Under the pieces are notes generated by a model that made no database searches, was not told the origin of the DNA, and worked only from the letters and a program-made list of their open reading frames with translations. A stretch of DNA of 64,000 bases from Nesterenkonia cremea (GTDB taxonomy: Bacteria; Actinomycetota; Actinomycetes; Actinomycetales; Micrococcaceae): assembly GCF_014642675.1 (NCBI RefSeq), contig NZ_BMIS01000007.1, forward strand, positions 62,001-126,000. The letters run 5' to 3'. Shown piece by piece: positions 1 through 64,000 of this stretch. The position numbers and the translations under genes are program-made. The first letter of the stretch is position 1, and each line of letters opens with the position of its first letter.

Positions 1-2
1 GG

Positions 3-1451
3 CTCATCCTCGGACCCACGCTGTTCCTGCTGACCATGCTCTTCGTCCGCCCGGAGGGCCTCGCCTTCGAGGGCGTGGCGGTGCTGGCCAGCACACTGTG
101 GATCGGCACCTGGTGGGTCACAGAGGCCATCCCGATCCCGGCGACCTCACTGTTGCCGCTGATCCTGCTGCCGCTGACCAACGCGGTGGCCGGCGATGAC
201 GTGGCATCCTCCTACGGTGATGACATCATCTTCCTCTTCCTGGGCGGCTTCGCTCTGGCCATCGCCATGGAGAAATGGAATCTGCACAAGCGCATCGCAC
301 TGACGATCGTGCTGCTGATCGGGACCAGCCCGCGCCGCATCGTTCTGGGCTTCATGATCGCTGTGGCCTTCCTGTCCATGTGGGTGACCAACACCGCCGC
401 CGCGATGATGATGATCCCGGTGGCCCTGGCCGTCACGTATCAGGCCGCCCAGGTGATGAAGGACGGCGAGCATGAGGCCGAGGTCCCCAAATTCGAGAAG
501 TGCCTGATCTTCGGCGTCGGCTATGCCGCGACCATCGGCGGGCTGGGCACCCTGATCGGCACCCCGCCGCTGGCCTTCCTCTCCGGCGTGGTCCGCGAGA
601 CCTTCGGGGAGACCATCACCTTCGCCCAGTGGATGCTCTTCGGTGTGCCCATGGTGGTCATTCTGCTGGCCTTCTGCTGGTTCTACCTGACCTTCGTGAA
701 GTTCAAGTTCGAATTCAAGAGCCTCCCCGGCGGGCGCGAAGTCATCCGCGAGGAGAAGGAGGGCCTGGGCAGCCTGGCAGCCGAGGAGAAGGCCGTGCTG
801 GCCGTCTTCGTCGGCGCCGCCTTCTTCTGGATCTCCCGCGGCTTCATCTGGGACGACCTGATCCCCGGCATATCCGACGGCCTGATCGCGGTCACCGCCG
901 CCGTCGTGCTCTTCGCCCTGCCCAGCCGCAACCGGGAGCAGCCCCGGATCCTGGAGTGGGAGGACACCAAGAAGGTCCCGTGGGGCGTGCTGCTGCTCTT
1001 CGGCGGCGGCCTGGCCGTGGCCGGCGGCTTCACCGCCACCGGGCTCTCCGAGTGGATCGGCGAACAGCTGCTGGTGCTGGAGAACGTCAACTTCATCATC
1101 ACCGTGCTGGTGGCGGCGGCCCTGGTGCTCTTCCTGACTGAGATCACCTCCAACACCGCCACGGGCACGATGATCCTGCCGGTGATGGCGGCTCTGGGCC
1201 TGGCCCTCGGGGTCCACCCCTTGGCGCTGATGGTCCCCGCTGCGATGGCCGCGAACTGTGCGTTCATGCTGCCGGTGGGAACCCCGCCGAATGCGATCAT
1301 CTTCGGCACCGGCAAGATCACGATCATGGACATGATCAGGATCGGGTTCTGGCTGAATCTCGCCACGCTGCTGCTGATCGTCCTGGCGACCTTCACTCTG
1401 CTGCCGCTGCTGTGGGGCATCGAGCTGACCGTCACCCCGGAAGGGTGGTGA
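3..1451 (+). CDS. DASS/SLC13-family anion (dicarboxylate) symporter, 5'-truncated by window edge
   Basis: Integral membrane transporter of the divalent anion:sodium symporter family, probably importing C4-dicarboxylates or similar acids. The frame stays open upstream of the first internal ATG (36) to the window edge, reading LILGPTLFLL, which matches the usual first helix, so the true start lies outside the window. Diagnostic motifs are TEAIPIPATSLLP near the N-terminus and two Na+/substrate hairpin motifs, VTNTAAAMMM and TSNTATGTM. A late PVGTPPNAIIFG segment is also typical. About 11 hydrophobic segments are visible. The stop lies 9 nt before the hydroxyacid dehydrogenase, so the two are probably one operon handling 2-hydroxy or dicarboxylic acids. 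The substrate is not determined. Confidence 0.9.
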   Translation, partial: LILGPTLFLLTMLFVRPEGLAFEGVAVLASTLWIGTWWVTEAIPIPATSLLPLILLPLTNAVAGDDVASSYGDDIIFLFLGGFALAIAMEKWNLHKRIALTIVLLIGTSPRRIVLGFMIAVAFLSMWVTNTAAAMMMIPVALAVTYQAAQVMKDGEHEAEVPKFEKCLIFGVGYAATIGGLGTLIGTPPLAFLSGVVRETFGETITFAQWMLFGVPMVVILLAFCWFYLTFVKFKFEFKSLPGGREVIREEKEGLGSLAAEEKAVLAVFVGAAFFWISRGFIWDDLIPGISDGLIAVTAAVVLFALPSRNREQPRILEWEDTKKVPWGVLLLFGGGLAVAGGFTATGLSEWIGEQLLVLENVNFIITVLVAAALVLFLTEITSNTATGTMILPVMAALGLALGVHPLALMVPAAMAANCAFMLPVGTPPNAIIFGTGKITIMDMIRIGFWLNLATLLLIVLATFTLLPLLWGIELTVTPEGW

Positions 1452-1460
1452 GCGGCTGAC

Positions 1461-2402
1461 GTGGCACGGGTGCTGATCACCACCGACTATCTGACGCCCG
1501 ACGACGACGTCGACCGCCTCCTGCGCCGGCACGGTCACCAGACCGTCCACCTCCCCTATGCGGGGCCGCGCCCCGCCCAAGAGCAGGTGAAGCTGCTGCA
1601 GGACGTCGACGCCGCAATCCTGGCCAACGAGCCGGTGACCTCCGAGATGCTCGAGCGCGCCGACCGGCTGAAGGTCCTGGCCCGCAGCGGAGTCGGCTAC
1701 GACTCCATCGACGTCTCTGCGGCCACCGCCCGGGGCGTGCAGGTCTGCAACGCTCCAGGCACCAACCACCATTCGGTGGCCGAGCTGGCCCTGGGCCTGA
1801 TGCTCGCCTGCGCCCGGCAGATCCCGCAGGTCTCTGCGGCCGTGGATCAGGGCGGCTGGCCGCGGGAGGCAGGCCAGGAGCTTCGCGGCAAGCGTCTGGG
1901 CGTCGTCGGCTATGGCCCCAGCGGGCGCGCGGTGACCCAGCTGGGGGCCGCATTGGGGATGCAGGTCCAGGTCACCACCTCCCATCCGGACCCCGCAGCG
2001 GCCTCGGCGGCCTTCGTGGGCCTGGAGGAGAACCTGCAGACCGCCGATGTACTCACTCTGCACACCCGAGCACACGACGACGCCGGCCCCCTCCTGGATG
2101 CGGAGCGGCTGGCCCTCCTGCGTCCCGAGGCCATGCTGATCAACACCGCACGCGGGTCTCTGGTGGATGAGGCGGCACTGGCTCAGGCGCTGCGCACCGG
2201 CACCCTGGGCTCAGCCGGGCTGGATGTGTTGGAGGCGGAGCCGCTGCCCCAGGAGAGCCCGTTGCGCGGCCTGGACAACGTCATCATCACCTCGCATCTG
2301 GCCGGGCAGACGGCCGAGGCTCGGCGCCGGGCAGGCCTCTCGGCCGCCCAAGCGGTGCTCGACGTCTTGGACGGCCGCCAGCCCGATCACCCCGTCAGCT
2401 GA
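1461..2402 (+). CDS. D-2-hydroxyacid dehydrogenase, NAD(P)-dependent
   Basis: A 313-residue dehydrogenase of the D-isomer 2-hydroxyacid family (SerA/GyaR-like), reducing a 2-oxoacid or oxidising the hydroxyacid. The Rossmann loop GVVGYGPSG lies near residue 150. The catalytic triad is visible as Arg in NTARGSLVDE, Glu in LDVLEAEPLP and His in TSHLAGQT. There is no ACT/C-terminal regulatory domain, so it is not a full-length SerA. The start is GTG at 1461, 9 nt after the transporter stop, which suggests co-transcription and a substrate brought in by that carrier. Phosphoglycerate, glyoxylate/hydroxypyruvate and lactate-type substrates cannot be told apart by eye. Confidence 0.88.
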   Translation: MARVLITTDYLTPDDDVDRLLRRHGHQTVHLPYAGPRPAQEQVKLLQDVDAAILANEPVTSEMLERADRLKVLARSGVGYDSIDVSAATARGVQVCNAPGTNHHSVAELALGLMLACARQIPQVSAAVDQGGWPREAGQELRGKRLGVVGYGPSGRAVTQLGAALGMQVQVTTSHPDPAAASAAFVGLEENLQTADVLTLHTRAHDDAGPLLDAERLALLRPEAMLINTARGSLVDEAALAQALRTGTLGSAGLDVLEAEPLPQESPLRGLDNVIITSHLAGQTAEARRRAGLSAAQAVLDVLDGRQPDHPVS

Positions 2403-2428
2403 GCAGGTTACCGGGTCCCGACCAGCCC

Positions 2429-3994
2429 TCAGGGCTGCGGCGGCGGGGGCGGCGTCGGGGCTCCGCTCGGCGGCATGATCTTCGGATAGGAGCCGGCGGT
2501 GCCTGCCGGAGCTGAGCTCTGGGCACCGTCCGCTGGCTCGCCCTCCTCACCAGCCGGCGTCGGGAATTCGCGGTGCGGCGAGGGGTCCCAGCCGCCGCGG
2601 ACCACGCGCAGCTGGACCAGGATGGCCGAGGCCAGGATGAGCGCGCCCAGCAGGCCGACCACGATCAGTCCGCCCACGGAGCCGAGGCCGGCGCCGTAGC
2701 CGATCAGCACGCCGAACCAGCCGAAGTCGGTATCGCCGAAGGTGGTGTTGGCCGTGCCGAAGTCACCCAGGACCAGCAGCAGCACCGCCGGCAGGAAGGT
2801 GATCAGCAGACCGTTGACGAACCCGCCGGCCGCCGCACCGATCCGGCCGCCGGTGGCATTGCCGTAGACGCCGGCCGCACCGCCGGTGAAGAAGTGCGGG
2901 ACCAGGCCGGGCAGGATCAGCGCCAGGCCCAGGGCCGGGTTGAGCCACAGTGAGAGCACCGCCAGGCCCACCAGGCCACCGCTGAAGCTGGTGATGAAGC
3001 CGATCAGCACTGCGTTCTGCGCGTAGGGGAAGACGATCGGGGCATCCAGGGCCGGGGTCGCGCCCGGGACGATCTTGGCGGCGATGCCCTGGAAGGCCGG
3101 TACGATCTCACCCAGGATGGTGCGCACGCCGAAGAGGATCACGGCCACGGCGATGCCGAACTGCAGGCCCTGGGTCACCGACTGCATCACGAAGTTGCCC
3201 GGATCCGAGGCGCCGCCCTCGAAGGCCTCATAGGCGGCCTCCCCCTCGCGGGCGAAGAAGATCAGTGAGATCACCACGTACATCAGCACCATGGACAGGG
3301 CGGTGGCCACCATGGAGTCGCGCAGGAAGCGCAGCCCCTCGGGCAGCTTCAGATCCTCGGTGGAGCGGCTGCGCCGGCCTCCGGTCATACGCCCGACGGC
3401 GCCCGCGGCCACATAGCCGGCGGTGCCGAAGTGGCCCATGGCGATGCTGTCGTCGCCGGTGATCCTACGGGTCCAGGGCTGGGAGAAGGCCGGCAGGGAG
3501 ACCATCAGGATGGCCAGCAGGGCGCCGCCCACCAGCACGGTGACCGAGCCCGAGTAGCCGGCGGTGGCCAGCACGATGGTCAGCAGCGTGGCCATGAACA
3601 GGATGTGGTGTCCGGTCAGGAACACATAGCTCAGCGGGGTGAACCGGGCCAGGACCAGGCTCAGCGCGAAGCCCAGGATCATCAGCCAGGCCACCTGGGC
3701 GCCGAACTGCTCCTGGGCGATGCCCACGATGGCCTCATTGGTGGGGATCACGCCCTGGGCTCCGGTGGCGCCCTGGATCATCACGCCCAGCGGGTCCAGG
3801 GAGGCGACCACCAGGTCCGCACCGGCTCCGATGAGCAGGAAGCCCAGCGTGGCTTTGACCGCTCCGCCGATCACCTGGCCCACCGACCGGCGCAGGGCGA
3901 TCAGCCCCACGGCCACGATGATGCCGATGAGGAAGGCCGGAACGGACAGGATCTCGTTGACCAGGAATTCTGCGATGACGATGAGCCACTCCAT
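2429..3994 (-). CDS. ulaA: PTS EIIC component, ascorbate (UlaA/SgaT) family
   Basis: A 521-residue permease of the UlaA/SgaT type that would import L-ascorbate or a related sugar acid with phosphorylation. The family shows in the N-terminal VGQVIGGAVKATLGFLLIG, PLSYVFLTGHHILFMATLL and later ALDAPIVFPYAQNAVLIGF segments; about ten to twelve helices are present. A Pro-rich hydrophilic tail of about 60 residues (ends PTPPPPPQP) extends past the family core. The start ATG is preceded by GAGGAG, which overlaps the stop of the EIIAB gene 10 nt upstream, so the two are translationally close. No ulaD/E/F-like catabolic genes are nearby, so ascorbate is a family-level guess. The gene symbol is by homology only. 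Confidence 0.85.
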   Translation of the reverse strand: MEWLIVIAEFLVNEILSVPAFLIGIIVAVGLIALRRSVGQVIGGAVKATLGFLLIGAGADLVVASLDPLGVMIQGATGAQGVIPTNEAIVGIAQEQFGAQVAWLMILGFALSLVLARFTPLSYVFLTGHHILFMATLLTIVLATAGYSGSVTVLVGGALLAILMVSLPAFSQPWTRRITGDDSIAMGHFGTAGYVAAGAVGRMTGGRRSRSTEDLKLPEGLRFLRDSMVATALSMVLMYVVISLIFFAREGEAAYEAFEGGASDPGNFVMQSVTQGLQFGIAVAVILFGVRTILGEIVPAFQGIAAKIVPGATPALDAPIVFPYAQNAVLIGFITSFSGGLVGLAVLSLWLNPALGLALILPGLVPHFFTGGAAGVYGNATGGRIGAAAGGFVNGLLITFLPAVLLLVLGDFGTANTTFGDTDFGWFGVLIGYGAGLGSVGGLIVVGLLGALILASAILVQLRVVRGGWDPSPHREFPTPAGEEGEPADGAQSSAPAGTAGSYPKIMPPSGAPTPPPPPQP

Positions 3995-4004
3995 GGCGCT
4001 CTCC

Positions 4005-4805
4005 TCAGATCTCGTAGAGCTCGCGCAGGGCGGCGTCGAGCTCAGTGGTGCTGGTGAAGTTGGTGACCACGCGGACCGGGACTCCGACGTCGCCCAGGGT
4101 CTTGGCGATCTCTCCGGAGGTCAGGATGGCTTGGCACTCTTTGGCCCGGCCGCGGGCGGAGATGGTGTCGGTGGCCTCCACGGTGACGTGGCGGTCCCAG
4201 CCCCAGGTGCCCAGCACCGTCTCCAGCGTGTTCTTCAGGAAAAGCGAGGTGCCCAGGCCGTTGCCGCAGACGGTCAGGATCAGATGCTGGTCCGTGGCCG
4301 CCTGCTGGGCGGCGGGATCAGCCTGGTCTGCTGAGTCTGCTGCGTCTGACAGGGTCTCCCCCATCAGCACGGCGCGCAGCTGCTCCGGGGTCCGTGCCGC
4401 CTCCAGCTGGGCCTGCTGGTGCGCATCGGCGAGGACTCCGGCGAGCTCGGCCATGGCGCTGGTGTGGTCGGCGTCGTCCACGGCCGCCAGGGCCACCACC
4501 AGACGGACCGGATCGTTCTCCGGATGCCCGAAGCTCACCGGCTCAGCCAAGCGGACCCAGGCCAAGCCGGTGCGGGAGACCGACTCGTCCGGGCGGGCGT
4601 GGGCCAGGGCGAAGCCTGGGCTGAGCACGATGTAAGGGCCGTGTTCGACCACCGTGTCGATCATGGCGGCGGTGTAGCGCTCATCGGCCACACCGGTCTG
4701 TTCCAGCAGCTCTCCTGCTCGACGGATGGCCTCCTGCCAGTCCGCAGCTTCGGAGTCGAGCAGGATCGCCTCCTCCGGAAGCAGATCAGCCAGCGCTGTA
4801 CTCAT
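4005..4805 (-). CDS. PTS EIIA-EIIB fusion protein (ascorbate/mannitol-type EIIA, lactose-type EIIB)
   Basis: A 266-residue cytoplasmic phosphotransfer protein supplying the EIIC encoded downstream. The N-terminal half is a type-2 EIIA domain with phospho-accepting His69 in GFALAHARP. A short Ala/Asp-rich linker (residues about 150-172) leads to an EIIB domain with phospho-Cys180 in LTVCGNGLGTS, the P-loop of the lactose/cellobiose/ascorbate EIIB fold. An open frame continues to 4877, but ATG 4805 is preferred because AAGGAG sits 6 nt upstream. Fused IIA-IIB with a separate IIC is a recognised layout in actinobacterial UlaA-type systems. The general PTS proteins EI and HPr are not in this window. 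Confidence 0.87.
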   Translation of the reverse strand: MSTALADLLPEEAILLDSEAADWQEAIRRAGELLEQTGVADERYTAAMIDTVVEHGPYIVLSPGFALAHARPDESVSRTGLAWVRLAEPVSFGHPENDPVRLVVALAAVDDADHTSAMAELAGVLADAHQQAQLEAARTPEQLRAVLMGETLSDAADSADQADPAAQQAATDQHLILTVCGNGLGTSLFLKNTLETVLGTWGWDRHVTVEATDTISARGRAKECQAILTSGEIAKTLGDVGVPVRVVTNFTSTTELDAALRELYEI

Positions 4806-4883
4806 CGAGGTCTCCTTGGTGCGTGCAGAGTCAGACGGCACATCGGCTGAGATGTGCCTCACTATGATGCCACGCACACAGCA

Positions 4884-4922
4884 CTGGGGCCGCCCCTCCC
4901 CGTCCGGGAAGAGCGGCCCCAG
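4884..4922 (-). terminator. Duplicated hairpin terminator (copy of the pckG terminator)
   Basis: A 10-bp perfect stem (CTGGGGCCGC / GCGGCCCCAG) with further pairing inside. It is almost identical to the hairpin after pckG at 6894-6932 and lies at the same distance from a pckG-like C-terminus. There is no U-tract. Confidence 0.6.
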
Positions 4923-4946
4923 CGAATGATGGCCTTTTGGAAGGGC

Positions 4947-4993
4947 TCAGGCCACGCGGCTGTGCAGCTCCTCGAGCTCGTCCTGGATGATGT
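4947..4993 (-). pseudogene. Remnant of pckG 3' end (last about 15 codons)
   Basis: Reading the minus strand gives [13 protein letters not shown] followed by a stop, against [13 protein letters not shown] at the end of intact pckG (6957). The DNA from about 4877 to 4990, including the hairpin downstream, aligns with 6887-7000 at a constant offset of 2010. By hand count there are about 14 mismatches in about 109 positions. Similarity stops abruptly upstream of the last 15 codons. An open frame of 68 codons crosses this piece (4947-5153), but the rest of it resembles nothing. The divergence argues against a very recent duplication. Confidence 0.6.
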
Positions 4994-5028
4994 CCAGACC
5001 CTCGCTTCGAGCCGGCGCGCGAAACGTT

Positions 5029-5057
5029 GAGAGGTGAGCGGGCCCCGCTAACCTCTC
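5029..5057. repeat. Near-perfect palindrome, 14-bp arms
   Basis: The left arm GAGAGGTGAGCGGG and right arm CCCGCTAACCTCTC are complementary at 13 of 14 positions around a single base. The palindrome lies between the pckG tail remnant and the ISL3 element. It could be a terminator, an operator left from a lost gene, or an insertion-sequence end. Confidence 0.5.
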
Positions 5058-5175
5058 ACATGACCACCCTGCGGAACCTCGCGCACGGCGGCTCTCTAGA
5101 CCACTGAAAGTCACCAGGGTCCAGACCAGGCTGTGACAGTTCCATCGAGGCATAACTCGGGCGGCTCAGGCTACC

Positions 5176-5203
5176 TAGGGCGTGTCCTGTAAGTCTGTGA
5201 TGA
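5176..5203. mobile_element. Possible IS256-family terminal repeat remnant
   Basis: The segment GGGCGTGTCCTGTAAGTCTG resembles the outer ends of actinobacterial IS256-family elements. No IS256 transposase and no partner repeat were found in the window, so at most this is a solo end left by an older insertion next to the ISL3 copy. Assigned from memory of the pattern only. Confidence 0.3.
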
Positions 5204-5250
5204 CCCGCCCCGGCGTGGACGCTGTTAACCACCACGAAGTCTTGTTAACC

Positions 5251-6736
5251 GGCTATTCACCGTTGAGCGTGGAGTCCCTGTTGGTGGGGGATCCTGCGGC
5301 GTCGGCGTGTCTGCCTGATGCTGGTGCCTAGGATACGTGATTGATAGTTGCGTTGGTTGCGGAATCCGCGGCCGGTGCGTTTGATGTGCTTGATCCCGGT
5401 GTTGACCGATTCGGTCCTGGCGTTGGTGACGTGGGTGCGGACGAAGACTTTGATCTCGGTCCACCAGGTCGCGACGGTGGTCGCGAGCTTGTCGGTCTCG
5501 GCCATGTCAGCGGCTGCCACGGCCATCTCGAAGTCGATCCTTGCGTTCTGGGCTGCCGGGATGTCCTGGGCGGCCAGCATGGCCCGTAGACGCTCTTTGA
5601 CGGCCCAGGCGGCAGCGACCTGCTCGAAGTCTTCATCTTCGAGGACCTGCTCCAGGCGGTGGAGTCCGGCGTCGGTGAGCCGGTCCCCAGCACGTAGTAA
5701 CAGCATCCGGTGAGCCCATACCGAGTCTTGCTTGCGGCCTCTGCGGCCCAAGACTTCGCGGGTGACTCGTTGGCGGACCTCGGTGAGCATCTGGTTACCG
5801 AGGCGGACCACGTGCCAGTGATCAACGCTGATCTCCACCGCCGGCAGCACCTGGGCCACCGCGTTGCGGAACGCCGAGGAGGGATCGATCGCCACTACTT
5901 CTAGGCCCTCCAGCCAGGCCTGGGAGCGTGCTCGTAGCCAGCGGGTGATGTTCGCACTGGAGCGACCGTCGACCACGCCGAGGATGTGGCCGGTCGCGGC
6001 GTTGACGAAGGTCGACATCCACGGCTCTACCCGGCACCACTGAGCAGTCTCAGGATGCTTGAACCACTTCGCTCGGGCGAAGCGGTGCTCATCAATCCCC
6101 AAGGCCCGCACCGGCACCTGGTCCGGGTCGGGGATGGTGACCGTATCAGCGATGATTGCGGCGTTGATCGTCGCCCAGCCCAGCCGGTGGCGGGCACACG
6201 CGGCCCAGATCGGCATCCCCTCATCCAAGACCGCTTCGACGGCGGCCGCCTTCAACCGGGCGGTGCACCGGGCACGGAAGGGCAACTGGCTGGTGACTTG
6301 GGTGAAGGTCCGCCGAGAACAGGCGAGCTCAATGCAGAGGAACCGGGGCTTGATGACTATCAGCTCGATGTCTTTGCCGCCGACGCCGAGGTCTTTGACC
6401 TTTTGGCGGGTGCGCTGATGCACCCGGGCCGAGATCACCCCGCAGTCCGGGCAGGCCGCCTCGGTGCTGTTGGCTACGGCGGTGACTCGGCGGCCTCCCA
6501 GCGGAAGATCACAGGCCGAGAGGACCTGGTAGCCGGGCAGGTTGAACACCACCGAAGCCGCGGCCCGAAGAGGTTCGGCAGTGCTGCTGGCAGTGGGCAA
6601 GAACAGGTGTGGGCCCGTAGGCTGGAACATGGCTCGCGTCCTTCGTTACTCGGAAGATAGATCGGCAAAATCCATCATCCAACAAGGGCGCGAGCCCCTT
6701 GACTCACGACACCTCCACACTCAACCGCGAATGGCC
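5251..6736 (-). mobile_element. ISL3-family insertion sequence, complete (1486 bp)
   Basis: The element is bounded by imperfect 24-bp terminal inverted repeats at 5251-5274 and 6713-6736 (20 of 24 positions match). Both start GGC(C/T)ATTC and carry GTTGAG(C/T)GTGGAG, with the GG ends usual in ISL3. It contains one transposase gene reading leftward, whose stop codon lies inside the left repeat. Flanking 8-mers TGTTAACC and CCTTACCC match at only 5 of 8 positions, so any 8-bp target duplication has decayed or the flanks were rearranged. It sits between the PTS operon and pckG, inside duplicated pckG-terminal sequence. Confidence 0.85.
5257..6630 (-). CDS. ISL3-family transposase
   Basis: A 457-residue DDE transposase that moves the surrounding element. 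An N-terminal zinc-ribbon (CPDCG near residue 75, second Cys pair further on) leads to a helix-turn-helix region. The RNase H-like core follows, with Asp in LGIDEHRF, Asp in VVAIDPSSAFRNAV, the DHWHVVRLGN motif, and Glu in NARTESVNTGIKHIKR. These are the family's hallmark blocks, in order and without frameshifts, so the enzyme looks intact. Start ATG 6630 has GAAGGA 9 nt upstream. The C-terminus is Arg-rich (RQTRRRRRIPHQQ), and the stop falls within the left terminal repeat. Confidence 0.93.
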   Translation of the reverse strand: MFQPTGPHLFLPTASSTAEPLRAAASVVFNLPGYQVLSACDLPLGGRRVTAVANSTEAACPDCGVISARVHQRTRQKVKDLGVGGKDIELIVIKPRFLCIELACSRRTFTQVTSQLPFRARCTARLKAAAVEAVLDEGMPIWAACARHRLGWATINAAIIADTVTIPDPDQVPVRALGIDEHRFARAKWFKHPETAQWCRVEPWMSTFVNAATGHILGVVDGRSSANITRWLRARSQAWLEGLEVVAIDPSSAFRNAVAQVLPAVEISVDHWHVVRLGNQMLTEVRQRVTREVLGRRGRKQDSVWAHRMLLLRAGDRLTDAGLHRLEQVLEDEDFEQVAAAWAVKERLRAMLAAQDIPAAQNARIDFEMAVAAADMAETDKLATTVATWWTEIKVFVRTHVTNARTESVNTGIKHIKRTGRGFRNQRNYQSRILGTSIRQTRRRRRIPHQQGLHAQR

Positions 6737-6893
6737 CCTTACCCTGGCCACCCCAACACAGCCAATGCTCTATCGCGTCACAGCCGGCCGCCGACGCAGC
6801 ACCCCTGACATAGAGCTTCAGGTGTTCTATAACCCCCTGCGCCTGTGCAAACGATGGGCCCGAGTCCCACAAGTGGACCACCTGGGCACAGCG

Positions 6894-6932
6894 CTGGGGC
6901 CGCCCCTCCCCGTCCGGGAGGAGCGGCCCCAG
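6894..6932 (-). terminator. Terminator of pckG
   Basis: A 10-bp perfect GC stem, CTGGGGCCGC / GCGGCCCCAG, with inner pairing, lying 24 nt past the pckG stop. It lacks a U-tract, as is frequent in actinobacteria. A near copy is at 4884-4922. Confidence 0.7.
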
Positions 6933-6956
6933 CAGATGGCGGCCTGCAGGCTGGGC

Positions 6957-8801
6957 TCAGGCCACGCGGCTGCGCAGCTCCTCGAGCTCGTCCTGAATGG
7001 ACTGCGGCAGGGAGTCACCGAAACGGGAGAACCACTGCTCGATGTCCTCCAGCTCTGTCTTCCACTCCTGCGGGTCGACCGTGATGGCGTCCTCGAGCTC
7101 CTCCTGAGTGATCGCCAGGCCGTCGACGTCCAGGGCGTCCAGAGTGGGGGTGAGACCGATCGGGGTCTCCACGGCCTCGGCAGTTCCTTCCAGGCGCTCG
7201 ATGATCCACTTCAGCACACGGGTGTTCTCCGCGAATCCGGGCCAGGCGATCTTCCCGTCGCGGCCGCGGCGGAACCAGTTCACCAGGAAGATCGCCGGAA
7301 GCTTCTCCGGATCGGCCTCCGAGGAGACCTCCACCCAGTGCTTGAGGTAGTCGCCGGCGTCGTAGCCGATGAACGGGAGCATGGCCATCGGGTCCCGGCG
7401 GACGGTGCCCACTGCGCCCTCGGCGGCGGCCGTCGTCTCCGAGGAGAGAGTGGCGCCGTAGAAGATGCCGTGGTTCCAGTCGCGGGCCTGGGTCACCAGC
7501 GGAACGGTGGTCTTGCGGCGACCGCCGAAGAGGATGGCGTCCAGCTTCACCCCGTCGGGAGCGAAGTACTCGTCGGCCAGCATGTCGGTCTGGTCGATAG
7601 GAGTGCAGAACCGGGCATTGGGGTGGGCGGCCGGCTCCGCAGAGTCAGGGGCCCAGCTGTTGCCCTTCCAGTCGGTCAGGTGCGCCGGGGTCTCCTCGGT
7701 CATGCCTTCCCACCAGACGCCGCCGTCGTCGGTCAGGGCGCAGTTGGTGAAGATGCTGTTGCCCTTAGCGATGGCGCGCATAGCATTGGCGTTGGTGTGC
7801 CAGCCGGTGCCCGGGGCGACGCCGAAGTAGCCGGCCTCCGGGTTGATGGCCCGGAACTCGCCGTCCTCGCCGGGACGGATCCAGGTGATGTCATCTCCGA
7901 GGGTCTCGGCCTTCCAGCCCTCCAGTGTGGGGTCGATGAGGGCGAGGTTGGTCTTGCCGCAGGCCGAGGGGAACGCCGCGGAGAGATGGTAGCTCTTGCC
8001 CTGGGGACTGGTGAGCTTCAGGATCACCATGTGCTCGGCCAGCCAGCCCTCATCGCGCGCCATCGCGGAGGCGATGCGCAGCGCGTAGCACTTCTTGCCC
8101 AGCAGGGCGTTGCCGCCGTAGCCGGAGCCGTAGGACCAGATCTCCCGGGACTCCGGGAAGTGGACGATGTACTTCTCCTCGCTGCAGGGCCAGGGCACAT
8201 CCTTCTGTCCGGGCTCCAGCGGGGCGCCCACCGAGTGGACCGCCGGGACGAAGAAGGCGTCCAGCTCCTCGATCTTCCGCAGCACGTCGGTGCCGATGCG
8301 CGCCATGATGCGCATGCTGGCCACCACGTAGGCGGAGTCGGTGATCTCCACGCCGAACTTGGGATCATCCGCCTCAAGGTGCCCCATGACGAAGGGGATC
8401 ACGTACATGGTGCGGCCCTTCATGGCGCCGTCGAAGACTCCGCTGAGGGTCTCTCGCATCTCCGAGGGGTCCACCCAGTTGTTGGTGAAGCCGGCGTCGC
8501 GCTCCTGCTCGGAGCAGATGAAGGTGCGGGACTCCACGCGGGCCACATCGGCAGGATCGGAGAAGGCGGCGAAGGAGTTCGGGAAGTCTGGGCTGGTGAG
8601 CCGAGTGAGCGTGCCGGCCTCGACGAGTTCATCGGTGAGCCTGGTGTATTCCTGCTCGGAGCCGTCCACCCAGTGGATCTTCTCCGGGGTGGTGAGCTGT
8701 GCGATCTCCGTGACGAAGTCCAGCAGCTTCTGGTTGTCAGTCGGAGCTTCTGCCGCGATCGTGGCTGAATCACCGGGCGCCGTTGCAACGGTGTTGACCA
8801 T
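6957..8801 (-). CDS. pckG: Phosphoenolpyruvate carboxykinase (GTP)
   Basis: A 614-residue cytosolic enzyme converting oxaloacetate and GTP to phosphoenolpyruvate, GDP and CO2, the entry step of gluconeogenesis from organic acids. Family motifs are present in order: the P-loop-like kinase-1a segment [13 protein letters not shown] with the reactive Cys, the metal/nucleotide segment [13 protein letters not shown], and [13 protein letters not shown]. Length is normal for the GTP class (about 600). Start ATG 8801 has GGAGGG 5 nt upstream. It is monocistronic with its own hairpin terminator. A possible operator, GCGTGA-AAA-TCACGC, lies 110-124 nt upstream. It fits the glyoxylate-shunt and carboxylate-uptake genes elsewhere in the window. 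Confidence 0.97.
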
Positions 8802-8910
8802 CGTTTCCCTCCATTGGGTACTGGTTTGTCAGCTGACCCGGATGGGAGTGCACGCGGAGGAACGCCGTCGTTCGTCCGCCCCATCGCAGACCAGTCCTCT
8901 CCACTGTAAC

Positions 8911-8925
8911 GCGTGAAAATCACGC
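8911..8925. promoter_or_regulatory. Palindrome upstream of pckG, possible operator
   Basis: A perfect inverted repeat GCGTGA-AAA-TCACGC in the pckG upstream region, close to promoter-like AT-rich sequence (TTTACA on the minus strand at about 8929). The half-site TGA..TCA recalls Crp/GlxR boxes, but the 3-nt spacing is not theirs. The regulator is unknown. Confidence 0.35.
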
Positions 8926-8979
8926 TGTTGTAAAACATAGTGTGATGATGAACACGTTTTGCCTCGGGCGGTCGGGGCG

Positions 8980-9687
8980 TCAGCCCGCGGGCTGCACCTC
9001 CGTGACATAGGCGCGGACCTCTTCGCCGCCGTCGAAGGTGAAGCACTTCCGCTCGTCGCCGGTGGTGTACTCCGGCGTCCAGACCAGGGCACCTCCTTCG
9101 GCGGGAGCCACCAACGTGCGGGACGTGGTGTTCGCGGTCTGGCACACATAGTGGACCAGACGGTACTCCGGACTCGCGACGGTGCCGCCGGGCTCACTGA
9201 AGCAGGTCGGCCCTTCGATGGGACCCACGTCGTACTCATCCTGGAAGTAGTCGCCGCCCTCGCCGTCGTTGTACTGACGCAGCCAGAGGGCCTCGGTGAC
9301 TGCCCACTGGGATTCGCAGCCCACGGACTCCACTCCACTCGCTGCGCTCTCCTGGCCGGTCGACTCAGCGAGGCTGTCCAGATCGAAGCTGCCATGGTGC
9401 TGCCAGTAGGCACCGTTGGGAGCCATGATGTAGCCGGCCGGCTCGTCATGGAAGGTGAGCCCCTCGACGTCGGGGCGCTCCTCGGCCTGCTGCTCAGGCT
9501 CCTCCTCTTCACCCTCAGCAGTCGGCTCCGCTCCGGCCCCTTGCTGGGTGTCCGCAGCGGTCGCGGTGGAGTCCTGTGATGTCGGAGCCGGCGGCTGAGC
9601 GCCGGGCTCAACGTCGTCGGAGCAGGCCGTAAGTGCCAACAGTGCGGCACTGAGCGCCGCAGAAGTTCTGAGTGTCGTGTGGTGCAT
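8980..9687 (-). CDS. Secreted lipoprotein of unknown function
   Basis: A 235-residue protein exported and lipid-anchored: an N-terminal signal peptide ends in the lipobox LTAC (Cys about residue 22), followed by an acidic, Glu/Gln/Pro-rich linker to about residue 75. The C-terminal globular part (about residues 76-235) has four or more Cys residues (CESQW, TCFSEP, YVCQTA, KCFTFD) that could form disulfides outside the cell. I recognise no family. GAGAGGGGA precedes start ATG 9687. It stands alone between pckG and tRNA-Arg. Confidence 0.75.
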   Translation of the reverse strand: MHHTTLRTSAALSAALLALTACSDDVEPGAQPPAPTSQDSTATAADTQQGAGAEPTAEGEEEEPEQQAEERPDVEGLTFHDEPAGYIMAPNGAYWQHHGSFDLDSLAESTGQESAASGVESVGCESQWAVTEALWLRQYNDGEGGDYFQDEYDVGPIEGPTCFSEPGGTVASPEYRLVHYVCQTANTTSRTLVAPAEGGALVWTPEYTTGDERKCFTFDGGEEVRAYVTEVQPAG

Positions 9688-9861
9688 AGCGTCCCCTCTC
9701 TGTTTCTCACCACGCTACGCGCCAGGTCAGACACAGTGGGCGGACATCACACAGCGGCCACAGAGCAGATCACCCAGACTGATCCCGCAGATCGCCCAGA
9801 ATCGGCCGGCGATCTTCGGGCAGAAGCCAGGGTGATCCGCTTCAGAACTGCCCCAGACACG

Positions 9862-9906
9862 AAAAGACCCCCGCCCGAAAGGTTTCTCACCTTCCGGCCA
9901 GGGGCC
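9862..9906 (-). terminator. Rho-independent terminator of tRNA-Arg
   Basis: On the minus strand, a GC-rich stem (CCGGAAGGT pairing with ACCTTTCGG, plus flanking CCCC/GGGG) is followed by TCTTTT. It lies just after the tRNA 3' end. Confidence 0.75.
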
Positions 9907-9914
9907 TCATTCTG

Positions 9915-9988
<74 letters not shown>

Positions 9989-10127
9989 AAGCACTCTCGC
10001 GAGCGCTTCGTCCCGGCCACACTTTCGTGATCGCGACCTTGAAGACTATACACGGCTCTGAGTCGCCACGCAAAATCGAGGTCACCCTTCATACGTCTTC
10101 TGCAGAATCGCAGGCATCGAAGGATCC

Positions 10128-10652
10128 TCAGGCGCCAGGCGTCTGAGCACCGGGTACATGGAATGCGACCAGACGCGCGTCTCGACCGTCCAGCTCCGCC
10201 CATGGCTTGTCGAACCGCAGGTGCGCGATGCCGGCAGTGGGCCACGATCCGGCCATCCGGATCACCGGCTCCTCCTCCGAGTGCACAGAGGCCAGCTCCA
10301 TGCTGACCTCCTGAACTGCAGGCATATGCGCCACCACCAGCAGGGTCTGCACCGCCTCCGGAGTCTCATTGATCACCGAGAGCATCCCATGTGGGGCAGC
10401 GAGGTAGAGCCTGTCGTCGAGATAGGCCGTAGGGGCCTTCTCCCCCAACTGCTCGTTGACCCAGATGCAGGTCTGACGAGCTCGCATAGCATCGGAGCAC
10501 ATCGTGGCACCCGGCAGCAGCCCGGAGTAGCTCAGCCAGGAGCCGATCTGACGGGACTGCTCCTGGCCGCGGGAGGTCAGAGTGCGAGAGTGGTCACCCC
10601 CTGAGAAGGAGTGGCCGGCCTCGCCGTGTCGGAGGATCAGCAGAGAAGGCAC
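10128..10652 (-). CDS. SixA-like histidine phosphatase (phosphoglycerate-mutase superfamily)
   Basis: A 174-residue cytoplasmic phosphohydrolase. The N-terminal catalytic motif LLILRHGEAGHS provides the phospho-accepting His, and a later VVAHMP supplies the second catalytic His. The short size, without the extra loops of the mutases, matches SixA-type phosphohistidine phosphatases. The start is GTG 10652, 12 nt after the stop of the winged-helix regulator, so the two are likely co-transcribed. Whether it acts on a phosphohistidine protein or a small molecule cannot be told. Confidence 0.82.
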   Translation of the reverse strand: MPSLLILRHGEAGHSFSGGDHSRTLTSRGQEQSRQIGSWLSYSGLLPGATMCSDAMRARQTCIWVNEQLGEKAPTAYLDDRLYLAAPHGMLSVINETPEAVQTLLVVAHMPAVQEVSMELASVHSEEEPVIRMAGSWPTAGIAHLRFDKPWAELDGRDARLVAFHVPGAQTPGA

Positions 10653-10664
10653 GTCAGGCGCAGC

Positions 10665-11492
10665 TCAGATGGAGTACTCGGGCGCGGTCCAGATCGTCAC
10701 TTCGGGATGCTCGTAGAAGCGGTAGCCCTGACCACGGACGGTGCGGACCGTGTTGGCCAGGCGCCCCAGCTTGGAGCGCAGCCGGCGGATGTGGACATCG
10801 ATGGTCCGTTCATTGGGCATCTGGTCCTCATCGATGTTTCGCCAGAGCGTCTTGAGCAGCTCTTCCCGACCCACAGTGCGGGCTCCATTCTCCACCAGGT
10901 AGTTCAGCAGCTCGAACTCCTTATAGGTGAGGTTCAGATTCTCCCCGTCGAGCTTGACCTCCCGGCGGGACAGGTCGATCAGCACACCGGAGCTCGAGGG
11001 CGCCGGCGGGGCGGGCACCTGGGCCTCCATGGTGCGGTGGGTGACCGTGGGATCTCCGAGCGCCTGACGGACCACATCCAGGTCACTTCCCTCGGTGAGG
11101 GCCGATGCCATCGCCATGGCGATGTGCACCTGGGACTCCGGGGCGATGGACTCCACATAGTCGCGGAGCTCGGTGGCAATCTTGTGCAGGGAGGTTCCGG
11201 CCGCCGTCGCGGTGTCCTCATCCAGGCCCACGTAGACCACGAAGCCGCGGGCGACCACATCGGGCTGGACGATCTGCGGGCCGCCGCCGTTCTGCGCCAG
11301 CACCGGCACAGGCGAGGTGGAGGGGTGGCCGTTGGCCTGGGCGGAGGCGGAGTCCGCTGCGGGCTGTGCCGCGCCGTCGGCGCCGGTCCCGCTGGTCTTC
11401 ATCCTGCGGGCGATCTCCGCGCGGCGTGCGGCATTTCGCACGGAGACATGAACGTACCCTGGGTTCTGGGCCTGACTCAGATGCGCGGACAT
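10665..11492 (-). CDS. Winged-helix (OmpR/PhoB-type) DNA-binding regulator without a receiver domain
   Basis: A 275-residue regulator. The C-terminal 100 residues form a clear Trans_reg_C domain (LTYKEFELLNYLVEN, then ERTIDVHIRRLRSKLG and VRGQGYRF). The first 170 residues are not a receiver: no acidic pocket or phospho-acceptor Asp pattern is seen. Instead there is a low-complexity Ala/Ser/Gly stretch and then a compact segment from about FVVYVGLDEDT to AMAMASAL. This architecture is known in Micrococcaceae, but its signal is not known to me. It is followed by the SixA-like phosphatase in the same transcription unit. The RBS AGAGAGCAAGG lies just before ATG 11492. Confidence 0.82.
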   Translation of the reverse strand: MSAHLSQAQNPGYVHVSVRNAARRAEIARRMKTSGTGADGAAQPAADSASAQANGHPSTSPVPVLAQNGGGPQIVQPDVVARGFVVYVGLDEDTATAAGTSLHKIATELRDYVESIAPESQVHIAMAMASALTEGSDLDVVRQALGDPTVTHRTMEAQVPAPPAPSSSGVLIDLSRREVKLDGENLNLTYKEFELLNYLVENGARTVGREELLKTLWRNIDEDQMPNERTIDVHIRRLRSKLGRLANTVRTVRGQGYRFYEHPEVTIWTAPEYSI

Positions 11493-11831
11493 AGCCTTGC
11501 TCTCTCCCTGGCGGTGCTGCCGGTGGACTCGTCACCCAAGACTCTCTGTCATATAAGGATTTTGCAAGTAACATACGGTCAAATATTCCGCATTCTGAGA
11601 CAGTTCGGCCCTTGCGTGACGAGAGTCACATTTTCGGTGCGGCGCGAGAGAACCGCCCAAAGAAGGCACTTATCCGCAACGGCATGAGAAAACCCCAGGT
11701 CAGGACGATGGCTACGCGGAAAGGAGCCCTGTCTGAGAGGTGCCGGGCTCTGCGGATCATAGTGGGGCATCGCAGAGGAACCTTAAAGGCTCCTCAACGT
11801 GATGAGAGCTGACCGTCAGGCCAGCCGAGAC
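11493..11831. other. 339-bp intergenic stretch without a convincing gene
   Basis: Lies between the winged-helix regulator start and the upp stop. It holds an AT-rich patch (about 11550-11600) that likely carries the regulator's promoter, with TTGACC on the minus strand at about 11577. A weak hairpin (GAGGAACC-TTAAA-GGCTCCTC, 11775-11795) could end the upp transcript. A 66-codon open frame (11612-11812) has no RBS or recognisable product and is not called. Confidence 0.5.
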
Positions 11832-12467
11832 TCACTCGGCCAGGCCGTAGAGGCGGTCGCCGGCGTCGCCCAGGCCGGGCACGATGTAGGACTTCTCGTT
11901 GAGGCCCTCATCGATGGCGGCCACATAGAGATCCACGTCCAGATCCCCCACACCCTCGCGCAGGCGGTCGATGCCCTCCGGGGCGGCGACCAGGCAGATG
12001 CAGGTGATCTTCGCGGCGTTGGCCTTCTTCAGGAAGCGGATGGACTCCACCAGGGTGCCGCCGGTGGCGAGCATGGGGTCCAGCACGAAGACGTGGCGGC
12101 CGGTCAGGTCATCCGGCAGGCGCTCCGCGTAGGTGATGATGTCGAGGGTCTCCTCGTTCCGGGCCATACCCAGGAAGCCGACCTCAGCGGTGGGGACCAT
12201 CGCGGTCATACCCTCGAGCATGCCCAGTCCGGCGCGCAGGATCGGCACCACCAGCGGCTTGGGATCGGAGAGCTCCGTACCGGTGGTCGTGGCCACCGGG
12301 GTCTGGATCTCCACCGGCTCGGTCGCGATGTCGCGGCTTGCCTCGTAGGAGAGCAGGGTCACCAGCTCGCCGGTCAGCTGCCGGAAGACATTGGAGGGAG
12401 CCTCCTTGCGGCGGAGCTGGGTGAGCTTATGGGCAATCAGCGGATGTTCCACGACCTGTACGCGCAT
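11832..12467 (-). CDS. upp: Uracil phosphoribosyltransferase
   Basis: A 211-residue salvage enzyme making UMP from uracil and PRPP. The PRPP-binding loop appears as [13 protein letters not shown]. The uracil-specific C-terminal region [38 protein letters not shown] is intact in pattern. Length is standard. ATG 12467 has no Shine-Dalgarno; TAGTTT lies exactly 6 nt upstream, the signature of a leaderless transcript. It is divergent from tadA across 32 bp. It may use pyrimidines released by the surface nuclease and nucleotidase encoded at 14.6-20.2 kb. Confidence 0.97.
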
Positions 12468-12473
12468 AGGCCA

Positions 12474-12493
12474 AAACTACCAGGAGCTAGGCT
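12474..12493. promoter_or_regulatory. Divergent leaderless -10 elements for upp and tadA
   Basis: Minus strand TAGTTT (12474-12479) and plus strand TAGGCT (12488-12493) each stand 6 nt from the respective ATG, so transcription would start at the start codon. The 32-bp gap leaves no room for 5' UTRs. Confidence 0.6.
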
Positions 12494-12499
12494 GAGACC

Positions 12500-12982
12500 A
12501 TGCCTTTCACGCCCCCGCCCGCGCGCGACCCGCAGAGCCGGCACCGGCTGATCGGCCACTGCCTGGAGCTGGCTGAGCAGGCCAAGTCGGTCGGAGACGT
12601 GCCGGTGGGCGCCGTCATCCTCTCCCCCGAGGGCGAGATCCTCGGTGAGGGATACAACACCAGAGAGCGCGACGCCGACCCCTCCGGCCATGCTGAGATC
12701 GCAGCTCTGCGCGCGGCCGCGGCGGCCACCGGCCGGTGGCGGATGGAGGGGTGCACTCTGGCAGTGACCCTGGAGCCCTGCCCCATGTGCGCCGGGGCGA
12801 TCAGCCAGTCCCGCATCCGGACGGTGATCTTCGGCGCCTGGGATGAGAAGGCCGGGGCGGCAGGGTCGGTTTTCGACATCCTGCGCGAGCCCCGGCTCAA
12901 CCATTGGGTGGAGGTCCACCCCGGTGTGCGCGAAGAGGAGTGCTCCGCTCAGCTGACGGAGTTCTTCCGACAGTTCCGGTGA
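12500..12982 (+). CDS. tadA: tRNA-specific adenosine deaminase
   Basis: A 160-residue zinc deaminase converting A34 to inosine in tRNA-Arg(ACG). The zinc/catalytic motifs are HAEIAALRAA (His, catalytic Glu) and EPCPMCAGAI (two Cys). Length and order match TadA. Its substrate tRNA-Arg(ACG) is encoded at 9915-9988. The start ATG lacks a ribosome-binding site and has TAGGCT 6 nt before it, suggesting leaderless translation. Downstream is the convergent SRAP gene after a 79-bp gap. Confidence 0.95.
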   Translation: MPFTPPPARDPQSRHRLIGHCLELAEQAKSVGDVPVGAVILSPEGEILGEGYNTRERDADPSGHAEIAALRAAAAATGRWRMEGCTLAVTLEPCPMCAGAISQSRIRTVIFGAWDEKAGAAGSVFDILREPRLNHWVEVHPGVREEECSAQLTEFFRQFR

Positions 12983-13061
12983 GGACGCCGCTGCGGCTGG
13001 ACAGCCAGACGGCCGGACCGCAGCTGCCCAGCAGGGCGGCGCTTGGGAGTTCACCCTCCCG

Positions 13062-13802
13062 TCACAGAGCGATGGGCTCCAGCAGCTCCGGGCCGTTGTT
13101 GCGGACATTGCCCACCTCTCGGCCCACCGGACAGACCTCCCAGGAGGCGGCCACGTGGAGCGCCTCCCGGCGGATCCTGTTCACCAGATGTTCGGCCTCG
13201 GACTTGGCGAGCTTCCCCGGGGCCAGCCACTCCTCCAGCGTCTCCTCCGAGAGCGGCAGAGGCATCCGGTCATGGAGGCCGGCCAACTCGCCCAAGACCC
13301 CGTCATGCCCATGGTCCGGAGAGGGGCCGGTCAGGATGGTGCAGGAGAGCACCCAGGGCTCCTCCGGCCCGGCGTCCTTGGGGCGCCACCATTCGTAGAG
13401 TCCGGCGAAGAGGTGGGACTGCCCGTCCGCGCGACAGACGGCATAGGGCTGTTTGGATCCTGCGGAGGAGAGCCATTCGTAGTAGGCGTCGGCCGGCACT
13501 GCGCAGCGCTTGGACCGAACGGCTGAGCGGAAGGTCGGCTTCTCCGTGACCGTCTCGCTGCGCGCGTTGAAGGCTCTGGCCGACTCTGCCTTGTCCTTGG
13601 CCCAGATCGGCAGCAGACCCCACCGCGCGGTGTGCAGCTCCCGGTGGACCCGATCGCCGTCGGGCCGGTCCAACAGAACAGGCACCTGCGCCGTGGGCGC
13701 GATGTTCCACGAGATCGTCTCCTGGAGCCCCTCACCGAATCCGGCGCGGAGATCCAGGGAGAGCTGCCCGGCCGCTTTGGACTGCACATATCGCCCACAC
13801 AT
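13062..13802 (-). CDS. SOS response-associated peptidase (SRAP/YedK/HMCES) family protein
   Basis: A 246-residue protein that covalently captures abasic sites in single-stranded DNA through Cys2. The start is placed at ATG 13802 so that the N-terminus is MCGRY, exposing the catalytic Cys after Met removal; a longer frame (to 13820) would bury it. Other conserved elements are the Asn-containing ETISWNIAPT, the Glu of CAVPADAYYEWL and the His in HDRMPLPL. TACTCT lies 6 nt upstream of ATG (leaderless pattern). It is not adjacent to a visible LexA gene, and no LexA box was recognised by eye. Confidence 0.93.
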   Translation of the reverse strand: MCGRYVQSKAAGQLSLDLRAGFGEGLQETISWNIAPTAQVPVLLDRPDGDRVHRELHTARWGLLPIWAKDKAESARAFNARSETVTEKPTFRSAVRSKRCAVPADAYYEWLSSAGSKQPYAVCRADGQSHLFAGLYEWWRPKDAGPEEPWVLSCTILTGPSPDHGHDGVLGELAGLHDRMPLPLSEETLEEWLAPGKLAKSEAEHLVNRIRREALHVAASWEVCPVGREVGNVRNNGPELLEPIAL

Positions 13803-13892
13803 GGAGCCAGAGTAGCTCACAGCAGCAGTTCAGGACATGGGATCAGCACGGAGAAATCATTGAATGTGAACTTCGATATACCGGGCACCACC

Positions 13893-13923
13893 TGGTCACA
13901 TTATTCGGATCGGATGATAATCT
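13893..13923 (+). promoter_or_regulatory. Promoter of lsr2-like gene, leaderless
   Basis: TGGTCA at 13893 is followed after 17 bp by GATAAT (13916). The overlapping TAATCT (13918-13923) stands 6 nt before the ATG, so the transcript probably begins at the start codon. The region is notably AT-rich against its surroundings. Confidence 0.55.
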
Positions 13924-13929
13924 GCGTAT

Positions 13930-14262
13930 ATGGCTACTAAGACTATTCTGCTGGACGATATGGATAAATCGATCGACGAGGACGTGCAGAGCGTTCAGTT
14001 CTCCGTGGGGAACCGTTCCTATGTGATCGACCTCGGAGCCGAGAACCGCCAGAAGCTTGAGGACGCGCTGAACCCGTTCATCAAGCACGCCTCCGCCACC
14101 GGCAGGACCGCCGCCAAACGCTCCGCCGTCCCGGCCTCGGACATCCGGGCTTGGGCCAAGCAGCAGCCGGAGAAGATCAGCGGTCTGATCAAGAGCGATA
14201 AGGGCCCACTTCCGAAGGCCGTAAAAGAAGCCTATAACAAGGCCCACGGCACCAAATACTGA
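13930..14262 (+). CDS. lsr2: Divergent Lsr2-type nucleoid-associated protein
   Basis: A 110-residue xenogeneic silencer/nucleoid protein of Actinobacteria. The N-terminal oligomerisation part is recognisable (VQFSVGNRSYVIDLGAENR, then a basic hinge GRTAAKRSAV). The C-terminal DNA-binding part starts with DIRAWAKQQ and ends KAVKEAYNKA, as in Lsr2. The normal AT-hook-like RGR that inserts into the minor groove is replaced by SDKGPLP, and a few extra residues (EKISGLIK) precede it. It may bind DNA differently, or a second canonical Lsr2 may exist elsewhere in the genome. It has its own leaderless promoter and terminator. Confidence 0.85.
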   Translation: MATKTILLDDMDKSIDEDVQSVQFSVGNRSYVIDLGAENRQKLEDALNPFIKHASATGRTAAKRSAVPASDIRAWAKQQPEKISGLIKSDKGPLPKAVKEAYNKAHGTKY

Positions 14263-14284
14263 GCAGCGCTGAGCTGCAGATGAA

Positions 14285-14317
14285 GAAGGACCCCGAACCA
14301 TCGGTTCGGGGTCCTTC
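14285..14317. terminator. Bidirectional terminator between lsr2 and tRNA-Ser
   Basis: A perfect 15-bp stem GAAGGACCCCGAACC / GGTTCGGGGTCCTTC around loop ATC. It can serve the plus-strand lsr2 gene (TTCTCT follows) and the minus-strand tRNA-Ser. Confidence 0.8.
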
Positions 14318-14341
14318 TCTGTTCCGTATGAAGAACATACG

Positions 14342-14429
14342 CGGTGACGGTGGGATTTGAACCCACGGAGCGGGGTTACCGCTCACGACATTTCGAGTGT
14401 CGCACCTTCGGCCGCTCGGACACGTCACC
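14342..14429 (-). tRNA. tRNA-Ser (anticodon CGA)
   Basis: The minus strand shows acceptor GGTGACG, D-arm, anticodon stem CGACA/TGTCG with loop CTCGAAA (anticodon CGA), a long variable arm (GAGCGGTAACCCCGCTC) typical of class II serine tRNAs, and a T-arm with GGTTCAAATCC. The discriminator is G. CCA is not encoded. Confidence 0.95.
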
Positions 14430-14616
14430 AGGCCCATCTACTATACGAGACAAGGTCTCCCCTGCCCAAAACAGGGCGTCCGCCCACGACGCCGTCCGCG
14501 CGCCGCGGCCCCTGGAACCGTCAATTCTCCGGTCCGTCTTCTCCGGTTAACACATCCTTGATGGGATGGAGCTCATCTGACCGACGTTCGCACTGATGAT
14601 GAGGACCTGCCCTTCT

Positions 14617-17103
14617 ATGACAGCTGCATCTGATTCTATCCGCCCGGCCGACGAGGACGCCCGACGCCGCCGCCCCTGGTCCCGCCGAGCCGCGGCCGCC
14701 GGTCTGGCCGCCGCTCTGCTGGCCCCGGTCCCCGGCGCCGCGGCCACCACCGCCCAGGACTCCGTTCAGGAGGTTGAGCCTGGGCAGCAAGAGGAGCCGA
14801 GCCAGCAGGCCCCTGAGCAGGAGGTCCCGCCCCAGGGCGAGGACTCCGCCGAACAGAACGCCCAGGAGGATGGGCAGGCCACCTCCGAAGAGGGGCTGGT
14901 GGACTTCTCCATCGTCGCCTCCAACGACTTCCACGGCCGGGTGGAGGAGTCGGCGTCGGTGCTGGCCTGCACTGTGGACGGCTACCGGGAGCAGAACCCC
15001 AACACCATCTTCGCCTCGGCTGGGGACAACATCGGCGCCTCCACCTTCACCAGCTTCATCCAGCAGGACGAGCCGAGCATCGAGGCGCTCAACGCCATGG
15101 ATCTGGACGTCTCCGTGCTGGGCAACCACGAGTTCGACCAGGGCGCGGCGGATATGGACGACCGCGTCATCCCGATGTCCGACTTCCCGTGGATCGGCGC
15201 CAACATCCGTGACGCCGAGACCGGCGAGCACCTCTACGACCCCTACTACATCCAGGAGGTCGACGGCGTCCGGGTGGCCTTCATCGGCCTGATCACCGAG
15301 GACATGCCGAACCTGGTCAGCCCGGACGGGATCGAGGGCATCGAGTGGACCTCCATGAGCGAGGAGTCCAACCACTACGCCGAGCACCTGACCGAGAACG
15401 ATATGGCCGATGTGGTCACCGTCCTGGTCCACGAGGGTCTGCCCGGAACCAGCCCGGACAGCGCCTCCGGCCTGCCCTTCGACGACCTGGTGGAGAACGC
15501 CCACCCGGAGATCGCAGCGATCATGTCCGGTCATACCCACCAGCCCTACGTCCATGACCTGGACGGCATGCTGGTGACCCAGGCCGGCGAATACGGCGAC
15601 TACGTCAACGTCCTGGACTTCTCCTTCGACCCCTCCACCGGTGAGCTGGTGGAGTCCGAGGCCGAGCTGGTGGACCTCTTCCCCGAGGGCGAGCCGCGCT
15701 GCGACGGCCACCCGGAGGTGGACCCGATCGTCTCCGATGCGGTGGCCACCGCCGATGAGCTCGGCAGCGAGGCCATCGCCGAGACCGCCGGGGACGTCCC
15801 CTTCTCCCGTGCGGTGAACAGCGACGGCACCGAGAACCGCAGCGCGGACTCCACGCTGGGCCAGCTGATCGCCGACGCCCAGCTCTGGGCCATCCGGCAG
15901 AACCAGCCTGATGTGGACTTCGCCGTGACCAATGCGGGCGGTCTGCGCGCTGACCTCCCGCTCGGCGAGCTGACCTACCGAGATCTGGGCGATGTCCAGC
16001 CCTTCGCCAACACTCTGGTCAACGTGGAGCTGACCGGCGAGCAGGTCTACCGGCTCTTCGAGGAGCAGTGGCGCGAAGACGGCAGCTTCTCCAAGCACGC
16101 CCAGTCCTCCGAGGTGCGCTACACCTACGACGCTGAAGCCCCTGAGGGCGAGCGCGTCCAGGAGGTCACCATCGACGGCGAGCTGGTGGAACCCGAGGCC
16201 ACCTACACCGCGGGCATGAACTCCTATATGGCCGCCGGCGGAGGCGTGGAGGTCCCCACCGAGGCCGTGAGCACCCAGGACACCGGTATGAACGACCTGG
16301 AGGCCTTCGTGGACTACGCCCGCGAGCAAGAGGTCCTCGAGCCCTCCCTGGACCGCCGCGCCGTGGGGATCACCTGGGTCTCCGAGCACCCCGCCGAGAC
16401 GGTCTACGCCCCCGGCGATGAGATCGCCCTGGACCTCTCCGGTCTGGCCTACAGCTCCGAGGATGTCCCGGTGGGCGAATCGGTGGAGATCTCCCTGGCC
16501 GGCTTCGACCTGGGCGAGTTCGACATCGACTCCGACTACGCCGATGCCAGCGATGTGCGCGGCACCACAGAGATCCGCGCCGAGGTCCCCTCAGCCCTGG
16601 AGTTCAGCGGCCAGGTGACCCCCGGTCTCGGCGCCATGAGCGGCAGCTCCGGCGGCGAGGAGGAGATCGAGGTCCCGCTGGTCATCCTGGAGGAGGCCAC
16701 CGGCACCGAGCTCACCATCCCGGTGACGGTGCTCAGCTCCCCCACAGCCGGTGACGGCACGGACGACGCCGGCGCGGACGCCTCCGCAGGCACCGACGGT
16801 GAGGGCCAGCCCGAGGGCGCAGCAGCCGGAACAGGCGAGGCCGAACAGGATGATGAGGCTGCCGGCGGTGGGCCGGACGAGGCCGCCGGCGCGGGTGACG
16901 ACGCACCAGGGACTGACGGCTCGGCCGGCGCCGAGCAGGATGAGACCGCCGGTGCAGCCGACCAGGACGACGCAGCCGCAGCCCAGGACGGGGGCCTCGC
17001 GGTGACCGGCGCCCAGGTGGCTTGGACGGCGCTGATCGCGGCTGTGCTGCTCGGCGTCGGGGCTCTGCTGGTGACCCGCAGCCGTCAGCGGCAGGCGGGC
17101 TGA
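14617..17103 (+). CDS. Secreted, wall-anchored 5'-nucleotidase / UDP-sugar hydrolase family protein
   Basis: An 828-residue surface enzyme expected to dephosphorylate extracellular nucleotides. After an Arg-rich signal peptide (RRRRPWSRR, Ala-rich core) and a Gln/Glu linker come the calcineurin-like metal motifs NDFHGRVEE, GDNIGAS, GNHEFDQG and SGHTHQP. The substrate-specificity domain follows (STLGQLIADAQLWAI, VTNAGGLRADL). A low-complexity Asp/Glu/Ala/Gly stalk leads to LAVTG, a hydrophobic segment and the tail RSRQRQAG, a class-E-type (LAxTG) sortase signal. ATG 14617 is preferred; ATG 14596 in the same frame is possible. It pairs with the nuclease 125 bp downstream, which has the same anchor. 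Confidence 0.88.
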   Translation: MTAASDSIRPADEDARRRRPWSRRAAAAGLAAALLAPVPGAAATTAQDSVQEVEPGQQEEPSQQAPEQEVPPQGEDSAEQNAQEDGQATSEEGLVDFSIVASNDFHGRVEESASVLACTVDGYREQNPNTIFASAGDNIGASTFTSFIQQDEPSIEALNAMDLDVSVLGNHEFDQGAADMDDRVIPMSDFPWIGANIRDAETGEHLYDPYYIQEVDGVRVAFIGLITEDMPNLVSPDGIEGIEWTSMSEESNHYAEHLTENDMADVVTVLVHEGLPGTSPDSASGLPFDDLVENAHPEIAAIMSGHTHQPYVHDLDGMLVTQAGEYGDYVNVLDFSFDPSTGELVESEAELVDLFPEGEPRCDGHPEVDPIVSDAVATADELGSEAIAETAGDVPFSRAVNSDGTENRSADSTLGQLIADAQLWAIRQNQPDVDFAVTNAGGLRADLPLGELTYRDLGDVQPFANTLVNVELTGEQVYRLFEEQWREDGSFSKHAQSSEVRYTYDAEAPEGERVQEVTIDGELVEPEATYTAGMNSYMAAGGGVEVPTEAVSTQDTGMNDLEAFVDYAREQEVLEPSLDRRAVGITWVSEHPAETVYAPGDEIALDLSGLAYSSEDVPVGESVEISLAGFDLGEFDIDSDYADASDVRGTTEIRAEVPSALEFSGQVTPGLGAMSGSSGGEEEIEVPLVILEEATGTELTIPVTVLSSPTAGDGTDDAGADASAGTDGEGQPEGAAAGTGEAEQDDEAAGGGPDEAAGAGDDAPGTDGSAGAEQDETAGAADQDDAAAAQDGGLAVTGAQVAWTALIAAVLLGVGALLVTRSRQRQAG

Positions 17104-17228
17104 CCTGGGAGGAGGGACGCAGGGACGGCAAACAGCATGTCGCCTCGGCTTAGCACGGTGTTTACAAGGACCTGGTTGGATCGAAGTCTGATCGTCGTCC
17201 GAATCACTCGACCTGCTGAGGAATCTGC

Positions 17229-20225
17229 ATGCCGACCCCTGCCTCTCCCTCCCCTGATGCCCACGGCCGCCGCTGGCCGCGGATGCTCACCGTCGCCGTC
17301 CTGAGCGGAGCCATGCTGGGCCCCGTCCCGGCGATGGCCTCCACTGCGGAGGACCCCGAGGGTGCCGACTGCATCCTGATCGACGAGGTCAACACCCGCG
17401 GCGGCAGCAGCGCCCAGGACCTGCCCCGCTATGTGGAGCTGACCAACAGCTGCGACGCCGAGGTGGACGTCAGCGGCTGGTCCGTCCAGGGCTATCAGAG
17501 CAGCGGAACTCCTTACAGCGGCAGCAGCACACAGCTCAGCGGCTCCATCCCCGCCGAGGGCAGCTACCTGATCCTGGGCCCCGCCGCCGACGGCGGCCCG
17601 GTCACCGAGGTCCACCCAGACCACGACGCCGGCGCCGCCCTGAACTACGCCGGCGGAGATTCCTCGGTGGCTCTGTTCTCCACCGAGAGCCCGGCCGAGG
17701 ACGCCTCCGGAGACCTCTCCGAGCACCCGGACGTGGTGGACGCTCTGGGCTGGGGCGAGGCCGAGATCGGGTTGGGCGACTCCCGGCCCACCGCACCGGA
17801 GGCCGCCTCCGGAGAGACGCTGCAGCGCGTGGACACCACCGGGGACGACGGGGAGGACTTCTCCGCCGCACCGGCAGCGCCCCGGTACAGCGGCGGGGAC
17901 GCACTGATCAGCGAGGACGAGGAGGAGCCGGATCCAGAGGACCCCGATCCGACCGAACCGGACCCGAGCGAACCCACCGATCCCCCGGCTGAGGGCGAGC
18001 TGCCGATCTCCGAGATCCGCGGCGAGGCCAGCATCGACCCGACCACCAGCCCCTATCTGGGCGAGGAGGTCACCACCCGCGGTGTGGTCACCGCCCGCTA
18101 TGCCGACCCCGAGAACGAGTCCCGCCCCTGGGACGGCTTCTCCCTCCAGGAGGAGGGCGCCTGCGGCGAGGAGGACTACAGCGACCACGAGGTCTCCTGC
18201 GCCGTGTTCGTCTGGATGGGCACCGGCTGGGACGGCTCCGAGGTCGAAGAGGGCGACTATGTGGAGGTCACCGGCGCGGTCGACACCTGGGAGGAGTCCA
18301 GCTCCACCGACTCCGCCCAGCTTCAGATCACCCAGCCTGAGGTGGACGTCCTGGAGGGCGAGAGCTTCACCGAGCCGGTCCCCTACCCCGTGGAGGGCTT
18401 CCTGGAGGTCGAGGAGCGCGAGGAGCTCATCGGCATGGCCCTGGCCCCGGAAGGCGACTGGACGGTCACCGACAACTACGGCCTGCTCCACGGCGAGGCC
18501 GACAGCGTGGGCGGCGTGCTCGGAGTGGTGGACGGCACCGACCCGTTGGTCATCCCCACCGCCCAGCACCACCCGGACGCCGAGGAGCGCGAGGAGCTGG
18601 CCGTCTCAAACGCCGAGCGCTTCATCCAGCTGGGCCACGGTGGCCGCAACCGGTGGGCCAGTTGGTCCGATGAGGCCGATATGCCGCTGCCCTACCTGAG
18701 CACCGAGCAGGTCCCGCGAGTGGGCTCCTCCGTGGAGTGGAATGCCCCGGTGATCCTGGAGCACCGCTACGACAACTGGCGCTTCGAGCCCACCTCCTTC
18801 CTGCCCGGCAGCCCGGAGCAGGAGCCGGCCACCTTCAGCGACACCCGCGAGGAGGCCGAGGTGCCCGAGCGCGCCGGAGACGTCCGCGTGGCCGGATTCA
18901 ACGTCCTGAACTACTTCCCGCACGTCGGTGAGTACGAGCAGGACTGCGACTACCACGAGGACCGCCACGGCGAGCCCACCACCACCGACTTCTGCACCAG
19001 CCGCGGCGCCTACACCGACGAGCACTTCGAGGTGCAGCAGCAACGGATCGTGAACACCATCGTGGCGATGGACGCCGATATCGTCGCCCTGCAGGAGATG
19101 GAGAACTCCGCCCACTTCGGCGAGGACCGCGACTACGCCCACCAGGTGCTGGTGGAGGCGCTCAACGCCGTCGAGGGCGAGGGCACCTGGGACTACGTCC
19201 CGGTGGAGGAGTTCCCGGAGGATGAGGACGTCATCCGCAACGGCTACATCTATAAGCCCGATGCCGTGGAGCTGGTGGACTCGCTGATCCTCTTCGACGA
19301 GGGCGTGGAGCATCTGGACTCCGATGCCCTGGACGGATACGACCTGGCCGACATCTATTCCAACGCCCGTGAGCCCATGGCCGCGCTGTTCCAGCCGGTG
19401 GGCGGGGACGAGGACGACCAGTTCGCTCTGGTGGTCAACCACCTGAAGTCCAAGGGCGGCGAAGGCGAGGGCGACAACGCCGACGTCGGAGACGGCAGCG
19501 GCGCCTTCAACGGCGACCGCACCCGCCAGGCCGAGGCCATGGTGGCCTTCACCGATGCCATGCAGGAGGAGTACGGCACCGACCGCTTCTACCTGATGGG
19601 CGACTTCAACGCCTATGCGGCTGAGGATCCGATGGTCACCATCGAGGAGGGTGGCTTCACCAACCTCTCCGCCCAGCACTCTGAGGAGACCGGCAACTAC
19701 TCCTACAGCTTCAGCGGAGAGTCCGGCTCGCTGGATCACGTGGTGGCCACCGACGCCGCCGTGGAGACAGTGGCTCAGACCCACATCTGGAACACCAACG
19801 CCCCGGAACCCATCGCCCTGGAGTACAGCCGCTACGAGGCCTCGGGGACCCCCGGGCTCTACGAGGAGCCCGCATGGAGCGACTCCATCTGGCGGGCCTC
19901 CGACCACGATCCGATCATCGCGGACATCGTGGTGGGCGAGGAGACCGACGCCGGCCAGGACGGCGGCACCGGTGATGAGGATGCCGACGGCGGCGCGGCA
20001 GGATCCGAGGCTGGCGCTGACGTTGAGGCCCGTGGAGCGGAGACCGGAGCAGGAACGGGCTCCGCAGCGGCCTCCGCGGAGGAGGACGCCTCCCCCGCAG
20101 CAGCCTCCAGCGATGGAGATCTGGCGCTGACCGGTGCCCAGAACTTCTGGATCGCCGCGATCGCAGCCGGGCTGCTCGGCGTCGGGACCTTCCTGGCCCA
20201 CCGCTCCCGGCTGGGCCAGCCCTGA
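17229..20225 (+). CDS. Secreted, wall-anchored ExeM/NucH-type extracellular endonuclease
   Basis: A 998-residue surface nuclease. The order is: signal peptide; lamin-tail-like domain (DEVNTRGGS, YVELTNSC, DVSGWSVQGY, residues about 45-150); an Asp/Glu/Pro hinge; an OB-fold segment (TTRGVVTARYAD, FSLQEEGACG); and a C-terminal endonuclease/exonuclease/phosphatase domain. The last carries VAGFNVLNYF, DIVALQEMEN, VVNHLKSKGG, LMGDFNAYA and RASDHDPI as metal and catalytic motifs. After an acidic stalk the protein ends LALTG, a hydrophobic helix and HRSRLGQP, again a LAxTG sortase signal. GAGGAATCTGC precedes ATG. With the upstream 5'-nucleotidase it could degrade extracellular DNA to nucleosides and phosphate. 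Confidence 0.9.
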   Translation: MPTPASPSPDAHGRRWPRMLTVAVLSGAMLGPVPAMASTAEDPEGADCILIDEVNTRGGSSAQDLPRYVELTNSCDAEVDVSGWSVQGYQSSGTPYSGSSTQLSGSIPAEGSYLILGPAADGGPVTEVHPDHDAGAALNYAGGDSSVALFSTESPAEDASGDLSEHPDVVDALGWGEAEIGLGDSRPTAPEAASGETLQRVDTTGDDGEDFSAAPAAPRYSGGDALISEDEEEPDPEDPDPTEPDPSEPTDPPAEGELPISEIRGEASIDPTTSPYLGEEVTTRGVVTARYADPENESRPWDGFSLQEEGACGEEDYSDHEVSCAVFVWMGTGWDGSEVEEGDYVEVTGAVDTWEESSSTDSAQLQITQPEVDVLEGESFTEPVPYPVEGFLEVEEREELIGMALAPEGDWTVTDNYGLLHGEADSVGGVLGVVDGTDPLVIPTAQHHPDAEEREELAVSNAERFIQLGHGGRNRWASWSDEADMPLPYLSTEQVPRVGSSVEWNAPVILEHRYDNWRFEPTSFLPGSPEQEPATFSDTREEAEVPERAGDVRVAGFNVLNYFPHVGEYEQDCDYHEDRHGEPTTTDFCTSRGAYTDEHFEVQQQRIVNTIVAMDADIVALQEMENSAHFGEDRDYAHQVLVEALNAVEGEGTWDYVPVEEFPEDEDVIRNGYIYKPDAVELVDSLILFDEGVEHLDSDALDGYDLADIYSNAREPMAALFQPVGGDEDDQFALVVNHLKSKGGEGEGDNADVGDGSGAFNGDRTRQAEAMVAFTDAMQEEYGTDRFYLMGDFNAYAAEDPMVTIEEGGFTNLSAQHSEETGNYSYSFSGESGSLDHVVATDAAVETVAQTHIWNTNAPEPIALEYSRYEASGTPGLYEEPAWSDSIWRASDHDPIIADIVVGEETDAGQDGGTGDEDADGGAAGSEAGADVEARGAETGAGTGSAAASAEEDASPAAASSDGDLALTGAQNFWIAAIAAGLLGVGTFLAHRSRLGQP

Positions 20226-20374
20226 GTCCGCAGCAGCTCTGAATCTGCCTCAGCCCTGGGCTCGGGTCAACGCTGCACCCGGATCACCGCTGAGGGCGGA
20301 GAGGCCGTCCATGTGGCGGAGAGTGATCAGCTGAACCGGCCGCCCGGACAGAGAGACGGGCGCAGACGGAGCGC

Positions 20375-21529
20375 TCAGCGGTCCTGCTGGCTCAGCGGGG
20401 AGACGATGGCGTCCACACGCTGGAAGGACTTCAGGTCCACATAGCCGGTGGTGGCCATGGCCCGCTTGAGACCGCCCATCAGGTTGGAGCTGCCGTCGGT
20501 GTGGTGGCTGGGGCCCCAGAGGACCTCCTCCAGCGGGCCCACGGTGCCCACCCGGGTGCGATGGCCCCGCGGGAACTCCTGGTGCACGGCCTCCAGGCCC
20601 CAGTGCCAGCCGCGGCCGGGGGCTTCCTCGGCCCGGGCCAGCGTGGCGCCGAGCATGACGGCGTCGGCGCCCATGGCCAGGGCCTTGACGATGTCGCCGG
20701 AGGTGCCCAGGCCGCCGTCGGCGATCACATGCACATAGCGTCCGCCGGACTCGTCCAGGTAGTCCCGGCGGGCTGCGGCGATGTCGCTGATGGCCGTGGC
20801 CATCGGCACGCGGATGCCCAGTGCGCGGCGGGTGGTGGTGGCGGAGCCGCCGCCGAATCCCACCAGCACACCGGCGGCACCGGTGCGCATCAGATGCAGG
20901 GCCGGAGTGTAGCCGGCCGCACCACCCACGATCACCGGAACGTCGAGCTCGTAGATGAACTCCTTGAGGTTCAACGGCTCAGTGCCGTCCACGCCGTTGT
21001 CGGTGACATGCTCGGCCGAGACAGTGGTCCCGCGGATGACGAACATGTCCACTCCGGCGTCCACCACGGTCTGGTAGAACTCCTGGGTGCGCTGCGGGGT
21101 CAGGGAGCCGGAGACCACGACGCCGGCCTCACGGATCTCGGCCAGGCGTGCGGTGATCAGCTCCGCCTTGATCGGCTCGGAGTAGAGCTCCTGCAGCCGG
21201 CGGGTGTTCTCCGGGGAGACATCGCTGGCCTCCAGGTGGGCGATCTCCTCGAGGATGGGCTCCGGGTTCTCGTACCGGGTCCACAGGCCCTCGAGGTTCA
21301 GCACGCCCAGGCCGCCCAGCTTGCCCAGCGCGATGGCCGAGGCCGGGGACATGACCGAGTCCATGGGGGCGCCGATGACCGGCATGTCGAACTTATAGGC
21401 GTCGATCTGCCACTCCAGGCTGACATCCTGCGGGCTGCGGGTCCGGCGGCTCGGCACGACGGCGACATCGTCCAGCGCCCAGGCCCGGCGCGCGTTCTTG
21501 GCCAGGCCGATGGGGAGTTCGTTGCTCAA
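20375..21529 (-). CDS. guaB3: GuaB3-family IMP dehydrogenase/GMP reductase-like protein
   Basis: A 384-residue TIM-barrel protein of the IMPDH/GMPR superfamily without CBS domains. The barrel start PVIGAPMDSVMSPASAIALGKLGGLGVLNLEG and the phosphate loop IADGGLGTSGDIVKALAMGADAVMLG are split here only by normal spacing. The position of the catalytic Cys of true IMPDH (GSICTTR) reads SATTTRRALGI, so Cys is replaced by Thr, as I recall for other actinobacterial GuaB3 proteins. Its chemistry therefore differs from GuaB; some GuaB3 proteins have been reported as GMP reductases. It lies 12 nt after guaB in one operon. Confidence 0.92.
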   Translation of the reverse strand: MSNELPIGLAKNARRAWALDDVAVVPSRRTRSPQDVSLEWQIDAYKFDMPVIGAPMDSVMSPASAIALGKLGGLGVLNLEGLWTRYENPEPILEEIAHLEASDVSPENTRRLQELYSEPIKAELITARLAEIREAGVVVSGSLTPQRTQEFYQTVVDAGVDMFVIRGTTVSAEHVTDNGVDGTEPLNLKEFIYELDVPVIVGGAAGYTPALHLMRTGAAGVLVGFGGGSATTTRRALGIRVPMATAISDIAAARRDYLDESGGRYVHVIADGGLGTSGDIVKALAMGADAVMLGATLARAEEAPGRGWHWGLEAVHQEFPRGHRTRVGTVGPLEEVLWGPSHHTDGSSNLMGGLKRAMATTGYVDLKSFQRVDAIVSPLSQQDR

Positions 21530-21541
21530 GAGGTGGTGTCC

Positions 21542-23116
<1,575 letters not shown>

Positions 23117-23174
23117 CTACTTGCCAGGTGACGCCCTTTCGATCCGGCTCCGCCTCCGTCCGGCTCAGGTCAGC

Positions 23175-24422
23175 TCAGCCGCCGAAGGCGCCGGGTGCCG
23201 CACGGCGGTGCAGCTTCAGCTTGAACCCGACGCCGGCGGCGACCACCACGGCCGCGCCGAAGACCCAGCCCGAGAGCGCCATCGCGTGGGTGCCTGAGAG
23301 CAGCACGCCGATGGTGCAGCCCAGGCCGATCATCGCACCCCAACCCAGCAGCACTCCCCCGATCGCAGCGGTAGCCGAGCTGTACGCCGTCGCGCGTTCG
23401 ATCCGCACGCGGCGTCCGGGCAGCGCGGCAGCGAAGGAGGCCAGCACGATGCCGGCGATCAGCCAGCCGTTGGTGGTGATGGTGTCCACCACCACGGCCA
23501 CGCAGCCGGCCAGCTGCTCGTCGATGCCGGGCATGAAGTTGGGCAGCCAGCCCATCTCGTCCATCCCGGTACGGGTGAGCGAGGAGATCTGGCTGGTCAC
23601 GCCCAGCGGCTCGTCCTTGTAGTAGGCCAGCACCGCCAGCAGCCCGACGCCGGTTCCGGTGGCCAGGGCGGGCCAGCGCTTGAAGAACAGCAGGCGGCGG
23701 ACCTCGGTGCCGTCCACGGTGCGGCCGCCGCGGCCCTCCACCGGAGGGTTCCACCGCAGCAGCCAGACACCCAGGCCCACCAGCACGCCCAGCTGCAGCA
23801 GCACGGCCAGCGTGTAGCCGCCGCCGGCGGGCAGCCAGGGCGCCGGGGCACCCATGATGAAGCCGGAGTACATGAAGTCCCAGCTGAGGAAGCCCAGACC
23901 GAAGCCCACCACGACGCCGATGAGTGCCGGGACGGAGCGCAGGTGCCCCTCCGGCAGACGGTACAGGTGCCCGGCGATGCAGCCCCCGGAGATGACCATG
24001 CCCAGGCCGAAGGCCAGTCCGGCCATGATCAGCGCCAGGGAGACCGGGGCGATATGGGCGTCGGTGGGCGCGTTGTCGGCTCCCGGGGTGGGGATGCGGG
24101 TGGAGAAGACCACCGCGTAGCCGATCATGCCCACGGCGATGGAGATCAGGATGGCGTAGAGGCCGCGGCTGTTCCCCTTCTCGAAGAAGTCGCGGAAGAT
24201 GCAGAAGAAGCAGTAGCGGCCGCGCTCGAAGAGGATGCCCAGGCCGGCGCCGATCAGCAGCATGAAGGCCGCGTTCGATCCGCCGAGGCCCTCACCCCCA
24301 GTCATGTTCAGGTAGGCGGCGGTGCCCAGCAGCAGAGCGGCCACAGCAACGGAGATCGAGGTGCGGACCGTGTCCTCGCGGGTCCAGCCCAGCGGTCGGT
24401 CTGCCTTCACTTCAACAGTCAT
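23175..24422 (-). CDS. YeeE/YedE (TsuA-type) sulfur-compound transporter
   Basis: A 415-residue inner-membrane protein with about ten hydrophobic segments, in the family that takes up thiosulfate. The paired Cys motifs are present: SGGCIAGHLYR and LGCTIGVLLSG, plus NSRGLYAIL and CFFCIFRDFF near the N-terminal third. The gene follows a membrane-anchored rhodanese, supporting thiosulfate or sulfane-sulfur import. A strong hairpin lies in the 109-bp gap between the two, so it may have partly separate expression. No TusA-like partner was seen next to it. Confidence 0.88.
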   Translation of the reverse strand: MTVEVKADRPLGWTREDTVRTSISVAVAALLLGTAAYLNMTGGEGLGGSNAAFMLLIGAGLGILFERGRYCFFCIFRDFFEKGNSRGLYAILISIAVGMIGYAVVFSTRIPTPGADNAPTDAHIAPVSLALIMAGLAFGLGMVISGGCIAGHLYRLPEGHLRSVPALIGVVVGFGLGFLSWDFMYSGFIMGAPAPWLPAGGGYTLAVLLQLGVLVGLGVWLLRWNPPVEGRGGRTVDGTEVRRLLFFKRWPALATGTGVGLLAVLAYYKDEPLGVTSQISSLTRTGMDEMGWLPNFMPGIDEQLAGCVAVVVDTITTNGWLIAGIVLASFAAALPGRRVRIERATAYSSATAAIGGVLLGWGAMIGLGCTIGVLLSGTHAMALSGWVFGAAVVVAAGVGFKLKLHRRAAPGAFGG

Positions 24423-24454
24423 GGGTTCCTCAGGTCGGCTTCCTCAGGCGCCGC

Positions 24455-24499
24455 ACGGCGGGCCCGGCCCCCTGTGTCCAGGGACGCCGGGCCCGCCGT
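24455..24499 (-). terminator. Hairpin between rhodanese and YeeE genes
   Basis: Perfect 14-bp arms ACGGCGGGCCCGGC and GCCGGGCCCGCCGT with a 17-nt spacer. It lies directly after the rhodanese stop and before the YeeE start, so it may attenuate rather than fully stop readthrough. Confidence 0.6.
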
Positions 24500-24531
24500 C
24501 GCGCTGTGCTCGATGTGCTCGAGGGTTCGGC

Positions 24532-25725
24532 TTACTGCTGACCCCAGAGGCCTGCGCGGTCACCGGTGTTGTTGGCCACCGGGACACCCACAGTGTTGCC
24601 CCACTCGGACCAGGAGCCGTCATAGACGGAGACCTCTTCGCCCAGGATCTGGCTCAGTGCGAACCAGGTGTGGGAGGCCCGCTCGCCGATGCGGCAGTAG
24701 GCGATGGTCGGGTCGGAGAAGTCGACGCCGGCCTCTTCGTAGATGGTGCGGATCTCCTCCTCGGGGAGGAACTCGCCGGTCTCATCGTCCACGATGTCGG
24801 TCCAGGTGACGTTGACCGAGCCGGGGATGTGGCCCCAGATGGAGGCGCCCTCACCCTCGAAGATCTCGGGGTCCACGCCGACCTCACCGTTGTGCTCCTC
24901 CGCGGAGCGGATGTCGACCAGGTTGGTGCCGGCCACGGCCTCGCCGTCGGCAGCCGCATTCTCCTCGGCCACCTCCAGCACGTCGGGCTGCAGGGCTCGG
25001 ATGTCCAGGTTCTGCGGCTGGGCCTCGAAGTCGCCCTCCGGAACCTCAGGGACGTCCTCGACCAGCTCGCGGTCCTCGTAGGCCTCCCACTTGTGCAGGC
25101 CGCCGTCGAGCAGGCGCACGTCCTCAGCGCCGTAGAGATTGAAGACCCAGGAGGCGTAGGCGGCGAACCAGTTGTTGTTGTCGCCGTAGAGGACCACGGT
25201 GGAGTCCTGGTTGATGCCCAGGGACTGAGCCAGCTCGGTGAACTCGTCCTCGGAGATGAACTCACGGGTGTTGGGCTGGGTGAACTCCTCGGACCACTCC
25301 ACGTACTGGGCCTGCGGGATGTGAGCCTCGGAGTAGGGGGTCAGCTCGGAGTCCGGGAGGTCCTCGGAGACGTCCAGCAGGACGATGTCCTGCTCGTGGA
25401 GCTCGCCCTCGTCCAGGCGCTCGGCCAGCCAGTCGGTGGTGACCAGCGGGTCCTCCTGGTGGACCTCGTCGAAGCCGCGGTGTTCGCCGGAGACTTCGAT
25501 GTTCGAGACGGTCTGGGCGGCCTCCCCGGAACCGCCGGCGGTGGATGCGTCTGCGCCGTCGTCGCCGGTGGAGTTGGCCACCAGGAAGCCGGCGGAGCCG
25601 GCGAGTGCTGCTGCGGCGACCACGGCCACAGCGGTCTTGCCGCCGGAGCCCTTGGTCTGGGTGTTCTGCTGAGACGCCGCGCCGGAGGACTGCTCTCCGG
25701 AGGTGTTCGTGTCTTCGGTGCTCAT
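24532..25725 (-). CDS. Membrane-anchored two-domain sulfurtransferase (rhodanese)
   Basis: A 397-residue thiosulfate/mercaptopyruvate-type sulfurtransferase. A single N-terminal transmembrane segment (AVAVVAAAALAGSAGFLVAN) places both rhodanese domains outside the membrane, unlike cytosolic SseA. The first domain (about residues 85-230, DWLAERLDEGELHEQDIVLLDV start) is the usual inactive one. The second holds the active loop YCRIGERASH with the persulfide-forming Cys. ATG 25725 is used because GAGGAGAAGG precedes it; a longer frame reaches 25770. The neighbouring YeeE/YedE transporter suggests that it processes external sulfur compounds before or during uptake. Confidence 0.88.
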   Translation of the reverse strand: MSTEDTNTSGEQSSGAASQQNTQTKGSGGKTAVAVVAAAALAGSAGFLVANSTGDDGADASTAGGSGEAAQTVSNIEVSGEHRGFDEVHQEDPLVTTDWLAERLDEGELHEQDIVLLDVSEDLPDSELTPYSEAHIPQAQYVEWSEEFTQPNTREFISEDEFTELAQSLGINQDSTVVLYGDNNNWFAAYASWVFNLYGAEDVRLLDGGLHKWEAYEDRELVEDVPEVPEGDFEAQPQNLDIRALQPDVLEVAEENAAADGEAVAGTNLVDIRSAEEHNGEVGVDPEIFEGEGASIWGHIPGSVNVTWTDIVDDETGEFLPEEEIRTIYEEAGVDFSDPTIAYCRIGERASHTWFALSQILGEEVSVYDGSWSEWGNTVGVPVANNTGDRAGLWGQQ

Positions 25726-25814
25726 CAGGTCCTTCTCCTCGATGGATGCCGGGTGATTCAGAAGGCTCACACAGGCGTGTGACCCCGATCTCCAGTCTGC
25801 ACGAATTGTTCAGG

Positions 25815-25833
25815 GAACTTCCGGAGTAAGTTC
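25815..25833. promoter_or_regulatory. Palindrome upstream of the sulfur genes, possible operator
   Basis: GAACTT-CCGGAGT-AAGTTC, perfect 6-bp arms, lies about 90 nt upstream of the rhodanese start, in the region between it and the divergent SurA-like gene. The regulator is unknown. Confidence 0.35.
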
Positions 25834-25998
25834 ATGAAACGTCATATACCTCACGCAGACAGGGTCCCCTGCTCACACGCCGACGCCGAACCGGCCTCCG
25901 AAGGGCCGAAGGCCTGAACCTCCCCACCAGCCGGCGTGGAGCCGACGTTGAGGTGGGCATCCTACGGTGCAGACTTGTCCACGTGTGAGGAGAACGCT

Positions 25999-26784
25999 GT
26001 GCATAAGAAGCTGCTGACCGGCGCGGCCGTGACCACCCTTCTGTTGGGTCTGGCGGCCTGCGACGAGAACACTGAGCCCGGCGCCGAGGCCGAGGAAGAG
26101 GGCCAGGACGCCCAGATGGGCGAAGACGAAGGCATGGAGATGCCGGAGCCGGACACCGAGGACTTCCCTGATGTCGTCGCCACCGTCAACGGCGAGGAGA
26201 TCACCAGCGAGGAGTTCATCCCGCAATACGAGGCACAGTTCCAGCAGATGGCCATGCAGGCCCAGATGGGCGGCGGCGGAGACATCGATGAGGCCGAGAT
26301 CCAGGAGCAGATCCTGGACGGCGCCATCGGCCTCGAGCTGCTGATCCAGGATGCTGAGGAGCAGGGCTTCGAGGCCTCCGAGGAGGACATCGACGAGGCC
26401 CTGGATGAGGCCGCCCAGGAGGGCGGCATGGAGTCCGCCGATGACATGATCGAGGCCGTTGAGGAGCAGGGCACCACCGAAGAGGAGCTGCGCGATCAGG
26501 CGGCCGACCAGGTGAAGGTGGACCAGCTGACCGAGACCCTGGACGTCTCTGAGCCTTCTGAGGAGGAGCTCGAGGAGCTCTACGAACAGCAGGAGCAGCA
26601 GCAGGAGATGATGGGCCAGGGCGGTGCCGAGGGCATGCCTGAGGGCGGCGAGCAGGAGATGCCGCCGTTCGAGGAGGTCCGCGATGAGCTCGAGTCCGAG
26701 GCCGTCGAGCAGAACGAGCAGGAAGCCCTGATGGCTCATATGGAGGAGCTGCGCGAGGGCGCTGACGTCGAGACCCACCTGTGA
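25999..26784 (+). CDS. SurA_N-like lipoprotein (possible secreted chaperone)
   Basis: A 261-residue exported lipoprotein with lipobox LAAC. After an acidic Met/Glu linker comes a SurA/PpiC-type N-terminal chaperone domain: DVVATVNGEEITSEEF, then helical Gln/Glu/Met-rich segments (QQMAMQAQM, EELLIQDAEEQGFEASEEDI-like). No parvulin catalytic domain follows; the protein ends in an acidic helix (MAHMEELREGADVETHL). It is therefore chaperone-like rather than an isomerase. GTG 25999 is chosen since AGGAG is 6 nt upstream, giving a normal signal peptide; the open frame begins at 25936. Confidence 0.8.
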   Translation: MHKKLLTGAAVTTLLLGLAACDENTEPGAEAEEEGQDAQMGEDEGMEMPEPDTEDFPDVVATVNGEEITSEEFIPQYEAQFQQMAMQAQMGGGGDIDEAEIQEQILDGAIGLELLIQDAEEQGFEASEEDIDEALDEAAQEGGMESADDMIEAVEEQGTTEEELRDQAADQVKVDQLTETLDVSEPSEEELEELYEQQEQQQEMMGQGGAEGMPEGGEQEMPPFEEVRDELESEAVEQNEQEALMAHMEELREGADVETHL

Positions 26785-26881
26785 GCCTCTCCCGCTGAAC
26801 CTCTCGGAGGAGGCGCTGAGCCTCCGGCGTCGGGATCACCCGGCGCCCGCAGATCAACTTCATACCGCTGATATGACTCCC

Positions 26882-26908
26882 TTGGCACTCTCCTTGATCG
26901 AGTGCTAA
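26882..26908. promoter_or_regulatory. CIRCE operator 1 upstream of groES
   Basis: TTGGCACTC-N9-GAGTGCTAA, one mismatch from the canonical HrcA-binding CIRCE element. It overlaps the -35 region of the groES promoter. Confidence 0.93.
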
Positions 26909-26922
26909 GGGAGTCATATAGT
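26894..26922 (+). promoter_or_regulatory. Promoter of groES-groEL
   Basis: TTGATC (26894-26899), 17-bp spacer, TATAGT (26917-26922). The -35 lies in CIRCE 1 and the start site would fall in or just before CIRCE 2, a layout that lets HrcA block initiation. Confidence 0.7.
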
Positions 26923-26927
26923 TTGTC

Positions 26928-26954
26928 TTAGCACTCGCCGTCACCGGGTGCTAA
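26928..26954. promoter_or_regulatory. CIRCE operator 2 upstream of groES
   Basis: TTAGCACTC-N9-GGGTGCTAA, one mismatch from consensus, 19 bp after CIRCE 1. Two CIRCE copies in tandem are commonly seen in heat-shock promoters of this group. Confidence 0.93.
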
Positions 26955-27068
26955 TGCCAAAGGGGCGCTAACCGGCGGAGGCACGCCTCCGGAACCCGCG
27001 ACGACGGTTGGTCACTCCCACGGCGCGCAACCTGTACCGATTCACCATCTGCAAAGGAGAGAACTGAC

Positions 27069-28978
<1,910 letters not shown>

Positions 28979-29009
28979 TCCTCGCCCCCTGAAACTTCTT
29001 CAGGCTGTC

Positions 29010-29049
29010 AGAAGGCCGGTCCGGGATACGTCTCCCGGGCCGGCCTTCT
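29010..29049 (+). terminator. Terminator of groES-groEL
   Basis: 17-nt arms AGAAGGCCGGTCCGGGA / TCCCGGGCCGGCCTTCT with one G-U pair and a 6-nt loop, followed by TCGTG. Confidence 0.85.
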
Positions 29050-29106
29050 TCGTGCCCGGGGAAGCGCCGGGGAGGTCCCCAGCGGATCATCTGCTGGAAT
29101 GGGAGC

Positions 29107-29688
29107 ATGGACCACTCGCCCCACTCCCCTGCCGCTGACCCCGACGCCGTCAGCACGCTCAGCCATCCCCAGCGCCCCGCCTATGTGCTCATCTACAGCC
29201 TCCTCGGCTTCACCACACTCATCGTGCTGACAGTCTTCCTCCTGGTCCCTGAGGAGTCGGGGCTGGCCGATCTGGTGCTCGCCTTCAGCGTCATCGGCAC
29301 CACGGCCCTGCTGTGCACTGTGCTGGTGAAGGCCTCCGTGGTCCATCTGGAGGCCTCTGCCGAGGAGGGCCTCACCATGTCCTTGGGACATGTGGTCTCC
29401 CGGAACCTCCCCTGGGAGGCCATCGCCTCCATCGAGGAGGCACCCAGCGGCGGCAGCTTCGACGTGGGATGGAAGCTCATGGGCGGAGGCCGCATCGGCT
29501 ATCTGGCCGGGGCAGAGACGCTGCTGGTGAAGATCCGCCCGGAGTTCCGCCAGGCGGTCCGCAGCGGCGCGATCGGCATCCAGGGCAGTCCCCGTCTGGC
29601 CGAGTGGTACTACGCCTCAGCGCCCGACGCCGGCCGCGTGGCCACCCAGCTGGAGCAGCTGAGGCTGCGGAACTCGCCCTCTGCCTGA
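29107..29688 (+). CDS. Small two-helix membrane protein of unknown function
   Basis: A 193-residue protein with two adjacent hydrophobic segments (YVLIYSLLGFTTLIVLTVF and a second about residues 55-78), then a cytoplasmic-looking domain of about 110 residues. The latter has PH-like character (SLGHVVSRNLPWEAIASIEE, VKIRPEFRQAV, YYASAPDAGRV). The end of this domain, with its fixed boundaries and 'ARVATQLEQL'-style helix, recalls bacterial PH-domain proteins, but I cannot assign a family with certainty. It stands alone between groEL and an MFS gene. Confidence 0.65.
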   Translation: MDHSPHSPAADPDAVSTLSHPQRPAYVLIYSLLGFTTLIVLTVFLLVPEESGLADLVLAFSVIGTTALLCTVLVKASVVHLEASAEEGLTMSLGHVVSRNLPWEAIASIEEAPSGGSFDVGWKLMGGGRIGYLAGAETLLVKIRPEFRQAVRSGAIGIQGSPRLAEWYYASAPDAGRVATQLEQLRLRNSPSA

Positions 29689-29748
29689 GCGCCCCCGTCC
29701 AGCTGATCACCAGCTTGTTGTATCTGCGAACTATGAAAGAATCGTGGC

Positions 29749-30969
29749 GTGACTGATGATGCGAGGCTCTTCACCAAGGACTTCTTCCTCGCGATCATCA
29801 TCAATCTCTTCCTGGCCATCGTCTTCTTCCTGCTGGTCACGGGCATGGCCGTCTACGCGACCGAGGAGTTCGCCGCCGGAGAGACGGCCGCCGGCTTCGC
29901 CGCCTCCGCATTCGTGGTCGGGGCCCTGTGCGCGCGCGTCTTCGCCGGCAAGTATGTGAACTTCCTGGGCCGACGTCGGACTATCCTGGCCTGCCTGGTG
30001 GCCTATGTGATCGCCGGACTGGCCTATCTGGTGGTGGACTCCTACACCACGCTGATCCTGCTGCGCCTGGCTCACGGCGCGGCCTTCGCCTTCGGGCAGA
30101 CCGCGCTGAACGCCGCCGTCTTCGAGCTCATCCCCAAGTCGCGCCGCGGCGAGGGCGCCGGCTACTATCTGCTGGCCAATGCGCTGCCGCCCGCACTGGG
30201 CCCGCTGGGAGCCATCCAGCTGACCGCCCACTACGGCTTCTGGGCGATGTTCGTGGCCACCACAGTGCTCTCAGCCGTGGCTCTGGCCGCCGCGCTGCTC
30301 ATCCGCCTTCCCGAGCAGAAGACGCGGCAGGCCAGGCTGCGCGACCGGCTGATGCTGCGCCCGCAGGACATCATCGAGCCCGGAGCCTTCGCCATCGCCC
30401 TGGTGGCCGCCCTGCTGGGCCTGGGCTTCGCCTCGGTGATGACCTTCCTCAACGGATTCGCCCACAGCGAGGGGATGGTCGACTCCGCCTCCATCTTCTT
30501 CGTGGTCTACGCCTCCGCCGTGCTCGCCTCCCGCCTGTTCATGGGCAAGATCCAAGACCGGTTCGGCGACAATGTGGCCGTCTACCCGGCCATCCTGGCC
30601 TATGCGGCCTCACTGGTCCTGCTGGCCTGGACCCCCAACCAGGCGGTGCTGCTGACCGCCGGAGCGCTGGCCGGATTCGGCTTCGGCTCCATCCTGCCGG
30701 TGCTGCAGGCGATCATCGCCTCAGCCCTGCCGGCCCACCGGACCAGCATCGGCATCTCCACCTTCTTCCTGATGATGGATATGGGTTTCGGCCTCGGACC
30801 GCTGGTGCTGGGCCAGCTGGTGGAGCTGGGCAGCTACCGCACCATGTACGCCAGCTGCGCCGGCGTCGTCGCGGTCTCCCTGCTGCTCTACTGGTACGTC
30901 CACGGCCGCTATGACGTGAAGCAGGGCGAATCCCGACGACGCCAGCCGGGCCAGTCCTCCGAGGAGTAG
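29749..30969 (+). CDS. MFS transporter (drug/metabolite exporter type)
   Basis: A 406-residue, 12-helix major facilitator. The cytoplasmic loop 2-3 motif A is seen as GKYVNFLGRRRTIL, with the usual Asp replaced by Asn. The second half has the matching GKIQDRFGDNV. The GTG start at 29749 reads MTDDARLFTKDFF. The substrate is unknown. It is the only gene on this strand between groEL and the phn operon, convergent with the latter (21-bp gap). Confidence 0.88.
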   Translation: MTDDARLFTKDFFLAIIINLFLAIVFFLLVTGMAVYATEEFAAGETAAGFAASAFVVGALCARVFAGKYVNFLGRRRTILACLVAYVIAGLAYLVVDSYTTLILLRLAHGAAFAFGQTALNAAVFELIPKSRRGEGAGYYLLANALPPALGPLGAIQLTAHYGFWAMFVATTVLSAVALAAALLIRLPEQKTRQARLRDRLMLRPQDIIEPGAFAIALVAALLGLGFASVMTFLNGFAHSEGMVDSASIFFVVYASAVLASRLFMGKIQDRFGDNVAVYPAILAYAASLVLLAWTPNQAVLLTAGALAGFGFGSILPVLQAIIASALPAHRTSIGISTFFLMMDMGFGLGPLVLGQLVELGSYRTMYASCAGVVAVSLLLYWYVHGRYDVKQGESRRRQPGQSSEE

Positions 30970-30990
30970 GCTGCTCTCAGCACTCGGCCC

Positions 30991-32817
30991 TCAGCGCATC
31001 AGCCGGCGCATGAACACGGAGACCGCCTCGATCAGCAGCACGACGGCGACCACACAGATCAGGATGTAGGTCACCACCTCCCACTGCAGGGTCCGCCGCG
31101 CCATCTCCAGCTGGTAGCCGATGCCGCCGGCGCCCACGATCCCCAGCAGGGTGGCCGAGCGGAAGTTCACATCCAGCTGGTAGAGCACATGGGAGACCAC
31201 GGCGGGCGCGGATTGGCGCATGGTCGCGGCGAAGAAGACCTGGGCCCTCCCTGCGCCGCCGGTGACCAGGGCGTCCTGGATCCTCACATCGGTGTCCTCG
31301 ATCGAGTCGGCCACCAGTTTGGAGAGCAGGCCCATCGCGCCCAGGGCCAGCGCCAGCGTTCCGGCCACGGCTCCAAGGCCCATGATGATGATCAGTAACA
31401 GCGCCAGGATCAGCTCCGGAACGCCGCGGGTCACCACGATGACCATGCGGAAGAACTGGGCGAGGCCGGGGCGCGGCGCCACATTGCGTGCCGCCAGGGC
31501 GCCCACCGGAAGCGCCAGCAGGGCACCCAGGAAGGTGGCCGCCAGGGCGATCTGGATGGTCACCAGGATCTGAGCGAAGATCGTGGACTGGATGTCTCCG
31601 TCATGCGGCGGGAACCAGCGCTGGCTCTCCTCCGGCAGGTCCACCAGCCCGGTGAAGAAGGCGGCGACGTGGAACTCTCCGGTGAAGACCTCCCAGGAGC
31701 TGACGTCGGCGTCGGTCCAGGAGGCGAGCAGGGCCAGCAGCGCGCTCCACTCGATGTAGACGACCGAGGCCAGGATCAGCGCCAGGGTCAGCCCGATATG
31801 GCTGAACCGGGCGATCCGCGCTCCGTCCCAGGGCGGGATGGTGCGGCTGCCCAGGGAGGGCCGAGTCTCCAGCCGCTCCCCCGACCAGCGCGAACGCAGC
31901 TTCTGCCAGGCCCACAGCACGCCGAAGCGGCTGGGTTCAGCACGGCCGAGCAGCTTCATACGCAGCCGTCCGGAGATGATCTCCACCAGGATGCACAGCA
32001 GCAGAACGATCAGGCCCAGGGCCAGCAGGCGCGGATAGTTACCCACGCCCTGAGCCGCGCGCAGGTCGGCGCCCAGACCGGCCACGCCCACCCAGCCGAG
32101 GATGACCGAGGCGCGCAGGTTGATGTCGAAGCGGTGCAGGGCATGGGCGATGACCGCCGGCGTGATGCCCGGCATGACGGAGCCGAAGATCTGCTGGATC
32201 CGCTTGGCTCCGGCGGTCTCCTGAGCCTGCCGGGGGCCGTCGTCGTGGTCTTCGATGGCATCGGCGTACATCTTGCCGAGCATGCCCACCGAGTGCAGGC
32301 CCAGGGCCAGGATGCCGGCGATGGCACCGGCGCCGAAGCCATAGATGCGCAGGAAGAACAGCGCCAGGATCAGCTCCGGGATGGCGCGCATGATGACGAT
32401 GAACACCCGGGAGGAGGTGCGCAGCGCCGCCGAGCGGCAGGTGGTCCGTGCGGCCATCAGCGCACAGGGGATGGAGATCAGCACCGCCAGCAGCGTGGCC
32501 AGCAGCACGATGCTCAGCGTGGTCAGCGTCCCGCGCAGCAGCTCGTCCCAGGCCGGGAAGTCCAGCGGCAGGGCGCGTCCCATGAAGTTCTGGGTGTTGG
32601 CCCAGGAGTCCATCAGGGACGCGAAGTTGATCCGCAGGTCGATGACCGACCAGATGCCGCCGGCCAGGAAGAGTCCCAGCACCACGGCCACAGTGATGCC
32701 GCGCGGCGAGGGCTTGGGCAGGGTGCGGCCGTCGCTCGAGGCCGCCGCAGTCCCGGCTCCGGAGCCGGCGTCGGGCGTTGGGGTGGTCTGCGGGCGTTCG
32801 TCCGTCTGTACGGCCAT
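30991..32817 (-). CDS. phnE: Phosphonate/phosphite-type ABC permease, fused PhnE-PhnE
   Basis: A 608-residue permease with two complete binding-protein-dependent permease domains in one chain (about residues 30-290 and 330-608). Each has the cytoplasmic coupling-helix signature: first IPELILALFF...GAIAGILALGLHSVGMLGK, second VPELILALLL...GAVAGTLALALGAMGLLSK. Normally PhnE is one domain that dimerises, or exists as two genes. The start is ATG 32817, 2 nt after the phnC stop, so the genes are translationally coupled. It is the third gene of phnD-phnC-phnE. Substrate may be phosphonate, phosphite or phosphate. Confidence 0.88.
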   Translation of the reverse strand: MAVQTDERPQTTPTPDAGSGAGTAAASSDGRTLPKPSPRGITVAVVLGLFLAGGIWSVIDLRINFASLMDSWANTQNFMGRALPLDFPAWDELLRGTLTTLSIVLLATLLAVLISIPCALMAARTTCRSAALRTSSRVFIVIMRAIPELILALFFLRIYGFGAGAIAGILALGLHSVGMLGKMYADAIEDHDDGPRQAQETAGAKRIQQIFGSVMPGITPAVIAHALHRFDINLRASVILGWVGVAGLGADLRAAQGVGNYPRLLALGLIVLLLCILVEIISGRLRMKLLGRAEPSRFGVLWAWQKLRSRWSGERLETRPSLGSRTIPPWDGARIARFSHIGLTLALILASVVYIEWSALLALLASWTDADVSSWEVFTGEFHVAAFFTGLVDLPEESQRWFPPHDGDIQSTIFAQILVTIQIALAATFLGALLALPVGALAARNVAPRPGLAQFFRMVIVVTRGVPELILALLLIIIMGLGAVAGTLALALGAMGLLSKLVADSIEDTDVRIQDALVTGGAGRAQVFFAATMRQSAPAVVSHVLYQLDVNFRSATLLGIVGAGGIGYQLEMARRTLQWEVVTYILICVVAVVLLIEAVSVFMRRLMR

Positions 32818-32819
32818 GA

Positions 32820-33635
<816 letters not shown>

Positions 33636-33673
33636 TGGGGATTTCTCCTTGAGAGGTCGGCGAGGGGTGAGCC

Positions 33674-34669
33674 TCAGCTGTTGCAGGCTTCGGCTTCGGT
33701 GATCTCGCAGACTTCGCGGATGCCGTCGTAGAGGCCGTCCTCCACGGGGGTGTACTCGTAGGACCCCTCGGGCAGGGAGCACTCCTCGGCGGAGTCGCAG
33801 TAGCCGGCCTCGACCAGGTTGTCCACGTTGATCATCTCGTCGGAGAAGATGCCGCGGAGCTGCTCCTGCAGCTCCTCGTCGAGGGTCTCGGCGTTCATGA
33901 AGATCGGGGCGGCGGGGATCATCGGGGACTCCCAGATGATCTCGTAGTCCTCTTCCTCCAGCTCGCCGCGGTCGGGCAGCAGAGTGGTGACCATGGAGTC
34001 ATAGGCGAAGGCCACATCGCACTGGCCGTCGAGCATGGCCAGCACTGCACCGTCATGGGATCCGGGGAACTGCGGCTCCACGTCCTCCATGGGGTCCAGG
34101 CCCGCCTCGATCATGCCGGCTGAGGGGTAGAGGTAGCCGGAGGTGGAGCCCTGCTCTACGTAGCAGACGCTGCCGCCCTCGACGTCCTCCAGGTCCTCGA
34201 TGTCGGAGCCGGAGGGGACCAGCGCGTAGGAGACGTAGCCGGCCTCTTCGCCCTGTTCCTCCACACGGCCGCCGAGCAGCTCGACCTCGGCGCCCTGGTC
34301 GCCGGCACGGACGTAGGTGAAGGGCGAGCCGATGGCCATATCGGCCTGACCTGCGATCAGGGACTCGATGACGGCGTTGTAGTCGGTGACCTCGCTGAAC
34401 TCGACCTCCCGGCCGGTCTCCTCCTCCAGGACCTCCATGAGCAGCTCGAAGCCTGCCTCGAGGTGGGTGGCGTCCTCTGCGGGGACGCCGGTGAGGGTGA
34501 TGACGTCGTCGCTGTTCTCCGAGGCCTCGGCGTCGCCGTTCTCTGCGCCGCCGTCCTCATCGGCGGCGGATTCGCCGCAGGCGGTCAGAGCGAAGATGCC
34601 TGCGATCCCGGCGGTGGCCAACCGGGTGAAGGGGATCCTGCGGACGGTCTCGGTACGCTCAGCTGACAT
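33674..34669 (-). CDS. phnD: Phosphonate/phosphite-type ABC transporter substrate-binding lipoprotein
   Basis: A 331-residue extracellular receptor. Signal peptide with lipobox LTAC (Cys about residue 31), an acidic linker, then a PhnD-type periplasmic-binding fold. Diagnostic segments are YNAVIESLIAGQADMAIGSPFTY-like (split), GGSVCYVEQGSTSGYLYPSAGM-like and LDGQCDVAFAYDSM. It has the first position in phnDCE. No C-P lyase, phosphonatase or phosphite dehydrogenase gene is in the window, so the natural ligand could be phosphite, hypophosphite or phosphate. The RBS AGGAGG precedes ATG 34669. Confidence 0.9.
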   Translation of the reverse strand: MSAERTETVRRIPFTRLATAGIAGIFALTACGESAADEDGGAENGDAEASENSDDVITLTGVPAEDATHLEAGFELLMEVLEEETGREVEFSEVTDYNAVIESLIAGQADMAIGSPFTYVRAGDQGAEVELLGGRVEEQGEEAGYVSYALVPSGSDIEDLEDVEGGSVCYVEQGSTSGYLYPSAGMIEAGLDPMEDVEPQFPGSHDGAVLAMLDGQCDVAFAYDSMVTTLLPDRGELEEEDYEIIWESPMIPAAPIFMNAETLDEELQEQLRGIFSDEMINVDNLVEAGYCDSAEECSLPEGSYEYTPVEDGLYDGIREVCEITEAEACNS

Positions 34670-34868
34670 GCGTCGGCTCCTCCTGCTCGACTACGAGTGA
34701 TTCGGATGTGGGCACAGGGAACCTGTGCACGCATTCGGCCACTCAACCGATCCGATGTGAACGGAAGGAGACTCTGAGGCGGGACTGAGGTTAACCCCCA
34801 GCGAAACCGGGTTGAGTTCGATAGTGAACTGGGCTGGGCGCGGGGTGAGCGGGCTGGGGCGGCGCGCC

Positions 34869-36134
34869 TCAGGTGCGCTCCACCGTCCGCAGCTCGCGGG
34901 TGTGTGGGCCCATCAGATGTTTGGGAGCCAGGACCGCGGAGATCAGCCCGACGCCGGCGGCCGCGGCGAAGGCCGCAGCGGCGCCCACCCATCCCAGGAG
35001 GCCTCCCACCAGCGAGCCTCCGATGCTCTGGCCCAACGCCAGCACCAGAAAGGCCAACCCGACGCCGGCCGCCGGGTGCTGGTGATAGGTGGCGGCCGCG
35101 GAGATCAGGATCAGACCGCTCATTCCGATATAGGCCGCGCCGAAGGCTCCGGAGGCCAGCACGCTGAGCGCAGCCTCCCCGGGGAGCACACCGATCACGG
35201 ACGTGGCCAGGACGATGAGCGCAGCGCTGCTCCCCCAGGCGGCTCGGAGTCCGACGCGATGGGCGATGTCTCCGGCGGCTGCGCCCAGCAGGCCGCAGAG
35301 TCCCAGGGCGGACCAGGCCGCCGTGGCGATGAACCGGCTCTGGCCGCCGCTGTCGATGAGCACGTCCTGGCCGAAGACCCAGACCGCGGCAGTGGCCGCG
35401 CCCATCAGGACCGCCGTGGCGTGGAGCCGGAGGGCGCCGTCGGGAAGCAGCGGATCCGGCAGCAGGGAGCGCAGGAGATGGCCGATGCTGTGGGGGCGTT
35501 CTGCGCGGGGCGGTTCTGGGCTGGGCTGTGGCACGCGGGCGTGCGGAACGCTGCGGGCCACCCAGAGCGTGGTCAGCAGCGCGACGGCGGCGAAGATCAG
35601 CCAGGCGCTGCGCCAGTGGGCCAGGGTCAGCAGCGCCACCGGCCCGGAGACGGCCACGCCCAGCCCGGTGCCGGCGTTGATGATGGTCTGAACCCGGTCC
35701 CGGCGTGGGCGTGCCACTCGGGCGGAGACGGCATGGGCCAGCGGTGGAGAGGCCAACCCGGTGCTCATCCCGGCCAGCACCACCCCCAGGGTGAGCACAG
35801 CGGCATGGGGCGCCAGGCCCACCAGAGCGGTGCCGATGGTGGCCAGCGCACCGGTGATGACGGCCATGGTGCGGCTGCCCAGCCGCGGGGGGAGCATCAT
35901 GGCCGGGTAGATGGCCAGGCAGTAGGCGGCATAGCTGGCAGAGCCGATCATCCCGACGGCGCCGGGGTCCAAGCCGAACTCGGTACGGAAGGCCGGCACG
36001 AAGAGTCCGTAGGCAAAGCGAGCCAACCCATAGGACACGGCGATGAGCACCAGCCCCGAGGCCGCCAGCTGGGTGGTCTGCCGGGGGCTCAGCGCAGCGG
36101 ATTCTGCGTTCTGCGGCGGGGCGGCGCTGGTCAC
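34869..36134 (-). CDS. MFS transporter (YbfB/YjiJ-like), TetR-controlled
   Basis: A 421-residue, 12-helix major facilitator, likely an exporter. The start of the first helix (SYGLARFAYGLFVPAFR) and PGAVGMIGSASYAAYCLAIYPAM resemble the YbfB/YjiJ group. GTG 36134 has AGGAGG 6 nt upstream. It is divergent from a TetR regulator across 125 bp holding two related palindromes, the classic layout of a self-regulated efflux pair. The exported compound is unknown. Confidence 0.85.
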   Translation of the reverse strand: MTSAAPPQNAESAALSPRQTTQLAASGLVLIAVSYGLARFAYGLFVPAFRTEFGLDPGAVGMIGSASYAAYCLAIYPAMMLPPRLGSRTMAVITGALATIGTALVGLAPHAAVLTLGVVLAGMSTGLASPPLAHAVSARVARPRRDRVQTIINAGTGLGVAVSGPVALLTLAHWRSAWLIFAAVALLTTLWVARSVPHARVPQPSPEPPRAERPHSIGHLLRSLLPDPLLPDGALRLHATAVLMGAATAAVWVFGQDVLIDSGGQSRFIATAAWSALGLCGLLGAAAGDIAHRVGLRAAWGSSAALIVLATSVIGVLPGEAALSVLASGAFGAAYIGMSGLILISAAATYHQHPAAGVGLAFLVLALGQSIGGSLVGGLLGWVGAAAAFAAAAGVGLISAVLAPKHLMGPHTRELRTVERT

Positions 36135-36185
36135 GACAGGCCTCCTAGACTGGTCGGGAGAAGATGGGTCCTGTGGCTGGCCGAC

Positions 36186-36200
36186 ACCTGGTATACAGGT
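36186..36200. promoter_or_regulatory. TetR-type operator 1
   Basis: Perfect palindrome ACCTG-GTATA-CAGGT in the intergenic region between the MFS and TetR genes. It contains GGTATACAG, repeated at 36227-36235. Confidence 0.65.
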
Positions 36201-36225
36201 CGGTAACCACTGACGCCGCCAGATT

Positions 36226-36239
36226 AGGTATACAGACCT
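36226..36239. promoter_or_regulatory. TetR-type operator 2
   Basis: AGGT-ATACAG-ACCT, sharing GGTATACAG with operator 1 at a 37-bp spacing, and 20 nt before the tetR-type start codon. It likely mediates autorepression. Confidence 0.6.
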
Positions 36240-36259
36240 GTTAAGTCAAGGAGTCCCAC

Positions 36260-36829
36260 GTGGCCATCGAGACCACCCCGATCGAGAACCTCACTCCCGG
36301 GGCGCACCGCATCCTGGAGGTCGCCTCGCGGCTGTTCTACCAACAGGGCATCCACTCCGTAGGCGTGGACACCATCGCCGCCGAGGCTGAGGTGACAAAG
36401 CCGATCCTGTACAAGAACTTCGGCAACAAAGACGGGCTGGTGGCCGCCTATCTCACCCAGCGGCATCACAGCTGGTGGCCGACTCTGGAGCGCGCCGTCT
36501 CCACGGCAGACTCACCCCGGGCACTGGCCTTCTTCGACGTCTATATGACGGATGCTCAGACGGTCACCCGCGGTTGCGCCTATCTGAATGCGGCCGCCGA
36601 GCTGAATGAGGACCACCCGGCGTACCCGATCATCCACGAGCACAAGCATGCGATCTGCCAGCGGCTCCGGGACCTGATCGAGGAGGACTGCCCGCAGATC
36701 CCCGACGCCCAGCGCACTGCGGAGCATCTGTTCCTGCTGCTGGAGGGCGCCTTCGCCCACCACCGCATCTACGGCGGAGAGCTGCTGGCCGAGGCCCGCG
36801 AGATCGCCGAGGGCATCCTGCGCAGCTGA
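36260..36829 (+). CDS. TetR/AcrR-family transcriptional regulator
   Basis: A 189-residue repressor. The N-terminal helix-turn-helix is typical: ILEVASRLFYQQGIHSVGVD, then EAEVTKPILYKNFGNKDGL. The C-terminal ligand/dimer domain ends HHRIYGGELLAEAREIAEGI. GTG 36260 is preceded by AAGGAG. It is divergent from the MFS exporter gene, with two palindromes between, so it most likely represses both until a ligand binds. Confidence 0.93.
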   Translation: MAIETTPIENLTPGAHRILEVASRLFYQQGIHSVGVDTIAAEAEVTKPILYKNFGNKDGLVAAYLTQRHHSWWPTLERAVSTADSPRALAFFDVYMTDAQTVTRGCAYLNAAAELNEDHPAYPIIHEHKHAICQRLRDLIEEDCPQIPDAQRTAEHLFLLLEGAFAHHRIYGGELLAEAREIAEGILRS

Positions 36830-36904
36830 GGTGAGCCGGGCTGCATTGAACTGAGCGCCGCCCTCCCCTGCCCGGGAGTCCGCCGGAGACCCATCCAGAC
36901 AGCG

Positions 36905-36936
36905 TGAGGCCCCGCAGGATCACCTGCGGGGCCTCA
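36905..36936. terminator. Terminator after opuAC (and tetR)
   Basis: A perfect 14-bp stem TGAGGCCCCGCAGG-ATCA-CCTGCGGGGCCTCA between two convergent transcripts. Confidence 0.85.
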
Positions 36937-36987
36937 GCAGTTGTGCCGGGGCTCAAGCCCCGGCGGTCACGTTATGCGACGCTCAGA

Positions 36988-37905
36988 TCACTCGCCGGTG
37001 ATCTCTTCGATGATCTCGGGGTGAGCCTCGGCCCACTCCACGGCACCCTCGGCGTCACCGTCGTGCTCCTCCACGACCAGACGCTCCAGCTCGGCGTACT
37101 CATCGTCGCTGAGCTCGAAGTCAGCCATCCACTCGGCGACCTCCGGGAACTCCTCCGAGAAGTCGGCGTTGGCCACGAGGTTCAGCGTCTCCTCGTCGCC
37201 GTAGAGGCCCTCCGGATCCTCAAGATCCTTCAGGTCCCAGGAGCCGTAGGCCCAGAAAGGACGCCACAGGGTGACCACGATGTCCTCTTCGGCCTCGATC
37301 GCGTTGTCCAGCTCAGAGAGCATGGCCGCGGTGGAGGACTCCACAAGCTCGAAGTCGTCCAGACCGTAGCCCGGCATGACGTCATTCGCAGTGGCGTCCA
37401 TATGACCGGCGCCGGCCTCGATGCCCACGATCTCACTGTCGAAGTCGGCGGCATTCTCGCTGAGCTCCTCGATGGAGTCGATCTCGGTGTACTCGGGCAC
37501 CGCCAGCGTCAGCACAGCTCCCTCGTAGTAGGCACCGAGGTCCTCGAGGTCGTCTCCGTGGGCGTCCATGTACTCGGCGTGGGTTCCGGGCAGCCACGCC
37601 GAGGGGTAGACGTCGATGTCGCCGTCGGCCAGACCCTGGTAGACCGGGGCGGCGTCGCCGAGCGCCTCGATCTCGACGTCGTAGCCCTGCTCCTCCAGGA
37701 TGTGCTGCCACAGGAACGTGGTGGAGGAACCGTCGGTCCAACCATCGATGTAGCCGAGGGTGACGGTGCCGCCGTCACCGTTTCCGCCGTTGTCGTCACC
37801 GTTGCCGTCGCCGTCGTCCCCGCCGTCGCCGCAGGCGCTCAGCGCCAGGATGGCCGCGGCCGAGAGTCCGGTGAGGGTGGTGAGCCTTCCGTTGCGTACT
37901 GCCAT
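36988..37905 (-). CDS. opuAC: Glycine betaine ABC transporter substrate-binding lipoprotein
   Basis: A 305-residue extracellular receptor of the OpuAC/ProX type for glycine betaine or similar osmoprotectants. Lipobox LSAC, then a Gly/Asp/Asn-rich spacer (DGGDDGDGNGDDNGGNGDGG), then the binding fold (GYIDGWTDGSSTTFLWQHIL, SAWLPGTHAEYM, VTLWRPFWAYG). The aromatic ligand-box residues (Trp in GWTDG, SAWLPG, LWRPFW) are present. It is last in the operon opuAA-opuAB-opuAC and followed by a terminator. GAAGGA precedes ATG. Confidence 0.93.
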   Translation of the reverse strand: MAVRNGRLTTLTGLSAAAILALSACGDGGDDGDGNGDDNGGNGDGGTVTLGYIDGWTDGSSTTFLWQHILEEQGYDVEIEALGDAAPVYQGLADGDIDVYPSAWLPGTHAEYMDAHGDDLEDLGAYYEGAVLTLAVPEYTEIDSIEELSENAADFDSEIVGIEAGAGHMDATANDVMPGYGLDDFELVESSTAAMLSELDNAIEAEEDIVVTLWRPFWAYGSWDLKDLEDPEGLYGDEETLNLVANADFSEEFPEVAEWMADFELSDDEYAELERLVVEEHDGDAEGAVEWAEAHPEIIEEITGE

Positions 37906-37952
37906 TGTTCTGTTCCTTCTCTCCTCTGGTGCGATGTGTTCTGCCTGTAGGT

Positions 37953-38888
37953 CTATGCGGAGGCAAGTCCGGTGGCCTTGCGGAAGCCCATGCCCTTGGT
38001 GCGGAGAAGGCGTCCCGCCAGGCTTCCCCCGGAGCCGATGGAGGCGGTGACGCGGTCGAGGTAGATCGCCAGCATGACCACGCAGAGCCCGGCCTCCAGC
38101 CCGAGGCCGAGGTCCAGGGTGTTGATCGCGCGGCTGACCTCATTGCCCAGCCCGCCGGCGCCGACGAACCCGCCGAAGACCGCCATGGACAGGGCGAGCA
38201 TGATCACCTGGTTGACTCCAGCCATGATGGTCTTGGTGGCCAGGGGAAGCTGGATGCGCATCAGGATCTGCCAGGGCGTGGAGCCGAAGGCGTGCCCGGC
38301 CTCCACGACTTCCTGGTCCACCTGGCGGATGGCCAGCTCGGTGAGGCGCACTCCCGGAGGCAGCGCGAAGATGACCGTGGCGAAGATGCCGGCCGCCATC
38401 CCCAGACCGAACATGGCCATGGCCGGGATCAGCCAGACCAGGGCGGGCATAGTCTGCATCAGGTCCATCACCGGCCTGACCGCGTTGGAGACCATGCTGT
38501 TCTTCGCAGCCAGCACGCCGAGCGGGATACCGATGATCAGCGCGACGACGGCGGCCACCGCCACCAGCGCCAAGGTCTCCATGGCGTTCTCCCACTGGTC
38601 CGCACTGATGATGAAGACCATCAGGGGGATCGCCAGCAGAGCCATCTTCCAGTCACGCAGGAGCCAGCCGACCAGCACGAAGATCAGCGCCAGCACCAAG
38701 GCGTCCGGGCCGGCCAAGAGATCGGCCAGGCCGCCGGAGACAGTGCTGAGCGCGGCGTCGGCACCGTCGACCACGGCACTGAAGGTGCTGGTGAGCCAGT
38801 CGAAGGCGTCCTCGAGCCAGCTGCCGTAGGGGACGCGCGGAACCCCGGCGCCGTCAGTCTCCTGAGCCAGAATGATGTTCTCGCTCAT
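37953..38888 (-). CDS. opuAB: Glycine betaine ABC transporter permease
   Basis: A 311-residue ProW/OpuAB permease. Hydrophobic helices alternate with the family coupling segment EAGHAFGSTPWQILMRIQLP and MAGVNQVIMLALSMAVFGGF. ATG 38888 overlaps the ATPase stop by 4 nt (ATGA), indicating translational coupling, and has AGGAGG 6 nt upstream. It acts with opuAA and opuAC to import osmoprotectants. Confidence 0.93.
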   Translation of the reverse strand: MSENIILAQETDGAGVPRVPYGSWLEDAFDWLTSTFSAVVDGADAALSTVSGGLADLLAGPDALVLALIFVLVGWLLRDWKMALLAIPLMVFIISADQWENAMETLALVAVAAVVALIIGIPLGVLAAKNSMVSNAVRPVMDLMQTMPALVWLIPAMAMFGLGMAAGIFATVIFALPPGVRLTELAIRQVDQEVVEAGHAFGSTPWQILMRIQLPLATKTIMAGVNQVIMLALSMAVFGGFVGAGGLGNEVSRAINTLDLGLGLEAGLCVVMLAIYLDRVTASIGSGGSLAGRLLRTKGMGFRKATGLASA

Positions 38889-39736
38889 GCCGCACCTCCT
38901 GGAGCCGGGATGCTCGCCGGGTCGATCTCCTCGACGAAGCGGGCCACATAGTCATCAGCCGGCTGGGTCACCAGATCGTAGGCAGTGCCCTGCTGAACGA
39001 TTCGGCCGTCCTTCATCATCGCGATCCTGTCCCCGAGGCGGATGGCCTCATTGAGGTCATGGGTGATGAAGATGATGGTCTTGCCCAGATCCTTCTGCAG
39101 CTCCAACAGCTGGGTCTGCATATCCCGACGGATCAGCGGATCCAAGGCGGAGAAGGCCTCATCCATGAGCATGATGTCGGTGTCGGCGGCCAAGGCACGG
39201 GCGAGCCCCACGCGCTGGCGCATGCCGCCGGAGAGCTCATCGGGACGGTGATCGCCCCACCCGTCCAAGCCCACCATCGCCAGAGCCTCCTCAGCTCGCT
39301 GGCGCTGCGCCTCCTTTGACTCGCCCCGGACCTCCAGGGCATACGCTGCATTCTGGGCCACTGTGCGATGCGGAAGCAGCGCGAAGTGCTGGAAGACCAT
39401 GGCCAGATGCTCACGCCGGATGGCGCGCAGCTCAGCCGGGGAGGCCGCGGTGATGTCCTGGCCCATGATCTCCACGACGCCGTCGGTGGGCGGCTGGAGC
39501 CCATTGAGGGTGCGGATCAATGTGGACTTCCCAGAGCCGGAGAGGCCCATGACCACGAAGATCTCTCCGGGAGGGATATCGAAGCTCGCATCGATCACCG
39601 CAGCGGTGCCGAGGCTCTTGAGGTCAGAACGGTCCGTGCCTTCCTTGACGCGGCGTACGATCTCCTGAGGCCGCTTTCCGAAGGCCTTATACACGTTCCG
39701 AACACTCACTGCCGGTTCGGCGGTGCTGGAAGTCAC
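38885..39736 (-). CDS. opuAA: Glycine betaine ABC transporter ATP-binding protein
   Basis: A 283-residue ProV/OpuAA ATPase. Walker A is MGLSGSGKSTLI, the signature is ELSGGMRQRVGLARAL, and Walker B is DIMLMDEAFSALDPLIRRDM. It ends shortly after the ABC domain, without the tandem CBS pair of OpuAA/ProV, so it may lack that ionic-strength sensor. GTG 39736 is preferred over an ATG at 39820 because GAAGGA lies 6 nt upstream and the N-terminus then begins at the ABC fold. First gene of the operon. Confidence 0.9.
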   Translation of the reverse strand: MTSSTAEPAVSVRNVYKAFGKRPQEIVRRVKEGTDRSDLKSLGTAAVIDASFDIPPGEIFVVMGLSGSGKSTLIRTLNGLQPPTDGVVEIMGQDITAASPAELRAIRREHLAMVFQHFALLPHRTVAQNAAYALEVRGESKEAQRQRAEEALAMVGLDGWGDHRPDELSGGMRQRVGLARALAADTDIMLMDEAFSALDPLIRRDMQTQLLELQKDLGKTIIFITHDLNEAIRLGDRIAMMKDGRIVQQGTAYDLVTQPADDYVARFVEEIDPASIPAPGGAA

Positions 39737-39847
39737 ATCATTTCCTTCGTCGAGGGTGGGAACTCCTGCGACCTTACCAAAACCTGATCGCTGGGATCTT
39801 ACAAGCTGGTGACAGCACACTCCAGTGCTCGCGCCCTCCCCGGACCC

Positions 39848-39883
39848 AGCGGGGCCCCGCCGGATCTCCTGCGGGGCCCCGCT
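39848..39883 (-). terminator. Terminator of citM-type gene
   Basis: 13-bp arms AGCGGGGCCCCGC / GCGGGGCCCCGCT, 26 nt after the stop at 39909 on the minus strand. Confidence 0.75.
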
Positions 39884-39908
39884 GTGTCCGTATCCCCTGA
39901 ATGCGAAG

Positions 39909-41282
39909 CTAGTGGATGCTCAGGATGCCCAGGCCGAGTGCGGCCAGCAGCATCAGGATGGAGAAGCCCCAGATGATGAAGAAGGAGTAGCGCAGGTGCT
40001 CGCCCAGGTTGGCTCCGGAGAGGCCCAGGGCCAGCCACAGCGCCGGGGAGAACGGGCTGACGAAGGTGCCGATGATGTTGCCGATCAGCATGCCGTGGGC
40101 GATCTCCAACGAGCTGGTGCCGAACTGGCCCGCGGTGGCATCCACCAGCGGCAGCACGGAGAAGTAGTAGGCGTCGGTGGAGGTCAGCAGATCCATCGGC
40201 ACACCGAGGGCACCCATGGCCAGGTGCAGATTCGGCCCGAGCCCCTCCGGCAGGACGGCCAGGGTGGACAGTGCCACCGACTCGAGCATCTCGGACTCAT
40301 TGAGCACACCCAGGAAGACTGCTGCGGCCAGGATGACCGCACCCATCATCAGTGCATTGGGAGCATGGGCGCGGATCCGCTGCATCTGCAGGTTCGAGCC
40401 CCGGAAGTTCAGCGGCAGGGCGAGAGCCACACCGAGCATGAACGCGAACTGCGGGGGCAGGAGGTCGGCCAGCATGATGCCGATGACGCCCAGCGCCAGT
40501 GCGACATTGGCCCAATAGACCCAGCGGGCGGAGTTCATCTTCTCCACGATGTCGGCCCGCTCCTCCTGCTGACGGCGGCTGAAGTCATCGGCGATGCTGT
40601 GGACGTCCACCTCCTCCTGCATCTCGATCTGGCCGGCGGCCACCCGCTTGTCGATGCGCTTGGTCTCACGGACGCCCAAGAGCACTGCGACGATCACGAT
40701 CAGAACGATGCCGACGAGCTGCAGCGGGATCAGCGGACGGTAGAGCTCCACCGGATCGATGCCCTGGACAGAAGCCGCACGCCCCAGCGGACCGCCCCAG
40801 GGAATCATGTTCACGATGCCGGCGGAGATCGCCAGCAGCAGAAGCAGCAGGTAGCGGCTCATATGCAGGGCCTGATACAGGGGCAGCAGCGCTGGGACGG
40901 TGAGCAGGAACGTGGTCGCGCCGGCGCCGTCGATATGGGCCACCACACCGATCAGGGCAGTACCGACTGTCACCAGCACGACCTTGCCCCGGGTGGCCAG
41001 GATCAGCGCACGCACCACAGGGTCGAAGAGCCCTGCGTCAGTGAGGATCCCGAAGAAGAGGATCGCGAAGATGAACATCACCACGACGTCCATGACCTGG
41101 GCGACGCCGGAGTCGAAGAACTCGGTGATCTCGGTCAGACCGAAGCCCAACAGCAGCGCACCCACAACCGGGGTGACCACCATCGCCACCACCGGGGACA
41201 CCTTGTTCCACATCAGCAGGCCGACGGTGACGGCGATGATGCCCAGACCGCCTACGGTCAACAGTGTTGAGGGCTCCTCCAT
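39909..41282 (-). CDS. citM: CitMHS-family citrate transporter
   Basis: A 457-residue transporter of the citrate-metal:proton symporter family. About 12 hydrophobic segments; IDGAGATTFLLTVPALLP, WGGPLGRAASV and the second-half QFGTSSLEIAHGMLIGNIIGTFVSP are typical. ATG 41282 with GGGAG 9 nt upstream is chosen; the frame runs open to 41390 without an RBS. It is divergent from ramB across 177 bp and near aceA, so it may be controlled with organic-acid use. The metal partner (Mg or Ca) cannot be told. Confidence 0.88.
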   Translation of the reverse strand: MEEPSTLLTVGGLGIIAVTVGLLMWNKVSPVVAMVVTPVVGALLLGFGLTEITEFFDSGVAQVMDVVVMFIFAILFFGILTDAGLFDPVVRALILATRGKVVLVTVGTALIGVVAHIDGAGATTFLLTVPALLPLYQALHMSRYLLLLLLAISAGIVNMIPWGGPLGRAASVQGIDPVELYRPLIPLQLVGIVLIVIVAVLLGVRETKRIDKRVAAGQIEMQEEVDVHSIADDFSRRQQEERADIVEKMNSARWVYWANVALALGVIGIMLADLLPPQFAFMLGVALALPLNFRGSNLQMQRIRAHAPNALMMGAVILAAAVFLGVLNESEMLESVALSTLAVLPEGLGPNLHLAMGALGVPMDLLTSTDAYYFSVLPLVDATAGQFGTSSLEIAHGMLIGNIIGTFVSPFSPALWLALGLSGANLGEHLRYSFFIIWGFSILMLLAALGLGILSIH

Positions 41283-41459
41283 GAGCGGGCTCTCCCTTAC
41301 GTTCATATTCGAGGTCTTGAGGCTCAGAATCAGGAGTGACGGGACACACCTGCCTGCGAGCCGCATCACAGGATATATGCCCGATAACATTCGTGCACGT
41401 TTTACGCATCACATGAGGGATGTCACAGTGTGGCCTGCACTGCACTAGACTGGAGGACT

Positions 41460-42929
41460 ATGCGGACGGCACAGGCGCTCCCTGCGGAGGACTCGGAGGA
41501 AGAGCTCGACCTCATCGCGTTGGGCCGCCGGGTGAGGCACCTGCGCAAGCGGGCCGGTATGACCTTGGACGATCTGGCCGCCGCCCTGGAGACGGCCCCC
41601 TCTCAGCTCTCCCTCCTGGAGAACGGCAAGCGGGAGCCCAAGCTCTCGCAGCTGAACCAGTTGGCCAAGACCTTCGGTCTGAGCTTGGACGACCTCTTCG
41701 GCGCTGAGCCGCCCTCCAAACGCGCCGCCCTGGAGATCGAGCTGGAGAAGGCTCAGCGCGGACCGCTCTACGCCGCGCTCGGCCTGCCGACTGTGCGCAT
41801 CAGCAACCGCCTGCCGATGGACGTGCTCGAGTCTCTGGTCTCCCTGCAGCGCGAGCTGCGGCGCCGACTCGAGGAGCAGGCCGCCACTCCGGAGGAGGCG
41901 CGGCGGGCCAACACCGAGCTCCGCGAGGAGATGCGCCAGAAGAACAACTACTACCCGGAGATCGAGTCCGCGGCCCAAGAGCTCCTTGACGCCGTCGGCC
42001 ACACCGCCGGACCGCTCTCCCACCATGTGGCCGCCGATATCGCCGAACATCTGGGCTATTCGCTGCGGTTCGTGCCGAACCTGCCCAACTCCACGCGTTC
42101 GGTGACCGATCAGCGCAATAAGATCATCTACCTGACCCAGGGCCGCTCCCGGGACTGGGATGCCCGCTCCGTACTGCTGCAGGCCTTGGGCCATGAGGTC
42201 CTGGAGCACACCGAGCCCGAGGACTACTCCGAGTTCCTGCGCCAGCGGGTCTACTCCAATTACTTCGCCGCCTCGCTGCTGATGCCCGAGCGCACCACGG
42301 TGGACTTCCTGCAGAACGCCAAGCAGCGCAAGGAGCTGGCCATCGAGGATCTGCGCGATGCCTTCGCCGTGTCTTATGAGTCGGCCGCCCACCGGTTCAC
42401 CAACCTGGCCACAGAGCACCTGGGCATCACCTGCCACTTCCAGAAGGTGCATGAGTCCGGGATCATCCATAAGGCCTACGAGAACGACGGCGTGAACTTC
42501 CCCGCCGATCACTCCGGAGCCATCGAGGGCCAGACCATCTGCCGGGAGTGGACCTCCCGGCAGGTATTCGACGTGGAGGACAAGTTCCGTTCCTTCCACC
42601 AGTACACCGACACCGGCGTCGGGACCTTCTGGTGCACCGCGCGGACCGAAGCGCACTCCTCAGGCATCTACTCGCTGAGCATCGGAGTGCCCTTCGACCA
42701 TGTGAAGTGGTTCCGCGGACGGGACACCCCCTCGCGGTCGAAGTCGGGCTGTCCGGAGGACCCCACCTGCTGCCGCCAGCCCCCGCCGGAGCTGGCCGAC
42801 ACCTGGGACGGCAACGCCTGGCCGGCCGCCCGCGCCAACACCCACCTGCTGGCTGCGATGCCGCAGGGTGCCTTCCCCGGTGTGGACACCCGCGAGGTCT
42901 ACGAGTTCCTCCAGCGCCACTCTGACTGA
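41460..42929 (+). CDS. ramB: RamB/ScfR-type regulator of acetate metabolism
   Basis: A 489-residue regulator. N-terminal XRE helix-turn-helix (ALGRRVRHLRKRAGMTLDDLAA, then SQLSLLENGKREPKLSQL). An IrrE-like segment follows with HEVLEH (residues about 245-250, a zinc-protease-like HExxxH). The C-terminal short-chain fatty acyl (ScfR) domain has the cluster CPEDPTCC. This architecture is RamB, which in Corynebacterium and Mycobacterium controls isocitrate lyase and malate synthase genes. ATG 41460 is chosen; GGAGG is just 3 nt upstream and TAGACT 8 nt upstream, so it may also be leaderless. It lies 0.8 kb from aceA. Confidence 0.9.
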   Translation: MRTAQALPAEDSEEELDLIALGRRVRHLRKRAGMTLDDLAAALETAPSQLSLLENGKREPKLSQLNQLAKTFGLSLDDLFGAEPPSKRAALEIELEKAQRGPLYAALGLPTVRISNRLPMDVLESLVSLQRELRRRLEEQAATPEEARRANTELREEMRQKNNYYPEIESAAQELLDAVGHTAGPLSHHVAADIAEHLGYSLRFVPNLPNSTRSVTDQRNKIIYLTQGRSRDWDARSVLLQALGHEVLEHTEPEDYSEFLRQRVYSNYFAASLLMPERTTVDFLQNAKQRKELAIEDLRDAFAVSYESAAHRFTNLATEHLGITCHFQKVHESGIIHKAYENDGVNFPADHSGAIEGQTICREWTSRQVFDVEDKFRSFHQYTDTGVGTFWCTARTEAHSSGIYSLSIGVPFDHVKWFRGRDTPSRSKSGCPEDPTCCRQPPPELADTWDGNAWPAARANTHLLAAMPQGAFPGVDTREVYEFLQRHSD

Positions 42930-42981
42930 TCACGCTCACTGACACGTGGGGGGATCGGGAGAACTCCTCAGCACAGAGAAA

Positions 42982-43018
42982 ACCGCCGCCCAGGGGACCT
43001 CGAACCCTGGGCGGCGGT
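42982..43018. terminator. Bidirectional terminator between ramB and the aceA operon
   Basis: A perfect 14-bp stem ACCGCCGCCCAGGG / CCCTGGGCGGCGGT, 9-nt loop. On the minus strand it is followed by TTTTCTC, so it ends the aceA transcript; the other side serves ramB. Confidence 0.85.
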
Positions 43019-43043
43019 CGTCTCTTCTTCAGGTGCTGTCGGC

Positions 43044-43646
43044 TCAGGCCGCGGCGCTCATGCGGCGACCTCCTCCGGTCAGCACCGCTGCGCTGCTGGC
43101 GTCCCCGTCCTCGTCATCGTCGAGGTCCGGCTCCCCCGGGCCCAGATGGATGGCCCGGATGGTGCCGTCGGGAAGCCCGGCCAGCTCCTCGGCCCGGATG
43201 AAGAGATCCTGCCAGAGCTGCAGCTCCCCCTCCGACTCCAGACCGAGCAGCGAGATGAACGGCGCCCGGCCGTCCGCCATCAGAGTCCGCGCATTGCGGT
43301 AGACGTGCAGACCGAAGTCCACGATCCCGGCCGAGAGCGGCTGGCCCTCGAACAGGATGCGGCCCTCCTGCCGAGCCAGACCGCGCGGGGTGATGAAAGT
43401 GCACGGCGGCTCGGACAGCTGCTTCTCGATCAGCGCGTGCCAGGAGGCGGCCACATCTCCGGCCTCTCCCAGCGCCTCATCGGAGGCGCCGTCGACGGCG
43501 TCGAGCGCTTCTACCCGGGGACCGAACTCCCGGTGCAGCGTGGCCAGGAAGCTCAGCACATCTGCGGTGAGGACCTCGTTCTGGCGCGGGGCCTGCGGTC
43601 CGGTCAGTGTGATGCCGTTGATGGTGATCGAGCTGGGGGTGTTCAT
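43044..43646 (-). CDS. Short malate-synthase-A-like protein lacking the catalytic half
   Basis: A 200-residue open frame directly downstream of aceA, the usual site of aceB. Residues 1-47 resemble the N-terminus of malate synthase A (EVLTADVLSFLATLHREFGPR). Residues about 83-165 resemble a later block: TPRGLARQEG for the family's RPRGWH, then IVDFGLHVYRNA, PFISLLGLESEGELQLW, DLFIRAEELAGLPDGTIRAI. The segment between (about residues 48-82) has no match, and the protein ends with an acidic tail exactly where the Mg-ligand block (family ETIxAAFEMDEI) should begin. The Mg-binding Glu/Asp and catalytic Asp regions are therefore absent. It has AAAGGAG 8 nt before ATG and no internal stop, so it is translated, not a simple pseudogene. 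Function unknown. Confidence 0.75.
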   Translation of the reverse strand: MNTPSSITINGITLTGPQAPRQNEVLTADVLSFLATLHREFGPRVEALDAVDGASDEALGEAGDVAASWHALIEKQLSEPPCTFITPRGLARQEGRILFEGQPLSAGIVDFGLHVYRNARTLMADGRAPFISLLGLESEGELQLWQDLFIRAEELAGLPDGTIRAIHLGPGEPDLDDDEDGDASSAAVLTGGGRRMSAAA

Positions 43647-43690
43647 CTCTCCGACTCCTTTGTCAGATTCCGTCCACCTGAGTCATCGAC

Positions 43691-45049
43691 TCAGTGGAAC
43701 TGTCCTTCTTCGGTGGAGCCCTTCAGCGCAGTGGTGGAGGACTCAGGGTTCAGCGTGGTGGAGATGGCATCGAAGTAGCCGGTGCCGACCTCACGCTGGT
43801 GCTTGGTGGAGGTGTAGCCGTCGGACTCGGCGGCGAACTCGGCCTCCTGCAGCTCCACATAGGCCTTCATCTGCTCCTCCTTGTAGCCCTTGGCCAGGTT
43901 GAAGGCGGAGTAGTTGAGGCTGTGGAAGCCTGCCAGGGTGATGAACTGGAAGGTGAAGCCCATCTTGCCCAGCTCGTTCTGGAACTTGGCGATGGTCTCG
44001 TCGTCGAGATGCTTCTTCCAGTTGAAGGAGGGCGAGCAGTTGTAGGCCAGCATCTGGTCCGGGTACTCGGCCTTCACCGCCTCGGCGAACTGACGTGCTG
44101 CCTCCAGGTCCGGAGTGCCGGTCTCCATCCAGATCAGATCCGAGTACGGAGCGTAGGCCTTGGCGCGCTCGATGCAGGGCTCGATGCCGTTGGTGACCTT
44201 GTAGAAGCCCTCGGCGGTGCGCTCACCGGTGATGAAGGGCTTATCCCGTTCGTCCACGTCCGAGGTGATCAGCGTGGCGGCCTCAGCGTCAGTGCGGGCG
44301 ATGATCAGGCTGTCGACGTTGTGGACGTCGGCCGCCAGACGCGCCGCCTGCAGCGTGCGGATGTGCTGGCTGGTGGGGATGAGCACCTTTCCGCCGAGGT
44401 GACCACACTTCTTCTCCGAGGCGAGCTGGTCTTCCCAGTGAACACCGGCCGCGCCGGCGTCGATCATGGACTTCATCAGCTCGTAGGCGTTGAGCGGGCC
44501 GCCGAAGCCGGCCTCGGCGTCGGCGACGATCGGGACCACGTAGTCCTCCACGGAACGGACGCCCTCGAGGTACTCGATCTGGTCGGCACGCATCAGCGCG
44601 TTGTTGATGCGGCGGACCACAGTGGGCACCGAATTGGCCGGGTACAGCGACTGGTCCGGGTAGGTGTGGCCGGAGTTGTTGGCGTCGCCGGCGACCTGCC
44701 AGCCGGAGAGGTAGATGGCACGCAGGCCACCCTTGACGTAGTTGACGGCCTGGTTTCCAGAGAGGGCGCCCAGCGAGTTGGTGTACTTGCCGGCTGCGTG
44801 CTCCTCGGTCAGCTGCTTCCACAGCTTCTCCGCGCCGCGCTTGGCCAGAGTCTTCTCCTCCTGCACGGTGCCCTGGAGCTTCACGACTTCGGAGGCGGAG
44901 TAGTCACGGGTGATGTTCTTCCAGCGAGGGTTGGTCTCCCAATCCTTCTGGAGCGCATCCACCTTCTTCTGGAACTCCGACTGCGGCTCCGGCTGGGGAG
45001 CTGCGGTGCCGGCCTGTTCAGCGATGGGGCGGTCGAGCGTCTCGGTCAT
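43691..45049 (-). CDS. aceA: Isocitrate lyase
   Basis: A 452-residue glyoxylate-shunt enzyme cleaving isocitrate to succinate and glyoxylate. The catalytic-loop signature [13 protein letters not shown] has the reactive Cys; [25 protein letters not shown] and [16 protein letters not shown] are further hallmarks. Length is normal. The frame continues to 45220, but ATG 45049 with AAGGAG 6 nt upstream begins the protein. The gene downstream (44-bp gap) is a shortened malate-synthase-like ORF, and RamB lies 0.8 kb away. A TTCTTCG-N6-CGAAGAA palindrome stands upstream. Malate synthase itself must come from elsewhere if the shunt runs. Confidence 0.97.
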
Positions 45050-45148
45050 GAGAATCTCCTTTGAATCGTTGACCGTGCGGTTGGTGCTCTTCCAGTTTTG
45101 CGCCCTTTTCAACCCTTGATCCAGCGGATTCGAAAGAAAGATCTGCAA

Positions 45149-45168
45149 TTCTTCGCGTTTTCGAAGAA
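45149..45168. promoter_or_regulatory. Palindrome upstream of aceA, candidate operator
   Basis: Perfect arms TTCTTCG and CGAAGAA around 6 bp, about 100 nt upstream of the aceA start and 90 nt before the divergent gene. It is not the published RamB motif as I know it, so the binder is open. Confidence 0.4.
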
Positions 45169-45257
45169 GTGCCACATGCCTAGGCTGGTCTCCCGTTACC
45201 ACATGGTGTTGAATGTTCACCAGACTCGAACGGAATCAGATCTGAAAGGGGGCGACG

Positions 45258-46595
45258 GTGACCCAGCACCCGCCTGAGAACGAGAACCCTGCCAACGGCC
45301 CCGGGGACACCCCCTCCCCTGAGGACCAGCCCCACCAGCCGGAGCAGCAGCCTCCCTTCGGCGAGCAGTCCACTCAGGCCATGCCTCAGCAGGGCTTCGG
45401 CGAACAGCCGACTCAGGCGATGCCGCCTCAGGACCCCGGCGCCCCGCAGGATGCCCCCTTCAGCGCCGGCTCCGCGCATGATCCCGGGGCCCCCGGCTAC
45501 GGCGCTCCGCAGCAGCCCGGGGGGCCCGGCTACCCCGGCACTCCGCACGACGCCGGCCAACCCGGTCCTGGCCAGCCCGGTCCTGGGCAGCCCGGTCCTG
45601 GGCAGGGCTTCCCCGGCGCTCCGATCTTCCCCGGCCAGGGCGGGCAGCAGCACCACGTCGCCGGCTACCCGGGCGCACCCCAGCAGCCCGGCGGCCCCGG
45701 CCACCCCGGCGGACCTCAGGGCCCCGGCGGCCCCGGTGGACCCGGCGGCCCCGGTGGACCCGGCGGCCCCGGCGGCCAGGAGCCCGAGAAGAAGGGCTTC
45801 TTCGCCCGATTCTGGTGGGCCATCGTGCTGCTCGGTGTGCTCTTCGCCGCACTGATCGCTCTGGTCATCGTGCTGTTCACCATGGACAACGGCGATGACG
45901 AGGACACCGAGGCCGCCACCGAGGACGAGGCCGCCACCGAGGACGAGTCGGATGACGAGGACTCCGCTCAGGAGGATGAGGAAGAGGATCCTGAGGACGA
46001 GGACGCCGTCATCGAAGACGAGGATGACGAAGATGAGGATGACGGCGACGAGGGCACCTTCCCGACCGGCGGCGAAGCCTTCGGCGACGATGAGGGCATG
46101 ATCGTCGGCGAGGACATCGAAGAAGGCACCTACCGCCAGGACGTCGGGGCCGAGGACGATGACTTCGGCTGCTTCTACTCCGTCTGGGAGGACGACGAGG
46201 AAGAGGACGTCATTCACAGCGGCTACAATCCCGGCGGCATCGTGTCCCTCGAAGACGGCATGCTGATGAACTCCCGTGACTGCGGCGAGTGGCTCCCCGT
46301 GGAGGATACCTACCCAGACAGCCCGGACACCGTGGCAGAGAACGGCCAGATGTATGTCATCGGTGAGCACATCGAGGAAGGCACCTACCAGCTGAACTGG
46401 GATGTGGATGACGACGACATGAGCTGCGCCTTCTACGTCTACAGCGATCTCACCGAGTGGGACTGGGAGGACTTCAACGCCTGGTTCGAGGATGAGGACG
46501 AATGGGGAGAGGAAGAGGTCGAGATCCACCTGGGTGCCGGCAACCAGGTCTTCTTCCACAATGACGGCTGCGGTGAGTGGGAGCTCGTCGACTGA
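45258..46595 (+). CDS. Collagen-like, acidic single-pass membrane protein with duplicated C-terminal module
   Basis: A 445-residue protein in four parts. (1) N-terminal cytoplasmic Pro/Gly/Gln region with TQAMP repeats and collagen-like GGPGGPGG and GQPGPGQPGPG runs (to about residue 175). (2) One membrane helix (WWAIVLLGVLFAALIALVIV). (3) An extremely acidic Asp/Glu linker of about 55 residues. (4) Two related extracellular modules of about 70-80 residues, each with GE.IEEGTY at the start, one or more Cys and Trp, and DCGEW or GCGEW at the end. GTG 45258 has AAAGGGGG before it. I know no family for the duplicated module. The TQ repeats recall Ser/Thr-kinase (Pkn) substrates. Confidence 0.75.
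   Translation: MTQHPPENENPANGPGDTPSPEDQPHQPEQQPPFGEQSTQAMPQQGFGEQPTQAMPPQDPGAPQDAPFSAGSAHDPGAPGYGAPQQPGGPGYPGTPHDAGQPGPGQPGPGQPGPGQGFPGAPIFPGQGGQQHHVAGYPGAPQQPGGPGHPGGPQGPGGPGGPGGPGGPGGPGGQEPEKKGFFARFWWAIVLLGVLFAALIALVIVLFTMDNGDDEDTEAATEDEAATEDESDDEDSAQEDEEEDPEDEDAVIEDEDDEDEDDGDEGTFPTGGEAFGDDEGMIVGEDIEEGTYRQDVGAEDDDFGCFYSVWEDDEEEDVIHSGYNPGGIVSLEDGMLMNSRDCGEWLPVEDTYPDSPDTVAENGQMYVIGEHIEEGTYQLNWDVDDDDMSCAFYVYSDLTEWDWEDFNAWFEDEDEWGEEEVEIHLGAGNQVFFHNDGCGEWELVD
45557..45606 (+). repeat. Tandem 15-bp repeat encoding GQPGP
   Basis: Three units close to CAGCCCGGTCCTGGG within the N-terminal Pro/Gly region of the preceding CDS. Confidence 0.7.
45719..45778 (+). repeat. Tandem repeats encoding GGPGGP
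   Basis: Units of GGCCCCGG(C/T)GGACCC repeated through the collagen-like tract. Unit number could vary by slippage. Confidence 0.7.
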
Positions 46596-46640
46596 CGCTC
46601 CCTCTGATCGACCCGCCGCAGGGTCGCAGCCAGCCCATAT

Positions 46641-46693
46641 CGACAAAGGGCGGGTTTCTTCTACACTATGTAGAAGAAACCCGCCCTTTGTCG
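46641..46693. terminator. Perfect 25-bp inverted repeat hairpin
   Basis: Left arm 46641-46665 and right arm 46669-46693 are exactly complementary (25 bp), 3-nt loop CTA. The central half-sites contain GGGCGGGTTTCTT and AAGAAACCCGCCC. It follows the collagen-like gene (stop 46595) and ends 22 nt before the next ATG. As a terminator it is unusually long and perfect for this genome. The element also contains TACACTATG, which could act as a -10 region for the next gene. Confidence 0.7.
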
Positions 46694-46715
46694 TACCCCT
46701 TTCAGGAGAATCTCC

Positions 46716-47114
46716 ATGACCAGCACCTCAGCACCTGCCAGCCCGATGCCCAAGCTGACCCTCGGGGTCGGCGGACTCCTCATTGCCGTGGGTGTCATCG
46801 GCTACCTGGTGTCCATGATCAACGACACTCAGCACTTCACCGCACTGATCCCCAGCTTCCTGGGTGTACTGCTGCTGATCAGCGGCTTCATCGCACTGAA
46901 GAACACCAAGCTGGGAGTGCACCTCGGCCTGGCCCTCGCCCTGCTGGGCGCACTGGCCATGGGCATGCCGCTCAGCGGCCTGGGCGACCTCTTCGCCGGC
47001 GAGGCCGAGCGTCCCGCCGCCGTCATCTCCGCTCTGGTGACGGTGATCGTCCTGGTGGTCTACATCGCCCTGGGCGTGCGCTCCTTCATCGCAGCCCGCC
47101 GCTGGAAGGGCTGA
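46716..47114 (+). CDS. Small four-helix membrane protein of unknown function
   Basis: A 132-residue protein with four hydrophobic segments (about residues 15-38, 45-62, 68-88, 100-124) and the hallmark short loops (NDTQHFTALIPSFLGVLLL). It resembles small uncharacterised actinobacterial membrane proteins, without a firm family. AGGAG lies 7 nt before ATG. It starts just after the 53-nt hairpin and ends 8 nt before the convergent LytR_C gene. Confidence 0.7.
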   Translation: MTSTSAPASPMPKLTLGVGGLLIAVGVIGYLVSMINDTQHFTALIPSFLGVLLLISGFIALKNTKLGVHLGLALALLGALAMGMPLSGLGDLFAGEAERPAAVISALVTVIVLVVYIALGVRSFIAARRWKG

Positions 47115-47122
47115 GGCCTCTT

Positions 47123-47635
47123 CTAACCTGAGCAGCTGATACGGCCTGGGGAGATCTCCACATCGTGGCGATCCTCCAGGCCGTCGTAGTCTGTGCCCAA
47201 GATCAGGTCCACGCTGAAGTCATCCCGGCCGTCGATGTCCACCAGCGTGCCGGGCAGGTGCTGCTGCAGGGTGTAGGCCTGGCGCAGGCCCCGCTCCCCC
47301 ACGCGGATGATGCCTTCGAAGCCGGTGTCGGCGAGATAGTCATTGTCCACCTCGCCCACCCGGAAGCTGCGGTCCTCCAGATCATCGGCGACATCGCCGG
47401 CCAGACCGGGCTCATTGGTGGTGTTGTAGACGCTGACCTCCACCCGCTCGGCCACCACGGGCTGCTGAATCCCGGAGGGGCAGTCTCCCTCGGGGACGCC
47501 GGAGGCGCCGGTGAGCGAGCTGGTGTCGATGGTCCCGGAGACCATCAGCCAGCTGCCCAGGGTCACCGCAGCCAGCGCGCCGGAGGTCCCCAGAGTGATG
47601 AGGGTGCTTTCTCTGCGGGTGCTGCGTTCGGTCAT
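47123..47635 (-). CDS. LytR C-terminal-domain protein, membrane-anchored
   Basis: A 170-residue protein with an N-terminal membrane helix (LGTSGALAAVTLGSWLMVSG) and an extracellular LytR_C domain. Typical lines are VEVSVYNTTNEPGLAGDVADDLEDRSFRVGEV and IRVGERGLRQAYTLQQHLPG, here split for length. LytR_C occurs with cell-wall polymer ligases, but the ligase domain itself is absent, so a role in wall biogenesis is only suggested. TAGAAT lies exactly 6 nt before ATG 47635 (leaderless pattern). Two Cys (GDCP, ISCSG) may pair. Confidence 0.85.
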   Translation of the reverse strand: MTERSTRRESTLITLGTSGALAAVTLGSWLMVSGTIDTSSLTGASGVPEGDCPSGIQQPVVAERVEVSVYNTTNEPGLAGDVADDLEDRSFRVGEVDNDYLADTGFEGIIRVGERGLRQAYTLQQHLPGTLVDIDGRDDFSVDLILGTDYDGLEDRHDVEISPGRISCSG

Positions 47636-47696
47636 GAGGAGATTCTAGAAGGTCCGCACAGGCGCCACCTATTGAGCCACAGTCCGCCGGCCTTCC

Positions 47697-48341
47697 TCAG
47701 GGAAGCTCCGGCTCACAGTCCAGATCATCGGCGAAGACCCCGACGCCGTCCGCCTCCGCCTCAGCCCAGGCCTCCTCGATCTGATCCAGGAAGCGGTCAT
47801 TGGGCGCATAGTGGACCGGGGCGCCGAAGCCGTCGCGGGCCATCTGCTCGTTGATGAAGACCGCATCCAGGAAGACCCCTGCCAGCAGCCGGTCATACTG
47901 ATCGGTGCGCTCCTCGTCGAACTTCAGAGTCAGCTGAGCGCCGGGACTGACCAGCTCCTCCATCCGCTCAGTGGCCTCCGGGCCCATACATTCCACTGGC
48001 TGCTGCGGGTGCACCGTCTCCGGGGTATCTATGTTGAGCAGACGGATCCGCTCCTCCTGACCGTCCAGCTCCACCACCAGAGTGTCACCGTCCACCACGC
48101 GGACCAGCGTGGCGGCCTCGCCGTCACCGCCGGAGCTTCCGGCTTCATCCTGCTGGAACCAGCTGATGAGGGCACCCACAAGGACCACCACCAGCACGAT
48201 GGCCAGCCACTGGAAGATGCCGCGGCCGGACTGCCGGCGCCGTCCCCTGCCGCCAGCGCCGCGACCGCTGCGCTGGGTCCCGCGGCGGGCAGCCCGCCGG
48301 AGGTGGCGCTGGAGGTTCTGCTCGAAGTACCTGTTGCTCAC
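47697..48341 (-). CDS. Membrane-anchored thermonuclease-like nuclease (SNase family)
   Basis: A 214-residue protein. A basic N-terminus (RRAARRGTQRSGRG) and one membrane helix (FQWLAIVLVVVLVGALISWF) place a C-terminal SNase domain outside. The domain starts LVRVVDGDTLVVELDG, with Asp metal ligands, catalytic Arg in RIRLLNIDTPETV, and DQYDRLLAG for the second catalytic part. The usual Arg-Leu-Leu-Gly-Ile-Asp pattern is well kept, so nuclease activity is plausible. GTG 48341 has TAAGCT 6 nt upstream (leaderless pattern). With the secreted ExeM/NucH nuclease it is a second candidate surface nuclease here. Confidence 0.88.
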   Translation of the reverse strand: MSNRYFEQNLQRHLRRAARRGTQRSGRGAGGRGRRRQSGRGIFQWLAIVLVVVLVGALISWFQQDEAGSSGGDGEAATLVRVVDGDTLVVELDGQEERIRLLNIDTPETVHPQQPVECMGPEATERMEELVSPGAQLTLKFDEERTDQYDRLLAGVFLDAVFINEQMARDGFGAPVHYAPNDRFLDQIEEAWAEAEADGVGVFADDLDCEPELP

Positions 48342-48420
48342 CGCAGAAGCTTATCGCCAGCCACGGACGCAGAACTGCGACGCCGGGCCGACCGCTTCCT
48401 CCAGCTGTACCGCAGAGTAG

Positions 48421-48437
48421 TTTGAACACCGTTCAAA
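48421..48437. promoter_or_regulatory. BioQ-like operator upstream of bioY
   Basis: A perfect palindrome TTTGAAC-ACC-GTTCAAA, 20 nt before the bioY ATG, overlapping a TTGAAC that could serve as -35. The half-site TGAAC-N3-GTTCA matches my memory of the BioQ (TetR-family) motif in Corynebacterium. No bioQ gene is in the window. Confidence 0.65.
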
Positions 48438-48457
48438 AATGCGATGAGATACTTCCT

Positions 48458-49060
48458 ATGACCAGCTCCCCCCTGCGCCGCGGCGCCGCCCAGAGCGCAC
48501 ACCGCACCGTGGACATCGCGATGATCGGCGTCTTCGCCGCCCTGATCGCCGTCCTGGCCTTCGCCCCACCCATCCCGGTGGGCAGCGCAGGAGTGCCGAT
48601 CACCCTGCAGACCCTGGGCGTCGCACTGGCCGGTCTGACCTTGGGGCCCTGGCGCGGTGCCGCCGCGGCCGGACTCTATCTGGCCCTGGGACTGTTGGGA
48701 CTGCCCATCTTCTCCGGCTTCGCCGGGGGTCTGGGCGTGCTGGCCGGCCCCTCCGCCGGATATCTGCTCTCCTTTCCGCTGACCGCGCTGATCACCGGCC
48801 TGATCGCCTGGGCCGTGCTGCGCCGGGCCCAACCGCGCTGGTGGGTCCCGCTGCTGTTCTGCGCAGCCGCGGCCGGCAGCATTCTGGCCACCCATCCGCT
48901 GGGTATCCTGGGCATGAGCTTCACCCTGGACGTCAGCCTGCAGGAGGCCTTCCTCATGGACATCGTGTTCTGGCCCGGCGATCTGGCCAAATCTCTGGCC
49001 GGCGCCGGCGCGGCCGCCCTGCTCCACCGCACCTACCCCATGCTGCTGGCCCGCCGGTGA
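48458..49060 (+). CDS. bioY: BioY biotin transporter substrate-binding subunit
   Basis: A 200-residue S-component of the biotin energy-coupling-factor transporter. Six hydrophobic segments with VPITLQTLGVALAGLTLGPWRG, GLPIFSGFAGGLGVLAGPSAGYLL and the final helix are characteristic. ATG 48458 is chosen over the upstream 48422; the BioQ-like box ends 20 nt before it. GTGA overlap with bioM indicates translational coupling. First gene of bioY-bioM-bioN-MOSC. Confidence 0.95.
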   Translation: MTSSPLRRGAAQSAHRTVDIAMIGVFAALIAVLAFAPPIPVGSAGVPITLQTLGVALAGLTLGPWRGAAAAGLYLALGLLGLPIFSGFAGGLGVLAGPSAGYLLSFPLTALITGLIAWAVLRRAQPRWWVPLLFCAAAAGSILATHPLGILGMSFTLDVSLQEAFLMDIVFWPGDLAKSLAGAGAAALLHRTYPMLLARR

Positions 49061-49776
49061 CCTCCACCAGCTCTGAGATCCGTCTGGAGTCGGTCCGCGT
49101 CCTCGCCGGGGAGCGCGAGCTGCTGGCTGTCCCCTCCCTGGAGCTGACCGAGCGCCGGATCAGCGTGATCGGCCCCAACGGCGGCGGGAAGTCCACCCTG
49201 CTGCAGCTGTTCAACGGTCTGACCGAACCCACTGAGGGCTGGGTGACCGTGCGCGGCCTGGACACCATCGATCAGGGCCGCCAGGTGCGGCGCCGCGTGG
49301 GCTTCGTCTTCTCCAACCCGGCCGCCCAGCTGGTCATGCCCACTCCCCAGGAGGATGTGGAGCTCTCCCTGCAGCGCACTGTCCGCGACCGTGCCGAACG
49401 GCGGAGGCTGGCCGCCGCCTGTCTGACGGAGCTGGGCATCGCCGAGCTGGCCGACCGCAGCTCCCATGAGCTCTCCGGGGGTCAGCAGCAGTTGGCGGCC
49501 CTGGCCACGGTGCTGATCCAGGAGCCGGAGATCGTGGTCCTGGATGAGCCCACCACCCTGCTGGACCTGGTCAACGCCGAGCGCTTCACCGGGATCCTCG
49601 ATCAGCTGGCCGCGCAGAAGGGCCTGCAGATCATCACCGCCACCCATGACCTGCAGCTGGCCGCACGCGCCGAGCGCTGCCTGCTCATCGACAGCGGCGC
49701 CCTCCATTCCGACGGCGCTCCGGAGACGGTGATCGAGACCTACCGCAGCATGGCCGCCCAGCGAGCCGCCCGATGA
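49057..49776 (+). CDS. bioM: BioM energy-coupling-factor ATPase
   Basis: A 239-residue ABC ATPase energising biotin uptake. Walker A is IGPNGGGKSTLL, the Q-loop is PAAQLVMPTPQEDVE, the signature is LSGGQQQLAALATVL, and Walker B is PEIVVLDEPTTLLD. The start is GTG 49057 overlapping the bioY stop (GTGA); a longer upstream frame is a shadow. ATGA overlap with bioN follows. Confidence 0.94.
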   Translation: MTSTSSEIRLESVRVLAGERELLAVPSLELTERRISVIGPNGGGKSTLLQLFNGLTEPTEGWVTVRGLDTIDQGRQVRRRVGFVFSNPAAQLVMPTPQEDVELSLQRTVRDRAERRRLAAACLTELGIAELADRSSHELSGGQQQLAALATVLIQEPEIVVLDEPTTLLDLVNAERFTGILDQLAAQKGLQIITATHDLQLAARAERCLLIDSGALHSDGAPETVIETYRSMAAQRAAR

Positions 49777-50423
49777 GCCGACGACGCCGGCCCCGCCCGC
49801 TGCGCGCCCGAGATCAGGTCTTCGGGCGCACCGCCCCCGGAAACGGAATCCTGCACCGCACCCCGGCCTGGGCCAAGGTGGCGGTGCTGGCCGCGGTGAC
49901 CGTGACCGTGCTGATCCTGCGCTCCCCAACGGTGAGCCTCGGCGTCGTGGTGGCCGTGCTGCTGCTGGGAGCCGCCGCAGGCGTTCCCCCGGTCAAGGTG
50001 CTGCGGCTGCTGCGCCGGATCTGGCTGCTGCTGGCCGCGGTGCTGGCCGCACAGCTGCTCTTCAACGATCTGGCCGGCGCCGGAGAGGTGCTCAGCCGGA
50101 TCATCGCCTGCCTGCTGGGGGCCCAGCTGCTGATCCTGACCACCCGGCCGCATGATCTGCTGGGCGTGTTCCGCACTCTGGTGCTGCCGCTGCGCTGGGT
50201 GGGCCTGTCTCCGGGGCGCATCGCGCTGGCCGGCCTGGTCATGCTGCGGGCCATCCCCTATCTGGCGGATCTGGCGCATCTGGCGCACCGCCAGACTCAG
50301 GCCCGCGGACTGGAACACAGCATCCGCGCCCGCACCGTCCCGCTGCTGACCGGATCGGTGGACTATGCCCGGGACACCGGCCGCGCCCTGGCCGCTCGCG
50401 GCATCGACCAGGTGCGCCGATGA
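49773..50423 (+). CDS. bioN: BioN energy-coupling-factor transmembrane subunit
   Basis: A 216-residue T-component coupling BioM to BioY. Hydrophobic helices occupy the first two-thirds, and the C-terminal cytoplasmic helices carry the two Ala-Arg-Gly coupling motifs QTQARGLE and ALAARGID. A short ATGA overlap with both neighbours implies coupled translation. A basic N-terminus (RRRRPRPLRARD) is notable. Confidence 0.92.
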   Translation: MSRRRRPRPLRARDQVFGRTAPGNGILHRTPAWAKVAVLAAVTVTVLILRSPTVSLGVVVAVLLLGAAAGVPPVKVLRLLRRIWLLLAAVLAAQLLFNDLAGAGEVLSRIIACLLGAQLLILTTRPHDLLGVFRTLVLPLRWVGLSPGRIALAGLVMLRAIPYLADLAHLAHRQTQARGLEHSIRARTVPLLTGSVDYARDTGRALAARGIDQVRR

Positions 50424-51265
50424 GCACAGATCCCACCGCCGATCTGCGGGTGACCCGCCTGGGTCTCTCCCCGATGAAGGGCACCCGGCATCTGTCCCAT
50501 CAGCGCGTGACCCTGGATTCCCATGGCCCGGTGGGCGACCGGCAGCACTGCCTGGTGGACCCGCAGACCGGCCGGGTCCTGCGCACCGTGCAACATCCGC
50601 AGCTGCTGGAGATCACCGCCGAGGAGACAGAGACCGGGCTGCGGATCACCGCCCCCTCCGGGGCACAGGCCACAGTTCCCGACGCCGGCCACACCGGTCT
50701 CACACAGGTCGGCCCCGCACAGCCCGATCCCACACTGCCCGCCTCCGCTGCGATGACGGTGGACTATTGGGGCCGTGCGGTCACCGTCCAGACCCTCCCC
50801 GGAGAGGCCTCGCAGCTGTTCTCCACGCATCTGGGCCGCGAGGTCCTGCTTGCTCGGGCACCCCGCGGCGAGGTGGTCTACGGAGGACAGGTCACTCTGC
50901 TGCATGAGGCCTCGCTCCGGGCGCTGCAGGCCGCCTCCGGGCTGCCGGAGCAGGACCAGCTGTGGCACCGGTTCCGCCCCACCGCCGTGGTCGTATCGGA
51001 CACCCACTCCACCCCCGACTTCGCCGAGGAGTCCTGGCAGGGGCGGGAGGTCGGCGTCGGGACGGCCCGGCTCCTGCTGGGTGCCCCGGTGCCGCGTTGT
51101 GCGGTGATCGACATCGATCCGCTCACCGGCGAGCGCAGCGGCGATCTGCTGAAGACTCTGGCGGCGGTCCGGCCGGTCAATGAGCGCGGAGAGCCCTCCT
51201 TCGGGGTCTTCGCCACCGTGCTGAGCCCCGGAACCATGGGGCTGGGCGATCAGTTCGCCTTCTGA
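50420..51265 (+). CDS. MOSC-domain protein
   Basis: A 281-residue protein with an N-terminal MOSC_N-type beta-barrel (LGLSPMKGTRHLSHQRVTLD, GPVGDRQHCLVD) and a MOSC domain ending with RCAVIDIDPLTGERSG. That Cys is the conserved residue of the family, used by some members to carry sulfur or contact molybdenum cofactor. Its start overlaps the bioN stop (ATGA), so it is the fourth gene of the biotin-uptake operon, which is unusual. No other molybdenum genes are nearby. Its partner could be biotin- or sulfur-related; unknown. Confidence 0.85.
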   Translation: MSTDPTADLRVTRLGLSPMKGTRHLSHQRVTLDSHGPVGDRQHCLVDPQTGRVLRTVQHPQLLEITAEETETGLRITAPSGAQATVPDAGHTGLTQVGPAQPDPTLPASAAMTVDYWGRAVTVQTLPGEASQLFSTHLGREVLLARAPRGEVVYGGQVTLLHEASLRALQAASGLPEQDQLWHRFRPTAVVVSDTHSTPDFAEESWQGREVGVGTARLLLGAPVPRCAVIDIDPLTGERSGDLLKTLAAVRPVNERGEPSFGVFATVLSPGTMGLGDQFAF

Positions 51266-51290
51266 CCGGGGCCCACGATACGATGGTGTG

Positions 51291-51382
51291 CGGCCCCACG
51301 TGTGGTGTCATCCTGCTGAACTCCCCCAGGACCGGAAGGTAGCAAGGGTAGGTGGGCTCTGGCAGGTGCACGTGGGGCTTTT
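51291..51382 (+). ncRNA. ffs: Signal recognition particle RNA (4.5S, bacterial small type)
   Basis: The conserved tetraloop and asymmetric loop appear as CCCAGGACCGGAAGGTAGCA. Ends pair GCCCCACGTG with CACGTGGGGC, giving the usual long hairpin, followed by TTTT for termination. It combines with Ffh for membrane targeting. A TACGAT at 51279 is a possible -10. Confidence 0.88.
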
Positions 51383-51408
51383 AACGTCTGCTGACGCTCC
51401 GTCCGGGC

Positions 51409-52788
<1,380 letters not shown>

Positions 52789-52853
52789 TCATTCATATGC
52801 GTGTAACAGGCTAGTCCATGGTCTCCTTCCCGTGCGCCGGTAGAGTCGTCCCC

Positions 52854-53312
52854 ATGAGCATCACCGTCCTGGGCATCGGCAAGAAGCACGAGAAATGGGC
52901 CGTGGACGGCATCGAGCGCTATACCCAGCGGCTGCGCAAACCCTATGACCTGGGGTGGAAGCTGCTCCCCCACTCCTCCCGCGAGGGCGACGCCGCCCGC
53001 GACGAGGAATCGGGACGCATCCTGGCCGCCATCAAGTCCGGGGAGCATGTGGTGCTGCTGGATGAGCGTGGGAAGAACATCAGCTCCCCCGCCCTGGCCA
53101 AGCACCTGCAGGGCCAGTTCGACACCGGCCGCTCGGTGACCGTGGTGATCGGCGGAGCCTACGGGGTCAACGCCGAGATGCACTCCCGGGCGGACTTCAC
53201 CTGGTCGCTCTCCCAGCTGGTCTTCCCTCATCAGCTGGTGCGGATGATCCTGGCCGAGCAGATATATCGCGCCCAAGAGATCAGCGCAGGAAGGCCCTAC
53301 CACCATGTCTGA
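52854..53312 (+). CDS. rlmH: 23S rRNA (pseudouridine1915-N3)-methyltransferase RlmH
   Basis: A 152-residue SPOUT methyltransferase acting on helix 69 of 23S rRNA. GKKHEKWAVDGIERY, VVLLDERGKNISSPALAKHL, IGGAYGVNAEM and the C-terminal knot LSQLVFPHQLVRMILAEQIYRA (split) are family signatures, ending YHHV. ATG 52854 is chosen; TAGAGT is 7 nt upstream and there is no clear Shine-Dalgarno, so it may be leaderless. Its last 8 nt overlap the next gene. Confidence 0.96.
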   Translation: MSITVLGIGKKHEKWAVDGIERYTQRLRKPYDLGWKLLPHSSREGDAARDEESGRILAAIKSGEHVVLLDERGKNISSPALAKHLQGQFDTGRSVTVVIGGAYGVNAEMHSRADFTWSLSQLVFPHQLVRMILAEQIYRAQEISAGRPYHHV

Positions 53313-54000
53313 GCACAACACCGCGCAGAGCAGCGACCCTCAGCCCGTGGTCGGAATCCTGGGAGCCGGCCGGGCCGGCACCGCCTTCGCCCGCACTCTG
53401 CTGGCCGCCGGCGTCGGCGTCGACATCTGTTCAACCCGGCCGCCCAAGGCGCTGCAGCACCACCTGACGATCTACGCGCCTGGGGCGAATCCGGTGAGGC
53501 CGGAGGAGATCGCGGTGCGCACCCGGCAACAGGGTCCCGGGATGGTGATCCTGGCGATTCCGCAGGAGGAGCTGGATGAGGTGGAGCCCGAGTGGATCGG
53601 AGACTCCACCCTGGTCGATGCCACCAACACCTGGACCTACGCCGGCGAGCGCGAGCCGCTGCCGGGCTGGCTGGACGCCGCAGTCACCGAGCAGCTGCCC
53701 AGCTCGATGGCCATCGCCGGGCACTTCAGCCCGGCCCGGACGGTGAAGGCGCTGAACCACATCGCCCATTCCGAGTTCGACGACGCCGCCGGCCGCGACC
53801 TGCCCATGACCCAGCGCCGTGCGCTGGCGGTGGCCACCGATGACGATCAGGCCCGCGGACTGGTCATGGGTCTGCTGGTGCGTATGGGATTCGACCCGGT
53901 CTCCCTGGGGCCGCTGGCCGCAGGACGGGTCATGGAGCCCGACGGCCCACTGTTCAACCGTCCGTTGCAGCGCGAGGACCTGCTCCCCTACGCCCGCTGA
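53305..54000 (+). CDS. NADP-binding protein of the F420-dependent oxidoreductase family
   Basis: A 231-residue protein with an N-terminal Rossmann fold (VVGILGAGRAGTAFARTLL). The following blocks match NADP oxidoreductases acting on coenzyme F420 or similar: VILAIPQEEL, STLVDATNTW, AGHFSPARTVKALNHIA, and the C-terminal MGFDPVSLGPLAAGRVMEP. ATG 53305 overlaps rlmH by 8 nt, so they are co-translated. Whether the organism makes F420 cannot be seen here; other reductants are possible. Confidence 0.82.
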   Translation: MSEHNTAQSSDPQPVVGILGAGRAGTAFARTLLAAGVGVDICSTRPPKALQHHLTIYAPGANPVRPEEIAVRTRQQGPGMVILAIPQEELDEVEPEWIGDSTLVDATNTWTYAGEREPLPGWLDAAVTEQLPSSMAIAGHFSPARTVKALNHIAHSEFDDAAGRDLPMTQRRALAVATDDDQARGLVMGLLVRMGFDPVSLGPLAAGRVMEPDGPLFNRPLQREDLLPYAR

Positions 54001-54070
54001 GGATCGCGTACCTCATTGTCCAGAATGGTGTACCGGATCCCCGTATTCGCGACATTCAGGTACGCGATCC
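54001..54070. repeat. Imperfect inverted-repeat element (13-bp perfect arms)
   Basis: GGATCGCGTACCT at 54001-54013 pairs exactly with AGGTACGCGATCC at 54058-54070. Pairing continues imperfectly inward (about 22 of 26 positions by hand). It lies directly after the stop of the NADP-binding protein, 24 nt before the helicase start. It could be a terminator, an operator, or a small mobile repeat. Confidence 0.6.
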
Positions 54071-54094
54071 GGCCAGACATGGGAAAGTAGGCAT

Positions 54095-57000
54095 GTGACC
54101 GGACTCGACCAGTTCTCTGAGGCGACGCGCGAGTGGTTCCGGGCCTCCTTCGGCTCCCCCACCGCGGCTCAGGAGGGCGCGTGGAACGCCGTCTCCCAGG
54201 ACGAGAACGCCCTGGTCATCGCCCCCACAGGATCCGGCAAGACGCTCTCGGCCTTCCTCTGGTCCATCGACCGGCTCTTCGCCCAACCGCCGGCGGCCGC
54301 GAAGACCAAGGTCCTCTACATCTCCCCGCTGAAGGCTCTGGGTGTGGACATCGAGCGCAATCTGCGCAGCCCGCTGGTGGGGATCGGGCATACGCTGCGC
54401 CGGCTGGCCGGCGAGCGCGGGGAGACCGACGACGACGGCGCGGTCCCGCAACCGCCACAGATCAGCGTGGGCGTGCGCACAGGAGACACCAGCGCCAAAC
54501 AACGGCGGGACCTGGTCCGGACCCCGCCCCATATCCTGATCACCACGCCCGAGTCGCTGTACCTGATGCTGACCTCCCAGGCCCGGGAGACCCTGTCTGA
54601 GGTGGAGACGGTGATCGTCGATGAGGTCCACGCCCTGGCCGGCACCAAACGCGGCGCACATCTGGCGGTCTCCCTGGAACGGCTGGACTCCATGCTGCGC
54701 GAGGCCGGGCACACACCGGCCCAGAGGATCGGGCTCTCGGCCACAGTCGAGCCCAGGGACGAGGTGGCCCGGTTCCTGGGCGGACGGCAGCCGGTGGAGA
54801 TCGTGGCACCCGAGGCACAGAAGGAATGGGACATCACTGTCTCCGTGCCGGTGGAGGATCTCGCCTCCCCGGAAGCCGACTCCTCCGGTCCGGAGCTCGG
54901 CGGTCAGCCGCTCCAACCGAGCATCTGGCCTCATGTGGAGCACAAAGTGGTGGAGCTGGTGGCTCAGCGCCGCTCGACCATCGTCTTTGTGAACTCCAGG
55001 CGCCTGGCGGAGAAGCTCACCGGCCGGCTCAACGAGATCTGGGCGGAGAAGACAGGCAGTATTGAGATCGGTGCTGAGGCTGCTTCCGCGGCGGCCGACT
55101 CCGGCCAGGACGCCGAGCCTGCCGAACTCGCCCGCGCTCATCACGGCTCGGTCTCCAAGGAGCAGCGTGCGCTGATCGAGGAGGACCTGAAGTCCGGGCG
55201 GCTGAAGTGCGTGGTGGCCACCTCCTCTCTGGAACTGGGCATCGATATGGGTGCGGTGGACCTGGTCATCCAGGTGGAGGCCCCGCACGCGGTCTCCGCG
55301 GGGCTGCAACGGATCGGCCGCGCCGGCCACCAGGTGGGCGAGGTCTCTGTGGGCTGGTTCTTCCCCAAGCACCGCGGGGATCTGGTGAGCACCGCCGTCG
55401 TGGTGGAACGCATGCTGGCCGGGCAGATCGAGGCCCTGCACATCCCCAAGAACCCGCTGGACATCCTGGCCCAGCAGACCATCGCCGCCTCAGCCCTGGA
55501 GAGTCTGGACGCTGAGGAGTGGTTCGAGACGCTGCGCCGTTCGGCCCCCTTCGCCTCGCTGCCCCGCTCGGCCTATGAGGCGGTGCTGGACCTGCTCTCC
55601 GGGAAGTACCCCTCCGACCGCTTCTCGGATCTGCGGCCGCGGATCGTCTGGGACCGCGACGCCGGCACGCTGAACGGCCGCCCCGGTGCCCAGCGCCTGG
55701 CCGTCACCTCCGGCGGAACCATCCCGGACCGCGGGCTCTTCGGGGTCTATCTGGTGGGCTCGGGGGAGAGCGGGGAAGGCACCGGTGCCGTGTCAGGCTC
55801 TGCGCGCACCGGGGGGCGGCGTGTGGGTGAGCTGGATGAGGAGATGGTCTACGAGTCCCGGGTGGGCGACGTCTTCGCCCTGGGCGCCAGCAGCTGGCGG
55901 ATCGAGGAGATCACCTTCGACCGGGTGCTGGTCTCCCCGGCCTTCGGCCAGCCGGCCAGCCTGCCGTTCTGGCGCGGAGACGGGCTGGGCCGCCCCGCGG
56001 AGCTGGGCCGAGCCCTGGGCAGCTTCGTCCGGGAGGTCCACGCCGGCGGGCAGGATGAGGCCGTCCAGCAGCGTCTGCAGCGCCTGGGCATGGACCAGTG
56101 GGCCCGGGAGAACCTGGTCCGGTATCTGGCCGATCAGCAGGAGGCCACCGGGGCGCTGCCCACGGACCGGCGGCTGGTCATCGAGCAGACCCGCGATGAG
56201 CTGGGCGATTGGCGGATCATCCTGCACTCCCCCTACGGCCTGCAGGTCCATGCGCCGTGGGCGCTGGCGGTCGGCGAGCGTCTGCATGAGCGCTATGGGC
56301 TGGACGGGGCCGCGATGGCCAGCGATGACGGGATCGTGCTGCGGGTCCCCATGATGGATGAGGAGCCGCCCGGGGCGGAGCTGTTCCGCTTCGAACCGGA
56401 GGAGCTGGAGGAGCTGGTGACCTCCCAGGTCAGCGCCAGTGCGCTCTTCGCCGGACGGTTCCGCGAAGCCTCGGCCCGTGCTCTGCTGCTGCCCCGGCAG
56501 AATCCGGGGCAGCGCACTCCGCTGTGGCAGCAGCGTCAGCGCTCCTCCCAGCTGCTGGAGGTGGCGGCGGGCTACCCCGACTTCCCCATGATCATGGAGG
56601 CCATGCGCGAGGTCCTCCAGGACGTCTATGACATGGAGGCGCTGCTGGAGCTGACCCGCGGAATCGCCCAGCGGCAGATCACACTGGTGGAGGCCACCAC
56701 GCACCGGCCCTCCCCCTTCGCCCAGTCCATCCTCTTCGGCTATATCGCTCAGTACCTCTATGAGGGCGATTCTCCGCTGGCTGAGCGCCGGGCGGCGGCA
56801 CTTTCCGTGGATCCGGAGCTGCTGGGCGAGCTGCTGGGCCGGGTGGAGCTGCGCGAGTTCCTGGATCAGCAGATCATCGACGACGCCGAGGCCCACGTCC
56901 AGCGGCTGAGCCCCTCCCGGCGGCTCCCCACCTCCCCCGGGGCCCGCGGTGAGGAGCGCGCGCCGGAATCGGTGGCGGATCTGCTGCGGCTGCTGGGGCC

Positions 57001-59068
57001 GCTGACCCCGGAGCAGCTGGCCCAGCGGCTGGAGTCTCCGGAGGTTGAGACTCCCGACGCCGGCGGCGAGGGTGCTGAGCCAGGGCTGGAGTCCACAGAC
57101 GGTGCGGCTGCTGGTGCTGGAGCGGCGGAGGCTGCGGAGGCAGAAGAAGCGGCTCATGCCTCCGTGCGGGAGGCTGAGGACTGGGCGGAGCAGCTGGTCT
57201 CCTCCCAGCGTGCCTTCCGCGTCTCCTGGCAGGGCGAGCAGGCCTATGCGGCCGTGGAGGATGCGGCGCGGCTGCGCGATGGGCTCGGCGTTCCGCTGGC
57301 TCCTGGGATCCCGCAGACCTTTCTGGATCCGGTGGCCGATCCCTTAGGCGATCTGGTGGGCCGCTTCGCCCGGACCCATGGGCCCGTCACTGTGGGCGCC
57401 GCGGCCCGCGCGCTCGGGCTGGGTCGGGCGGTGGTGGCGGATACGCTGCGTCGCCTGGCCGAGGAGCACCGCGTGGTGGAGGGCCTCTTCCGTCCGGAGG
57501 GTCTGCCCGAGGGTGAGGAGACCGAATGGTGCGACGTGGAGATGCTGCGCCGCATCCGGCGTCGCTCTCTGGCCGCGCTGCGGGCCGAGGTGGAACCGGT
57601 GCCGGTGCGGACCTACGCGCAGTTCCTGCTGCAGTGGCAGGGAGTCGCTGAGGCTGAGGACTCTGGGCCGGCTGATCTGACCGCGGTGCTCTCCCAGCTA
57701 TCCGGCGCGGCGGCTCCGGCCAGTGCCTGGGAGTCCTTCATCCTGCCGGCGCGGATCCCCGACTACCGGCCCGGGATGTTGGATGAGCTGCTCACCTCCG
57801 GTGAGATGGTGGCGCTGGGCCGCGGTGCGCTCACCGGTCATGACGGATGGGTGGCTTTCGCTCCGCGGGAGGATGCTGAGACGCTGCTGCCCCTGGCCCG
57901 GTCAAAGGACGAGGAGGAGGGCTCGCTGCCCCGGGCCGTCCTGGAGACCTTGGGCCGCGGGGGCGCGTGGTTCGCCGATGCGCTGCATGACCAGCTGGTC
58001 CGCGACGGGGTGAGCACCTCGGCCCAGCAGACGGCCGATGCCCTGTGGGAGCTGTTCTGGGAGGGGCGAGTGATCCCGGACAGCTTCGCCCCCGTGCGCA
58101 GCTTCCTGACCTCGGGCAGCACCGCGCACCGGCAGAAGCCCCGGCCTTCGCGCAGCCGGCATGCCTCACGGCGGATGGCGCTGCGGCAGTCGGTTCAGGC
58201 CCATCGGGGACGGGTCGGCAGGACTGCCGCTGGCGGCACTGGTGCTGGTGTGACCGGGGCTGGTCTGACCGGGGCGGAGGTCGGCGTCGGGGGCCGGTGG
58301 TCACTGCCACCTGCCGAGGAGGCGGCGCCCACGGTGGCGGCGCATACTCAGGCGGAGATCCTGCTGGATCGCTATGGTGTGGTGACCCGGGGCTCGGTGA
58401 TCAGTGAGCAGCGGACCGGGCGCAGTCCCAAGGAGGCCGCCGGTGAAGGGCCGCTGGCGGGTGGATTCGCCGCGGTCTACAAGGTGCTGGCCGCGGCCGA
58501 GGAGGCCGGGCAGATCCGCCGGGGCCACTTCATCGAGCAGCTGGGTGCGGCTCAATTCACCAGTTCTGCGACCATCGATCAGCTGCGCGCGCTCTCCGAG
58601 CAGCTGGAGGATGCCTCCGGCGGGCAGAAGGCTGGCGGGCAGGATTCCGGCGGGCCGCGGACTCGGCGCCAGGAGGAGTCTGCGGCGCCGATCGCGCTGG
58701 CGGCCACGGATCCGGCCAATGCCTATGGTGCGGCACTGGACTGGCCGGCGGTGCCGGGTGCTGAGGAGCCGGGGTCGGGAGTCTCTGCGCGGCCAGGCCG
58801 GAAGGCGGGCGCCGTCGTCGTGCTGTTCCGGGGTGAGCTGCTGGTCTATATGGAGCGCGGCGGGCGGACGCTGCTGCTGTTCACCGAGGATGAGGAGCTG
58901 CTGGATGCTGCGGCAGTGGCGCTGACCGAGCGGCTGCGGGCGGCGAAGACCGGGCGGATCGCGGTGGAGCGGGTCAACGGGCAGCGGGTCCTGGAGCATC
59001 GGTTCGGCGGATCGCTGCGCGCAGCGGGTTTCCATTCCTCTCCCTCAGGGCTGCGGTTCGCCGGGTGA
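54095..59068 (+). CDS. lhr: Lhr-family ATP-dependent DNA helicase, full-length
   Basis: A 1657-residue SF2 helicase of the long Lhr class. Motif I APTGSGKTLSA, Walker B DEVHALAGTKRG, motif III GLSATVEPRDEV, and motif VI RIGRAGHQVGE lie in the first 420 residues, followed by a winged-helix and beta-rich part. The long C-terminal extension is typical of actinobacterial Lhr. Acidic, Ala/Glu-rich inserts (about residues 985-1025) and Gly/Ala inserts (about residue 1385-1410) are low-complexity and probably disordered. GTG 54095 is used; the open frame upstream (to 53819) overlaps the previous gene. GGGAAAG lies upstream. DNA repair role in mycobacteria; here inferred. Confidence 0.93.
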   Translation: MTGLDQFSEATREWFRASFGSPTAAQEGAWNAVSQDENALVIAPTGSGKTLSAFLWSIDRLFAQPPAAAKTKVLYISPLKALGVDIERNLRSPLVGIGHTLRRLAGERGETDDDGAVPQPPQISVGVRTGDTSAKQRRDLVRTPPHILITTPESLYLMLTSQARETLSEVETVIVDEVHALAGTKRGAHLAVSLERLDSMLREAGHTPAQRIGLSATVEPRDEVARFLGGRQPVEIVAPEAQKEWDITVSVPVEDLASPEADSSGPELGGQPLQPSIWPHVEHKVVELVAQRRSTIVFVNSRRLAEKLTGRLNEIWAEKTGSIEIGAEAASAAADSGQDAEPAELARAHHGSVSKEQRALIEEDLKSGRLKCVVATSSLELGIDMGAVDLVIQVEAPHAVSAGLQRIGRAGHQVGEVSVGWFFPKHRGDLVSTAVVVERMLAGQIEALHIPKNPLDILAQQTIAASALESLDAEEWFETLRRSAPFASLPRSAYEAVLDLLSGKYPSDRFSDLRPRIVWDRDAGTLNGRPGAQRLAVTSGGTIPDRGLFGVYLVGSGESGEGTGAVSGSARTGGRRVGELDEEMVYESRVGDVFALGASSWRIEEITFDRVLVSPAFGQPASLPFWRGDGLGRPAELGRALGSFVREVHAGGQDEAVQQRLQRLGMDQWARENLVRYLADQQEATGALPTDRRLVIEQTRDELGDWRIILHSPYGLQVHAPWALAVGERLHERYGLDGAAMASDDGIVLRVPMMDEEPPGAELFRFEPEELEELVTSQVSASALFAGRFREASARALLLPRQNPGQRTPLWQQRQRSSQLLEVAAGYPDFPMIMEAMREVLQDVYDMEALLELTRGIAQRQITLVEATTHRPSPFAQSILFGYIAQYLYEGDSPLAERRAAALSVDPELLGELLGRVELREFLDQQIIDDAEAHVQRLSPSRRLPTSPGARGEERAPESVADLLRLLGPLTPEQLAQRLESPEVETPDAGGEGAEPGLESTDGAAAGAGAAEAAEAEEAAHASVREAEDWAEQLVSSQRAFRVSWQGEQAYAAVEDAARLRDGLGVPLAPGIPQTFLDPVADPLGDLVGRFARTHGPVTVGAAARALGLGRAVVADTLRRLAEEHRVVEGLFRPEGLPEGEETEWCDVEMLRRIRRRSLAALRAEVEPVPVRTYAQFLLQWQGVAEAEDSGPADLTAVLSQLSGAAAPASAWESFILPARIPDYRPGMLDELLTSGEMVALGRGALTGHDGWVAFAPREDAETLLPLARSKDEEEGSLPRAVLETLGRGGAWFADALHDQLVRDGVSTSAQQTADALWELFWEGRVIPDSFAPVRSFLTSGSTAHRQKPRPSRSRHASRRMALRQSVQAHRGRVGRTAAGGTGAGVTGAGLTGAEVGVGGRWSLPPAEEAAPTVAAHTQAEILLDRYGVVTRGSVISEQRTGRSPKEAAGEGPLAGGFAAVYKVLAAAEEAGQIRRGHFIEQLGAAQFTSSATIDQLRALSEQLEDASGGQKAGGQDSGGPRTRRQEESAAPIALAATDPANAYGAALDWPAVPGAEEPGSGVSARPGRKAGAVVVLFRGELLVYMERGGRTLLLFTEDEELLDAAAVALTERLRAAKTGRIAVERVNGQRVLEHRFGGSLRAAGFHSSPSGLRFAG

Positions 59069-59129
59069 GGACGGCGTTCTCCCAGGTCAGATTCAATAGT
59101 TCCCAGGGCATGTCGGCTACGCTGATCCC

Positions 59130-59756
59130 ATGACTCTTAGCTTTCCGTTCCTGATGTTCCAGGGCCGCGCCCAGGAAGCGATCGATCACTACCTGGAGAC
59201 CTTCCCGGACGCAGAGCTCCTCGCGATCCAGCACCATCTCGAGGGAACTGAGATCTTCGACCCTGCCACGGAGCAGGCCGAAGATGACGAGACTGGTCAG
59301 GAGCCGGAGGGCTCGGAGCAGGACGCCGGCGAGGAGCCCGAGGAGGATGCCGAGAAAGACTCTGAGGATGAGTCGGCTGATGAGGCTGCGGACCCGGCTG
59401 ACGAGGCCGCCGAGGCGGACTCAGACGAGGAGTCTGAGGAGCCGCCGGTGCTGGTGGCCACGGCGCAGCTGAAGATCGGCAGCCAGGTGCTGATGCTCCA
59501 GGACAGCCTGGTCAAGCACACGTTCACCTTCACCCCGTCCACCTCGATCGCCGTGGTGGTGGACTCCGCCTCCGAGTTCGACCACATCGTGGACAAGCTC
59601 GCCGAGGGCGGGCAGTATCTGATGGAGCCGGGCAGCTACGACTTCGCCCAGAACTACGCCTGGGTCACCGACCGCTTCGGCTTCTCCTGGCAGGTCAACC
59701 ACCCGCTGAGCACCCCCGAGGAGACCACCCAGGCCAAAGCCCCCGAGTGGGGCTGA
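59130..59756 (+). CDS. VOC/PhnB-like protein with an acidic insert
   Basis: A 208-residue vicinal-oxygen-chelate family protein of the PhnB/3-demethylubiquinone type. The N-terminus (FPFLMFQGRAQEAIDHYLETFPDAELL) and C-terminal half (VATAQLKIGSQVLMLQDS, SIAVVVDSASEFDHIVDKL, YAWVTDRFGFSWQVNH) are typical when split. A 60-residue almost pure Asp/Glu insert (about residues 45-108) separates the two. The insert is unusual in length and points to a salt-adapted host. TACGCT lies 6 nt before ATG (leaderless pattern). The reaction is unknown. Confidence 0.85.
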   Translation: MTLSFPFLMFQGRAQEAIDHYLETFPDAELLAIQHHLEGTEIFDPATEQAEDDETGQEPEGSEQDAGEEPEEDAEKDSEDESADEAADPADEAAEADSDEESEEPPVLVATAQLKIGSQVLMLQDSLVKHTFTFTPSTSIAVVVDSASEFDHIVDKLAEGGQYLMEPGSYDFAQNYAWVTDRFGFSWQVNHPLSTPEETTQAKAPEWG

Positions 59757-59802
59757 GGCGGGGGTTGGGACCGCTGGGGATGTGAGTCTCCTCCCATCTC
59801 AG

Positions 59803-59808
59803 TTGACA
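59803..59808 (+). promoter_or_regulatory. Possible -35 element before WXG-like gene
   Basis: A perfect TTGACA at 59803 lies 63 nt before the start of the WXG-like gene. A -10 could be within ATGATGAAT, but it is weak. Confidence 0.3.
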
Positions 59809-59870
59809 CAGAACCGTCACACATGATGAATCTGTCGAGGCAGATTTTTCGTCAGGGGTGATTCATCGCC

Positions 59871-60236
59871 ATGGCTACATTCAGCGTCGACGTCTCAGCG
59901 GCCGCTGAAACACTGAACAGCACAGCGGGGAAACTCGAGGACCTGCCGGAACACCTCGAGGAGCTGGATACCGGGTTGCAGAATGCGCAGACTGCCTGCG
60001 GCGATGGCGTGTCTGCTCCCGTGATCGAGGCCCTCACCAACTGGTGGACAGAATCAGCAGAGGGCCACATCAGCAAAGTGACCGCAGGCTCTTCCAACGC
60101 CATCACCTTCACCGGAGAAGCCCTGGAGCACTACTGGAACGGCGATGAAGAGATGGCCGTGGAAGCGGAGGCACCGCCCACCAGGTCGAACCCATCGACT
60201 CGGTCAACGGCAGCTGACCACACAGGGGACGCTTGA
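59871..60236 (+). CDS. WXG100-like small helical protein, possible type VII substrate
   Basis: A 121-residue protein with a helix-turn-helix-hairpin look: a first helix (VDVSAAAETLNSTAGKLEDL), a NWWTES turn-like motif at about residue 58, and a second helix. The arrangement resembles WXG100/Esx-type proteins, but the core spacing is looser. The C-terminus is acidic then Thr/Ser-rich. Its stop is directly followed by the ATG of the next ORF (60237), so they are an operon. No Esx secretion machinery (EccC and others) is in the window. Confidence 0.6.
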   Translation: MATFSVDVSAAAETLNSTAGKLEDLPEHLEELDTGLQNAQTACGDGVSAPVIEALTNWWTESAEGHISKVTAGSSNAITFTGEALEHYWNGDEEMAVEAEAPPTRSNPSTRSTAADHTGDA

Positions 60237-60503
60237 ATGACTGCAGAATCTGTTGCCGGACTGGCCGACGATCAGTGCTGGGGATACGGCGAACAGACCG
60301 GGTTGGCGTTCGACGCCGGACTTACCATGGCCAATCCAGAGAGCCTGAGGACGGCTGCCGGCAAGATCTCGGATGGGGCCTCCGACGTAGACTCCGACAT
60401 CTCCCAGGCCAAAGGCACTTGGCGCCGGCTTCCCAGGCGAGGTCTTCTACCCATAAGAAGCTCCTCCTCAGGGCTGATCCACGCCGGCCCCGCCGCCCGA
60501 TAG
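60237..60503 (+). pseudogene. Truncated probable type VII effector N-terminus
   Basis: An 88-residue open frame whose first 65 residues look like the start of a WXG/LXG-type effector (ANPESLRTAAGKISDGASDV, DISQAKGTWRRL) but which then runs into a basic, Ser-rich, out-of-family tail (RRGLLPIRSSSSGL) and stops. The reading after GTWRRL suggests a frameshift or deletion that removed the toxin part. Only 10 nt separate it from the pseudouridine synthase, and TAGGCT of that gene's start overlaps the stop region. Best read as a decayed effector. Confidence 0.6.
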
Positions 60504-60513
60504 GCTGACGCTG

Positions 60514-61554
60514 ATGTCTCAGCGATCGCCTCTCCCGGTCCGCAACGGGGTCAACGCCACCCGACTGCGCCTCCCCCTCAGCGGGCCCTGGGAGACCATC
60601 CACGACTACGTCCTGGAGAAGTTCGGGCATATCGACCACGGCGGCATCACTGAGCGCTTCCTACAGGGCGAGGTCGTCGACGCCGACGGCACCCCGCTGA
60701 GCACCAGCACTCCCCTGGGTGCGGCCGAGTTCCTCTGGTACTACCGCTCCGCCGGCGTCGAGACTCCCCTGCCGGTCACCGAAGAGATCCTCTTCGAGGA
60801 TGAGCACCTCATCGCGGTGGACAAGCCACATTTCCTGCCCACCACCCCGGCCGGAAAATACGTCCAGGAATCCCTGCTCGTGCGCCTGCGCAACCGCCTG
60901 GACCAGCCGGACCTCATCCCCATCCATCGCCTGGACCGGGGCACCGCCGGCGTCGTGCTGCTCTCCAAGGAGCCCAGCACGCGCGGAGCGTATCAGCTGC
61001 TCTTCGAGAACCGCGCAGTCTCCAAGACCTACGAATGCGTCAGCGCCCTCCCCGCCGGAACTGACCCGCAGGCTCTGGCCGCGCGCTTCCCGCTGAGTGT
61101 GCGCAGCCGCATCCATAAGACCAAAGGTGTGGTCGTCTCCGAGCGGGTGGCCTACGACGTCGCCGACTCCGGCAAGCGCCCCCAGGACCGCCGCGCGCCC
61201 AAGAAGGGCCGACGCCGCACCACCCCCATCCCCGGCGCCAACTCCTCCTCCCTGGTGGAGCTGCTGGCCACCGGGCCCAGGCCGAACGGCCAGAGCACCG
61301 GTGCCGCCGGCGTCGGGCACTTCCACCTGACCCCGCACACCGGAAAGACCCACCAGCTGCGGATCCACATGGCCCTGCTGGGACTGGGCATCCTGCATGA
61401 CCGGTTCTATCCCGAACTGCTCGACGACGCCCCCGACGACTTCGAGGCACCGCTGCAGCTGCTGGCCAAGACGCTGAGCTTCACCGACCCGATCACCGGA
61501 GAGCACCGCACCTTCACCTCCCGCCGACGCCTGCAGGAGGCACCCGATGAATGA
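60514..61554 (+). CDS. RluA-family RNA pseudouridine synthase
   Basis: A 346-residue enzyme isomerising uridine in rRNA or tRNA. The catalytic motif is HRLDRGTAGVV, with the nucleophilic Asp. FEDEHLIAVDKPHFLP and HFHLTPHTGKTHQLRIHMALLG (split) are further family blocks. An N-terminal S4-like region is not obvious. TAGGCT lies 7 nt before ATG. The stop overlaps the DedA gene by 8 nt. Which RluA subgroup and which target cannot be told. Confidence 0.92.
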   Translation: MSQRSPLPVRNGVNATRLRLPLSGPWETIHDYVLEKFGHIDHGGITERFLQGEVVDADGTPLSTSTPLGAAEFLWYYRSAGVETPLPVTEEILFEDEHLIAVDKPHFLPTTPAGKYVQESLLVRLRNRLDQPDLIPIHRLDRGTAGVVLLSKEPSTRGAYQLLFENRAVSKTYECVSALPAGTDPQALAARFPLSVRSRIHKTKGVVVSERVAYDVADSGKRPQDRRAPKKGRRRTTPIPGANSSSLVELLATGPRPNGQSTGAAGVGHFHLTPHTGKTHQLRIHMALLGLGILHDRFYPELLDDAPDDFEAPLQLLAKTLSFTDPITGEHRTFTSRRRLQEAPDE

Positions 61555-62173
61555 GCTGGGCGACGCTTCCCTCTACGAGACCTGGGGCTTCTGGTACTTC
61601 CTCTTCCAGGCGGTGGCCGTGGCGCTGACCGCCTTCGTCCCGCCCTTCCCCTCCGAGGTCATGGTGATCGCCTCCGGGACGATGGCCGCCGACGGGATCG
61701 TGCCCCTGAGCCTGGTGCTGGCAGTGACCTTCCTGGGTTGCCTGCTCGGAGACCTGGGCGTCTACGCGCTCTTCCGCTACCAGTTCATCCGGGTGCTCTA
61801 CCGCTGGCGATGGGGCCGACGCCTCCACCGGAAGATGCTGCGCGTCTCCATCCGCGCAGGCGGCGCCTCCACCTGGGTGGGGCTGCTGCTGATCCGCGGA
61901 GTCCCCGGCGGACGATCCGCCTCCATGGCCACTGCCGGGATGATGCGGCTGCGCTGGCGCGGGCTGATCCCGCTGGCGCTGGCCGGCGCGGTGATCTGGA
62001 CCATATGGCTGGTCGGATTAGGTTACATTACGGGAACAACTACCGGGCTTCCCCCGTGGGCGAGCACAGTGGCGGCAGTCGTTGTGGGTACCCTAGTTGG
62101 GTTGATCATCGCGATGATCGTCGCCCGAGCGCGGCGTAGGCGAACACCCCACCGATCCGCAGAGGGAGCGTAG
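61547..62173 (+). CDS. DedA-family (VTT domain) membrane protein
   Basis: A 208-residue polytopic protein of the DedA/SNARE-associated family, linked to lipid-carrier flipping in other bacteria. The VTT core is seen as PPFPSEVMVIASGTMAADG, LGCLLGDLGVYALF and RGVPGGRSASMATAGMMRL. It overlaps the pseudouridine synthase by 8 nt and is followed by another membrane gene 3 nt later. C-terminal Arg-rich tail. Confidence 0.87.
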   Translation: MNELGDASLYETWGFWYFLFQAVAVALTAFVPPFPSEVMVIASGTMAADGIVPLSLVLAVTFLGCLLGDLGVYALFRYQFIRVLYRWRWGRRLHRKMLRVSIRAGGASTWVGLLLIRGVPGGRSASMATAGMMRLRWRGLIPLALAGAVIWTIWLVGLGYITGTTTGLPPWASTVAAVVVGTLVGLIIAMIVARARRRRTPHRSAEGA

Positions 62174-62176
62174 CAC

Positions 62177-63652
62177 TTGAGCGAGAGGTCGGCTGAGACG
62201 TCATCGTCGGCTGACGAGTCTGCCCCTGCGGAAGAGACCTCCATGGACAGCACTCCTCCCGGCGCCCCCACCTCAAGGGAGAACTCCGCGCCGGAGGAGG
62301 CAGGTTCGGAGAAGACCCAGATCCTTCCTCCCATCACCGACGAGGACGACGCCGAGACCGCGCCCAAGCTCTCCCTTCCCAAGCCCCCGCCGCCGGAGAC
62401 CCGTCCGGAGCGCGACTGGGTGGGCCTCGCTGACGAGGAGAAGACCGAGGATCCCGACTCTGAGGATGCCGAGACTGAGGGCGTCGAGACTGAGGGCGCG
62501 CCCGAGGCTCCCGCCGATAAGCCGGCCTCCGAAGAGCCCGGCCCGGTTCCGCCGCCGCCGGCACAGCGTGAGCGCAGCGCCCGGGACCAGCGCCCTCTGC
62601 CCTGGGATCCTGATGCTCCACGGGCCGGCCGCGTGCGCCCCGACGCCGACGCCGACCGTCGCCGCGAGATCATCCTGGAGAAGGCCTCTGCCATCGAGGC
62701 CGCCACCGCCGCATCCCCGGACGCCTCCCCGGACGAGGCCGGCGACGAGGAGGATGACCTCTACACCTACATCCCGCCGTATAGCCTGCCCTCCCGGGAT
62801 CCGGATCCGCCGGCGCAGAAGAGCGACTTCCACCGTCAGATCTTCGTGAGCATCGGCGCGGTCGCCTCCTTCATCACTATGCTCTGGATGTTCGGCGCCT
62901 TCGGACAGCAGGCCATCCTGGGCGGCGGTGCACTGGATGAGCTGCTCGAGGGCTGGTACTCGGGCGAGCAGGCGCTGCTCTCCCCGGACGCGAACTTCTT
63001 CTGGCTCTGGCCCGTGGTGGTCAGCGCGATCATCGCCCACACCGTCTTCCAGTGGCAGAGCACGCAGAAGTCCACACCGCGCCAGCAGCGTTCCGGCTGG
63101 CGGATCGGCCTGGCGTCCCTGCTGATGCTGGTCTGGACCGCCGCCGTCTACGCCGAGCTGCTGACCGTGGCCGTGCTGGCCGCACTGGCCACGGCCCTAG
63201 CCCTGATGGATGCGGTGCGCCAGTTGAACTTCCACACGGCGCGCAGCAGCACCGAGCGCCGCCTCACCGACGCCACCGCCGGGCTCTTCGCCGGCTGGGC
63301 GCTGGTGTTGGCGATGGCCTCCGTCTCCGTATGGCTGACCGCGGTGGGGATCCGCATCCCGGGCGTCCCCGCCCTGCCGTGGGCCCTGATCGGTCTGCTG
63401 CTGTGCATCTGGGTGGGCGCGTTCTACTCCATGACCGAGCGCGGCCGGATCACCATCGCCATGGGCCTGGGCTGGGGCATGTTCTGGCTGATCTTCCCCC
63501 GCCTGCTCTCCGACCTGACCTCGGTAGGCGTGGCCATCGGCGCGGCCATGGGTGCCTTCATCGTCATCCTGGCCACCGAGTCCCGCCGTCACCGGATCAA
63601 CCACGCGGAGCGTCGCGCGGCCATGGGCCGTCCGGTCGAAGACATCATCTGA
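62177..63652 (+). CDS. Acidic-tailed multi-pass membrane protein of unknown function
   Basis: A 491-residue protein. The first about 210 residues are a disordered acidic/Pro-rich region (EDDAETAPKLSL, PPPPAQRER) with one possible FHA-type phospho-Thr site (SEKTQILPP). The rest has about seven helices, including FVSIGAVASFITMLWMFG and WALIGLLLCIWVGAFYSM. Length and layout fit an actinobacterial membrane protein of unknown role. The start is TTG 62177 with AGGGAG upstream, 3 nt after the DedA stop. Likely one transcript with the two upstream genes. Confidence 0.7.
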   Translation: MSERSAETSSSADESAPAEETSMDSTPPGAPTSRENSAPEEAGSEKTQILPPITDEDDAETAPKLSLPKPPPPETRPERDWVGLADEEKTEDPDSEDAETEGVETEGAPEAPADKPASEEPGPVPPPPAQRERSARDQRPLPWDPDAPRAGRVRPDADADRRREIILEKASAIEAATAASPDASPDEAGDEEDDLYTYIPPYSLPSRDPDPPAQKSDFHRQIFVSIGAVASFITMLWMFGAFGQQAILGGGALDELLEGWYSGEQALLSPDANFFWLWPVVVSAIIAHTVFQWQSTQKSTPRQQRSGWRIGLASLLMLVWTAAVYAELLTVAVLAALATALALMDAVRQLNFHTARSSTERRLTDATAGLFAGWALVLAMASVSVWLTAVGIRIPGVPALPWALIGLLLCIWVGAFYSMTERGRITIAMGLGWGMFWLIFPRLLSDLTSVGVAIGAAMGAFIVILATESRRHRINHAERRAAMGRPVEDII

Positions 63653-63685
63653 TCCGCTCCCCCGGTGATCAGTAGACTGGCTGGC

Positions 63686-64000
63686 ATGCTCTGGCTCATC
63701 ACCGCGAAGGTCCTCCTGGCCGTAGGGATCTATGCCCTGACCGCCGGTGCGCTGAGCATCGCCGGCCAGCAGCCGCTGAGCTGGTTCCCCGGCTGGACCC
63801 AGGCCCCCGCGGGAGTGATCGGCAAGGCCCGCGCCCGCTCCTTCAAGGCTGAGACGCTTCGCCACAACGACTACGGCTCCGCGTTCATCGCCCCGCTCCA
63901 GGGCGGGAAGTGGCGCGTGGTGGTCCCCTCCCGGCATTTCGAGACCGTAGTCTCCGGGGATAAGGACCAGGCGGTCTCCACCGCGGTGACCCGCGCACAG
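63686..64000 (+). CDS. Membrane-associated protein, 3'-truncated by window edge
   Basis: An open frame of 105 codons that runs off the window. It begins MLWLITAKVLLAVGIYALTA, an N-terminal hydrophobic segment, followed by a soluble part (SWFPGWTQAP, YGSAFIAPLQGGKWRVVVPS). TAGACT lies 7 nt before ATG 63686, as for several leaderless genes here. Family not recognised. Confidence 0.55.
   Translation, partial: MLWLITAKVLLAVGIYALTAGALSIAGQQPLSWFPGWTQAPAGVIGKARARSFKAETLRHNDYGSAFIAPLQGGKWRVVVPSRHFETVVSGDKDQAVSTAVTRAQ

Follow-up and report, generated by a model that had tools for sequence, protein, structure and literature searches.

Pseudoenzymes are known as a class, and some of them are used as accessory or regulatory subunits. 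Malate synthase A, the product of aceB (TIGR01344), comprises an N-terminal domain (MS_N, PF20656), a TIM barrel (MS_TIM-barrel, PF01274) and a C-terminal domain (MS_C, PF20659). For malate synthase G, PMC3112382 gives the catalytic residues as Arg 338, the Mg2+ ligands Glu 427 and Asp 455, and the base Asp 631; alignment of the A-form and G-form profiles equates these with the first Arg of VRPRG, the Glu of VLIET, the Asp of GRWDY and the Asp of LMED, respectively. The same paper describes malate synthase H of haloarchaea, smaller than the A and G forms, which lost the N-terminal domain and kept the barrel, the active site and the activity.

The protein described here, from Nesterenkonia cremea, is also a shortened malate synthase, but here the N-terminal part remains and the active site is gone. 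Like the accessory pseudoenzymes, it is a non-catalytic descendant of an enzyme, conserved beside genes of the pathway; it differs from them in keeping only a fragment of the barrel and in having a partner that we can only infer. Our search of the open-access literature (bioRxiv excluded) found no paper on a truncated malate synthase or a malate synthase pseudoenzyme, and a term search of the main text of a Nesterenkonia proteome study (PMC8965627) returned neither isocitrate lyase nor malate synthase. A malate-synthase-derived pseudoenzyme with a likely origin, intermediates and a retained promoter element is thus undescribed in the open-access literature searched.

The window, that is, the whole stretch of 64,000 nucleotides analysed, carries the short gene at 43044..43646 on the minus strand, with the ATG at 43646, the stop at 43044, no internal stop and a product of 200 aa. 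The original prediction, which gave no strand, had placed a 200-residue frame with a good ribosome binding site and neither stop nor frameshift directly after aceA, and all of this was found: a Shine-Dalgarno sequence, AAAGGAGT (43654..43661, minus strand), lies 7 nt 5' of the ATG, and similar ones precede most of the 25 related short copies. The aceA gene (43691..45049, minus strand) encodes isocitrate lyase (PF00463, 5.3e-105; NF011645, 767.5 bits against a cut-off of 562) and lies upstream; because the short gene starts only 44 nt downstream of it, the two probably form one transcription unit, an operon. On the plus strand, convergent with the short gene, is a RamB-like regulator gene (41460..42929), whose product has HTH and IrrE-like domains and reaches 58.6 bits with the RamB family NF038139, far below the 700-bit cut-off. 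An inverted repeat spotted by eye between the convergent genes (42983..43017, no strand assigned; 13 bp, perfect, with a 9-nt loop) is a possible terminator, absent from a hairpin scan with a loop limit of 8. Divergently from aceA, positions 45258-46595 of the plus strand encode a protein which, by eye, has a repetitive N-terminus rich in Pro, Gly and Gln, one hydrophobic stretch and a very acidic segment; a Pro-rich protein is encoded in the same neighbourhood in G001 (L150:1238-2824).

Two blocks of malate synthase A had been predicted to survive in the short protein, and Pfam profiles delimit both on the minus strand. Residues 12-48 (43503..43613) match MS_N at 1.6e-7 (31.2 bits; cut-off 23.5), and, beyond a variable middle, residues 84-165 (43152..43397) match MS_TIM-barrel at 2.3e-15 (56.7 bits; cut-off 26.4), over profile positions 3-84 of 248, i.e. 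the first third of the barrel only. The malate synthase A structure 3cux is matched at 1.2e-20 and the TIGR01344 profile at 1.6e-22, yet the latter score, 79.5 bits, is under the equivalog cut-off of 594.5 bits. Residues 169-200 (43047..43142, minus strand) form a C-terminal tail that is acidic in the window copy, as predicted, and variable across the genus; the acidic run DDDEDG occurs in 11 of 26 copies, and an acidic tail was rejected as a defining feature of the family.

Those 26 copies come from 24 of the 30 Nesterenkonia genomes surveyed, the source genome (G000) included, and all have intact frames; one genome, G014, has three. Among genomes at least 90% complete, the gene is present in 23 of 26. 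The copy in G017 (62% complete) is broken, as is the rpoB gene of that assembly, and no copy was found in G004 (98% complete), G024 (93%), G028 (99%), G008 (65%) or G025 (82%). Twenty-one copies directly follow aceA. The other five (G001, G013, the third copy of G014, G015 and G029) lie apart from it, and G001, G013, G015 and G029 each have one aceA without an adjoining short gene and one short gene without an adjoining aceA. An orthologue in G002 is 93% identical; a contig scan gave a single locus, in N. ebinurensis, 58% identical. The original prediction had left room for a very recent deletion or a misassembly in the source strain. With intact short genes in 23 other genomes of the genus, one of them 93% identical, the probability of either is negligible, and both were rejected on the genus survey; the selection and tree data given below speak against them too.

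The search was carried beyond the genus. At E <= 1e-33, only G000 and G023, both Nesterenkonia, matched among 396 order-level and 394 class-level genomes. Among the matches listed for 245 family genomes, all open frames from outside the genus have at least 337 aa. Any malate synthase shortened independently but scoring like a full-length one would escape notice in these searches. A match was present in 72 plasmid records, every one below 60% identity; among the 20 of these that were listed, those with an annotation bear the name malate synthase A or aldolase/citrate lyase family protein, and several are unannotated.

All 26 copies match both MS_N and MS_TIM-barrel (E <= 1), and none matches MS_C at that threshold; the longest tail beyond residue 168 has 43 aa against the 118 positions of MS_C. 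The copies span 178-227 aa, lengths that depend on the starts we assigned, against about 540 aa for a full-length malate synthase. Sequence and predicted fold both align with malate synthase A over the N-terminal block and the barrel's first third; the other two thirds of the barrel are missing, as are the entire C-terminal domain, the Mg2+ ligands and the catalytic base. The catalytic Arg of VRPRG is replaced by T, S or C in 23 of the 26 copies and retained in three (G003, G009 and G014b), which are the earliest branches in the malate synthase tree. The Mg2+-ligand Glu of VLIET is replaced in every copy and the column of the Mg2+-ligand Asp of GRWDY is a gap in every copy; each of the 33 full-length rows has all three residues. 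One Lys, likewise present in 33/33 full-length rows, is lost from all 26 short copies. The MS_C region, which would hold the base Asp of LMED, is missing, and no such residue was found in the DNA following the window's short gene. Without the Mg2+ ligands and the domain that carries the catalytic base, the short protein cannot, as far as its sequence tells, act as a malate synthase. The predicted loss of everything from the Mg-ligand block onward thus extends to all 26 copies. The C-terminal half, said to be missing from the following DNA, has its only MS_C counterpart in this genome on contig C10 (G000:C10), beside the only whole-barrel match (PF01274 positions 1-247). The gene there is a complete malate synthase, separate from the short gene, which we call aceB2; the short gene as the genome's only malate synthase was accordingly a candidate that we rejected. 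The short protein and the aceB2 product are about 32% identical.

The alignment of the 26 copies has 32 invariant columns. Invariant polar or charged residues, for example R21, E24, H38, R44 and D110, and further R127, E139, E141, E153 and R164, could be taken as signs of small-molecule binding, with glyoxylate, a CoA ester or some other metabolite as the ligand, or of a newly acquired activity, the protein being a sensor, a buffer or an enzyme in its own right; E139, by eye, is not a malate synthase residue. We consider this improbable: the parent's substrate-binding residues are lost, the catalytic Arg in 23 of 26 copies and the Mg2+ ligands in all 26, and several of the invariant residues are common to the parent family and may be structural.

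An AlphaFold2 model of the short protein, built on the 26-row alignment, has a mean pLDDT of 78.6 and a pTM of 0.77; 95 of the 200 residues reach at least 90, and most of the tail is below 50. Its N-terminal part is helical, and a few strands with their helices come after it; by homology, those strands are the first ones of the barrel. The best match among solved structures is malate synthase A 3cux (Z 14.4, 2.8 A over 169 residues), followed by 3cv2/3cuz and then by malate synthase G chains near Z 11; Foldseek returned four matches at E <= 0.001, all malate synthase A. The prediction is thus of a small folded core in which the helical N-terminus and the opening strands of the barrel have been kept. 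Since the barrel is open in the model, the protein may associate with itself or with a partner.

The short gene is held by purifying selection without its catalytic residues. Pairwise dN/dS ranges from 0.04 to 0.24 in 17 pairs; pooling 10 pairs, some of them with branches in common, gives 0.17 for the whole gene and for the N block alike, 0.10 for the barrel block and about 0.30 for middle and tail. In 15 of the same 17 pairs, aceA gives 0.006-0.11, so that selection constrains the short gene, though not as tightly as it does aceA. These values bear on the view that the gene is a decaying relic of aceB without function. Most of the enzyme is indeed gone, the gene is absent from the 98% complete G004, and the middle and tail vary more freely. 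However, intact frames in 24 of 30 genomes, the low ratio in the barrel block, the similar Shine-Dalgarno sequences before most copies and an aceA-type element before each intact copy lacking an adjoining aceA make a relic very improbable.

Where did this gene come from? In five genomes, G024 and G028 of the genus and G030, G032 and G035 of three other genera, a full-length malate synthase gene occupies the same position, directly after aceA. A malate synthase tree of 59 rows (26 short, 33 full-length; 133 shared columns) places all 26 short copies on one branch with support 100/100. A long branch (0.9) leads to them; among the full-length rows, the aceA-linked malate synthase of G024 comes closest, and the other 32 group away from it (97/91). 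Because this closest row is from a sister species and aceA-linked, a single paring-down of the aceB gene next to aceA is probable. In the aceA tree (31 rows), G024 falls just outside the short-bearing species and G004 (97/100, 95/92). The rpoB tree, in which the G035 row was disregarded (wrong reading frame) and the inner forks are partly open, puts G024 in one such open fork with the short-bearing species and only G028 outside (85/90); on this tree the label 'short' needs five changes. Since the branch to the short copies is long and G024 is not placed outside the short-bearing species by rpoB, a history with a single origin is held with less than full confidence.

The most economical account has the gene pared down once, after the G024 lineage had split off, and later lost in G004; the gene was perhaps also lost in G025 and G008, both incomplete genomes. 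To judge from the trees, the origin would most likely have been a single event in an ancestor of most Nesterenkonia, in which the aceB gene downstream of aceA lost an internal stretch and everything past the first third of the barrel. The product, a malate synthase A in miniature that no longer catalyses, would be a pseudoenzyme, and it probably became a helper or regulator of the glyoxylate shunt. That aceB was pared down to a new non-enzymatic protein was one of two readings originally offered, and the intact copies in 24 genomes, the purifying selection, the single clade and its proximity to the G024 gene all support it.

The sequence upstream of aceA suggests how the short gene may be controlled. 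A conserved, operator-like element of 31 bp (TTCTTCGAAAACGCGAAGAATTGCAGATCTT; 45138..45168, minus strand) lies there, and part of it resembles, by eye, a RamB site, whose consensus is quoted as AA/GAACTTTGCAAA in PMC4448153. We built a weight matrix from 17 of 31 aceA sites, picked by hand to leave out poor matches and near-duplicates, with no short-gene site in the training set. It was run over both strands of 46 loci (1,278,492 positions), which surround aceA, short and malate synthase genes and so do not represent a genome-wide background. Thirty-four distinct sites score at least 17, the next best scoring 13.9; 28 are upstream of aceA, and six precede short genes without an adjoining aceA. 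Of the aceA sites, 22 were placed at about 54-120 nt before the start. All five intact copies that lie apart from aceA have the element (27.6-41.2), as does the broken copy of G017 (17.5); no site was found by the matrix at the aceA genes of G028, G030 and G032. In the source genome (3.08 Mb), the core pattern occurs without mismatch once, at aceA, and with two mismatches three times, against one occurrence for the reversed control.

The relocated copies of G001, G014, G015 and G029, which form one clade, resemble aceA beyond the element, through the leader AATCAAAGGAGATTC and into the first codons (71-75% over 143-156 bp against the aceA of G029 or G015), as would fit a duplicated aceA-short unit that lost the body of aceA; between the short copy of G001 and that genome's own aceA leader, the resemblance comes in short pieces only. 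For the G013 copy the resemblance is 70% over 105 bp (E 4e-6), at a site where the flanking genes are as in the window and aceA itself is missing. The element before relocated copies could be partly a remnant of duplication rather than a product of selected co-regulation. Co-regulation of the short gene with isocitrate lyase is nevertheless the best reading of these sequences: the 44-nt gap and the presence of the element at all five intact relocated or aceA-less copies suggest that the short gene is expressed with isocitrate lyase from the aceA promoter.

The reading that we favour, with a probability of roughly 0.6, is that the short protein is a non-catalytic accessory or regulatory protein of the glyoxylate shunt, with isocitrate lyase as its likeliest partner. 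It would most likely act by protein-protein contact, as an accessory or regulatory subunit, and isocitrate lyase comes first because promoter and neighbourhood both point there. A partnership with isocitrate lyase had figured in the original prediction; its support comes from gene neighbourhood and the aceA-type upstream element, physical contact being putative. Translation together with aceA would be unnecessary, given the five intact copies apart from it, and the protein appears dispensable in G004, which has aceA and a full malate synthase and no short gene. More tentatively, a dedicated regulatory or scaffolding subunit of isocitrate lyase may have been carved from the pathway's next enzyme, with one third of a malate synthase barrel and part of the N-terminal domain left; it would have retained an isocitrate-lyase-type promoter even after relocation, and its role in Nesterenkonia would be to control or channel the flux where the glyoxylate shunt branches off.

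Could the short protein act instead on the aceB2 product, as a hetero-oligomer partner or as an inhibitor mimicking part of its barrel and its N-terminal clasp? Malate synthase activity would then be tuned through the aceA promoter. The two proteins are homologous, and in 20 of the 21 aceB2 loci scanned the best element score is at most 10.4 (in the remaining one, that of G004, aceB2 has a divergent aceA as its neighbour), so that a protein link could couple the aceB2 product to aceA control. According to PMC3112382, the haloarchaeal isoform oligomerises via the barrel surface that the N-terminal domain covers in malate synthase A, and multimeric A forms are mentioned, which suggests that such surfaces can make contacts; the solved A and G structures are, however, described there as monomeric. 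The short protein is also nearer in the tree to the aceA-linked malate synthase than to aceB2, and G006 has an aceA-short pair, with a G form as the one full-length malate synthase found there. This last case mildly favours isocitrate lyase over malate synthase A as the partner, the weight being small for a genome 79% complete. We regard an action on the aceB2 product as unlikely.

The family would clearly exemplify how the enzyme encoded next door in an operon can be reduced to a fragment and put to non-catalytic use, and likely intermediates can still be seen: the full-length aceA-linked malate synthases of G024 and G028, and the three short copies that keep the catalytic Arg. It also provides a testable lead on the control of the glyoxylate shunt in these actinobacteria, and a partial malate synthase match beside aceA need not be the enzyme.

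Several individual genomes present features of their own. The aceA-linked malate synthase of G024 (L090:6391-7779 and beyond), the sole malate synthase found in that genome, has a frame interrupted near the C-terminal end, by a sequencing error or by decay. The malate synthase G of G006 (L160, G006:C1:679111-681252) scores 1089.6 bits against a cut-off of 989 and is the sole full-length malate synthase found there. G014 (L065, L072, L087) has a pair of aceA genes (97.5% identity in the columns compared), and behind each stands a short gene, these two being strongly diverged. Its third short copy is relocated, and the DNA upstream of that copy matches the corresponding DNA of G001 at 92% over 351 bp, which is suggestive of interspecies transfer. 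Relocated copies are found beside genes for a GMC oxidoreductase, an amidase and a TRAP transporter in G001, PaaE and an enoyl-CoA hydratase in G029, and PaaZ in G015. By eye, PaaE/hydratase neighbours are common to G029 and G015, the TRAP transporter of G029 is like that of G001, and the short-gene sites of G014 and G013 are without neighbours of these types. Finally, a pair of ramB-like and aceA genes lies near 5-oxoprolinase-like genes, which we take to be of the LamB/YcsF family, in G029, G013 and one locus of G014 (L151, L153 and L087), a recurrent aceA neighbourhood that differs from that of the window.
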